Below, one piece after another: positions 1 through 44,523 of a DNA stretch of 44,523 bases. A model generated the notes under the pieces. That model had not been told where the DNA came from, did not search any database, and saw nothing but the letters and a program-made list of their open reading frames with translations. The DNA is from Clostridiales bacterium GWD2_32_19 (lineage in GTDB: Bacteria; Bacillota; Clostridia; Lachnospirales; UBA12420), in the NCBI GenBank assembly GCA_001795385.1, contig MGOU01000015.1:1-44523 (forward strand). Direction: 5' to 3'. Made by a program: the position numbers and the translations under genes. The stretch's first letter is position 1. The number at the start of each line of letters is the position of its first letter.

Positions 1-60
1 TTGCTTGTAGAAATGAATTTTACAAAGCATAATAATTTTAGTAGCCATTTAAAGAACATA

Positions 61-92
61 AAATCACCTCATAGAAGTTTATGAGGTGATTT
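61..92 (-). terminator. Hairpin terminator downstream of the U32 gene
   Basis: Perfect 12-bp inverted repeat (61-72 against 81-92, loop 8 nt) lying 20 nt past the stop of the U32 gene. Short T-rich stretches flank both sides, so it may act in both directions. Positions 1-60 show no gene or motif that I recognise. Confidence 0.7.
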
Positions 93-111
93 TTAAAATA
101 AGAATAATTAA

Positions 112-1338
112 CTACAATTTTTTTCTTATCATATCGTATTTGTCAACTGGCGTATTTATTTTAACTTTTAATATCTGTTTTGGGTGTGGCGCTTCTTGTA
201 GTTCATTACCATCTTTATCTGTCATATATTCAATAATTTGAGTTGTGAACTTACCTTTTTTCTTGAATATCTCCAATTCCTCACCTATAGAAATTTTATT
301 TCTCTGTTCGATTGTTGCTATCTTTGTTTCCTTGTCATAATCGAGTATTACTCCACAAAAGTTATATTCTCTTATGTATGTTGCCTTGTCATATATTTGT
401 TCATCTGCTCCCGGCTTTTCAAAATAAAAACCTGTTGTATAGTCTCTATAACTTGACTTGCATATTTCTCTTATATAATATTCTTTATTCTTTTCATATA
501 CCTTAGGGTCTTTAAAATAATCATCTATTGCATCTCTGTACGCCTTAACTACAGTTGCTACATAATACACACTCTTCATTCTTCCCTCTATTTTAAAACT
601 AGTTATACCTGCACCTATGAGCTCTGGTATGTGCTCAAGCATGCATAAGTCTTTCGAGTTAAATATGTAAGTGCCTTTCTCATCCTCATGAATTGGCATG
701 TATATACCTGGTCTTTTCTCTTCAACAATGTGATATTTCCATCTGCATGGCTGTGCACAATCACCATGATTGGAATTGCGTCCTGCCATATAGTTGCTAA
801 GCAAACATCTTCCTGAGTATGAAATACACATCGCTCCATGTACGAATGCTTCTATATTTACATTTGGAACATATGTGTTTATATCTTTTATTTCTTTTAT
901 AGAAAGTTCTCTTGCTGCAACTACCCTCTTTACCCCTTGCTTCACCCAAAACTCCATACTTTTATAATTTGTACTGTTTGCTTGTGTACTTAGATGCACT
1001 TCCATATTAGGCACCGTTTGTCGAGCAATACTAAGTATTCCCGGATCAGCAATTATAAGAGCGTCCACCCCCATTTTCTCTAAATCCAAAAAATATTTAT
1101 CAATGTATCTTAAATCCTGATTGTGAGCTATTACATTTGCTGTTACATATACTCTTACATTTTTCGAATGAGCAAACTCGACAGCTTTTCCTATCTCATC
1201 CATCGTAAAGTTTTTTGCATTTGCTCTCAATCCATACATTGGACCGCCCAGATAAACCGCATCTGCACCATATAATATTGCTGTCTCTAAAACTTCCATA
1301 CTCCCTGCTGGAGCAAGTAATTCTGGTTTTTTCATCAT
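112..1338 (-). CDS. Peptidase U32 family protein (TrhP/YrrO-like tRNA hydroxylation factor)
   Basis: A 408-residue U32-family protein. The N-terminal segment KKPELLAPAGSMEVLE is the usual start of the TIM-barrel-like U32 core. The family signature is visible near residues 165-205 as EAFVHGAMCISYSGRCLLS, followed by a GRNSNHGDCAQPCRW block whose cysteines are typical. Family members such as Escherichia coli TrhP and Bacillus YrrN/YrrO take part in prephenate-dependent 5-hydroxyuridine formation in tRNA; older annotations say collagenase. Length fits the longer YrrO/TrhP2 type. I chose the ATG at 1338: the ATG 12 nt upstream overlaps the ribosome site (AAAGGATG) and so is unlikely. The gene appears monocistronic, with a hairpin after its stop. 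Family assignment is firm; the tRNA role is inferred from homologues. Confidence 0.88.
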   Translation of the reverse strand: MMKKPELLAPAGSMEVLETAILYGADAVYLGGPMYGLRANAKNFTMDEIGKAVEFAHSKNVRVYVTANVIAHNQDLRYIDKYFLDLEKMGVDALIIADPGILSIARQTVPNMEVHLSTQANSTNYKSMEFWVKQGVKRVVAARELSIKEIKDINTYVPNVNIEAFVHGAMCISYSGRCLLSNYMAGRNSNHGDCAQPCRWKYHIVEEKRPGIYMPIHEDEKGTYIFNSKDLCMLEHIPELIGAGITSFKIEGRMKSVYYVATVVKAYRDAIDDYFKDPKVYEKNKEYYIREICKSSYRDYTTGFYFEKPGADEQIYDKATYIREYNFCGVILDYDKETKIATIEQRNKISIGEELEIFKKKGKFTTQIIEYMTDKDGNELQEAPHPKQILKVKINTPVDKYDMIRKKL

Positions 1339-1421
1339 AAAATTACACATCCTTTCAAGTTAACAATTAGTATATTCCTAAATCTACTAACCATCAGCCA
1401 CATATATTTTCATTATAACAC

Positions 1422-1448
1422 AAAAAAACTCTTTAAAAGAGTTTTTTT
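1422..1448 (-). terminator. Terminator after the 74-residue small gene
   Basis: Inverted repeat AAAAAAACTCTT / AAGAGTTTTTTT with a 3-nt centre, 17 nt after the stop of the small gene at 1466. The T7 tract suits an intrinsic terminator on the minus strand; the symmetry could also stop plus-strand transcription. Confidence 0.7.
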
Positions 1449-1465
1449 GAATTTTATTTTGAATT

Positions 1466-1690
1466 TTATTTTAAATTTAAATTATTTGTTTGCTCGTTTA
1501 TAGATTGCATTACCCATCGATCTACTTTTGTTTGTGTGTCGTTCATGCATAGTGCTTGATTTACTTTACTATGATGTTCTTTATCATCCAAATCTACATA
1601 TGTTTTTACAAGGCAGTCATTTTGACCAATCTTTAATGCAATTTTAGGATATTTATGTAATTCTTTATCTAAATCATACTGTACACTCAT
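1466..1690 (-). CDS. Small hypothetical protein, 74 residues
   Basis: Not recognised. The protein is soluble and charged, with no membrane segment or signal peptide. An AGAGGTG ribosome site sits 6 nt before the ATG at 1690; the GTG inside that site is a worse start. A terminator follows the stop directly. Ribosome site and terminator together make this a likely real gene. It heads into a row of three small unknown genes (1466-2425), each with its own ribosome site, but I see no clear sequence similarity among them. Confidence 0.6.
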   Translation of the reverse strand: MSVQYDLDKELHKYPKIALKIGQNDCLVKTYVDLDDKEHHSKVNQALCMNDTQTKVDRWVMQSINEQTNNLNLK

Positions 1691-1755
1691 ATTAAACACC
1701 TCTTTTATGTTGGTTCAACTAATTATATCATGTACCAGCCAACAGGTCAAGTGTT

Positions 1756-1950
1756 TTATAATGAGAAACCCGATATTTGTTGTTCAATATCTACTTCGTC
1801 AAAATTATATACATCATGGCCTGATTCTTCTGTCATTAACTCTTTCAATTTATATACATGATTGTCATATTCTTCTGACTTAATCTCATCAGTCCATTCA
1901 AATGGTTCTTTATCTCCTGAATCGGTATTTTCACCAATTACATTACTCAT
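1756..1950 (-). CDS. Small acidic hypothetical protein, 64 residues
   Basis: Not recognised. Strongly acidic (many Asp and Glu), no membrane segment, with aromatic residues spread along it (FEWTDEI, YDNHVYKL). The ATG at 1950 lies 6 nt after AGGGGTG; a GTG three codons earlier overlaps that site and was not chosen. It is separated from the next small gene by 65 nt, so the two could be cotranscribed. Function unknown. Confidence 0.55.
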   Translation of the reverse strand: MSNVIGENTDSGDKEPFEWTDEIKSEEYDNHVYKLKELMTEESGHDVYNFDEVDIEQQISGFSL

Positions 1951-2020
1951 CAAACACACCCCTTTTGTTTTATATCTTATCTTAAGTATACCATATCTTT
2001 AATATAGTATCTTGATTTTT

Positions 2021-2425
2021 TTATAATTCAAACGGAGATTCTTCAACACAACTTGTTGGTTCTGTTGGTTCTGTTGGTTCTGTTGGTTCTGTTGGTTCTG
2101 TTGGTTCTGTTGGTTCTGTTGGTTCTGTTGGTTCTGTTGGTTCTGTTGGTTCTGTTGGTTCTGTTGGTTCTGTTGGTTCTGTTGGTTCTGCTAATCCAAC
2201 TGCTCCCCTTCCTAATACTATATATGGTACATTACTACACTCAACTTGAAGATTATTCATTCCAAGAACCAAAGATATTTGTCTTGCTAATATTGCCTCT
2301 TCTGGGTTATGTATTATAAGAGAATTATTACCGCCTCGACTAAATTTTATACCTGATACTTTTAACAAACCCTCGAGATCTCTTTCAGAAAAGAGGTCTA
2401 CTTTTTTCAAATTTTTAAAATCCAT
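2021..2425 (-). CDS. Hypothetical protein with (Glu-Pro-Thr)15 tail
   Basis: A 134-residue protein with two parts. Residues 1-80 form a small mixed domain (DLFSERDLEGLLKVSGIKF and a Val/Ile-rich end) that I do not recognise. Residues about 81-125 are fifteen perfect EPT triplets, then SCVEESPFEL. A Pro-rich, regularly acidic tail like this is expected to be extended and flexible, as in cell-wall spacers or linkers, yet there is no signal peptide or anchor, so a cytoplasmic role is more likely. The ribosome site AAGGGAGTG precedes the ATG. The repeat is encoded by identical 9-bp units, so copy number could change without shifting the frame. Confidence 0.65.
   Translation of the reverse strand: MDFKNLKKVDLFSERDLEGLLKVSGIKFSRGGNNSLIIHNPEEAILARQISLVLGMNNLQVECSNVPYIVLGRGAVGLAEPTEPTEPTEPTEPTEPTEPTEPTEPTEPTEPTEPTEPTEPTEPTSCVEESPFEL
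2055..2189. repeat. Perfect 9-bp tandem repeat, 15 copies
   Basis: The plus-strand unit GTTGGTTCT is repeated 15 times without a mismatch, reading GAACCAACA-phase codons (Glu-Pro-Thr) on the minus strand. The lack of even synonymous variation points to recent expansion or homogenisation by slippage. Confidence 0.97.
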
Positions 2426-2560
2426 TTTTTCACTCCCTTTGTTAATTAATCATTTTCAAATAGCTAAACTATATTAATATCTAAAACAATTCCATACTAT
2501 AAAATAACTATTTTGAAATTATACCATATTTTTACATTATTTGCAATAGTTTTTCATTAA

Positions 2561-3562
2561 TTATTTCAAAATATATACTTTTACATTTTTTCTTCTACCA
2601 TAATTATTTACTTCCCCTAGTGTGTCCATGTATAAATCTATCTTATTTCCCTTTATGGCTCCGCCTGTATCTCCTGCCATTGCTTCTCCATATCCTTCTA
2701 CATAGAGTTTGGTTCTCAGTGGTATAACTTTAGGGTCTACAGCCACTATACCCTCTCTTACTTTAAGCCCAAGGCAAGTACGACCTGTACTACCTTTTAG
2801 CTCTGATAATGTATATGCTGTAGCAGTCATACTTATCATTTTCTTGTAGCTGTATGCTTTCCCACTTACCGCTTTATATATATTCGCTGTACCCTTCTTT
2901 ATGATCTTTTCTTGTGGTTTTTTAGTTATTTTCTCTCCTATATTTTCTCTCTTTACCTCTACACCATTCATATAAGTAACCTTACTTTTGACTATCTTTT
3001 CTCCATTTATACCTTCTTTTACTACAGTTTTTACAGAACTATCTAGGTCTTTTGCATATATTATCTTTTCTGTATATGGTATTACTATCTTCTTTTCTAT
3101 AATCTCAGTGTTATAGTCTTTAACCTCGATTATCATATTAGGCTTTACTGATTCTTCTGTCTTCACATTTATATAATCTTCTTTGCTTAATACGATGTTA
3201 TTCGTAGCGAGTACTGCCGAAACAGGTATCTGGGTTGCAAAAACCTTCCTTATTTCATTATTATAACAAAGCTTTATAGGAAACGCTCTTTCTATCTTTA
3301 TGCTCATATCTTTTTGTATCTCTGATGTTTTATCTAGATTCATCTTGTCAACATCCCTTACCGGAACATTTATTGAAATCAAAAATTCTCCAACAGTTTT
3401 GGCTTTTGTTTTATAAAAAGATTCGATGTTGCCATCCATTAAATATACTTGCTTATATGACAACAAATCAGCATAAAACATCACCATTAACGAAGTAGCT
3501 GATACAATAAATAATATAATAATAAAATTGAAATTAATTTCCTTCTTTAAGATATTTTTCAT
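2561..3562 (-). CDS. YabE-like cell-wall protein: DUF348/G5/3D domains
   Basis: A 333-residue exported protein. One N-terminal membrane segment (about residues 13-33) is followed by ubiquitin-like DUF348 repeats (about 35-150), a G5-like region (about 150-220; GEKIVKSKVTYMNGVEVKR) and a C-terminal 3D domain (about 240-333). The three Asp residues that name the 3D domain are visible in AVDPKVIPL, AGDTGGAIKG and KIDLYMDT. Homologues such as Bacillus YabE are cell-wall muralytic proteins related to resuscitation factors; the 3D domain resembles MltA-type lytic transglycosylases. Start: the ATG at 3562 lies 6 nt after GGAGG, whereas the earlier ATG touches it. It follows tatD, as yabE does in Bacillus. 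Confidence 0.87.
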   Translation of the reverse strand: MKNILKKEINFNFIIILFIVSATSLMVMFYADLLSYKQVYLMDGNIESFYKTKAKTVGEFLISINVPVRDVDKMNLDKTSEIQKDMSIKIERAFPIKLCYNNEIRKVFATQIPVSAVLATNNIVLSKEDYINVKTEESVKPNMIIEVKDYNTEIIEKKIVIPYTEKIIYAKDLDSSVKTVVKEGINGEKIVKSKVTYMNGVEVKRENIGEKITKKPQEKIIKKGTANIYKAVSGKAYSYKKMISMTATAYTLSELKGSTGRTCLGLKVREGIVAVDPKVIPLRTKLYVEGYGEAMAGDTGGAIKGNKIDLYMDTLGEVNNYGRRKNVKVYILK

Positions 3563-3625
3563 ATACATCCTCCAAATCAGTACTTTTTATTGATACCTCA
3601 GTATCATCGAATTCCCAAGTGTGTA

Positions 3626-4396
3626 TTAATCGTGAATCGAAAAAAGTTTTTTCCCATTATCCGTAGTAATTTTTATTACTTCTTCCTCTGAAATTCCTTT
3701 TATGTTGGATATTTTACTGACCACATATTTCAAATTAGTTGAATCATTTCTCTTCCCACGATTTGGCTCTGGGGTCATATAAGGACAGTCGGTTTCTAAT
3801 ACTATATTATCAATAGAAATATTACTTACTACCTCAACTAATTTCTTTGCATTTTTAAATGTAATAACGCCACCAATTCCAATATAAAATCCCATATTTA
3901 TATACTCATACGCCATTTCTAAACTTTGACTATACGCATGTATTACACCCTTCAAACCTTGATAATTATTTTGCTTAATTATTTCAAAAGTTTCTTCACT
4001 TGCATCCCTGCTGTGAATTATAACAGGTAAGTTCAGTTCCCTTGCCAACTTCATTTGCGTATCAAACCACACTTTTTGAAGTTCTCTCTCCGAATGCTCA
4101 TAATAATAATCAAGTCCTATCTCACCTATTGCAACCACTCTTTTATTATATGCAAGTTCTTTCAATACTTGTATATCTTCATCTTTCAAACTCTTTACAT
4201 CATGAGGATGTACACCAACCGATGCATATATAAAATTATACTTCTCAGCCAATTTTATACTCCTAGTCGATGACTTTATATCCACCCCACAATTTACCAC
4301 AAGCTCCACACCCGAATCTTTCAGATTACCAAGCAACTGGTCTCTATCCTCATTATATCTCCCATCATCATAATGCGCATGCGTATCAAATATCAT
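3626..4396 (-). CDS. tatD: TatD family metal-dependent hydrolase
   Basis: 256 residues, the normal TatD length. Metal ligands and motifs are in order: DTHAHYDD at residues 4-11, GEIGLDYYY near 91-99, IHSRDA near 127, a His in VIHAYS near 153, and LETDCPYMTP near 201. Family members are Mg-dependent 3'-5' exonucleases or deoxyribonucleases acting in DNA repair; some hydrolyse D-aminoacyl-tRNA. The ATG lies after AGGGGGA. It sits between a SanA-like gene and the 3D protein, in the metG-tatD-yabE order of many Firmicutes. A palindromic repeat separates it from the upstream gene. Confidence 0.93.
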   Translation of the reverse strand: MIFDTHAHYDDGRYNEDRDQLLGNLKDSGVELVVNCGVDIKSSTRSIKLAEKYNFIYASVGVHPHDVKSLKDEDIQVLKELAYNKRVVAIGEIGLDYYYEHSERELQKVWFDTQMKLARELNLPVIIHSRDASEETFEIIKQNNYQGLKGVIHAYSQSLEMAYEYINMGFYIGIGGVITFKNAKKLVEVVSNISIDNIVLETDCPYMTPEPNRGKRNDSTNLKYVVSKISNIKGISEEEVIKITTDNGKKLFSIHD

Positions 4397-4438
4397 ATAT
4401 GTCCCCCTTATAATCTTTTAATCTCTTTGTATTTAATT

Positions 4439-4566
4439 CCCCGTCGGCTTGCCGCGTTCTTGTCATTGCGAGGAGGTTTTTTCGACGAAGCAATCTCGTT
4501 TCTGAAAGATGAGATTGCTTCGCAAAAAACGCTCGCAATGACAACATGATACCCCGTCGGCTTGCC
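4439..4566. repeat. REP-like palindromic element with flanking direct repeats
   Basis: A nested palindrome: the outer arms TTGTCATTGCGAG (4460-4472) and CTCGCAATGACAA (4532-4544) are perfectly complementary, and the inner arms CGAAGCAATCTC (4486-4497) and GAGATTGCTTCG (4511-4522) form a second stem. Two copies of a 15-bp direct repeat, CCCCGTCGGCTTGCC, lie outside it (4439-4453 and 4552-4566). The unit has higher G+C than its surroundings and no convincing coding function. Related partial sequences occur at 35532-35542 and 37543-37571. This resembles non-autonomous palindromic repeats mobilised in trans. Confidence 0.85.
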
Positions 4567-4637
4567 ACAGGGAGATTCCTTCTTTAATCTTTAACATAAA
4601 CGCACTAAAATATTCCCCTCAATTAAAAACATCCACT

Positions 4638-5321
4638 TCACCCTTTAGTGACCTTCCCGTCACCAGTTATATCTATCTTATCACCCAAATACTTAGGTTT
4701 CACCTTAAGTATCGATCCAACAAAATCCTTACACACCGCAAGACTCTCCCTAAACTTATAATACCCCATATTCATATATGGCCTTTTATCCGCTGATATC
4801 CCTGATACGTTTAGCTTAAACACCCTCGCAATAAATATGGCACGCTTAAGATGATATTCTTGAGTAGATATCATTATATCATTAAGTCCAAAAATATACT
4901 TCGCCCTATATATACTCTCATATGTACTAAACCCCGCATGATCCAAAAATATATCTCGTGCAAGAACACCCTTCTTTATTGCATATTCCTTCATTGCATT
5001 TACCTCATCATAACTCCGCTGTCCATGATCACCACTCATTAGTATTTTCTTAACTTTCCCTTTTTTATATAATTCTACTGCTATATCTACTCTATCTTGA
5101 AGCATTGCCGACAAACTTCCACTTTTAAAAACGCGCGCACCAAGTACTATAACAGCTTGTTTAGAGTTTACCTCATCAACAGTTGCCATATACTTCACAG
5201 CAGTTTTATTAACATAAATATTCACTCCCAAATATGCAATGATTAATATTACGCAAGTCCAAATCAATATTTGCATAAACCGTATCACCAACTTTTTAAA
5301 ATTTATAGATTTTACTTTCAT
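4638..5321 (-). CDS. SanA/YdcF-like DUF218 membrane protein
   Basis: 227 residues with one N-terminal membrane segment (about 16-33), then a DUF218 domain. The family core is seen as QAVIVLGARV (about 55-64), LQDRVDIAVELYKKGKVKKILMSGD written here in parts: LQDRVDIAVELYKKG then KILMSGDHG, followed by YDEVNAMKEYAI and STQEYHLKRA. SanA-type proteins influence the envelope barrier and vancomycin exclusion in enteric bacteria; ElyC-type relatives affect undecaprenyl-phosphate use. The precise substrate is unknown. Ribosome site AGAGGTG precedes the ATG. It starts 23 nt after the metG stop, so it is probably in the metG transcript. Confidence 0.82.
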   Translation of the reverse strand: MKVKSINFKKLVIRFMQILIWTCVILIIAYLGVNIYVNKTAVKYMATVDEVNSKQAVIVLGARVFKSGSLSAMLQDRVDIAVELYKKGKVKKILMSGDHGQRSYDEVNAMKEYAIKKGVLARDIFLDHAGFSTYESIYRAKYIFGLNDIMISTQEYHLKRAIFIARVFKLNVSGISADKRPYMNMGYYKFRESLAVCKDFVGSILKVKPKYLGDKIDITGDGKVTKG

Positions 5322-5344
5322 AAGTCACCTCTAAAATGAAATTG

Positions 5345-7369
<2,025 letters not shown>

Positions 7370-7394
7370 TTATTTGACATATACAATTTAACTC

Positions 7395-7615
7395 AAAAAA
7401 CTCGTCCCATGAAGAATCCTAAACTCAGGATTTTAATCATGGGACGAGTTTTCACCCGCGGTACCACCCAAATTCAAATCATAATTAACAATTATGATTT
7501 ACACTTTAATTTCATTCGCTCAAGGACCATATTCAGTAGTTTTCACTTTCTCCTTCTCAACACACGGAGTTCTCTGTAAAAGCTTCCATTACTTACTCTT
7601 CCCTTCATTGCTTTT
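7395..7615 (-). promoter_or_regulatory. T-box riboswitch, methionine specifier
   Basis: Read on the minus strand, the leader contains a GAAGAGTA AG-bulge-like segment near 7600, a specifier region with ATG (Met) at 7530-7528 in the context GAATATGGTCC, and the T-box GGGTGGTACCGCGGG at 7469-7455. The T-box is followed by a terminator: a stem of about 13 bp (7438-7450 with 7398-7410) ending in T6. Uncharged tRNA-Met should pair with the specifier and T-box, favour the antiterminator and allow metG transcription. This is the classic Firmicutes arrangement. Confidence 0.93.
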
Positions 7616-7621
7616 ATATAA

Positions 7622-7777
7622 TTAACATGCAGCTTTTGCTTCTCTATCGTAGAACTGTGCTATGAGTTCATCAAGTTCCACACTTACTTTATATATTTCT
7701 TTATAGTCTGCATTATTTTTTATTAGTTCATTTAATCTTATTCTTAACTGGTCAATTTGTTGTGCAAATTTTTTCAT
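7622..7777 (-). CDS. Spo0E-like aspartyl-phosphate phosphatase, 51 residues
   Basis: A very short gene. The product starts MKKFAQQIDQLRIRLNELI and carries YKVSVELDELIAQFYD near residues 30-45, which matches the Spo0E family signature (S..LD.LI..Y) in a two-helix protein. Family members dephosphorylate Spo0A-P and so delay sporulation. The ribosome site is strong (AGGGGGGA before ATTAAATG). It lies between lgt and the metG T-box on the same strand, so read-through from it would enter the T-box leader. I checked every codon across the frame; there is no internal stop. Spo0E assignment rests on the signature and size. Confidence 0.82.
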   Translation of the reverse strand: MKKFAQQIDQLRIRLNELIKNNADYKEIYKVSVELDELIAQFYDREAKAAC

Positions 7778-7894
7778 TTAATCCCCCCCTGAAATCATTT
7801 CAAAATCCACAATTTTAAAAGCTAGTCTAATGGTTTTTAAAATGTTCTTTTGCTTCGTAAATTTTTATTTTTCCTATTCCATTATTTTACAACA

Positions 7895-8764
7895 TCATAC
7901 ATTATTTGTCAATCGTTTTTTAGATAATAATTTATAAATTTCATACATTATTGCACATACTAGTAAAATCGCTGATAATAGCTGAGATGCTGGCATATTG
8001 AGACCTGACATTATTAATTGATCTGTTCTTAATCCCTCTATCCATAACCTTCCTAGCGAATATCCTATTAAATATAATACAAATAATTCTCCATCATATT
8101 TTTTATGTTTGCGGTAAAAAATCAATATCAAAAATACTGCTAAATTCCACAATGATTCATATAAAAATGTAGGATGAACTTGTATGTAAGAGGCACCTTT
8201 GTATAAAACATCCTTGCCTACTAAACTATCTGGTATATAACTCGCAACATCTTTTTTTATAGCCATTGCGAACAGGTTATTTGTGAATCCACCAAATGCT
8301 TCTTTGTTAAAAAAATTGCCCCATCTACCTATTGCTTGTCCTATAATAAGACTAGGTATAACAGTATCCGCAAATATTCCAAATTTTATTTTCTTCCATC
8401 TTGTATACAGTATTGCAGTAATGACTGAAGCTATTATTGCACCATATATTGCTATACCACCTTCTCTTATTGCAAATATCTTCGCTAAATCATTTTTATA
8501 ATTTTCCCATTCAAATGCCACATAATAAGCTCTGGCTCCTATCAAAGCGACCAATATTACCATTATAGCAAAATCATAGTAAATGTCAACATTTTGTCCA
8601 GTTTTTTTTGCTTCTCTCATAGTTAAATATATTCCTATCATAATACCTGTTGTTATAATAATCCCATACCAGTATATCGGTAAATCAAATATAGTAATTG
8701 CAACTCTATTTAATTTTTCTATCTCTATACCTAGATTTGGGAAGTATATATCCGGACTAACCAT
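7895..8764 (-). CDS. lgt: Prolipoprotein diacylglyceryl transferase
   Basis: 289 residues, about seven membrane segments. Lgt moves diacylglycerol from phosphatidylglycerol to the lipobox Cys of prolipoproteins in the cytoplasmic membrane. The family signature is seen as GRWGNFFNKEAFGG near residues 145-158 with the invariant Arg, Asn and Glu. Other conserved parts are LPIYWYGIIIT (about 24-34), GARAYYVAFEW and HPTFLYESLWN, then a C-terminal GRLWIEGLRTDQL. I prefer the ATG at 8764, 8 nt after AAAGGTG; the GTG at 8776 overlaps that site. The lipoprotein at 29938 is a likely client. Confidence 0.95.
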   Translation of the reverse strand: MVSPDIYFPNLGIEIEKLNRVAITIFDLPIYWYGIIITTGIMIGIYLTMREAKKTGQNVDIYYDFAIMVILVALIGARAYYVAFEWENYKNDLAKIFAIREGGIAIYGAIIASVITAILYTRWKKIKFGIFADTVIPSLIIGQAIGRWGNFFNKEAFGGFTNNLFAMAIKKDVASYIPDSLVGKDVLYKGASYIQVHPTFLYESLWNLAVFLILIFYRKHKKYDGELFVLYLIGYSLGRLWIEGLRTDQLIMSGLNMPASQLLSAILLVCAIMYEIYKLLSKKRLTNNV

Positions 8765-8815
8765 TACTATCAACACCTTTCTCTTCTGTATTTATATTCA
8801 TAATATATTCAACAA

Positions 8816-8850
8816 TTGTTGGAGCCGTCACATATGCACGGCTCTACAAT
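8816..8850 (-). terminator. Hairpin between the PrsW gene and lgt
   Basis: Inverted repeat with GAGCCGT (8822-8828) and ACGGCTC (8838-8844) at its core, extended by ATTGT/ACAAT on the outside. It lies 10 nt past the PrsW-like stop. There is no strong T tract, so it may be a weak terminator or a dispersed hairpin. Confidence 0.5.
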
Positions 8851-8860
8851 ATTATTGTCA

Positions 8861-9580
8861 TTACTTTTGTATTTTCTCCTGACTTTCCGTTTTTTCTATC
8901 TCTTTGTCTTTAAACGGTGATGCTTGAATGTGCTCTTTCATCTTCCTAAAGCCTGTTACCCATATGAAAAGTACATATGGTACAAATCCTAAAAGTAAAA
9001 GAGGATTTTGATATATGAGAATAAAATCGTACAATCCATGCAGGAATATCGGTATAAAAAAAGCTTTAAGTAACATTTCCATTTTTCTTTCCGGCTCAAA
9101 CTTTGCTAATGCAAGATAGTATCCCATAGTTACTCCAAACAATGCATGGGCTGGCACTGCAAATATACTTCTCATCATTGCAGTATATGCTCCTCCAAAC
9201 TCTGGATTTACCACATATAATATATTTTCTACTAACGCAAAACCTAAAGAAACAAATGCCGCATATACTATTCCATCAAACTTTTCATTAAAATTTCTAT
9301 TTTCAAATATAAGTGCATACACTATAAGAAATTTAAAAGACTCTTCTGTTAATGCCGCAACAATAAATGCAACATATAACGAATATGATAGATTATTCCC
9401 AATAAGACTAGCGTAGCTACTTAAATATTCTTCTACAACTATAATCGGTGCTACGATAAATCCTCCAAATAATAACCCTAAAAACAAAAGATTGAGTGGT
9501 TCTTTTTCATATTTGTCCCTTATATAAAGATATACAACTACTATTGCTATGGGTGCAATAGCTAGATTTATAATACCCAA
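8861..9580 (-). CDS. PrsW-family glutamic intramembrane protease
   Basis: 239 residues with about seven to eight membrane segments. The catalytic motifs of the PrsW/CAAX-like family are present: EESFKF near residue 80 (the EExxK type), FDGIVYAAFVSLGFALVEN near 100-118, AVPAHALFGVTMGY near 140 and FLHGLYDF near 180. In Bacillus, PrsW makes the first cut in the anti-sigma factor RsiW; no sigma/anti-sigma pair is visible here, so the substrate is unknown. Start is TTG at 9580, 8 nt after GGGGTG; no better ATG is near. It follows dnaX by about 50 nt and could be cotranscribed with it. Confidence 0.85.
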   Translation of the reverse strand: MGIINLAIAPIAIVVVYLYIRDKYEKEPLNLLFLGLLFGGFIVAPIIVVEEYLSSYASLIGNNLSYSLYVAFIVAALTEESFKFLIVYALIFENRNFNEKFDGIVYAAFVSLGFALVENILYVVNPEFGGAYTAMMRSIFAVPAHALFGVTMGYYLALAKFEPERKMEMLLKAFFIPIFLHGLYDFILIYQNPLLLLGFVPYVLFIWVTGFRKMKEHIQASPFKDKEIEKTESQEKIQK

Positions 9581-9630
9581 ATAATTTTCACCCCATTTGT
9601 GCTTAACTTCTGGTACGCCAACCTCACTGA

Positions 9631-11220
9631 CTATTCCATTCTTTCTACCTTAACTCCAAATTTACTAAAATAGTCTTCTACATTTTTCATGTCATCTTCT
9701 TTATCAATTTCTTCATTTTCCATCTTTTTCGGTGTGCTTTTTGTCTCTTTTTCATACTCTTCTTTTGTCATTAGCTTAATGTTATATTCTTTATTTAGTA
9801 TGTCTTCTATCTTTTCTTTTATTACATTTATATTTTTATCTATATAGTTTTTTATTATGTTATCAGGGCATACAATACAATATGATTTATCATTATAGTA
9901 CTTTGCCTCGGTATCTATAAGCATGCCTTTTAATGGACCATTACACGCTTCTCGTATATCTTTCCATAATTTTATTCCCTTCTTTATATCATCTGGCATC
10001 GCTTGCTCTATATTTTTCTTTATTGGTTGTTTTTGCATCTCTTGTTTACTATTTTGACTATTATTATAAACTATTTTTTTTTCTTCTTCCATTACCATGG
10101 TAGTATTTTGATAGTTTGCTGTGCTCAAACCTTTAATCTGGCACATCCTTATCAAAGCCACCTCTAATGTAATTTTAGACTGTGAATCATATTTAATCTT
10201 AGCTTCGAGCATTGCAAATTCATTTATAAATTCAAGTACCTTATCACAACTTACAATTTGAGTTAGCTGTTTTAACTCCTCAACACTTTCGACAGACATG
10301 TCTAGTATGTCCTCCGAATCATGTATTGATGATGCTATTAGTAAATTTCTCAAGAATTCTACCATTTGAGAAACAAATTGTTTCATATCTTTACCGTTTA
10401 GGTAAATTTCGTTTATTTGTTCTATACACCCTTGTACATTTCTGTCATTTATATTTTTAACCATATCGACAAATGTCTTATTATCAACCGTTCCTATAAT
10501 ATCAAGTACCATTTTATGTGTTACCTTTGTGTCAGTGCCAAACGCAACAATCTGATCAAGCAAGCTTATGCCATCCCTCATAGAACCATCAGAAAGAGAA
10601 GCAATATAATTTAATGCCTTTTCTTCTACACAAATGCCTTCTTTTTTAGTTATTTCAGCAAGCGCGCTAGCAATGCGTTTTATTGGTATTCTTTTTAAAT
10701 CAAATCTTTGACATCTAGATAGTATCGTAGCTGGTATCTTTTGTACTTCAGTAGTTGCTAATATGAAGATTACATGGCTTGGTGGCTCCTCTAGAGTCTT
10801 TAAAAGGGCGTTGAAGGCACTTGTAGATAGCATATGTACCTCATCTATTATATAAACTTTATACTTGCCTTTTGTAGGCATATACTTTACTTCTTCTCTT
10901 ATCTCTCGTACATTGTCAACCCCATTATTTGAAGCCGCATCTATTTCTATGGCATTCATACTACTGCCTGTCCCTATTTCATCGCAAGTTTCACAGTTAA
11001 GACATGGATTACCATCTATACCATTTGGACAATTAACCGCCTTTGCAAATATCTTCGCAATAGATGTTTTACCTGTCCCTCTTATCCCACAAAACAAATA
11101 AGCATGCCCAATACGCTCAGATTTTATCTGATTCTTTAAAGTCTCGGTTACATGCTCCTGTCCTATTACTTCATCAAAATTCTGTGGTCTATATTTTCTA
11201 TATAAAGCCTTATATGACAT
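9631..11220 (-). CDS. dnaX: DNA polymerase III subunit gamma/tau
   Basis: 529 residues. The AAA+ clamp-loader core has Walker A GIRGTGKTS (about 45-53), the four-Cys zinc module (CPNGIDGNPCLNCETC, about 64-79), Walker B YIIDEVHML (about 122-130) and the sensor SRC motif near 168. Domain III ends near residue 360; the remaining part is a Lys/Glu-rich tau region. A run of nine A residues at codons 380-383 could yield a short gamma product (see findings). The ATG follows GGAGG. The usual partners ybaB and recR do not follow; a PrsW-like gene does. No SRP RNA gene was recognised upstream. Confidence 0.96.
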   Translation of the reverse strand: MSYKALYRKYRPQNFDEVIGQEHVTETLKNQIKSERIGHAYLFCGIRGTGKTSIAKIFAKAVNCPNGIDGNPCLNCETCDEIGTGSSMNAIEIDAASNNGVDNVREIREEVKYMPTKGKYKVYIIDEVHMLSTSAFNALLKTLEEPPSHVIFILATTEVQKIPATILSRCQRFDLKRIPIKRIASALAEITKKEGICVEEKALNYIASLSDGSMRDGISLLDQIVAFGTDTKVTHKMVLDIIGTVDNKTFVDMVKNINDRNVQGCIEQINEIYLNGKDMKQFVSQMVEFLRNLLIASSIHDSEDILDMSVESVEELKQLTQIVSCDKVLEFINEFAMLEAKIKYDSQSKITLEVALIRMCQIKGLSTANYQNTTMVMEEEKKIVYNNSQNSKQEMQKQPIKKNIEQAMPDDIKKGIKLWKDIREACNGPLKGMLIDTEAKYYNDKSYCIVCPDNIIKNYIDKNINVIKEKIEDILNKEYNIKLMTKEEYEKETKSTPKKMENEEIDKEDDMKNVEDYFSKFGVKVERME

Positions 11221-11265
11221 GTTTTAACCTCCATTCAAAATAATACTACTGGTCCATTATATCCC

Positions 11266-11313
11266 AAAATCGTAAAAACTTCAAGCAGTTTTGCTTGAAG
11301 TTTTTACGATTTT
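11266..11313. terminator. Perfect 22-bp hairpin between mutS2 and dnaX
   Basis: A 22-bp perfect stem (11266-11287 with 11292-11313) with a 4-nt loop, containing CTTCAAGCA/TGCTTGAAG and ending AAAA/TTTT. On the minus strand it would end transcription from mutS2 before dnaX; the structure is symmetrical, so it could work both ways. Confidence 0.75.
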
Positions 11314-11323
11314 TATATCTTTT

Positions 11324-11356
11324 AGGGACGGTTCCTTCTTTCTAGGAACCGTCCCT
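11324..11356. repeat. GGGACGGTTCC palindrome, copy 1
   Basis: Perfect 12-bp inverted repeat, AGGGACGGTTCC against GGAACCGTCCCT, with 9-nt loop TTCTTTCTA. Copy 2 at 11491-11523 has the reverse complement of this loop, so the two lie in opposite orientation. The same GGGACGGTT core builds the terminator at 31740-31788. Confidence 0.9.
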
Positions 11357-11490
11357 TTTATTAAACCTCCCCGCAGCAGAGCTGCGGGGTATTGACCCTG
11401 AGAGATTAAATTTGGTATTAATAAACTTTTGTATTATAAGCTTTATCTTTTTAAATTTTTTATATCTTATTTTATATTTGTTTTTCTCAT
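11357..11490. other. Noncoding spacer between two inverted palindromes
   Basis: The 11221-11566 gap holds no gene. Between the two palindromes is one further hairpin, CCCCGCAGC (11369-11377) with GCTGCGGGG (11381-11389), followed by A/T-rich sequence without a reading frame, tRNA or recognisable RNA motif. Confidence 0.6.
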
Positions 11491-11523
11491 GGGGACGGTT
11501 CCTAGAAAGAAGGAACCGTCCCC
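11491..11523. repeat. GGGACGGTTCC palindrome, copy 2 (inverted)
   Basis: GGGGACGGTTCC (11491-11502) and GGAACCGTCCCC (11512-11523) with loop TAGAAAGAA. It lies 43 nt after the mutS2 stop and may also act as its terminator, although no T tract follows on the minus strand. Confidence 0.9.
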
Positions 11524-11566
11524 TACATTGTTGTATTCTTAACTAAACAGGACATGCAGCTTTATA

Positions 11567-13963
11567 CTATTTCAATTCAACTATAGTAACTCCCAAATCT
11601 CCCTCACCATATGCCCCTTGTCTATAAGATTCTACTCGTGCATCATCCTTTAAATAATCTTGTACTCCTCGTCTGAGTGCTCCTGTTCCTTTTCCGTGTA
11701 CGACTCTTATTTTTTCTACATTTGATAATCCCATATTATCTATAAATTTATCTAGTTCACAAAGTGCTTCGTCTACATACTTTCCTATTAAATTTATCTC
11801 CGGCATTAGGCTTTGTACCTTTTCCATTCTTATCGTACTTGCATTCCCTTTTTCAAATTTCTTCGTAATGTTTTCTCTATTCTTGTCTTTTACTAGAAAC
11901 ACACTTTGAATACTTACCTTAACCTTCATTATTCCTATTTGTATAAATAATTCGCCCTTATTATCTGGCAGTGTTGCAACTGTTCCGTTTTGATCAAATG
12001 TAGATACGAACACTGTTTCTCCCAACTTCAAGTGTGTTGGTGGATTTGGGTTTACTTTCTTATTATCCAGAAAATCTTTTGTCATTTCAGTTTGAATATT
12101 TTTTATGTTACTTGATATTTTCTGTCTTATTTCTTGTATATCCTTTTGATCTAAGACTTTTTTAGCCTCTCTCGCTGCTTCATTTAGTTCTTTCATCATC
12201 TCATCAGCTTCGACTTTTGCTCTGCTATATACTTTATGTGCTTCTTCTTTTGCTTCTCGTATTATTTTTTCCTTCTGGCTGTCTAGTTTATCTTTTTGCG
12301 ATTCTATTTCTATTTTAATTTTCTCAATCTCTTTACGCAAGTCCTCAGCAAGCTTTTTCTCTGCCTCAGCTTCTTTTTTATCTATCTCGAGTTTAGTTAT
12401 TACTTCTTCCATCTTTATGTTCTCTTGTGAAATTAGTTCCTGTGCAGAGTTTATTACATCGTCCTTTAGACCAAGTTTCTTTGATATTAGAAATGCATTA
12501 CTCTTTCCTGGGACACCTATTAATATCTTATAGGTTGGTCTTAGCGTCGCGACATCAAACTCACAGCTTGCGTTTTCTACTCCTTCTGCCCGTAGTGCAT
12601 ACACTTTCAGCTCACTATAATGAGTTGTTGCTATTGTTCGTATCTTTCTTTCATGTAGTTTTTTTAGTATAGCCATAGCAAGCGCAGCACCCTCTACTGG
12701 GTCTGTACCAGCACCAAGCTCGTCAAATAGTGCTAGAGATTTGCTTGTAACATTTTCAAGAATACTGACTATATTTTTCATATGTGAAGAAAATGTACTA
12801 AGTGACTGTTCAATGCTTTGTTCATCACCTATATCTGCGAATATTTCATCAAACATACATAGCTCAGAATTATCAAAAGCCGGTATGTGTAGACCAGACT
12901 GACCCATCAGGGCAAAAAGCCCTACTGTCTTTAGTGTTACAGTCTTTCCTCCTGTATTAGGTCCTGTTATTATGAGCGTCACAAAATCCTTACCCAAATA
13001 TATATCTACTGGTACAACATCCTCTGTTTTGATAAGTGGATGTCTAGCCATCTTTAGATTTAAAAATGACCTATCGTTATAAATCGGTTCTGACCCTTTC
13101 ATATCTCTTGACAGTTTCGCACGCGCGAATATAACATCTATCTCCGTCAGTAATTCTAGATTTGTCCTCACAATGTCTATATTCTCAGCAACTAAATCAG
13201 TCAGTGTCTTTAGTATCTTGTCTATTTCTTCTTTCTCTTTTATTTCTAAATCCCTTATTTTGTTGTTTAACTCTACCACCACAAGCGGCTCTATAAATAA
13301 AGTCGCACCTGTCGATGATTGATCATGTACAATCCCCTTAAATTGATGCCTAAATTCTTGTTTTATAGGCACGCAGTATCTATTTTCCCTCATTGTAATA
13401 ATAGCATCTTGAAGCATGGTTTTATAACTTGAAGACTGAATGATAGAGCTCAATTTCTCTTTAACTTTATTTTGGGCTGCGCTTATTTGTTTACGAACAC
13501 TTGAAAGTTCGGTTGAGGCATTATCATCTATTTCTTCTTCCGATTTTATACATCTATTAATCTCATTTACCACCTGTTTAAACTCCACAAGATCTTCGAA
13601 TAAACTCGAAATGCTAGGATATTCTTCATTTCTCTTATCACTATTATAATACTTACTCAATCTACTACACACATCAAGCGTATCTGCGACCTCTAATAGT
13701 TCCCTAATATTTAGACTAGACCCCATCTCCATACGTTTTATATGCAGCCGTATATCTTTCATCACACCCAAAGGAATGCTTGACTTCTTGACAAGCATAA
13801 AAACCGCATCCGTAGTCTCCCTCTGCTTTGTCTTTACAACTTCCATCTCATCATATGGTGCAAGAATAGAAAGCTGTTCCTTTGCCATAGGTGACACAGC
13901 ATATTCAACCAATTTATCTATTATTTTATTATATTCCAATGTCTTTAACGCTCTTTTGTTCAT
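11567..13963 (-). CDS. mutS2: Endonuclease MutS2
   Basis: 798 residues. A MutS core and clamp region leads to the ABC-type ATPase with Walker A GPNTGGKTVTLKT near residue 335 and the Walker B/D-loop segment ALFDELGAGTDPVEG near 415. A long charged coiled coil (about 515-625) follows, then a KOW-like segment and a C-terminal Smr domain from about 720 with the motif VVHGKGTGALRRGVQ. MutS2 lacks the mismatch-reading domain of MutS; it suppresses recombination, and in Bacillus it also rescues collided ribosomes. The ATG follows ACGGAGG. Neighbours suggest a monocistronic unit. Confidence 0.96.
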   Translation of the reverse strand: MNKRALKTLEYNKIIDKLVEYAVSPMAKEQLSILAPYDEMEVVKTKQRETTDAVFMLVKKSSIPLGVMKDIRLHIKRMEMGSSLNIRELLEVADTLDVCSRLSKYYNSDKRNEEYPSISSLFEDLVEFKQVVNEINRCIKSEEEIDDNASTELSSVRKQISAAQNKVKEKLSSIIQSSSYKTMLQDAIITMRENRYCVPIKQEFRHQFKGIVHDQSSTGATLFIEPLVVVELNNKIRDLEIKEKEEIDKILKTLTDLVAENIDIVRTNLELLTEIDVIFARAKLSRDMKGSEPIYNDRSFLNLKMARHPLIKTEDVVPVDIYLGKDFVTLIITGPNTGGKTVTLKTVGLFALMGQSGLHIPAFDNSELCMFDEIFADIGDEQSIEQSLSTFSSHMKNIVSILENVTSKSLALFDELGAGTDPVEGAALAMAILKKLHERKIRTIATTHYSELKVYALRAEGVENASCEFDVATLRPTYKILIGVPGKSNAFLISKKLGLKDDVINSAQELISQENIKMEEVITKLEIDKKEAEAEKKLAEDLRKEIEKIKIEIESQKDKLDSQKEKIIREAKEEAHKVYSRAKVEADEMMKELNEAAREAKKVLDQKDIQEIRQKISSNIKNIQTEMTKDFLDNKKVNPNPPTHLKLGETVFVSTFDQNGTVATLPDNKGELFIQIGIMKVKVSIQSVFLVKDKNRENITKKFEKGNASTIRMEKVQSLMPEINLIGKYVDEALCELDKFIDNMGLSNVEKIRVVHGKGTGALRRGVQDYLKDDARVESYRQGAYGEGDLGVTIVELK

Positions 13964-14038
13964 GATAAACCTCCGTATTAGTTACTAATGATTGTTAAAG
14001 CTATTTTACCACTAATTCCTATTTTCAGCAATAATAAA

Positions 14039-14081
14039 GCATAAATAATATTGCAAATAAAAATCGCAATATTATTTATGC
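14039..14081 (-). terminator. Terminator of the chemoreceptor gene
   Basis: Perfect 16-bp stem (14039-14054 with 14066-14081), 11-nt loop, 61 nt past the chemoreceptor stop. A T-rich stretch follows on the minus strand. The 13964-14142 spacer holds nothing else. Confidence 0.7.
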
Positions 14082-14142
14082 ACAACTTTTTCATGCTTTT
14101 TTATAAGTTTAATTTATTAGAATGTTTTCTATATAATCAATA

Positions 14143-16299
14143 TTATTCTACCTTAAATTTCGAGCTTTCTTTTTTCAATTCTTCTGATGTGTGTTTTAAA
14201 ACATTTGATAATTCCAACAAGTTTTGCATAGTTGCAGTTAGCTCTTCTGTTGTAGCTGAAATATTTTGTGAGTTTCTAGACGATGAATCAGATATTCCTA
14301 CCATATTATCTACCATAGAAGTTATTTCATTTGATCGTGAGTAAATTTTCTCATAAAAATCATAGTTCTTTTGTATGTCTTCTGCTGTTTTTTGTGTAGC
14401 TTCTATGATATTCTTGAACACATGCTCTGTCTTATTTACTATATTCATTCCGTTTGTAATTTCTCCTAGGCTATTTTCCATTGAACTTGTAGAATTACTA
14501 ACACCTTCGTGTATTTTTAGAAGTACATCTGAAATTTTGGTAACGGATGTTGCAGATAACTCTGATAGCTTTCTTACTTCTTCTGCTACCACCGCAAAAC
14601 CTTTTCCATTTTCTCCTGCTCTTGCAGCTTCGATTGCTGCATTTAATGAAAGTAAATTTGTTTGTGCTGAAATAGCATTAATAGACGAAAATGTTTCTTC
14701 AATTGCTGAAAATCTATCTTGAAGAATTTTAATAAAATTAGAATGCTCTTCAAATGAACTATGTATTGAGTCTATCGTCTTGATAACATCCTCTAAAAAA
14801 ATGTTTCCGTTTACTGCTTGTTCAGCTGTATTTTTAGAGCTATTTGATAATGCATTTAAATTTTGATGAATATTTTTGATATCACTAATGACTTCACTTA
14901 TTGAATTTGAACTCTTTTTAACAGCTTCTAGATTATCATCATTATTACTCGCTACCTTCTGAATTGATTCCGAAATTTCTTCCGTGCCTTTTACTGTCTG
15001 CTCTATACTGAACATTAGCTCTGATGAGCTTCTAGCGACATTATTTGCAAGATTGATGTTCGTATTAATGATTCCCTTAAATGCTTCTATCATTTTATTT
15101 AAGATTTCTGCTATTTCTCCAAACTCATCATTCGTATTAATATCTACCTTTATCACGAGATCCCCGTTTGAAACTTTTAACATTGCTTTTTTAAGTTCAT
15201 CCAAAGATCCCATAATAGAAAGTGTGAATGCAATATAGAAATAGGCAATCAAAGGCAATGCTATAATAATTGCTAAGATAACTTGTGTGCTTTGTGCTCT
15301 ATATCCCGCTACTCTTATTTCACATAACTTGTCTAACTGTTTAGCTACAGTGTCAAAAAGAGTTGCGTTTTTATCTATTGATACAGTAACAATATCGTAG
15401 AACTCCTTATCTGAAATTTGAGGTGAATTCACATCAATCAGTTTAGAGTCCACTTGGTTAAGTAAATCATTAAGGTTTTGTATTGTTTCTGAAACTTGTG
15501 TTTTTAAAGGAGCAAGTGTTTTTTCTGTTTTACTATCATTAAAAGCGAATGCTGTATCCATATCACCCTTTATTGTTCCAGATAAAGTAGATATTTGATT
15601 CTCTAATATGATTAATTGTTTTCTTTCGCTAGTTGAAATGCTTTTTTTCTCAGCAACATCTCTTCCTAAACTTCTTAATTTATATAAATTCTCAGATAAG
15701 GACATCTGTCTAAACATTGTGACATCCATACAATAATAACTATCAAGATCTGGGTCTAATGTAAGATTTGAATTATCTGATATATTAGTGTGCATACCCG
15801 CAAGTCCTGCTACAATTTCATCATGTTTACTATTGCTCTCATCTACAGTAAAACTGCCATAAGAACCCTTTAGTGACGCCCATAATTGTTGGTTATTTTG
15901 TATATCTTTACTTACTTCTTTCTTAGATGCTACATTATCTAATACAGACGAGTATTTTTTGTCAATTTCCTTTATCTGTCCAAAATAATTTTCTACTGAA
16001 GCTTCAACCTCTGATATTTTTACTCCTAATTGTTTTTTCTCTGTTTCATCTCCTGTAAGATATTGTTTTACCAATTCTCTATGTTCTTCAACTCCAACAG
16101 TCAACGACTTAGAAGGCAAAGAATATTCAACACCGTACCTCTCCTTTTGATTAAAGTCGACACTAGCACTGTTATTAGAAAAAAATTGATATAGTGCAAT
16201 TCCTAAAAGTAGGAAAATAAAAAAACTGATAAACAGAAACTTCGATAATATTTTTAGTCTATTCATCATTTTTACACCTAATTTAAAAATAAATCTCAT
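14143..16299 (-). CDS. Methyl-accepting chemotaxis protein
   Basis: 718 residues. Membrane segment 1 (about 19-38) and segment 2 (about 340-365) flank a 300-residue, mostly helical extracellular sensor domain that includes [15 protein letters not shown], a motif seen in several helical-bundle sensor domains; the ligand is unknown. A HAMP domain follows, then the cytoplasmic signalling helix bundle with the conserved tip [19 protein letters not shown] and [19 protein letters not shown]. It should pass ligand signals to CheA/CheW. The first ATG has the best ribosome site (GGAGG, 8 nt); a second site serves an ATG at codon 11 or 12. A consensus sigma-A promoter lies just upstream, so the gene is not obviously under the flagellar sigma factor. 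Confidence 0.93.
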
Positions 16300-16329
16300 A
16301 AAAACAACCTCCTATGGTTTTTATGGTAT

Positions 16330-16358
16330 ATTATAACCTATCTATAAATTCGTGTCAA
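16330..16358 (-). promoter_or_regulatory. Consensus sigma-A promoter for the chemoreceptor
   Basis: On the minus strand, TTGACA (16358-16353), 17 bp, then TATAAT (16335-16330). Both hexamers match consensus exactly and the start codon is 30 nt downstream. Confidence 0.88.
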
Positions 16359-16440
16359 CAGTTTGACATTTTATTACATTTTTTGATATTTTATTTCTAT
16401 TTCCGGCAATAACAAAAATACAAAGTTCTAATTTTAAAAA

Positions 16441-16470
16441 AATTTCAAAAAAATGAGCCCGCAGGCTCTG
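16441..16470 (-). terminator. Second terminator after the large secreted protein
   Basis: Minus-strand hairpin AGAGCC/GGGCTC (stem 16455-16468) followed by T7 and a second T-rich run. With the hairpin at 16535-16564 it forms a tandem terminator for the 1602-residue gene. Confidence 0.75.
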
Positions 16471-16534
16471 TGTAAATTATTTAAAATTGTAATATTTCAA
16501 ATCTTTTCAAATCCTTTACTTAAGTCTTTTATGC

Positions 16535-16564
16535 AAGAATCCCACGCATATGCGAGGGATTCTT
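16535..16564 (-). terminator. Hairpin directly after the large secreted protein
   Basis: AAGAATCCC (16535-16543) pairs with GGGATTCTT (16556-16564), and the loop contains the palindrome CGCATATGCG. It lies 3 nt after the stop codon. Confidence 0.7.
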
Positions 16565-16566
16565 CA

Positions 16567-19500
16567 TCAATTTCCTATATTATTCAAATACATAAACAAA
16601 TCTTCATATGTAGCACCCTCAGTAGGCTTAAATGTCTTTACATCAATTATTCCGAGCTCATTTGCTATTATTATACTTTGTTTGTATTTATCATCTACAT
16701 TTTTAATATAATCTAAAACCGTATAATCTTTTATATACATATTATTTGTCTTGATTCCTGTTATTTTCTCGTATAACTTTAGCACATTATACACTGTTTG
16801 TTGTTTTGTAGGTGTAGGTATTGTTAAATCTAGTGAATTATTTAATTCTTGTTCCTTTTTTATTTTTTCAAAGTCGTCTTTTGCACTTACATTTAATACT
16901 TTAATCATTATAGTTTTTAATGCATCGCTTGTTATATTGTTCGCGGGGTTCTTCATGTTTTGTATCTCTATAACTCCTGTAAGATTAAATCGATTATATA
17001 CATTTAATATTACTCCCGGGTTACTTGATACTATTTGAGTAGAAATCAAACTATCATCAGATGCAAAAATATAACTTGTTGGTTCTGTACTGCTTATATA
17101 AGCTTGTGACATATACTTTGTAAGCAAAGCCTCTTCCCATTTAGAACTGACTTTCTTGTAGCCTTTGGTTCCTCCTGCGAGGTTTGTGATTTGGACCATT
17201 ATTGGCTTGTATACACTTGCAATCACTTTGGTATTAGTATCTGCGTCACTTATTACACTTTCTAGTTCATCTGCCAAATCCTTATTAAGACTTGTTAGAT
17301 TCTCAGCTAGAAGTTCATAGTACTTTACATCATTAAGTTGATCAGCCATTTCATTTTTTATATCCTCTATTATGGTTCCTTTATACTCTGTTACAATATC
17401 ATTATATTTTGTACTTATTAGTTGTTCTATCGCTTCATCAATCTGCGATAAAGATACAACTTCAAACTTTAATGTAACCTCATCTGATATTGCTTTATTA
17501 CTATTTATGCTGCCTGTATTCTTTACATATTTTATCGTTAGTTTCAGGTAATAATCTACTACATCTTCATTTTGTCTATTATCAATCTCTTTAATTATGT
17601 TTGCAAGTTCTGTTGTATATACCTTGTCAATTACATTTGGTGGTATTATAACCTGAATATTATTTCTTGTTTTCCTCAGACTTACCTTTTCTTTGTTTAT
17701 TTTTGCTATGCTACTTTCAGGAATATAGTATATAAACTCATCTGCTACCTCTTTACCCTCTAGGTCATAAATGTTACTATTGCGCATTTCTATCATAGTA
17801 TTTAACATATCTTCTTTATATTTTATAGAAAGATCGTCACCGCTATTAAGATTCCAATAACTTTTCTTTAGTATATCTGCTGCTTTTACATTATAGTAAT
17901 TCACATAATCTATGTACTTACTTTCATTATCATAATCGCCTTGGTTAAATTGTGTTCTAACCTCAATCATATCACAATACCCAGACATAGGATATCTTCC
18001 ATCAGTTAGTACTCCTCCTGTCTTGTCATAAATTCTTACCTTTATGCTGTATTTTTTTCCAGAAAGGAGGTTGTTTATTTTGTAGACATACTTTTTATAT
18101 CCTTCACTAGCATTATCTAGTACTGCTAACTGGGCATCTCCATAACCCCCTGCATCTTTTGTTTCTATGTACGCATCATCATCTTGAGATTTTACTGCTA
18201 TACCGAACTCATACTGACTCGGTATACTCGCTCTGTCTGTTATTGGTGCATCAAACTCAATAACTGCCTCGCTATATGCATCAATTGTGTAGTCTTTTGT
18301 ATTCAAACTAAGATTTATAGGTCTATTCATAGGTTCTGTAGTCACAGAAATCTCATTCCATGTGGAATTGGATTTATCTTCGCTACTTATAACTCTTACA
18401 GTTCTAACATAATAATAATATATTTGATTTTCTGAAATATCATTATCATTAAATACCTTATCAGAACTATTGGCAGCATTTTGTATAGTATTATCTATGT
18501 CAGGTATCCATGTGTCAGAGACTACATCATATATATATAACTCATCATCCCTAACCTTCCATGACACAATATTATCATAATCAGTGTCATCTATCATATC
18601 CGCAAGCTTTGTTCCTGAATCCTTGTGTTTATCTTTAATAGGATACTTTTCTAATCTTATAATATCAAAACCTATAGTCTCATCTACATTAGAAGTAATG
18701 ATAGGCTGAGTCCACTGTGACTTAAGGTAATCTGAGCCACGTTCTAGTACCTTAAAATTTTCAGGTGTTGGAGGTGTTTTCTCACTTTCATCAGGTAGTT
18801 GTATCTCCTTTTGAATAGTTATTGATTCTATATATGATAATCCTGAAAATCTATATAATTTATTAGTTATCAACCCTTTATACATATTTAGTCGTGTTCT
18901 TAATGCTACATAATATACAACATTAGGTTCCAAGTTTGACACCTTTAATTCATTTTCATCAATTCTAAATGCTAAAACTTGATTATCTCTAATATCAGTT
19001 ATATCTTGTGTTGTCATAGCAATACCAGTTAAATCACCTTGAGCTGGCAAATAATTTTCGCCTATATACTTAAATTTAGGAATAACAGCCGTTTCAATAT
19101 CTTTGTTGTTTTTGAGAATTGTATTATTCATGACCGATTTCAAGTCTTGCATAGATTGAGATATTAATACCTCATATTGAGTCCCCTCAACAGTTATATC
19201 TATAGGATCAAGCATATATTTCTTATAATCTTGTATATCAACTGCATCAAAGTTCAACTCAAAATAACTGTCAGTTACTTTTTCCTTTCTTAAATTCGTC
19301 GGGATATTTAATAATTCTTCCCTTATATCTAAGAAAAAACTGATTGGAACTGAATAGTCGCTTACACTAAGTATATTTTCATCATCTACTGTATCTGCAT
19401 CAAAAAGTGCTCTCATTGTAATAAAGTAATTACCTGGAACTTTATTTATCGTACTATTAAAAAAATTATTTTTAAATTGTAGCTGATCACCCTCAACATA

Positions 19501-21375
19501 TTCTCCAACATTTTCGCCTGTGATCGGTTTTGTTATATCTCCATCTTCACCTTGCCAATCAGGCTCTATAAATTTGATCCAGCCTGTATCGTCCTTAATT
19601 GTTATCTTTGTTTCGAAGTTTTCTTTTCCCAAATCTACATTTGTATAATTAAAATCATCTAAACTTATTTGCACATCTGTCCCTAGTTTACGCATATATA
19701 TTACTTTAGCTAACTGGTAATATTGACTTTGATTAGAGCTCCCCTCATCTGTATAGTCATTTAACATCGTATTTATATATAATTCAAACCATATTTTATT
19801 ATTTACATCAAGCATATCAACTATTTTGTCAGTATTTGTCCACGCTAGTTTAAAAGATACCTCTTCAGGTTCTGTGTCCCCATCATTTAATGGTGGTACA
19901 ACAACTAGATCCTCTATCTGCGCTAAATCGGGCACTGTGGGATTAAAGTTAGTGTCAGCATTAGCATCGTATAAAAGAAGTTGTGAAGAAACGCTAGGTG
20001 ATTCTTCTGACATTTTATAATCTATTCTAAACGTATAATACTGTGTTCCAATTTCAGTCCTAGTAACATTTACGGGTATGTAAATTGCATTCGTTCCACC
20101 ATCACTTGTGTGAGCTATCCACTTCTTGAATGATGATGATTTTGGATCTGTCACTTCTGAATTGGCATAATATACTTCATATATACCTTTTGTTTTATAT
20201 GGATTTATTACAACATAAGTGTCATCTATATTCTTTCTCTCTACTTTATAATTCAAATATGTATATGCATAAGTTACATCTTGTGATAGCTTATACTCAG
20301 TGTTGTATTCATAAGTAGCGTCATCTAAATTTTTTAATACAATACTTACTGTTTCATATACCATGCTATAATCTAGATCAGTCCACTGTAAAAAAGAAGG
20401 ATTAAGTAATGTTAGGTCGTCTTTAACAATATTTAAAATGTATTTTTCGCTGCCAGAATCATACTCACCAATGTCTGCTAATGTCATATTATACTGTATA
20501 TTAGGTGGATTAGTTTCTTCGCCAAGTATTGGTTTGCTTTTTATGTTAAGAGTCATGTCTATCTTTTCTTGATCTGTAGCAGAGATAAACACATATTTTT
20601 TTGCAGTTGGTGCATCATCCCAAATCTTTGGTTTTCCTATGCTCACTCTAATACCAGGATGCATACCTGTGCGTTCTGTTTCATCGTCTGTCATTTCGAT
20701 AGAAGTTTTGTCAACTAGCCCTCCGTCGTCTACCCAATGTGTAGGAGTTACCTCAATATTAAGTGTTTTAAGAACATCTATTTTCTTTCTTTCTACTACT
20801 TCAGCGTTAACAAATAATTTAAACGTATGTATATTACCTCTCTTGATTCCATTTGTTACTAGATATGCTTTATTTTCTGAGGCATCCCAATAAAACTTTA
20901 TTGTTTGATTTTTTATTATAAATATTTTCCCTGTCTTTCCATCTGTTTTATTAATAGTATAACTAACATAAGGATCTGGAAGCACTTGTGGAATAGTATA
21001 TATTTGATTGTTAAAATCCCACTCTTCAAAATTAGCATCGATATATTTTGCTTTTGTCACATCATTACTCCATGCTACACCTTGCCACTCTAACACTTGA
21101 TATTTGAAATCTAGGTCTTGATTTCTTTTATCTATAGTAATCTCTGTTTGTTCTCCATCTTCCATATTATAAATCAATTTATATGTATTTATCTCCGATA
21201 TATCCCATGAAAACATAATTTCATCATCTGCTATCCCTGTTGTTTCCTTTAAGAAATTATCAAGACTTTTACCCCTAACCCAACTAAATTCTAAATTTGG
21301 ATCAACTTCTGCAAAAGAAATGAGTAAACTTATAACGAACAACCCTATAACAACAGCCACAATATTCTTTTTCAT
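16567..21375 (-). CDS. Large secreted protein with Fn3-like domains and SLH-like end
   Basis: 1602 residues. An N-terminal signal peptide (KKNIVAVVIGLFVISLLIS) leads into a mature chain made largely of beta-rich modules. Fibronectin type III-like segments can be seen at about 690-840, 868-1010 (PPTPENFKVLERGSDYLK...W) and 1012-1125. The middle C-terminal part is more helical. The last 60 residues (ANELGIIDVKTFKPTEGATY) look like one weak S-layer-homology repeat, which would tie it to the cell wall; three repeats are usual, so this is uncertain. There is no sortase motif. Exact function unknown: surface or S-layer-associated protein is the safest call. It has its own promoter and tandem terminators, and lies between a chemoreceptor and the flagellar operon. 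Confidence 0.75.
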   Translation of the reverse strand: MKKNIVAVVIGLFVISLLISFAEVDPNLEFSWVRGKSLDNFLKETTGIADDEIMFSWDISEINTYKLIYNMEDGEQTEITIDKRNQDLDFKYQVLEWQGVAWSNDVTKAKYIDANFEEWDFNNQIYTIPQVLPDPYVSYTINKTDGKTGKIFIIKNQTIKFYWDASENKAYLVTNGIKRGNIHTFKLFVNAEVVERKKIDVLKTLNIEVTPTHWVDDGGLVDKTSIEMTDDETERTGMHPGIRVSIGKPKIWDDAPTAKKYVFISATDQEKIDMTLNIKSKPILGEETNPPNIQYNMTLADIGEYDSGSEKYILNIVKDDLTLLNPSFLQWTDLDYSMVYETVSIVLKNLDDATYEYNTEYKLSQDVTYAYTYLNYKVERKNIDDTYVVINPYKTKGIYEVYYANSEVTDPKSSSFKKWIAHTSDGGTNAIYIPVNVTRTEIGTQYYTFRIDYKMSEESPSVSSQLLLYDANADTNFNPTVPDLAQIEDLVVVPPLNDGDTEPEEVSFKLAWTNTDKIVDMLDVNNKIWFELYINTMLNDYTDEGSSNQSQYYQLAKVIYMRKLGTDVQISLDDFNYTNVDLGKENFETKITIKDDTGWIKFIEPDWQGEDGDITKPITGENVGEYVEGDQLQFKNNFFNSTINKVPGNYFITMRALFDADTVDDENILSVSDYSVPISFFLDIREELLNIPTNLRKEKVTDSYFELNFDAVDIQDYKKYMLDPIDITVEGTQYEVLISQSMQDLKSVMNNTILKNNKDIETAVIPKFKYIGENYLPAQGDLTGIAMTTQDITDIRDNQVLAFRIDENELKVSNLEPNVVYYVALRTRLNMYKGLITNKLYRFSGLSYIESITIQKEIQLPDESEKTPPTPENFKVLERGSDYLKSQWTQPIITSNVDETIGFDIIRLEKYPIKDKHKDSGTKLADMIDDTDYDNIVSWKVRDDELYIYDVVSDTWIPDIDNTIQNAANSSDKVFNDNDISENQIYYYYVRTVRVISSEDKSNSTWNEISVTTEPMNRPINLSLNTKDYTIDAYSEAVIEFDAPITDRASIPSQYEFGIAVKSQDDDAYIETKDAGGYGDAQLAVLDNASEGYKKYVYKINNLLSGKKYSIKVRIYDKTGGVLTDGRYPMSGYCDMIEVRTQFNQGDYDNESKYIDYVNYYNVKAADILKKSYWNLNSGDDLSIKYKEDMLNTMIEMRNSNIYDLEGKEVADEFIYYIPESSIAKINKEKVSLRKTRNNIQVIIPPNVIDKVYTTELANIIKEIDNRQNEDVVDYYLKLTIKYVKNTGSINSNKAISDEVTLKFEVVSLSQIDEAIEQLISTKYNDIVTEYKGTIIEDIKNEMADQLNDVKYYELLAENLTSLNKDLADELESVISDADTNTKVIASVYKPIMVQITNLAGGTKGYKKVSSKWEEALLTKYMSQAYISSTEPTSYIFASDDSLISTQIVSSNPGVILNVYNRFNLTGVIEIQNMKNPANNITSDALKTIMIKVLNVSAKDDFEKIKKEQELNNSLDLTIPTPTKQQTVYNVLKLYEKITGIKTNNMYIKDYTVLDYIKNVDDKYKQSIIIANELGIIDVKTFKPTEGATYEDLFMYLNNIGN

Positions 21376-21411
21376 AAATTCAACCCCCGTTTGTGCATTA
21401 ACTTTATCTAT

Positions 21412-21440
21412 ATTTTATCAAATTTAGTCGCTTATTGCAA
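21412..21440 (-). promoter_or_regulatory. Probable sigma-A promoter of the large secreted protein
   Basis: Minus strand: TTGCAA (21440-21435), 17 bp, TAAAAT (21417-21412). One or two mismatches from consensus, 37 nt before the start codon. Confidence 0.6.
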
Positions 21441-21572
21441 GGATTTTTGAAATTATGATAAATATTTTTCATTATCTGTGAGATAATAAAAATAAGAAAA
21501 TATCTTTCTATAATGCATGATGGTACATCTGTAATTTGTGCATAATTTAATGTATAAAGGAGTGTAGCCAAT

Positions 21573-21767
21573 ATGAAATTTAGTTTTTCAAAATCAAAAA
21601 AGCAAGAACATTTTAGTCCAGGATCAAAATATACAAATCAAAATATTCCAGGTCAATCTTTTGAAGATATCGCTCGCCACCATAAGCTTTCAGAACCTTT
21701 TATGTACGAAAGTGGTAGTGATGAAGACTTCACAGATTTTGATTCCATAACAAAACCCAACAAATAA
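21573..21767 (+). CDS. Small hypothetical protein, 64 residues
   Basis: Not recognised. A short hydrophilic plus-strand product (MKFSFSKSKKQEHF at the start, acidic in its last third, ending TKPNK). No membrane segment or Cys. Support comes from a good ribosome site (AAGGAG, 11 nt before the ATG) and a strong hairpin terminator touching the stop. It stands alone between the large secreted protein and flgE, transcribed away from the former and toward the latter. Confidence 0.65.
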   Translation: MKFSFSKSKKQEHFSPGSKYTNQNIPGQSFEDIARHHKLSEPFMYESGSDEDFTDFDSITKPNK

Positions 21768-21781
21768 TTTTGTTGGGTTTT
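21752..21781. terminator. Terminator shared by the 64-residue gene and flgE
   Basis: Perfect 13-bp stem, AAAACCCAACAAA (21752-21764) with TTTGTTGGGTTTT (21769-21781), loop TAAT. The stop codon of the plus-strand gene is in the loop. The flgE stop lies 23 nt away on the other strand, so it probably ends both transcripts. Confidence 0.85.
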
Positions 21782-21803
21782 CTTTGTACTAATATTTACT
21801 TAT

Positions 21804-23123
21804 CTATCTTTTCAAATTCGTTAATTCTTGTAGCATTTCATCCGAGGTTGTTATAACCTTTGAGTTTGCTTGGAAACCTCTTTGAGTTGTTATCATTTCT
21901 GTGAACTCTTTTGACAAGTCTACATTTGACATCTCAAGAACCCCAGATTGTAGTCCACCTGTAGTTGATGGGTCAACACCTATCCCATCAAACTCTCCTG
22001 AGTTTGGAGATGTTTCAAATAAGTTGTCACCTGCTTTTAGTAATCCGGTTGGATTTTTAAATTTTGCAAGTACAATTTGTCCAAGCACCTTTGTATCCCC
22101 ATTACTATATTTTGCTATTACTATCCCATCTCCACCAACACTAAAGCTTGAGAAATTTCCTGCTTCGTTACCATCATGATCAGACATTACAGAAGTAGTA
22201 CTACTGTACTGAGTCATGTTTTTAAAATCTAATGCAAGCAATCCTGTTGCATCTCCTACTTCTGAGTTTACTCCATCAAATGGAAGAGTGCTAAAATCAA
22301 TGTTGAAACTACTAGTTCCTGTTATATTTCCATCTGTATCAAATTCAAGTTCAATAGGTGTTGCAGGCACCAATCCAGCGACAGGAACCCCTCCACTCTC
22401 TACATCATTACCTTTTGAATCTTTTATATAATCAAAATTAGTTATTTGCCATAACCCATTTACTCCAGCTGTTGGATCAAATGTAGTAGTCATCTGAGCA
22501 GTATATTTACTACCTAGACTGTCATAAAAGTTCATCGTCATTGGTATTCCAGTTCCAGTAGGAGGAGCCTCACCATCAGCTATGTTTAAATTTCCGCTAA
22601 ATTCTAAGCTAGTCGTTTTGTTTGGTGCTACTGAGTATGTAGTTGGTCCCATGATTGAAAGTGGCTGAACTGAACCTTTTATTATTTCACCTGTATCTGT
22701 ATTTACAGGCCATCCACAAACCTTAAATCCACTTGCATTTACAAGGTTTCCGCCTGAGTCAAGCCTAAAAGATCCTGCTCTCGTAAATTTTTGTCCTGCT
22801 CCGTCTGTTACTATAAAGAATCCATCATTACTAATTTGTAAGTCAAGTGAATTATCCGTTCTTTGAGAAGCTCCTGGTGTCATCTGAATATCTATCGATG
22901 AAACGCCAACTCCTAAGCCTATTTGCATAGGGTTACTTCCCCCAAGCCCACTATCTGAAGCTCCTGTACCGCCTTGTAAAGTTTGATTAAACACATCACG
23001 AAAACTAACAGTACTAGCCTTGTATCCAGTTGTATTTACATTCGCTATGTTATTACCTATTACATCCATTTTTGTTTGATGAACTCTCAGTCCTGAAACT
23101 GCAGAGTATAATGATCTCATCAT
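21804..23123 (-). CDS. flgE: Flagellar hook protein FlgE
   Basis: 439 residues; subunit of the hook that links the basal body to the filament. The N-terminal rod-type motif is MMRSLYSAVSGLRVHQTKM then NNIANVNTTGYKAS, and the C-terminal helix carries VDLSKEFTEMITTQRGFQAN, as expected for the coiled-coil core of axial proteins. The central portion is the variable hook domain with two FlgE/F/G-like beta parts. AAGGAG lies 11 nt before the first ATG. It is the last gene of the operon; a shared terminator follows. Export is by the flagellar type III system, so no signal peptide is expected. Confidence 0.95.
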   Translation of the reverse strand: MMRSLYSAVSGLRVHQTKMDVIGNNIANVNTTGYKASTVSFRDVFNQTLQGGTGASDSGLGGSNPMQIGLGVGVSSIDIQMTPGASQRTDNSLDLQISNDGFFIVTDGAGQKFTRAGSFRLDSGGNLVNASGFKVCGWPVNTDTGEIIKGSVQPLSIMGPTTYSVAPNKTTSLEFSGNLNIADGEAPPTGTGIPMTMNFYDSLGSKYTAQMTTTFDPTAGVNGLWQITNFDYIKDSKGNDVESGGVPVAGLVPATPIELEFDTDGNITGTSSFNIDFSTLPFDGVNSEVGDATGLLALDFKNMTQYSSTTSVMSDHDGNEAGNFSSFSVGGDGIVIAKYSNGDTKVLGQIVLAKFKNPTGLLKAGDNLFETSPNSGEFDGIGVDPSTTGGLQSGVLEMSNVDLSKEFTEMITTQRGFQANSKVITTSDEMLQELTNLKR

Positions 23124-23189
23124 AAATTAACACGCTCCTTTTTTCCAGTGCACAATCTTTAAGCACAACTATTTTCTACCTATTAACTA

Positions 23190-23717
23190 TTATACACCTT
23201 CTGTATCCGTCGCACTTCCTTGCGTTTGTAGTTTAGTAACTTCATCTTTTAAAGTTTTTATGCTTTGATTAATTGTATCCATTTGCTGAAGTATTTGAGC
23301 ATTAGATACATCAGTAACTAATGTTACATCCTTCATTTTGACATCACTACCTTCTACAGATAAGTAAGATTCTCCATTTTCAATTTTAATTCCATCCACT
23401 GCACCTGTAATCGTTTTCGTTTCACCAGTATTTTCATCTGGAACTTCTGCTTGTATAACTTTATTCATAAGTGAGTAACCTAGCATTTTTGAAGTATTTG
23501 TATTTAAATTTTGCATTTGTTCAAGTGATGAGAATTGTGCCATTTGAGATATGAATTCCTTATCATCTGTTGGATTTAAAGGATCCTGATATTGCAATTG
23601 CGTTACTAATAAATTTAAGAATGCATCTTTATCTAAATTTGAACCTTTAGAAGTTTTTTCTGTACTTCCTGCATTATATAAGTACTTTGAATCTATACCT
23701 TCTGTTGCTGTAGACAT
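23190..23717 (-). CDS. flgD: Flagellar hook cap FlgD
   Basis: 175 residues; scaffold that caps the growing hook. The conserved N-terminal core is [19 protein letters not shown] then [19 protein letters not shown], and a C-terminal part is reduced relative to proteobacterial FlgD, as in many Firmicutes. The ATG at 23717 is 8 nt after GGAG; a GTG one codon earlier is the other possibility. It starts 11 nt after the fliK stop and is followed by flgE, the standard order. Confidence 0.94.
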
Positions 23718-23728
23718 CACATCATCTC

Positions 23729-25093
23729 CTATGCTATATAATCAAATTGACTATCTGAAACCATGTATGGATTTGGTTTCAAACTAGAATTTTCTGTATC
23801 AACGCTATTTATATTCATCAACTTGTCTATTAAATTCTTTTTATATGTTTTACTTTTTGCTTGTTCTTCTTTGTATAAATTTTGTTGTTGATTTGAATTA
23901 TCTTGTCTTACTGAAACCTCTACTGCATCAAGATTAAGTCCTTTATCTTTTAAGCTTTGCTTAAGATCATCTAAATTTGCTTCTATTGTTTCCTTGACCT
24001 TTTGAGTTTCTGCAACAAACTTTGCCTTCAGCATTCCCTCTTCTGTAACTACAGACATAGTGATTTTTCCTAGATTCTCTGGTTTTAGCTTTATTATTAT
24101 CTCAGACTTTTCTGCTGATAGTGTCATCTTTGCATTCTCAAGTATTTGTTTCATCAAATTCTGAGGGTCAACGGTCTTAGTTTGCTTCACACCATTACTT
24201 ATATCGTCAAGTTTTTCATATTTCATCATAGTATTTTTAGTAGTTTCTAAAATATTACTATTATTATTTTCATTTCTTATTTCCATATTTATCTTTTCTT
24301 TATTCTCTTTCCCATCTTTGCTTAGAATCTTTGGAAGTTCTTCTTTACCATTTTCTTTATTGTTTTTTTCATCTCCCGCATTCTTTTGGGTTTGTTCAAC
24401 GCTTATCTTATTCACATCATTGTCATTTATATCTTCAGAGTTTACATCTTCTAATTTATTGTTTTTATTAATTTTACTCTGTTTATCATCTGAAACATTC
24501 GTTAGCTCCTGATCTTCTGCTTTTATATCTTCTACACTTATGTCACCTTTAGGCTCTTTAAGGTCTTTTATATCTAATAAATCTTTTATAGATTTCAGTA
24601 TATCAGATGCATTTGGGTCTTTTAAAATGTCATTGTCTGTTTCTAATTTGAAGACTTCTTTTACTATATTCTTTATCTGTGCCAAATCTTTTATTTCATC
24701 TATCTTTATATTTAAACTTTGCAATATGTTTGTCAGGTTTTCCTCTGTTATCCCAAGTTTTTCAGCCATTTTCTTTAGTTTTTCTTCAGAATCACTCGTT
24801 TTCGTATCTTCAGTCTTATTTTCCGTCTTATTTTCTGTCTTATCTTTATTTTCCGTTTTTGTTGTATCTTTTTTTGTATCTTCTATTGGTTTATCATCTT
24901 CTTTAATTTCTTTTCTTTCTGGTTCCCTTTTGATGTTCTTTGGTTTTGGTGATACATTCCTATTCGTTTTTAAACTTTCTCTGCTATTACTTAAAATCTC
25001 TTCAAAATTTCCCCGCTTATTTTGAATTTTAAAACTCGTTGAAGCTTTTAAGTTTAATACATTCAAATCGGTTTTCAATGCTAATGCTTGCAT
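23729..25093 (-). CDS. fliK: Flagellar hook-length control protein FliK
   Basis: 454 residues. Low-complexity N-terminal two thirds rich in Lys, Glu, Asp and Thr ([18 protein letters not shown] and similar), then the conserved C-terminal Flg_hook domain at about 325-405, with [18 protein letters not shown] and a following [17 protein letters not shown]. FliK measures hook length and switches export specificity from rod/hook to filament proteins. The start codon overlaps the stop of ylxF by one base (TAATG), which suggests translational coupling. The domain at the end is clear; the N-terminal part is only typical in composition. Confidence 0.9.
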
Positions 25094-25803
25094 TATTTTA
25101 TCCCCCCTGTCAATTTTTTAGTTATTTTTGTTGTGTTTTTAGGGTCCATACTTTCTAGAATTTTTACAGTTCTTTCTTGATCCATACTTTGAAGTATCTT
25201 TAATACCTGATCAAAATCAGTTTTTATCATATCATCCATCATACTTGCTACCAAAGGTACCTTCATAGTATCAAGCGTTGATATATACTTTTTAGTTTGC
25301 TCATCTACCACTTGTGCTTTTGTTATTTCTGTATATATTTGTTTAGCAACCTCAGGACTTACTTTTTCATAATATGCTGAAAAAGCTTTTTTATCTTGAT
25401 TTGCTACTATATTACTAAAAGTTTCTTTCTCTTTTTTTAAACTTGTATATGTGTTTTCGTATTCTTTTAGTCTTGTTATTTCTTTATTTTTTTCAGCATT
25501 TTGCTCTGTTAGCTTTTTTATTTGTTCATTAAGCAAAGTTTTCTCTTTTTCAAGTGTAAACACTGCTTCTTTCAGCCTTGGTTTAGAATAATCATAATAC
25601 TTTTCTTCCAATGTCTGCTCCTCTTCTTTTGCCTTTTCTGGTGGCAAAAAACTATTTAGCACTGGTATATTCTTAAAAACATTCTCATTTATATTCCCTG
25701 GATTATATGCTATTGTTAAAGCAAGACCTCCTCCACCAAATATTAGCAGCCCTACTATAATCATTATTATGTTTACTCCACCCTTTTTCTTATTTGCAGC
25801 CAT
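25093..25803 (-). CDS. ylxF: YlxF/MotE-like flagellar protein
   Basis: 236 residues. One N-terminal membrane segment (about 10-30), a long coiled coil (about 70-140, rich in Glu and Lys), then an MgtE-N-like helical end (about 145-230) with VSPEVAKQIYTEI and two related motifs: LKILQSMDQERTVKILESMD. The position between fliJ and fliK is that of Bacillus ylxF; proteins of this type (MotE, FlbB) help build or stabilise the motor. The ATG at 25803 is 7 nt after GGAGG. An inverted repeat fills the gap to fliJ. Role inferred from position and architecture. Confidence 0.82.
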   Translation of the reverse strand: MAANKKKGGVNIIMIIVGLLIFGGGGLALTIAYNPGNINENVFKNIPVLNSFLPPEKAKEEEQTLEEKYYDYSKPRLKEAVFTLEKEKTLLNEQIKKLTEQNAEKNKEITRLKEYENTYTSLKKEKETFSNIVANQDKKAFSAYYEKVSPEVAKQIYTEITKAQVVDEQTKKYISTLDTMKVPLVASMMDDMIKTDFDQVLKILQSMDQERTVKILESMDPKNTTKITKKLTGGIK

Positions 25804-25827
25804 TTTGATCACCTCCGGTGTCAAAGT

Positions 25828-25905
25828 ACAAAGAACAAAGTTCAAAGTACAAAATTAAAGAAATACTTTGGCTCTGCTATTTGTTATTTGTACTTTGTTC
25901 TTTGT
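25828..25905. repeat. Inverted repeat reaching into the fliJ 3' end
   Basis: ACAAAGAACAAAGT at 25828-25841 is perfectly complementary to ACTTTGTTCTTTGT at 25892-25905, with further imperfect pairing on both sides. The right arm encodes part of the last ten codons of fliJ (KNKEQSTNNK), so the element appears to have supplied the FliJ C-terminus. Confidence 0.8.
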
Positions 25906-26341
25906 TCTTCATATGCTTATATCCTGCCACTTCATCTAGAGCTTTTTGTTCTTTTTGATTCTCCGATTTAACAAACTTTTCTAACTCTTTTTCTCTTAAT
26001 TTTTCATACATCTTTCTTTCAGTAAGAACTTTCATTAGTTCTTCTCTCTTTTTATCGACCTCTTTCTCATAAATATTTATGTTTTTTTGCACTTGAACTA
26101 AAACTTTTTTTAAATATGCGATATAATCATTACTTTTTTTAATCATATCAGCTGATATTTTACGACCAAGTTCTTCCTTCATATCATTATAAATTTCCTT
26201 CTGTACAGTTTCTACATTTTCTTTTTGCTTCTTATATTTATTTAGCCTTTCCATAACCTGAGCAAGCTCATTTTTTTTCTGATTTTCTAGTTTTTCTTTT
26301 ATATTAAGTAGGTTCTGTAGTTTAAAATTAAACTTTGCCAT
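25877..26341 (-). CDS. fliJ: Flagellar export chaperone-like FliJ
   Basis: 154 residues, almost wholly coiled coil (KFNFKLQNLLNIKEKLENQ at the start and Lys/Glu heptads after). FliJ is the stalk-like subunit that connects the FliI ATPase to the export gate FlhA. Length and composition fit the family. The C-terminal ten residues are encoded by an inverted repeat. GTGAGG precedes the ATG. It is the first gene of this flagellar run: its usual partner fliI is not upstream; an IS-end-like repeat and an unrelated SpeD-like gene are. Family call rests on position and coiled-coil pattern, as FliJ is weakly conserved. Confidence 0.85.
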   Translation of the reverse strand: MAKFNFKLQNLLNIKEKLENQKKNELAQVMERLNKYKKQKENVETVQKEIYNDMKEELGRKISADMIKKSNDYIAYLKKVLVQVQKNINIYEKEVDKKREELMKVLTERKMYEKLREKELEKFVKSENQKEQKALDEVAGYKHMKNKEQSTNNK

Positions 26342-26365
26342 AATTTATACCTCACTTTATTTATT

Positions 26366-26447
26366 GGTAGTGTAAAATATTCATAGTACTACATACTACA
26401 CTATCCCTTTATATTCAATATATTTTCATAAAACTTTTGACACTATC
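26366..26447. mobile_element. MITE-like or IS-end remnant upstream of fliJ
   Basis: An 82-bp noncoding unit whose left end (GGTAGTGTAAAATATTCAT) and the reverse complement of its right end (GATAGTGTCAAAAGTTTTAT) are alike: both fit GRTAGTGT-AAAA-TT-AT. A further internal ACACTATC faces the left end. The first 26 bp recur at 7297-7322. It has no coding capacity. Flanks are T/A-rich and no clear target duplication is seen. This is most like a small derivative of an IS256-type element, but the family is a guess. Confidence 0.6.
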
Positions 26448-26489
26448 TATTTTTGGTTTATATTATTATATATTATCGGCTAAAAACAA

Positions 26490-26529
26490 AAAAAAGTCAA
26501 ATTTATATTTAAATAAATTTGACTTTTTT
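26490..26529 (-). terminator. Terminator of the SpeD-like gene
   Basis: Perfect 16-bp stem AAAAAAGTCAAATTTA (26490-26505) with its complement at 26514-26529, 8-nt loop, 19 nt past the stop. The T6 run on the minus strand fits an intrinsic terminator. Confidence 0.85.
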
Positions 26530-26548
26530 CCTCATATGTTTAACAATA

Positions 26549-27205
26549 TTATATTTGATACGCATAATTTGTTTCAATAACATGCTTAATATCATATTGT
26601 GGATCTTCATAAGTCTGTTCAAAATTTGCTTCCATCATTTCTCTAAATTCAATTACCTGTTCTTCACTTTCACTTGTCAATTGGACATATGTTTTATCGC
26701 CCTCTGGAAATGTGTGTATTGCTAAATGCCCTTCTTTTAACATCCATACACCTGTATATCCTTCTGGTTGAAACATATATCCAATAACTTTTGAAGTCGA
26801 AAATTTACTTTCTTCAAGTATTAATCCCAAATCATTTTTCAGTACATCTGGATCAGTCACTTTAATCCATGAATCATAACTCCCTAAAGTTTTCTCATCT
26901 GTTTCTCTACTTTCTTCTTCCTGATCTATAGAAATTGCTCCAAACATCAATTCAAATATTTTTCTAAATTCATCAGATTTTTCTTTAATACAACTTGTCA
27001 ATTCTACATATGTCTTATTATCATTTGGAAATACATGTATTGCTAAATGACTCTCTCCTAATATCCATGCGCCCATATACCTATCAGGTTGAAAAACCTC
27101 ATCAAAACCTAAAACTGCAAATTTGCTTATTAACAACATTTCTTCTAGAACACTTTTCAGCATGCCTGCATCAGTCTCTCTAATCCACCCCTGATAATTA
27201 TCCAT
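26549..27205 (-). CDS. Tandem SpeD-like (AdoMet decarboxylase-like) protein
   Basis: 218 residues made of two related halves (about 7-90 and 112-200) that share a W...TD...L...SKF...FQP..Y.G.W pattern. The first half carries GESHLAIHVFP with Glu51-Ser52 and His57, and a Cys at 72 (ELTSC). These align with the self-cleaving Glu-Ser pair, catalytic His and Cys of prokaryotic AdoMet decarboxylases (Thermotoga maritima Ser63, His68, Cys83). The second half has KEGHLAIHTFP: Ser is replaced by Gly159 and the Cys by Glu179, so it cannot form the pyruvoyl group. Whether the first half decarboxylates AdoMet or another substrate is unknown. The ATG is one base after the tlyA stop, which suggests coupling; a TTG at 27217 is an alternative start. 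Last gene of dxs-tlyA-speD-like. Confidence 0.75.
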   Translation of the reverse strand: MDNYQGWIRETDAGMLKSVLEEMLLISKFAVLGFDEVFQPDRYMGAWILGESHLAIHVFPNDNKTYVELTSCIKEKSDEFRKIFELMFGAISIDQEEESRETDEKTLGSYDSWIKVTDPDVLKNDLGLILEESKFSTSKVIGYMFQPEGYTGVWMLKEGHLAIHTFPEGDKTYVQLTSESEEQVIEFREMMEANFEQTYEDPQYDIKHVIETNYAYQI

Positions 27206-27206
27206 T

Positions 27207-27956
27207 CTAGCGTCCAATATCCTCCCCCTCTTTTTTTATATACATTAAGTACTCTATATTCCCGTCGTTTCCTTTTATTGGTGACTCTATTATATCTTTT
27301 ACAAACATGTTTGATTTTACCATATATTTAATTATTTTGTCAACTGTTTTTTTTCGTACTTTTTCATCCTTCACAATACCCTTTTTATTCAAATTTCCTC
27401 TACCCACTTCAAACTGTGGCTTAATTAATGCAACCATTTCTCCTGAGTGCCCTATCATGTCTTTAATGTGGTCCATTATATTTGTTAGTGATGTAAATGA
27501 AACATCTATACATATAAAATCTATTGGGTCAAAGCTTTCCTTTTCTACATCCTTTATATTAGTTTTTTCCATACTAACCACTCTTATATCTTCAATCAAT
27601 TTAGAATCAAGTTGACTGTGACCTACATCGATTGCGTACACCTTACTCGCACCATTTTGCAACATACAATCTGTAAATCCCCCTGTAGATGCTCCAACAT
27701 CCATGCAAACCTTTCCTTTTAAATCTATCTTGAACTTGTTTAAAGCATCTTCAAGTTTATAACCTCCACGACTTACATACTTTTGAAGTTCTCCATGTAT
27801 CTTTATGTCTGCTGATTCGTCTACTTGTATACTTGACTTATCTATGTTTTTATTATCTATATAAACTTGTCCATTCTTTATGTAAACCTGAGCCTGCGCT
27901 CTGGATTTTGCAAACTCTCTTTCTACTAGTAGTACATCTATCCGTTTAATATTCAT
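27207..27956 (-). CDS. tlyA: TlyA-family rRNA 2'-O-methyltransferase
   Basis: 249 residues. An N-terminal S4 RNA-binding domain (about 1-60; RIDVLLVEREFAKSRAQAQ) precedes an FtsJ/RrmJ-like methyltransferase domain with the SAM-binding segment CMDVGASTGGFTDCMLQNGA near 83-102 and IDVSFTSL near 145. Homologues methylate cytidine 2'-OH in 16S and 23S rRNA and were first named hemolysin A. The ATG at 27956 is next to GAGGATGTG; the ATG seven codons earlier lies inside the dxs end with no ribosome site. It starts 7 nt after the dxs stop, a common clostridial arrangement. Confidence 0.92.
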   Translation of the reverse strand: MNIKRIDVLLVEREFAKSRAQAQVYIKNGQVYIDNKNIDKSSIQVDESADIKIHGELQKYVSRGGYKLEDALNKFKIDLKGKVCMDVGASTGGFTDCMLQNGASKVYAIDVGHSQLDSKLIEDIRVVSMEKTNIKDVEKESFDPIDFICIDVSFTSLTNIMDHIKDMIGHSGEMVALIKPQFEVGRGNLNKKGIVKDEKVRKKTVDKIIKYMVKSNMFVKDIIESPIKGNDGNIEYLMYIKKEGEDIGR

Positions 27957-27963
27957 CACATCC

Positions 27964-29865
27964 TCATTTTTTCTCATTTACAATATTACTTAAAATCCCA
28001 GTTCTGTCATTGATTATCTTTCCTGCTATTGTTTCTACATCCAAACCGTATTTATTATAAAGTTCCTCTGGTTTTCCATGCTCAATAAATGTTACTGGAA
28101 AGGCTAGTTTTGTTACCTCTATATCTTTTAGTAATTTATTTTCATTATAAAAATCTATAACTTTTGTACCTAATCCTCCATGTTCTATGTTATCCTCTAT
28201 TACATAAACTTTCTTAAACTTATTTCCTAACTCTAAAAGCATTTCATGGTCAATAGGGCTTACAAATCTAGCATTTACTAGCTCTGCTTGTACATTATTT
28301 TCCTTCAATTTTTCAGCTATATCTACTGCTTTACTTACCATTTTACCTGTAGCTATTATTACAATATTTTCTCCTTTAATCATTGTTTCCCATTTGCCGT
28401 ATTCTATTTTAGGGCTGATGTTTGATGAAATACCTGCCTGTCCCCTTGGATATCTTATCGCAATTGGTCCATTAAAGTCTGCAGCAAACTCAAGCATTTC
28501 TTCAAACTCATTTTTATCTTTAGGTACCATTATCGTCATATTTGGTATCGTTGATAAATATGACAAATCGAATACACCTTGATGAGTTTCCCCATCTTCA
28601 CCAACTATGCCTGCTCTATCAATACAAAATACCACAGGTAACTTTTGCATGCACACATCATGAATCATTTGGTCGTATCCTCTTTGCAAGAAAGTAGAAT
28701 ATACCGCAAAAAACGGTTTTAGACCAGCAGTTGCAATACCTGCTGCAAAAGTAACAGCATGTTGTTCTGCTATACCCACATCAAAAAATCTGTTTGGATA
28801 TTTTTCGGCAAACTTCTCTAATTTTGTACCTTCTGGCATTGCAGCTGTAATAGCCACAATTTTATCATTTTTTTCTGCTAGTTCTAGTAGCTTGCTTCCA
28901 AAAACTTGCGAATAAGTGGTACCACTTGAACTCGCAGTAGCTTTTCCTGTATCTATATCAAACGCACCTACACCATGAAATTTACAGGGTGCTTCTTCTG
29001 CTATTCCGTACCCTTTTCCTTTTATAGTCTTAACATGTATAAGCTTAGGACCTTTTAGTTTCTTTACCTTTTCAAATATATCAATCATTTCTTGTATATT
29101 ATGACCATCAACAGGACCTAAATAAGTTACCCCCATATCCTCAAAAAGTTTTCCTGGTATTATTAAACTTTCCAAGCTGCCTTGTGCGAGCTCCACAGTT
29201 TTTTTCATGTACTTTCCTACCTTAGGAATGCTCTCTATCCATTTCTCAACATTCAACTTAAAATCTGATGTTAATATACTTGTCCTTATTTTATTTAAAT
29301 AATTAGATATTCCACCGGTGTTTGGTGATATCGACATTTGATTATCATTTAGTATTACTATAACATTTGTATCTTTACTGCCAATATTATTAAGCGCTTC
29401 ATATGCTTGTCCGCCTGTAAGCGCGCCATCGCCTATAATGGCTATCACCTCATGTTTTTCCCCTAGTATATCCCTAGCCTCCGCCATACCTGAAGCAGCA
29501 GATATCGATGTCGATGTATGCCCCGTCTCAAATATATCGTGACAGCTTTCAGCCTTTTTAGGAAATCCACTCAACCCATTATATTGCCTTAATGTATCGA
29601 ATTTATCTTTCCGCTCAGTTAAAATCTTATGAGTATATGTCTGATGACCAACATCCCATATGAGTTTATCTACCGGCGAATTAAATACATAATGAAGCGC
29701 AATTGTAAGATCCACAACTCCAAGATTTGAAGCTAAATGCCCACCAGTTTTACTAACACATTCGATTATATGCTTTCTTAATTCCTCTGCTAAACCCACA
29801 AGTTCTGTCTTGTTCAGGTTCTTCAATTCACTAACATCATTTACCCGTTCTAAATATACACCCAT
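27964..29865 (-). CDS. dxs: 1-deoxy-D-xylulose-5-phosphate synthase
   Basis: 633 residues; first enzyme of the MEP isoprenoid pathway, joining pyruvate and glyceraldehyde 3-phosphate with thiamine diphosphate. Expected parts are visible: KTGGHLASNLGVVDLTIALH near 35-54, WDVGHQTYTHKILT near 65, the ThDP/Mg motif GDGALTGGQAYEALNN near 142-157, the transketolase pyrimidine domain with DVGIAEQHAVTFAAG, and DRAGIVGEDGETHQGVFD near 425. The ATG at 29865 follows AGGGGTGG; upstream in-frame starts lack such a site. tlyA follows. A terminator separates it from the lipoprotein gene upstream. Confidence 0.97.
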   Translation of the reverse strand: MGVYLERVNDVSELKNLNKTELVGLAEELRKHIIECVSKTGGHLASNLGVVDLTIALHYVFNSPVDKLIWDVGHQTYTHKILTERKDKFDTLRQYNGLSGFPKKAESCHDIFETGHTSTSISAASGMAEARDILGEKHEVIAIIGDGALTGGQAYEALNNIGSKDTNVIVILNDNQMSISPNTGGISNYLNKIRTSILTSDFKLNVEKWIESIPKVGKYMKKTVELAQGSLESLIIPGKLFEDMGVTYLGPVDGHNIQEMIDIFEKVKKLKGPKLIHVKTIKGKGYGIAEEAPCKFHGVGAFDIDTGKATASSSGTTYSQVFGSKLLELAEKNDKIVAITAAMPEGTKLEKFAEKYPNRFFDVGIAEQHAVTFAAGIATAGLKPFFAVYSTFLQRGYDQMIHDVCMQKLPVVFCIDRAGIVGEDGETHQGVFDLSYLSTIPNMTIMVPKDKNEFEEMLEFAADFNGPIAIRYPRGQAGISSNISPKIEYGKWETMIKGENIVIIATGKMVSKAVDIAEKLKENNVQAELVNARFVSPIDHEMLLELGNKFKKVYVIEDNIEHGGLGTKVIDFYNENKLLKDIEVTKLAFPVTFIEHGKPEELYNKYGLDVETIAGKIINDRTGILSNIVNEKK

Positions 29866-29903
29866 AAATCCACCCCTATCTTTGGTTAGCGTAAAAAGCA
29901 TGT

Positions 29904-29931
29904 AATAACCTGCACTTTAGCGCAGGTTATT
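29904..29931 (-). terminator. Terminator after the SurA-like lipoprotein gene
   Basis: AATAACCTGC (29904-29913) pairs with GCAGGTTATT (29922-29931), loop 8 nt, 6 nt past the stop. T-rich sequence follows only after a few bases, so it is a moderate terminator. Confidence 0.7.
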
Positions 29932-29937
29932 ATTATA

Positions 29938-30606
29938 TTATTTACCGATTATGTCAATTTTATTTAATTCTACATTATTTATCTCTATCTTATAATCCTT
30001 TTTCCATTCATCATACTTTTTGTTAAACAACTCGCTTTTTTTACTAACTGAATACTCTTCTTTCATCTGTTTTAATTCATCTTCTGAGATATTACTGGTG
30101 TCTGTAATTCCAGTTGCCTTCAAATATTCACTAAACATTTGGTCTGTTATTTGTATATTCTCAATTTCGCTATTATACAACTTTACTGCTATTATATTAT
30201 CATAAACAAACTTTTCTACAACTTCCTTTGGATATTTTCCCTCTTTTTCAGTTTGCCCTATGTACTGTTTAACCGCCTCATTTAACTGTTTTTCCTCTTT
30301 TTCATCTAATTTTATATTTTTTTGCTTTGCTATATTGGCTTGTATTTTAGTTCGTGTAACTGTATCAACTATACTGTTTTTTAGTAGTATTGCTGCATCT
30401 TCTCCATCTATCTTAGTTTCCCAAATATCTTCTCCGCCCTGCTTCTCGAAATATTCTTTACCTTTCATCAGATATAAATCAAACTCTTGTTTTGTAACAG
30501 CTTCATTATTAATTTTAATAATATAATCAGTACTTCCACAAGCATTAAGTATCATTACCATAAAACTTATAACTAATATATATATTACATTTCCTCTTCT
30601 TATCAT
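29938..30606 (-). CDS. SurA_N-like lipoprotein chaperone
   Basis: 222 residues. A lipoprotein signal (MIRRGNVIYILVISFMVMIL) ends in the lipobox LNAC, so the mature protein begins at Cys23 and is processed by Lgt and LspA. The remainder resembles the N-terminal helical domain of SurA/PrsA-type foldases: IIKINNEAVTKQEFDLYL, then helices ending in a conserved-looking SEYLKATGI region. There is no parvulin (PPIase) domain, so it would act only as a holdase or chaperone at the outer face of the membrane. GGGGGATTGGG precedes the ATG. Family call is moderate because the domain is mostly helical and divergent. Confidence 0.72.
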   Translation of the reverse strand: MIRRGNVIYILVISFMVMILNACGSTDYIIKINNEAVTKQEFDLYLMKGKEYFEKQGGEDIWETKIDGEDAAILLKNSIVDTVTRTKIQANIAKQKNIKLDEKEEKQLNEAVKQYIGQTEKEGKYPKEVVEKFVYDNIIAVKLYNSEIENIQITDQMFSEYLKATGITDTSNISEDELKQMKEEYSVSKKSELFNKKYDEWKKDYKIEINNVELNKIDIIGK

Positions 30607-30667
30607 CCCAATCCCCCATTTCCATTTCTATTTTATTCCTTATTACTAGTATATACAATTATAAAAA

Positions 30668-30692
30668 AAATTCAAGCGTTTTGCTTGAATTT
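30668..30692 (-). terminator. Terminator of the 155-residue gene
   Basis: AATTCAAGC/GCTTGAATT hairpin with 5-nt loop, followed by T8 on the minus strand. The stem core resembles that of the hairpin at 11266-11313. Confidence 0.85.
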
Positions 30693-30752
30693 AAAGTTAA
30701 GTTTTGGTTACAAAAATTTATTTACTCATTAGTGTTATTAAAGTATCATTTT

Positions 30753-31220
30753 TTATATTTTCATCTCTTTTAAGTGTATTCTTCTAAATAAACTCGGTGC
30801 ATAATATGCATCTCTCGGTTCTTCTAAAAAATATCTTCCCTGTAAATCTTCTTTATTATTTAATCCTCTGTATATCTCAAATGTTTCATCATCTAAGTTT
30901 ATTACATACACCCATTCATAATATGTATCATCATATATATTATGAATGGGTTCTCTCACTGAAATCTTCTTAATTCCCCTTTTTATATACTCATTTATTA
31001 TGATAAAAATATCGCTATTATCAGTTATTTGTTGGCTATATTCGATCTGACAAAAAATTTTCTCCAAGTGTTGTACATATTCTTCCTCATAAATTCTTTT
31101 CATTAATTTTATTGCCTCAATAATAATTTTTCCTGTATATTCAGGTTCAGCTTTTTTCTCTATTTCAATAAACTTTGTTTCACCACTTATGTATATTCCC
31201 CACAAACCTCTAATCGACAC
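30753..31220 (-). CDS. Hypothetical protein, 155 residues
   Basis: Function unknown. The start MSIRGLWGIYISG and the later WVYVINLDDETFEIYRGLNN plus GRYF resemble small proteins of phage or accessory regions whose members begin with a TRG..G motif and end with a FEVYRG-like strand; the resemblance is by eye. No membrane segment or signal. Start is GTG at 31220, 8 nt after AAGGAG. It is divergent from the XRE regulator gene and has its own terminator, so that regulator might control it. Confidence 0.6.
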   Translation of the reverse strand: MSIRGLWGIYISGETKFIEIEKKAEPEYTGKIIIEAIKLMKRIYEEEYVQHLEKIFCQIEYSQQITDNSDIFIIINEYIKRGIKKISVREPIHNIYDDTYYEWVYVINLDDETFEIYRGLNNKEDLQGRYFLEEPRDAYYAPSLFRRIHLKEMKI

Positions 31221-31284
31221 TGTAATCGCTCCTTTTTTTGAACTTTTAGTTCTTCATATTATATAATATTTGATTTTTAGGGCG

Positions 31285-31312
31285 TTGTCAAGAACATTTT
31301 GTTCTGTAATGT
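31285..31312 (+). promoter_or_regulatory. Candidate promoter and XRE operator
   Basis: The 15-bp palindrome AGAACATTTTGTTCT (31291-31305) lies between a TTGTCA box (31285-31290) and a TAATGT box (31307-31312), spaced 16 bp. It is in the divergent gap between the 155-residue gene and the XRE gene, a normal place for a self-regulating operator. Confidence 0.45.
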
Positions 31313-31395
31313 ATATTTAATACAAGGTTGATGTTATAATTCGATAAATAAAGAAAATACTAACTACTAGCTTATTTCACATCGGAGGAATTATT

Positions 31396-31740
31396 ATGTT
31401 TGGAGATCGAATTAAAACACTTCGCAAAGAAAACAATATGTCTCAAAAAGATTTATCTAATATACTCGGTGTTACAGATAGGTCTATTGGTTATTATGAA
31501 ACCGAACAACGCGTTCCTCCTCAAGATATATTGCAAAAATTAGCTGACTATTTTAATACATCCGTTGACTATATATTAGGCAGAACAAACATAAAAACTT
31601 CCCTTGTAAAGGAGTTAGAACCTGATCTTTGTGAAGCCTTCCAAATATTAAGTGAAGCCAATGGAAAATTATCTAAAAATGATAAAAAACTTATGACTGA
31701 ATTAATACGAACCTTTGTGCAGAACAAAAAAAGTAATTAA
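31396..31740 (+). CDS. XRE-family transcriptional regulator
   Basis: 114 residues. Residues about 5-60 form a Cro/CI-type helix-turn-helix: KTLRKENNMSQKDLSNILGV then TDRSIGYYETEQRVPP, with the usual ALADYF-like continuation and VDYILGR end. The C-terminal half (about 65-114) is helical and may mediate dimer formation. The strong CGGAGG site sits 8 nt before the ATG. It is monocistronic and ends in a long terminator shared with mfd. The divergent neighbour and the palindrome between them are likely targets. Confidence 0.85.
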   Translation: MFGDRIKTLRKENNMSQKDLSNILGVTDRSIGYYETEQRVPPQDILQKLADYFNTSVDYILGRTNIKTSLVKELEPDLCEAFQILSEANGKLSKNDKKLMTELIRTFVQNKKSN

Positions 31741-31788
31741 ACAATACAACAGGGACGGTTATAATATAACCGTCCCTGTTGTATTGTT
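31740..31788. terminator. Perfect 23-bp hairpin between XRE gene and mfd
   Basis: A 23-bp perfect stem with a 3-nt loop (31763-31765). Its core AGGGACGGTT/AACCGTCCCT matches the palindromes at 11324 and 11491. It touches the stop codons of both convergent genes and probably terminates both. Confidence 0.85.
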
Positions 31789-34700
31789 ACTCTATATTTT
31801 CCATTATCCCTGTCAATTCTTTAATTATCTCTTTTTCTACCTTGCCTTTTTCTATTACATATGTCAAGTATGCTTTTTTCATGTTTGTATAGCTTAGTTT
31901 TCTACTATGTTTTTTTATTATTTCAAGCAATTTCTCCATATCAAAACTTGCATCTTCATAAAAATCTATTATTATGTTTGTTCCTTTTTGTATGATTGAT
32001 CTTATTCCTACAATGCTCGCATGCGATTTCATTAGCGCTATATGCAGTAGATTGTACACAGAATCTGGTATATTACCATATCGGTCTTCTATTTCTTCCT
32101 CTATTTCACGCATATCTTCCAAACTTCTTATGCTCGCTATTTTCTTGTATATTTCTATCTTTTGCATTTCAACTTTTATAAAATTATCTGGAATATATGC
32201 ATTTACATTAATATCTATGCTTATGTCTTTCTTACTGAATGTTATCTCTCCTTTTAATTCTCTTACTGCTTCATCTAGTATTTTGTAATACATGTCATAA
32301 CCTACAGTCTCCATGTGCCCGTGTTGTTCAGAACCTAGCAGATTACCGGCTCCTCTTATCTCGAGGTCTCTCATAGCTATCTTAAAACCTGATCCTAGCT
32401 CAGTAAACTCTTTTATTGCATTAAGCCTCTTTTCAGCGGTGTCTTTTAATACCTTCTCTTTTTTATACATAAGATACGCATATGCTATTCTACTTGAACG
32501 ACCAACACGTCCACGCAATTGATACAGCTGTGCAAGGCCCATTTTATCCGCATCATGAATAATTATAGTATTTACATTTGGTATATCGAGTCCTGTTTCT
32601 ATTATTGATGTGGCTACAAGAACATCAATCTTACCTAATATAAATTCTTCCATTATCACTTCTAGTTCTCGCTTATTCATCTGTCCATGTGCATGCACTA
32701 TGTTTATTTCAGGCATTAGCCCCCTCAATTTTTCAGTTACTTGATTAATACTACCCACCCTGTTATACAAATAGTACACTTGCCCGCCACGCCCAACTTC
32801 TTTATATATCGCGTTTTTGACTAGCGTATCCTCGTGTTCTATTACATAAGTTTGTATTGGTTGCCTTTCACGTGGAGCCTCCTCGAGTATACTCATATCT
32901 CTTATACCCGAAAGACTCATATGTAATGTCCTCGGAATCGGAGTAGCAGACAGACTAAGAACATCTACATTTTTTTGTATGTTCTTTAGCTTTTCCTTTT
33001 GCAATACTCCAAAACGTTGTTCTTCATCTATTACTATTAGACCAAGGTCTTTAAATTTTATATCTTGTGACAATATTCTATGCGTACCTATTAATAAATC
33101 TGATAGACCGTTTTCCATCTTTTTTATTGCTTCTTTTTGTTCTTTTGCACTTCTAAATCTAGACAAATGCTCTATCTTTACAGGGAAATCTTTCATTCTT
33201 TCCGTAAATGTCTTGAAATGTTGTTCAACTAATATAGTAGTAGGAGCGAGTATTGCAACTTGCTTACCATCCTGAAGAGACTTAAATGCGGCTCTAATTG
33301 CGACTTCTGTCTTTCCGTATCCTACATCCCCACAAAGCAGTCTATCCATAACTCTAGTACTTTCCATGTCTTTCTTGATTTCTTCGATTGCAACCAGCTG
33401 ATCATCGGTTTCTATATAAGGAAATTCGTCTTCAAATCGAACTTGCCACTCGTTATCTTGGCTAAATGCATATCCTTGTATTTTTTGTCTCTCGGCATAA
33501 AGCTTCACAAGCTTTTCTGCTAAGTCTGCAACAGATTTTTTAACTTTTTGCTTTGTATTCTTCCATTCTGCCGTATCCAGTTTATTAACTTTAGGCCCTT
33601 TTCCTTCTGAACCTATATACTTTTGTATATAATCCATTTGACTTATGCTTATATATAAGGAACCACCATCTCTATACTCTATCTTTATATAATCTTTTAC
33701 TGTATCTTCAACCGTTATCTTCTCTATACCCTTGTATATTCCTATTCCATGCTGATCATGTACAACATAATCTCCAAGTTTCAAATCTGTAAAACTTTCT
33801 ATCTTTTTACCTTTTGTCTTACGTGTTTTTCTATTTTTCTTGTTTGATTCCACAAAGATATCATACTCAGAAAGTACTACAAATTTAATTTCTGGATATT
33901 CAAAACCTGTGTTAAGATTACCTTTAGCTAAGTAAATAGCCCCAGCATCTAGCTTTTCATCTTCTTGTAAAATTTCATTTACATTAAAACCTCGTCCTCT
34001 TAATTCCTCTTTCATATTATTCATACTTGTCGCATTTCTAGTATACAAAACAATACAATAATTCATATCCTTATAATGTTTGAGGTTATCATCTAGTACT
34101 TTAAAATTTTTACTAAATGAATCTATTGATTTTACTTTCATGTTTACTTCTTGTTCTCCCCCTGCTAGTTGTCCATCACCATAAAGTAATGTCATGTTTA
34201 TCAAATTATATTTATTTAGAATTTCTATAGCGTCCTCATATTTATACCTGATATTGAGTTGCGATGGTAAAATAGCACCTTGCAGTAGCCTCTCTTTCAT
34301 AATATCCGTGAAGCTATTGTACTCTATTTCGCACTTTTGTTTTACTTTCATAGGCTCATCTAAAAACACCAATGGAGATGTCGAAAAATAACTTAAAATA
34401 TTTGTTAGTTCACTGTCATCATATAAATAATTAACAAGCTTTTCCGAATGCGTTAATCTAAAACTATTTTTCAAGGTATCAATCATAATATTAATATCTT
34501 TCGTAGGTGTATTACTATCTCTTTCTTGCTTTATCTTTTCTATCGCTTTATCCAGTCTTTCCTTATCAAACACTATGTCTTTTGCTGGGTTTATTATCGC
34601 TTTATCTAGTTTCTCTAAAGACCTTTGTGTATCTGGGTTTACTTCGCGTATAGAATCAATATCATCATCCCAAAATTCTATACGTAACATATTATTTGCC

Positions 34701-35257
34701 GCCACAGGGTATATGTCTACTATGCCCCCACGAACTGCAAATTCGCCCTTACTCTCAACCATCTCCGCTCTTTCATATCCCATATATATAAGTTCGCTTA
34801 TAAACTTCTCAAACTCAACTTTATCACCTACAGCTATACTTTTTACATATTTTTCAAATTTCTCTCTCCTAACAATCTTATCAAGTAAAGCATCAGCAGA
34901 CATTATAATTATGCAAGGCTTATCAGACATCAAAACATTCATAACTTCTATTCTCTTATCTATTATGTCAAAACTATACGCCTCTGCATTGTAAAAAAAC
35001 ACATCCTTACATGGATACATTCTAACATTTTCAATACCAAAGTTTTTAATGTCTTCGTATATTCTTTTTACATTCAACTCATTGCTCGTAAGTATTACAC
35101 ATGATTTTTTCGTATGCTCATAGAGCGCAGAAATAAGATGTGCTTTTGCAGAACCAAGCACACCATTTATCGTAATCGGGAATTTATTTTCAGTTATTTT
35201 TTCGTTTATTTTCTTATACTCCTTAAGATTGTTTATTTCATTTAACACTACTTGCAA
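31787..35257 (-). CDS. mfd: Transcription-repair coupling factor Mfd
   Basis: 1156 residues. UvrB-like N-terminal domains (about 1-320), then the CarD-like RNA polymerase interaction domain with KLGDYVVHDQHGIGIYKG near 490, the RecG-like translocase with Walker A GDVGYGKTEVA near 640, the DEEQRFG box near 745 and later helicase motifs (SATPIPRTL, ETGLDIPN, QLRGRVGRS), and a C-terminal TRCF domain. Mfd removes stalled RNA polymerase at lesions and recruits UvrA. Start is TTG at 35257 after AGAGGTGATG; no closer ATG fits. A sigma-A promoter lies about 150 nt upstream. pth, its common neighbour, is missing. Confidence 0.96.
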   Translation of the reverse strand: MQVVLNEINNLKEYKKINEKITENKFPITINGVLGSAKAHLISALYEHTKKSCVILTSNELNVKRIYEDIKNFGIENVRMYPCKDVFFYNAEAYSFDIIDKRIEVMNVLMSDKPCIIIMSADALLDKIVRREKFEKYVKSIAVGDKVEFEKFISELIYMGYERAEMVESKGEFAVRGGIVDIYPVAANNMLRIEFWDDDIDSIREVNPDTQRSLEKLDKAIINPAKDIVFDKERLDKAIEKIKQERDSNTPTKDINIMIDTLKNSFRLTHSEKLVNYLYDDSELTNILSYFSTSPLVFLDEPMKVKQKCEIEYNSFTDIMKERLLQGAILPSQLNIRYKYEDAIEILNKYNLINMTLLYGDGQLAGGEQEVNMKVKSIDSFSKNFKVLDDNLKHYKDMNYCIVLYTRNATSMNNMKEELRGRGFNVNEILQEDEKLDAGAIYLAKGNLNTGFEYPEIKFVVLSEYDIFVESNKKNRKTRKTKGKKIESFTDLKLGDYVVHDQHGIGIYKGIEKITVEDTVKDYIKIEYRDGGSLYISISQMDYIQKYIGSEGKGPKVNKLDTAEWKNTKQKVKKSVADLAEKLVKLYAERQKIQGYAFSQDNEWQVRFEDEFPYIETDDQLVAIEEIKKDMESTRVMDRLLCGDVGYGKTEVAIRAAFKSLQDGKQVAILAPTTILVEQHFKTFTERMKDFPVKIEHLSRFRSAKEQKEAIKKMENGLSDLLIGTHRILSQDIKFKDLGLIVIDEEQRFGVLQKEKLKNIQKNVDVLSLSATPIPRTLHMSLSGIRDMSILEEAPRERQPIQTYVIEHEDTLVKNAIYKEVGRGGQVYYLYNRVGSINQVTEKLRGLMPEINIVHAHGQMNKRELEVIMEEFILGKIDVLVATSIIETGLDIPNVNTIIIHDADKMGLAQLYQLRGRVGRSSRIAYAYLMYKKEKVLKDTAEKRLNAIKEFTELGSGFKIAMRDLEIRGAGNLLGSEQHGHMETVGYDMYYKILDEAVRELKGEITFSKKDISIDINVNAYIPDNFIKVEMQKIEIYKKIASIRSLEDMREIEEEIEDRYGNIPDSVYNLLHIALMKSHASIVGIRSIIQKGTNIIIDFYEDASFDMEKLLEIIKKHSRKLSYTNMKKAYLTYVIEKGKVEKEIIKELTGIMENIE

Positions 35258-35405
35258 AAGTCATCACCTCTATGTGATTGTTTATTATTTTCGCTATCTG
35301 TTTCCTTACACTCAAACTCTACATTTTCTACAATATTTAACAGTTCATTAAGGTCATTATAATCCTTTTGAGTTCACATTCCATATAATCTACCAACATT
35401 CTTAT

Positions 35406-35434
35406 ATTATAATATACTTTTTTAAAATTTACAA
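35406..35434 (-). promoter_or_regulatory. Probable sigma-A promoter for mfd
   Basis: Minus strand TTGTAA (35434-35429), 17 bp, TATAAT (35411-35406). The -10 box is perfect and the spacing ideal. Confidence 0.65.
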
Positions 35435-35442
35435 TACAACTT

Positions 35443-35511
35443 AACAAGAATCACGAGAAACGCACGAATTTTTCATTTCCCTTATTGCATGTTTACACTC
35501 TAATTATTGGG
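35443..35511. repeat. 69-bp direct repeat, copy A
   Basis: Matches 37196-37264 in the same orientation with three mismatches (core CACGAGAAACGCACGAATTT). The two copies enclose the prepilin-like gene. Confidence 0.92.
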
Positions 35512-35575
35512 TTCAATCAATCACCTCTATCTGTCATTGCGACATCCTAAGACTTGGTTTTTGTATATGCTTTTT

Positions 35576-37123
35576 CTAATTTATATTCGTTATAGTATAT
35601 GCCGTGGCTGCTGTAGTTCCATTTTCTGTCCCCAATATTATATTTGACGAGCTTAAATATAACGCTGGGCGAACTCCTTGTATCCCGTTATAGGCAACAT
35701 CATTGAATACCAACCCATCTTGACTAACCTTACGAACATGACGAGAGTAGTCTGCATATGCATCTCTCAGCCAGTAGTACCATGTTGTTGTATCATTTAC
35801 CGGTCCAGCTGTATCATTTTCTATTACATCTGTTGTTACATATGACTTATAATATGTTGTTTTATCTGATAGTGAATTGTTGCTATATACATACTCGTTT
35901 AGTTCTTTAATATTTAAAATAAATATACTATCTGGTGTTGATGTGTCTTTATATCTTGCTGTATCGTAGTTTTCTACTGCTGTAATTGGATTAGTTTGAT
36001 TATATGTGTGATTCGTACTGCTACTCCCAATTGTCTTGATACTGTCATCTACTGATGCTAACATTGATTTATGCGTTACTGATATTATCTTATCTCTCTG
36101 TACCTGTGTGAAGTTACTGTCTGATAGGAATCCTGCTTCTGTATCATATGAGTTCAAATTAGATGCTACATGTAAGCTATCTGGTTTTTGTGTACTGTAT
36201 TCTACCGTGGCTAACGTACTATTTAGCCATTCACGCAAGTTACTCTTATCCCAGTTATTGTTTCCATATGTCTTTCTACCTTCATCTACTTCTGCATCAT
36301 CTGCTGCATCAAACGATTTTAAACATATTATTCTATCACTAAACAACATTAATTCCTGCGTTCCATCACTGTTTATATCCTCTTTTCCTATTACCCTCCA
36401 TATTATCGGTTTTGTTAGATATTTCCCAAACTGTATATAATCTCCCACTACTATCGTTTCTCCAGTATTAGCTAATACTATATCTATACTTTCTCCTATA
36501 CTCGCTACACCTAGAGTGGATATTGCCGCTCCCTCTGGTACACTTATGCTTTGCGTTTGTCCTACACCTGTGTTCGTAACAACCATTGTATAAACTGCTC
36601 CACTACCTTCTAATGCTTCTGGTGCTCCGTTTTCTACTATGATGTCAGCATCTTCAAAACCTGTTACTAGTACGCTAAATGTAAATGTGTATGTTATACT
36701 TGTTGCATTTGTCATATTAGGTGTACTGGCTGTTATAACCAGTGTTGGTGCTACTGGTCCGTTTAGTTTTACTATCGGTATACCTGCCACTACTTGTACT
36801 GCGTATGTACTCAGTGAATTTATTGGGTATTCTGGTCTTTCTTTTATTAACCCTTCTGCCACCATTGCATCTATTATGTCATCCTGATCAGCTACTGATT
36901 CATGACTCAGCATGTACATCTGTGCCTGGTTTTGCAGTGTTCTCATATTTTCATTGTGTGCTACTTGCTTTGCCTCATTACTTTTGTTTATAAATATTGG
37001 TATCGCTATTATTGAGAGCACTGCTAGTATTACTAAGACTGCTAAAAGTTCAAGCAAAGTAAAACCTTTACGCCTTAAACCTCGTCTTCTTGTTTTTCTA
37101 CTTTCCTTAGATAATATCATCAT
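35576..37123 (-). CDS. Prepilin-like protein with Ig-like and DUF6273-like domains
   Basis: 515 residues. A type IV prepilin signal is clear: a basic leader (RKTRRRGLRRKG), cleavage after Gly20, then FTLLELLAVLVILAVLSI with Glu at +5. The next 90 residues are pilin-like helix and spacer. Residues about 130-215 form a bacterial Ig-like repeat (PTLVITASTPNMTNATSITY then a SVPEGA end). Residues about 228-505 resemble DUF6273, a surface domain with C-type-lectin-like fold, marked by WRVIGKED, YGNNNWDKSNLREWLN, YYWLRDAYADYSRHVRKV and GVRPALYLSSS. The whole would be a membrane-held or pilus-tip pseudopilin with an adhesin-like head. AAAGGGAG precedes the ATG pair. No pilus assembly genes are nearby; 69-bp direct repeats flank it. 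Confidence 0.8.
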   Translation of the reverse strand: MMILSKESRKTRRRGLRRKGFTLLELLAVLVILAVLSIIAIPIFINKSNEAKQVAHNENMRTLQNQAQMYMLSHESVADQDDIIDAMVAEGLIKERPEYPINSLSTYAVQVVAGIPIVKLNGPVAPTLVITASTPNMTNATSITYTFTFSVLVTGFEDADIIVENGAPEALEGSGAVYTMVVTNTGVGQTQSISVPEGAAISTLGVASIGESIDIVLANTGETIVVGDYIQFGKYLTKPIIWRVIGKEDINSDGTQELMLFSDRIICLKSFDAADDAEVDEGRKTYGNNNWDKSNLREWLNSTLATVEYSTQKPDSLHVASNLNSYDTEAGFLSDSNFTQVQRDKIISVTHKSMLASVDDSIKTIGSSSTNHTYNQTNPITAVENYDTARYKDTSTPDSIFILNIKELNEYVYSNNSLSDKTTYYKSYVTTDVIENDTAGPVNDTTTWYYWLRDAYADYSRHVRKVSQDGLVFNDVAYNGIQGVRPALYLSSSNIILGTENGTTAATAYTITNIN

Positions 37124-37195
37124 TTCATCAGACTCCCTTTAATTCATATAATGTAATATTATATCGAATTATAGATTCATTGTCAATGTCTTTCG

Positions 37196-37264
37196 AACAA
37201 GAGTCACGAGAAACGCACGAATTTTTCATTCCCCTTATTGCATGTTTATACTCTAATTATTGGG
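37196..37264. repeat. 69-bp direct repeat, copy B
   Basis: Same orientation as copy A with three mismatches; begins 73 nt upstream of the prepilin-like start codon. Confidence 0.92.
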
Positions 37265-37272
37265 GGTTCTAT

Positions 37273-37311
37273 AATAGATGTTGGGATGTAAAAACTTCCA
37301 ACATCTATTTT
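37273..37311. terminator. Hairpin after the transposase fragment
   Basis: AATAGATGTTGG (37273-37284) pairs with CCAACATCTATT (37298-37309), followed by T-rich sequence on the plus strand and preceded on the other side by the ISAs1-like fragment. Possibly the end of a former element. Confidence 0.6.
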
Positions 37312-37318
37312 TAATGTT

Positions 37319-37435
37319 TTAATAAAAAATGGTTGCAAATATAGCTATCGCCACTATATCTGAAAGTAAATGTTTTACTTTTACTTGTTGTCTTATATCT
37401 TCTATATTTTTTAGTTTTTCTATAAATTCATCCAT
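37319..37435 (-). pseudogene. ISAs1-type transposase N-terminal fragment
   Basis: A 38-codon frame from an ATG: MDEFIEKLKNIEDIRQQVKV then KHLLSDIVAIAIFATIFY. This fits the N-terminal associated domain of ISAs1-family DDE transposases (pattern PDxR..K.KH.L.DIL.IAI.A), whose full length is about 370 residues. A stop follows at once, and the catalytic domain is absent. No ribosome site of note. It marks an old insertion near the prepilin-like cassette. Confidence 0.65.
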
Positions 37436-37771
37436 TGGTATATACTCCCACAAAATAGTTTTTGTTATATTTCAAACTATTTTCATGTGAATATATGTAA
37501 CAGATGTATTAGTTTTATATTACATTTAATGATAAAAAGTACAAGATTGCTTCATTCCTCGAAATGACAAAACTAGAAATTTTTCATGCGTTTGTCCTGA
37601 ACAAGAATTTTTGCGAAATACATACTTTTTTGAAATCTCTACAAAAATTTAGTACATGTAATCGCAAATCTTCCGTAATTTTTTTATTTTATCTATTTTT
37701 TGTATCACTAATAAACCCCGCCTCGTTATTCTAAGGAGAGTGTTCTTCTTAATGTGAGAATCTCTTTTTAT
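37436..37771. other. Noncoding, decayed spacer
   Basis: A/T-rich stretch without a supported gene. The only recognisable item is a degraded half copy of the REP-like element at 37543-37571 (AGATTGCTTCATTCCTCG followed by AAATGACAA). Confidence 0.55.
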
Positions 37772-38105
37772 TTATGCTACTAGCTTTCTAATGTCTCCTG
37801 CCTTGCCTGGCAATACTTTACCTTTTGCATTTTCAAGCATCATTATCAGCCCTATCCCTACAAATACATTCATTTTTTAATCCCCGTATTGTATGATTTT
37901 TAAAACATAAATCTCTGTCTATTCTTCCATTTACTCTTTCTACGCTTGTTCTTTTATTGTATAGTCTTATATATTTTTTACTTTCTCTCGCTACTTGTGT
38001 AAATATTCTTTTATCTATTTCTCGCTTTATTCTTATTCCTGTCTTAGCTTTGCATTCTTTTTGGTATTTGCAGCTTTTACAAGTGCAAGGTGCTTTATAT
38101 TTCAA
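37772..38105 (-). pseudogene. DDE transposase C-terminal fragment, frameshifted
   Basis: The first frame reads a Cys-rich stretch (CTCKSCKYQKECKAK), then REIDKRIFTQVARESKKY and YNKRTSVERVNGRIDRD, the C-terminal catalytic region of IS1182/IS5-like transposases (the R.SVER.NGR motif holds the last acidic residue). A frameshift in an A run after IRGLK breaks it; the next frame continues MNVFVGIGLIMMLENAKGK and ends at 37772, as intact family members do. The upstream portion is also out of frame (EEDRYSLK). The gene is dead. Confidence 0.75.
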
Positions 38106-38128
38106 ACTATATCTGTCCTCTTCATAGA

Positions 38129-38343
38129 CTAATGATCTAAATGATTATGCGTTAATATTACATAATTTATATCTTTTGCTGTTAACCCCTCTTTAGATAA
38201 TGCATCCAACAATTCTTTTCTGTTAATCCTAGGATCCACAACGATATTTTTATCTTCACCTTGTATTAAGGTTACCGTCGAATTTGCAAATTCTTCTTCA
38301 TCTATATTTTAGCGTAACCTTCTATTAAAATTTTAACTCTCAT
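38129..38343 (-). pseudogene. Metallo-beta-lactamase-fold hydrolase, N-terminal fragment
   Basis: Starts with MRVKILIEGYAK at an ATG that overlaps the wecB stop (ATGA), is frameshifted near codon 13, then reads EEFANSTVTLIQGEDKNIVV, DALSKEGLTAKDINYVILTH and NHLDH. That is the beginning of an MBL-fold protein up to the metal-binding HxHxDH motif, where it stops (TAG) and transposase sequence takes over. An intact protein would be about 200 residues or more. It was probably cotranscribed with wecB before the insertion. Confidence 0.7.
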
Positions 38344-39458
38344 ACCTTATATCTCCTTATTATCTCCACTATCTGCTTCCCTGCAGTTCCGTCTCCAAAT
38401 GGATTATTAGCCTGCGCCATTTTTTCGTATTCTAATTTATCACTTATCAGTATCTGTGCCGCATTTATTATTACTTCTTTATCTGTTCCTACAAGCTTAA
38501 GTGTACCTGCCTCTACTCCTTCTGGTCTTTCTGTCACATTTCTGAGGACTAAAACAGGTTTTCCAAGTGACGGTACTTCTTCTTGAATACCACCAGAATC
38601 AGTCATTACCAGAAAACACTTTGCCATTAGATTATGCATGTCTTCTATATCGAGGGGCTCTATGAGATGTATTTGTGGGTGACCTCCAAGTACTTTTAGA
38701 GCCACTTCCTGAACTGCTGGATTTTTATGTACTGCATAAACTATTACTACATCACTATTATCATTTGCAAGTTGTAGTGCCGCTTCACATATGTTTACAA
38801 GTGGCTCTCCAAGATTTTCACGCCTATGAGCTGTCATAACAATAACTTTTTTGTTTTTATAATCTATCTTATTCAGAACTTCCTCTTTAAATGTATATTC
38901 GTCCCTTATAGTGTAAGCCAGTACATCTATTGATGTATTTCCCGTAACATATATGATATCTTCATTTATATTTTCTTTAAGTAAATTTTGCTTTGCATTT
39001 TCGGTCGGTGCAAAATGTATATCAGCTATGCAGCCAGTTAATTTCCTATTCATTTCTTCTGGAAACGGTTCATATTTATTATAGGTTCTAAGCCCTGCCT
39101 CTATATGTCCTACTTTTATTTTATTATAAAATGCCGCTATCGAGGTCATTAAAACAGTGGCCGTGTCCCCCTGCACTAAAACTAAATCAGGTTTTTCCTG
39201 ATTTAATATCAAGTCCATTTTCTCGAGTATTCTCACACTTACACCAGTAAGAGTTTGTCTATCTTTCATAACATCCAAATCATATTTAGGTTTTATATCA
39301 AATATTTCTAGCACTTGATCAAGCATCTCTCTATGTTGTGCTGTAACACAGACTATGCTCTCTATATCCTCAATTTTTTCTAATTCCTTTATAACTGGCA
39401 TCATTTTTATCGCCTCAGGACGAGTACCAAAGATAGTCATAACTTTATATTTTTGCAT
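38340..39458 (-). CDS. wecB: UDP-N-acetylglucosamine 2-epimerase
   Basis: 372 residues; interconverts UDP-GlcNAc and UDP-ManNAc for teichoic acid or capsule synthesis. Conserved parts: FGTRPEAIKMMPVIKEL near residue 10, VQGDTATVLMTSIAAFY near 95, GHIEAGLRTYNKYEPFPEEM near 118-137, TAHRRENLGEP near 210, and VMTDSGGIQEEVPSLGKPVL near 285. The allosteric non-hydrolysing type fits (Bacillus MnaA/YvyH). GGAGG precedes the ATG. The downstream start of the MBL fragment overlaps its stop. It lies next to a wecA/tagO-like gene, which together supply lipid-linked wall polymers. Confidence 0.96.
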   Translation of the reverse strand: MQKYKVMTIFGTRPEAIKMMPVIKELEKIEDIESIVCVTAQHREMLDQVLEIFDIKPKYDLDVMKDRQTLTGVSVRILEKMDLILNQEKPDLVLVQGDTATVLMTSIAAFYNKIKVGHIEAGLRTYNKYEPFPEEMNRKLTGCIADIHFAPTENAKQNLLKENINEDIIYVTGNTSIDVLAYTIRDEYTFKEEVLNKIDYKNKKVIVMTAHRRENLGEPLVNICEAALQLANDNSDVVIVYAVHKNPAVQEVALKVLGGHPQIHLIEPLDIEDMHNLMAKCFLVMTDSGGIQEEVPSLGKPVLVLRNVTERPEGVEAGTLKLVGTDKEVIINAAQILISDKLEYEKMAQANNPFGDGTAGKQIVEIIRRYKV

Positions 39459-39481
39459 ATAATTACCTCCGTAATGAGTTT

Positions 39482-39513
39482 TTCCCTCCCCCTACAACAA
39501 AGGGAGAGGGGAA
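39482..39513 (-). terminator. Hairpin between wecA-like gene and wecB
   Basis: Imperfect inverted repeat, TTCCCTCCCCCT with AGGGAGAGGGGAA, G+C rich for this window. It may weaken read-through from wecB toward... the gap, or belong to a dispersed repeat; a T tract is not obvious. Confidence 0.4.
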
Positions 39514-39603
39514 TAATCCTTAAGTTCTTGCAAATATCATTTTTTATGTTTTTTTATGTTCTTTCATGTTAAATTCTTCATCTTACGTAGCGCGCCTACA
39601 ATT

Positions 39604-40641
39604 TCATTCTTCCTTTATACCGCCACTTGATACAATATATAATATTATCATAAGTAATACAAACACACCTAATCCATAATATATACCTTTCTGTGATACT
39701 AATATCCCGAGTATACCAAAAGCTATACTTATCCCATAAAGTGTTAAAACTGCATTTTTATGGCTTAGCCCTTTATCTATCAGCTTGTGATGTATATGTC
39801 CGCGATCAGGTGTCATGATTGGTTTACCAGTCAGTATTCTTCTGAATATTGCAAACATAGTGTCAAAAATAGGTAGTCCAAGTACTATAATAGGTACTAT
39901 AAGCGCCGCTACCATGTATCCTTTGAATAATCCGAGCATTGAAGATATGCTTAAAATAAATCCCAGAAACATGGCTCCTGTATCACCCATAAATATCTTT
40001 GCTGGATTAAAATTATATGGTAAAAATCCTAAGCACGAGCCCACAAGTGCAATAGTCATTACAACTGCTATGTCATTACCTGCAAGAATTGCTAGTATCA
40101 TAAGACATATTGCTGCTATACTAGAAACCCCTGCAGCCAGTCCATCTAGTCCATCTATAAGGTTTACTGCGTTTGTTACTCCTACTATCCACAAAATAGA
40201 TATTACCATACTTATAAGATTACTATCTATTTTGATCATACCATCTCCGATGAACGGCCATGATAAGATATCAATTCTCACCCCACACGCTACAACGATT
40301 GTAGCTGCTAGTATCTGGAAAAACAACTTTTGTTTTGCCTTAAGTGTTAGAATATCATCAAAAAAACCTAACAAAAATATTATTAATCCACCGATAACTA
40401 TTCCTATAGATTTTTTTAAATCAAATTCTTCAAGCATAGGCATGAATATTAGTATAGTCACCATAAATCCCATAACTATAGCAATACCACCCATCCTTGG
40501 CATAGGTTTCGTATGCATGTCTCTTGCCCTTGGATATGCTACCGCTCCAATCTTTATAGAAATCCACTTACTAACAGGTGTACTCATATATGTTACTATA
40601 AACGCTGTAAACAGCGCTAATAAATATAATTTTAAATCCAT
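39604..40641 (-). CDS. Undecaprenyl-phosphate GlcNAc-1-phosphate transferase (WecA/TagO-like)
   Basis: 345 residues, about ten to eleven membrane segments. It belongs to the polyprenyl-phosphate N-acetylhexosamine-1-phosphate transferase family. Key motifs: DMHTKPMPRMGGIAIV near 40, the DD pair in GFFDDILTLKAKQK near 92, NLIDGLDGLAAG near 160, FMGDTGAMFLGF near 215, and the HIHH motif in DRGHIHHKLIDKGLS near 280. It starts wall-teichoic-acid or related polymer synthesis on undecaprenyl phosphate at the inner membrane face. Specific symbol is not given because TagO and WecA cannot be told apart here. Its ribosome site is weak (GGGGGT). Confidence 0.92.
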   Translation of the reverse strand: MDLKLYLLALFTAFIVTYMSTPVSKWISIKIGAVAYPRARDMHTKPMPRMGGIAIVMGFMVTILIFMPMLEEFDLKKSIGIVIGGLIIFLLGFFDDILTLKAKQKLFFQILAATIVVACGVRIDILSWPFIGDGMIKIDSNLISMVISILWIVGVTNAVNLIDGLDGLAAGVSSIAAICLMILAILAGNDIAVVMTIALVGSCLGFLPYNFNPAKIFMGDTGAMFLGFILSISSMLGLFKGYMVAALIVPIIVLGLPIFDTMFAIFRRILTGKPIMTPDRGHIHHKLIDKGLSHKNAVLTLYGISIAFGILGILVSQKGIYYGLGVFVLLMIILYIVSSGGIKEE

Positions 40642-40675
40642 GTCTAAAAACCCCCAAGAAACAATTATGTTTTTG

Positions 40676-40704
40676 GGTTCCTTCCCTACCTTAGGGAGAG
40701 AACC
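40676..40704 (-). terminator. Hairpin downstream of rpiB
   Basis: GGTTCCTTCCCT (40676-40687) pairs imperfectly with AGGGAGAGAACC (40693-40704), 59 nt past the rpiB stop. A second A/T and C-rich inverted repeat overlaps it on the wecA side. Likely separates the rpiB and wecA-like transcripts. Confidence 0.5.
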
Positions 40705-40762
40705 TCAACTCGTTATACTATTACTGTTATAAATGCCTTCCTCTATATTTTATCATCACATT

Positions 40763-41212
40763 TTACTCATTTTCTATTTTCTCTATTTTTTTCATTCTTA
40801 CTTCATCTCTTTGCCTATGCATTTTTTCAAAATCCGCTCCTAAAAAGCTATCTACTATAGCTTTTGCCATTTCCAATCCAACTATTCTAGATCCAAATGC
40901 TATTACATTAGCACCATTATGTTCACGCGCTAGTTTCGCACTAATAGGCTCCGAACAAGCCCCTGCATGTACCCCACGAACTTTATTGGCCACTATAGAT
41001 ACTCCTATGCCTGTACCACATATAAGTATACCTAAATCACATTCACTCGTTGATACCTTTTTTGCAACTATATATGCAAGATCCGGATAATCATCATCTG
41101 ATTTATATTCATATGCTCCACAATCACAAATATCTATGCCTTTTTCTTTCAAATATGTTATAATCTCCTCTTTCATTTCAAACCCCGCATGATCACTTCC
41201 TATTGCAATCAT
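40763..41212 (-). CDS. rpiB: Ribose 5-phosphate isomerase B
   Basis: 149 residues. The RpiB/LacAB fold is shown by MIAIGSDHAGFEMKEEI at the start (Asp8, His9), the catalytic Cys in LICGTGIGVSIVANKVRGVH near 64-83 and AREHNGANVIAFGSRIVG near 105-122. It interconverts ribose 5-phosphate and ribulose 5-phosphate in the pentose phosphate pathway. GGGGGTG precedes the ATG. It follows ywlE by 11 nt, as in Bacillus (ywlE-ywlF), so the two form an operon. Confidence 0.96.
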   Translation of the reverse strand: MIAIGSDHAGFEMKEEIITYLKEKGIDICDCGAYEYKSDDDYPDLAYIVAKKVSTSECDLGILICGTGIGVSIVANKVRGVHAGACSEPISAKLAREHNGANVIAFGSRIVGLEMAKAIVDSFLGADFEKMHRQRDEVRMKKIEKIENE

Positions 41213-41223
41213 ATAAGCACCCC

Positions 41224-41676
41224 CTATTTAGTTAATTTATCTACTACGATTTCAACATACTTCTTTATTTCTACAGCACATTCCTTATATACAGATATTC
41301 CATACCCATACGGGTCGACAACATCTAAATCGTTTTTATCATTTTTTGCATATTCCTTTAATGTATACACCTTATTATTTGCTTCTGGAAATATACTTAA
41401 GATATAGCGTTTATGTTCTATGCTCATAGCAAGAACTATATCTGATTTCTTTATATCATCTTTTGTTACTTGTATTGATCTGTGTGTTATAGTATCAAGT
41501 CCGTATTCAAGCATAGTTACTGCCACTTCTCCTGTAATAGGTTTAGAGTAATTTACATTTATCCCTCTTGAAAATATGTAAGCATCCATATCATTCTTTA
41601 CAAATATATCTTTTGCAAATGCTTCTGCCATTGGACTTCTGCATGTATTGCCTGTACATACAAATAAAATATTCAT
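41224..41676 (-). CDS. ywlE: YwlE-like protein-arginine phosphatase
   Basis: 150 residues of the low-molecular-weight phosphatase fold. The P-loop is ILFVCTGNTCRSPMAEA with Cys7 and Arg13, and the general acid Asp sits in VVDPYGYG near 118. Residue 11 is Thr. In Bacillus YwlE this Thr, in place of the bulkier residue of tyrosine phosphatases, allows dephosphorylation of phosphoarginine made by McsB; the identity here supports the same specificity but does not prove it. TTGGAGG precedes the ATG. First gene of ywlE-rpiB, with a sigma-A promoter upstream. Confidence 0.9.
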   Translation of the reverse strand: MNILFVCTGNTCRSPMAEAFAKDIFVKNDMDAYIFSRGINVNYSKPITGEVAVTMLEYGLDTITHRSIQVTKDDIKKSDIVLAMSIEHKRYILSIFPEANNKVYTLKEYAKNDKNDLDVVDPYGYGISVYKECAVEIKKYVEIVVDKLTK

Positions 41677-41711
41677 AGAAAACCTCCAATATAATTATTA
41701 ATACTATCCCC

Positions 41712-41740
41712 ATTTTACTCTAATAAAAATAAAAAATCAA
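41712..41740 (-). promoter_or_regulatory. Promoter for ywlE-rpiB
   Basis: Minus strand TTGATT (41740-41735), 17 bp, TAAAAT (41717-41712), 36 nt upstream of the start codon. Confidence 0.6.
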
Positions 41741-41768
41741 GAGAAATTGATTATTTTTACATTTACAC

Positions 41769-41797
41769 TTGAATTTTATTCGATTTTATATTAAAAT
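41769..41797 (+). promoter_or_regulatory. Promoter for the membrane protein/VirD4-like pair
   Basis: Plus strand TTGAAT (41769-41774), 17 bp, TAAAAT (41792-41797), 44 nt before the start codon. It is back-to-back with the ywlE promoter. Confidence 0.6.
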
Positions 41798-41841
41798 AAG
41801 TATATAAATACTAAGAAACTTATTTGAAAGGGGGAATTAAA

Positions 41842-42216
41842 TTGGATATTTGGAGTATACTGGGAATTATTTTACTTGTCTTGCTCATTACAGCTGGTAT
41901 TCTTTTTTTATTGTATAAAAAATTTGTAGTTCCTAAAATGAAGAAATATGATGATATGATGAAAGAGCATAAAACAACCATGTCAATATTTATTATTAGT
42001 AAATCTAAAGGGAAATTAACAGATGAGAATATACCCAAAAGTGTAATTGATCAAATACCTAAGCTATATAGAGGCAGAAAATTTCCTCTAGTTAAAGCCA
42101 AAGTAGGTCCTCAAATTGTCACTCTTATTGCAGACGATAGGATATTTGATAAAATCCCAGTTAAAAAAATGGTTAAAGCCGACATTGCAGGAATGTACTT
42201 AGTTGATGTAAGATAG
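41842..42216 (+). CDS. Single-pass membrane protein upstream of VirD4-like ATPase
   Basis: 124 residues: one N-terminal membrane segment (about 4-24; IWSILGIILLVLLITAGILF), a basic stretch (KKFVVPKMKKY), and a soluble C-terminal domain with IPKSVIDQIPKLYRGRKFPL then VKAKVGPQIVTLIADDRIFD and IPVKKMVKADIAGMYL. I do not know its function. Start is TTG at 41842, 7 nt after GGGGG; an earlier TTG overlaps the ribosome site. The next gene is 37 nt on, so a two-gene operon is likely. A cytoplasmic domain close to the VirD4-like ATPase suggests it works at the membrane with it. Confidence 0.7.
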   Translation: MDIWSILGIILLVLLITAGILFLLYKKFVVPKMKKYDDMMKEHKTTMSIFIISKSKGKLTDENIPKSVIDQIPKLYRGRKFPLVKAKVGPQIVTLIADDRIFDKIPVKKMVKADIAGMYLVDVR

Positions 42217-42253
42217 AAGTTGTTACATCGTAGTTCGAAAGGAGTCGTCATTA

Positions 42254-43876
42254 ATGAAGAAAAAGATAATTTTGTCACTTTCATACATATTTCTTTCATT
42301 ACTTTTAGTGTTAAACACACCTAATATAATTAATCATATGATTATTCCTTTTTTAGCTAGTCAGACTAAAGATTCCAATCCAACTCAATTGAGTTCTGCT
42401 TTTACTGATCCATTACAGCTATTAGTTGCAATGGGGCTTGTAATACTCGGATTGTTTCTGCTTATAAAACTTCTTGACCATAAAGATGAAAAAAAAGTAA
42501 AGCAAGGTTCTTCTTTTATGGCAGAAATGGAAGAATTAAAATCTTTAATGGGTGATGATGGTTTTGTGATAGCTAAAGATATTCGGTTATCTCTCGAAAC
42601 TAGCTATGAACACGTCGCTATAATAGGTCCAACAGGATGTGGTAAATCTTCAAGTTTTTTCATTCCAAATTTATTAGATTTAACTGGCGAAGTATCTGTC
42701 GTAGTTAGTGATCCAAAAGGTGAGCTTTACGAACAAACAAGACCATATCTAGAAAGTCTGGGATACAATACTATAAAACTAGAACCATTTGAAGCTATTA
42801 TGCGTTATAATCCTATATTAATTGCTGAAGACGATACTGAACTCAAAGAAATTGCACAGCTAATAATGATAAATGGTAATAAAAGTTACGAAATGGGTAC
42901 CGGTGGCTCAAGCGGAAATACTGAATGGTTATCAATGGCCGAACCTTTACTTGCGGCAGCTATGATATATGTAAAAAGAAATGGTAAAAGAAAAGATATG
43001 AAAGAGGTAAAAGATCTTGTTATACAAAAAGACTTTAATGAAATGGTTAAAATATTTTCTGAAGTTCCAGAAGCTATGCAGGAATTCATGATGTTTGCTC
43101 AGTCTAAAGGTGCTGAAAAAACAATGTCAGGTATTAAGGTAACTCTCGCAAATGCTTTAAAACTCTTTAATGATAAGAAAATACAAACTTTTGTAGAAAC
43201 CCCTTATAAAAAAGTGGATGAAGACGGTGTAACAAAATTAGTACCTCAAGTACAACTTCTCTTCCACCCTAAAATGCTTAGAGATATACCAACCGTATTG
43301 TTTATATGTGTACCTGAGCGTAAATCAACATTTGTAATGCCACTTATGTCAGTTTTCTACTCACAGTTACTTAATAAATGTATGGACTACAATAGCTACA
43401 ATTCAGTACCTGTACTATTCATGCTAGATGAGTTTGCAAATATAGGTACTCTTCCAAACTTTGCGAATATTGTATCTACTGCGCGTAGTAGACAAATAGG
43501 TATCTCAATAGGTATCCAAGGTATGGAACAGCTTAAACAAAACTATGGACAAGACACTGCATATAATATATTAAATAACATGAAAACAAAAATGTTCTAC
43601 TCAGGACTCACTGGAGCATCAGCTGATTATGTATCTCAGTTAGCTGGATACACTACTATGCAAACAGAAAGTATTTCTTCACAAAAAGGTATGGACGGTA
43701 AGAAAAATGATAGTAAAACTGTTTCAGATCAACGTCGTGAGTTACTTACTCCAGATGAAATAAGACGACTACCAGACGAGAAGGTTTTAATCATTGCACA
43801 TAATAAAAATATAGTCACCGCAAATAAAAATTCATACTTTGATCAAAAGAAATATACAACAAAAATAAAAGCATAG
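42254..43876 (+). CDS. VirD4/TraG-like coupling ATPase
   Basis: 540 residues. Two N-terminal membrane segments (about 5-22 and 53-74), then a TraG/VirD4 ATPase: Walker A IGPTGCGKSSSFFIPNLL near 124-141, the SDPKGELYEQT motif near 153, Walker B VLFMLDEFANIGTLPNF near 389-405 and SRQIGISIGIQGMEQLKQN near 414. Such proteins bring DNA or protein substrates to a type IV secretion channel and energise transfer. No relaxase, VirB4 or VirB6 gene is visible in the window, so it is either part of a larger element beyond the right edge or an isolated coupling protein. AAAGGAG precedes the ATG. A terminator follows. Confidence 0.88.
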   Translation: MKKKIILSLSYIFLSLLLVLNTPNIINHMIIPFLASQTKDSNPTQLSSAFTDPLQLLVAMGLVILGLFLLIKLLDHKDEKKVKQGSSFMAEMEELKSLMGDDGFVIAKDIRLSLETSYEHVAIIGPTGCGKSSSFFIPNLLDLTGEVSVVVSDPKGELYEQTRPYLESLGYNTIKLEPFEAIMRYNPILIAEDDTELKEIAQLIMINGNKSYEMGTGGSSGNTEWLSMAEPLLAAAMIYVKRNGKRKDMKEVKDLVIQKDFNEMVKIFSEVPEAMQEFMMFAQSKGAEKTMSGIKVTLANALKLFNDKKIQTFVETPYKKVDEDGVTKLVPQVQLLFHPKMLRDIPTVLFICVPERKSTFVMPLMSVFYSQLLNKCMDYNSYNSVPVLFMLDEFANIGTLPNFANIVSTARSRQIGISIGIQGMEQLKQNYGQDTAYNILNNMKTKMFYSGLTGASADYVSQLAGYTTMQTESISSQKGMDGKKNDSKTVSDQRRELLTPDEIRRLPDEKVLIIAHNKNIVTANKNSYFDQKKYTTKIKA

Positions 43877-43888
43877 AGAAAAAAAATA

Positions 43889-43920
43889 AACAATACTAAT
43901 TAGTATTGTTTATTTTTTTT
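43889..43920 (+). terminator. Terminator of the VirD4-like gene
   Basis: AACAATACTAA/TTAGTATTGTT hairpin (43889-43910) followed by a run of T. Strong intrinsic terminator 12 nt past the stop. Confidence 0.9.
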
Positions 43921-44340
43921 CGGAAAAACTCGAAGGTAACCACGTAGGGACCAGCCCGTTGATGTTTATAACACTTACTACAGTGAATATATTATTATTG
44001 TAATTAAAGATATAATATATATACTTTTTTTCAAAAAAAAGTAACAAAAAAACTCAACCCCCTAACCCCCATCCTTGGGTGATAGCCACAAGAACTCGTT
44101 AGTTTCGCGTTCGCTGCACTCTACTCAAACAGTTTGCGGATGAGGAAAAGGGATTAATTTATTTTTATTTAGGGGCTGTTGACGGTTTGCCCTTTCCGTT
44201 CAAAGTACTGAACGCCGGGACGTACCTGTAAGTCATATAACTTATGTAGAGTGATTCAAACTAATTAGTATTTATATTTGGTTTGCCTCATTGTCTTTAT
44301 CTATTTGATAATGACATAATCTAGGGGACTGTATGTGGAC
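43921..44340 (+). other. Noncoding stretch, possible structured RNA
   Basis: No supported gene. On the plus strand, nested complementarity is visible: AGGTA (43934-43938) with TACCT (44223-44227), CAGCCC (43952-43957) with GGGCTG (44173-44178), and hairpins CGTTCA/TGAACG (44197-44214) and TAAGT/ACTTA (44229-44244). G+C is higher in these islands than in the A/T-rich surroundings. The middle part (44050-44150, CCCCCTAACCCCC and GTTTCGCGTTCGCTGCACTC) looks like dispersed intergenic repeat material. RNA identity not recognised. Confidence 0.35.
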
Positions 44341-44368
44341 GAAAAAAAAGATGCCTCATGCATCTTAT
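44341..44368 (-). terminator. Terminator of the minus-strand RNA
   Basis: AGATGC (44349-44354) with GCATCT (44360-44365), 5-nt loop, followed on the minus strand by T8 (44349-44342). Its position just after the candidate 6S RNA supports a discrete transcript. Confidence 0.8.
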
Positions 44369-44372
44369 AAAA

Positions 44373-44523
44373 AAATAATAAATCCCAAAATGTCGTTCTC
44401 TTGATTTTGACCCTAGCCTATGCCAGGTGGGTGTCTGTATTAAAGTTTCTGCCTTCCACTGCCTATATTACTATAGGAATTAGCTTGAGGCCTGACATCT
44501 GCTTTAAATCAACAAACTCCCTT
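44373..44523 (-). ncRNA. ssrS: Probable 6S RNA (SsrS)
   Basis: Read on the minus strand, both ends pair as a long closing stem (TTGATTT at 44512-44506 with AAATCAA at 44407-44401, plus further pairs outside), and the 3' part GACACCCACCTGGCATAGG followed by CTAGGGTCA resembles the GACACA...CACCTTGAACC...AAGGGTTCAAGGGTTA region of E. coli 6S RNA. An internal hairpin CCTATA/TATAGG (44477-44462) fits a rod with side loops. 6S RNA binds sigma-A holoenzyme. The 5' end may extend past the window. Assignment is by eye; a covariance search is needed. Confidence 0.5.

Follow-up and report, generated by a model that had tools for sequence, protein, structure and literature searches.

Targets of phage diversity-generating retroelements (DGRs) that have a DUF6273 domain are known, namely the tentaclins (PMC10743442) and those of Faecalibacterium prophages (PMC11792537). 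In Bacteroides, DGRs diversify the tip pilins of type V pili (Macadangdang et al., as cited in PMC12632263), and DUF1566 targets with putative pilin structures are mentioned in a passage of PMC6642488. Multiple targets in one genome, incomplete loci, nearby MITE-like repeats and FGE-type heads characterize the DGRs of Thiohalocapsa PB-PSB1, for which diversification in trans has been considered (PMC10907252). No published case of a DGR-diversified type IV prepilin was found in the open-access literature; subscription papers and preprints lay outside this search, and novelty is therefore provisional.

Here, we analysed a stretch of 44,523 nucleotides from Clostridiales bacterium GWD2_32_19, hereafter referred to as the window. 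Within an assembly of 1.97 Mb in 47 contigs, 97.6% complete, it is contig C15, and it contains a gene in which a prepilin is joined to a DUF6273 head. With a probability of roughly three in four, this gene belongs to a prepilin family whose DUF6273 and FGE-like heads are DGR variable proteins, the window copy being likely a former target and the 69-bp repeats around it unrelated. The pilin DGR is similar to the phage DUF6273 DGRs in that the variable region (VR) is located at the C-terminal end of DUF6273 and in the order of Avd, template (TR), reverse transcriptase (RT) and DUF6273 protein. However, the phages carry the head on receptor-binding proteins, while here it is found on type IV prepilin paralogues, whose DGR also differs from those of the phages in having a MutS_I-bAvd fusion as its accessory protein. 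As in Bacteroides, the binding end of a pilus would be diversified, but the type V pilins are lipoproteins with another assembly route, whereas the proteins described here have a type IV prepilin signal. The DUF1566 targets share a CLec fold and a tie to surface structures; they belong to a different domain family, and the pilin type is unstated in the passage that mentions them. The Thiohalocapsa loci are alike in all the features listed above, but their targets are putative conflict-system sensors and not pilins.

Prepilins with lectin-like heads

The gene, on the (-) strand at [35576-37123], encodes 515 amino acids, and the open reading frame and Pfam bear out the original prediction that it combines a prepilin signal, an Ig-like repeat and a DUF6273 head. 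The N_methyl motif for type IV prepilin cleavage and methylation covers residues 17-40 [37004-37075] with an E-value of 1e-6, the bacterial Ig-like domain Big_12 covers residues 124-209 [36497-36754] with 6.8e-8, and DUF6273 covers residues 259-491 [35651-36349] with 2e-15. All three matches exceed their Pfam cut-offs. The N-terminal region has the class III signal GFTLLE and a hydrophobic helix, and it also matches TIGR02532 above cut-off. In the predicted structure the head is of fair confidence (block pLDDT mostly 64-94), while the linker and Ig region are poor (mean 62, pTM 0.57). The head has the fold of phage DGR variable proteins. The closest solved structure in a fold search is 9qa6, a DUF6273-containing IgA peptidase, and the viral matches include several DUF6273 proteins. 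DUF6273 has been likened to the C-type lectin fold (PMC10743442); the fold search with our model returned no other lectin.

Related genes are found in three genomes of the genus. In the window genome, DUF6273 pilins are present on C15, the window itself, and on C17 (C17b), and further ones are cut by contig ends on C17 (C17a), C47 and C44, that on C44 having no stem. Both C20 and C33 encode prepilins with FGE-like heads, and C10 encodes a similar head; the FGE-sulfatase matches of these heads are under the Pfam cut-off. The expectation that varied heads would be carried on a shared pilin stem thus holds for two head types. More such pilins are found in the genome of a sister species, and related ones in G002, a third member of the genus. 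Several contigs end within a pilin stem or an RT remnant, as is expected of repeated sequence, and C11 overlaps exactly with C17 (60 nt) and with C47 (44 nt). The contig ends had suggested that alternative heads are shuffled on one stem. This was rejected; the upstream RT remnant also terminates C45, so that two loci with a common repeat suffice and no shuffling of heads is needed. C43 carries genes of PilB and PilC type (T2SSE, T2SSF) together with prepilins, and C8 encodes a prepilin peptidase (Peptidase_A24); the assembly of these proteins into pili would be consistent with such genes. The head is also used outside pilins: a 744-residue protein on C20 [L027:1790-4024, (-)] has two DUF6273 matches and no prepilin motif.

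Three other features of the window were recorded. A tandem array of the 9-bp unit TGTTGGTTC, with at least 8 perfect periods, is located at [2054-2190]. The segment [11325-11522] holds a perfect 31-bp inverted repeat with arms 136 nt apart, each arm being nearly palindromic. The sole Rfam match is a T-box leader at [7437-7617] on the (-) strand.

Flanking repeats

Two direct repeats, [35443-35511] and [37196-37264], enclose the gene. They are 69 nt long, identical at 66 positions and outside the open reading frame, just as first described. The second copy was recovered in a genome search with an E-value of 3e-26, and the pair is therefore not due to chance. The left repeat is in fact longer than 69 bp and runs to about 35566, as in the copies on C44. 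According to the genome search and synteny, [35443-35566] on the (+) strand is a copy of a dispersed intergenic element made of the 69-bp repeat and its continuation. The right copy, also (+), consists of the first part of the element only and ends at 37264. Strong core copies number five in the genome: the window has two, C44 has two in opposite orientation, and C28 has one. Of segment 87-124 of the element, about 25 copies exist in the window genome and several in that of the sister species.

The original prediction took the gene for a cassette that is exchanged whole by recombination between these repeats. Two near-identical direct repeats do flank the gene, and a further copy lies about 1 kb from the DUF6273 pilin on C44. 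However, no pilin adjoins the copy on C28 or one of those on C44, and one part of the element is present about 25 times, so that the repeat is in part found at sites unrelated to pilins. Furthermore, the sister species (UBA12072) has an orthologue with 78% amino acid identity that likewise lies between mfd and the gene for UDP-GlcNAc 2-epimerase, and synteny comparison found the 69-bp repeats absent at this locus. The intergenic homology between the two genomes reaches to about the start of each repeat. Given a repeat-free orthologue and dispersed copies, the cassette reading fails, and we regard it as barely credible. In the simplest reading, the repeats would be later insertions in the window lineage, unrelated to the DGR; whatever their origin, they do not delimit a unit of exchange. 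Variation of the heads would instead have come from mutagenic retrohoming by a DGR together with gene duplication.

The transposase debris that had been noted upstream of the pilin gene corresponds to a DDE transposase remnant of 90 amino acids [37833-38105, (-)], identified from its open reading frame and Pfam. In the sister species only, the gap between pilin and epimerase has extra genes, including a transposase-like ORF [L081:10262-11440, (+)].

Retroelements and their pilin targets

An intact DGR with a DUF6273 pilin is found on contig C38 of the sister genome (G001), arranged as a gene for a MutS_I-bAvd protein, the TR, the RT and a prepilin-DUF6273 gene in succession. The accessory protein, of 226 amino acids [L086:2970-3650, (-)], is a fusion that matches MutS_I with 7.7e-14 and bAvd with 3.8e-8, the latter at a score of 34.2 for a cut-off of 40. 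The RT has an open frame of 406 amino acids with the motifs IGNMTSQ and YVDD; it matches RVT_1 with 1.4e-17 and conforms to the DGR motif [LIV]GxxxSQ. The TR reads SYAPNSYNVRNVNTDGTVNNNNAYNGNNGVRPA and has AAC or AAT codons at most variable positions. Compared with it, the C38 VR is changed at 16 of 28 adenines vs 2 of 71 other bases (p 3e-9; here and below, the adenine-bias tests assume independent bases), and mutagenic retrohoming may be active at this locus. The VRs on C15, C40, C11, C2 and other contigs of the sister genome show the same adenine bias relative to the C38 TR. This TR is present as a single copy in the sister genome, and a DNA search did not find it in the window genome; the other pilins were therefore probably diversified in trans or duplicated later.

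In the window genome, three siblings of the window gene were compared with the foreign C38 TR. Changes fall at 16 of 30 adenines vs 8 of 79 other bases in C17a, at 15/30 vs 8/79 in C44, and at 12/30 vs 11/79 in C47; between C17a and C47, the greatest divergence is located in the VR. A DGR of this genome itself lies on C33, where an RT (IGNYTSQ, YMDD) and a 128-bp TR lie behind the gene for a prepilin with an FGE-like head. Over these 128 bp, TR and VR have 23 differences, 22 of which are at TR adenines. However, the RT [L033:433-1464, (-)], which is the sole RT of DGR type in this assembly, has its frame broken by one in-frame TAG, and this counts against our main reading. The TAG may be a real inactivation, a population variant or an assembly error. 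On C17 and C11, pilins have an RT remnant immediately upstream, and another such remnant terminates C45. No DUF6273 TR was found in the window genome by pattern or DNA search, and the DUF6273 DGR seems to have decayed there. Two other RT candidates were set aside: the RT of C27, with its QGGxxSP motif, points to the group II intron type, and an apparent match in the window at [43986-44052] is AT-rich non-coding sequence.

A covarying 15-bp hairpin with the loop region CCCT(A/C)GA(T/C)GGG is located 76 nt past the stop of most recent targets, with loops at L012:18819, L023:3874, L024:1312, L025:2548 and L086:173. Eight of its 15 pairs are changed on both sides, and all cells are paired. Published DGR target hairpins have stems of 7-10 bp and 4-nt GRNA loops, 4-34 bp from the VR, and the pilin hairpin is unlike them. 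It may be a DGR target hairpin or a terminator. It is missing behind the window gene and behind one adenine-biased gene (C66).

Comparison with the template places the corresponding variable region of the window gene at residues 455-487 [35663-35761, (-)], where it has decayed relative to the C38 TR. The protein is changed at 12 of 17 codons that contain an adenine in the template vs 2 of 16 others (p 9.5e-4), a pattern that could also reflect the fold, as these codons may simply specify exposed, tolerant positions. Relative to the orthologue, the VR core is identical at 10 of 28 residues, while the rest of the protein is identical at 390 of 487 (p 1e-6). At the nucleotide level, adenine bias is absent from the window VR (13/28 adenines vs 30/71 other bases, p 0.44), the template used being from another species. 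Third bases of templated N codons are kept at 2 of 11 positions, compared with 8-11 of 11 in the siblings with a clear signature.

The missing nucleotide bias, measured with a foreign template and with no DUF6273 template in the gene's own genome, weighs against our main reading and would fit a gene that was never a DGR target, with ordinary diversifying selection acting at the binding face and only the paralogues recruited. No RT remnant adjoins the window gene, which is also in keeping with this. However, DGR targeting is clear for siblings that share its head, and the changes gather at template-adenine codons, exposed though these positions may be; we consider a gene that was never a target to be rather improbable. 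The opposite alternative, in which the gene is currently an active target whose template, with other codons, is missing from the assembly, would account for the hypervariable VR, and the assembly is broken at DGR-linked repeats. Nevertheless, the window gene and its orthologue also differ at the third bases of variable codons, which counts against this alternative since adenine mutagenesis would leave these bases alike if both genes drew on one template. Moreover, the genome has no TR-like second copy of the window VR and the hairpin of recent targets is missing behind the gene, making present activity unlikely. Most likely, to judge from these sequence comparisons, the window gene is a retired target, in which variation persists at the templated residues, the DNA has drifted and no matching template is found in the assembly.

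A head shared with phages

Searching viral contigs with the C38 RT gave two loci, L200 and L201, where a bAvd-type protein or another ORF at its position comes first, then a TR, an RT and a DUF6273 protein; both adjoin phage tail genes. Over about 90 bp, the two viral TRs share 77% and 81% identity with the pilin TR, and within the viral loci TR and VR are 85-89% identical. Elsewhere in the class, 28 RT loci were scanned by motif, and no prepilins were found beside related RTs within flanks of about 1.5 kb, a range that misses targets lying farther away. We propose, at even odds, that a Clostridia lineage captured a phage-type DGR (Avd, TR, RT and DUF6273) and re-mounted its receptor-binding head on type IV pilins, one template and RT locus diversifying many of them in trans, with the window gene among the older copies that were retired. 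The direction of transfer between phage and bacterium is itself part of this conjecture.

The mechanism that we envisage would begin with the prepilin peptidase, which would cut the prepilin. The cut pilin would then be built into a type IV pilus or set at its tip, so that the head is displayed outside the cell, where it may bind. In copying the TR RNA, the DGR RT would insert random bases at adenines; the resulting cDNA would take the place of the VR at the 3' end of the pilin gene, probably also in trans at the duplicated copies. The stem would thereby stay constant while the binding face changes.

Pilus tips varied by DGRs are already known for type V pili. If the present reading is true, targeted RT mutagenesis would alter what type IV pili bind, and would do so through a binding module that these pili have in common with phage receptor-binding proteins. 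The ways in which a single retroelement supplies many targets, and in which targets are retired, could then be tested.
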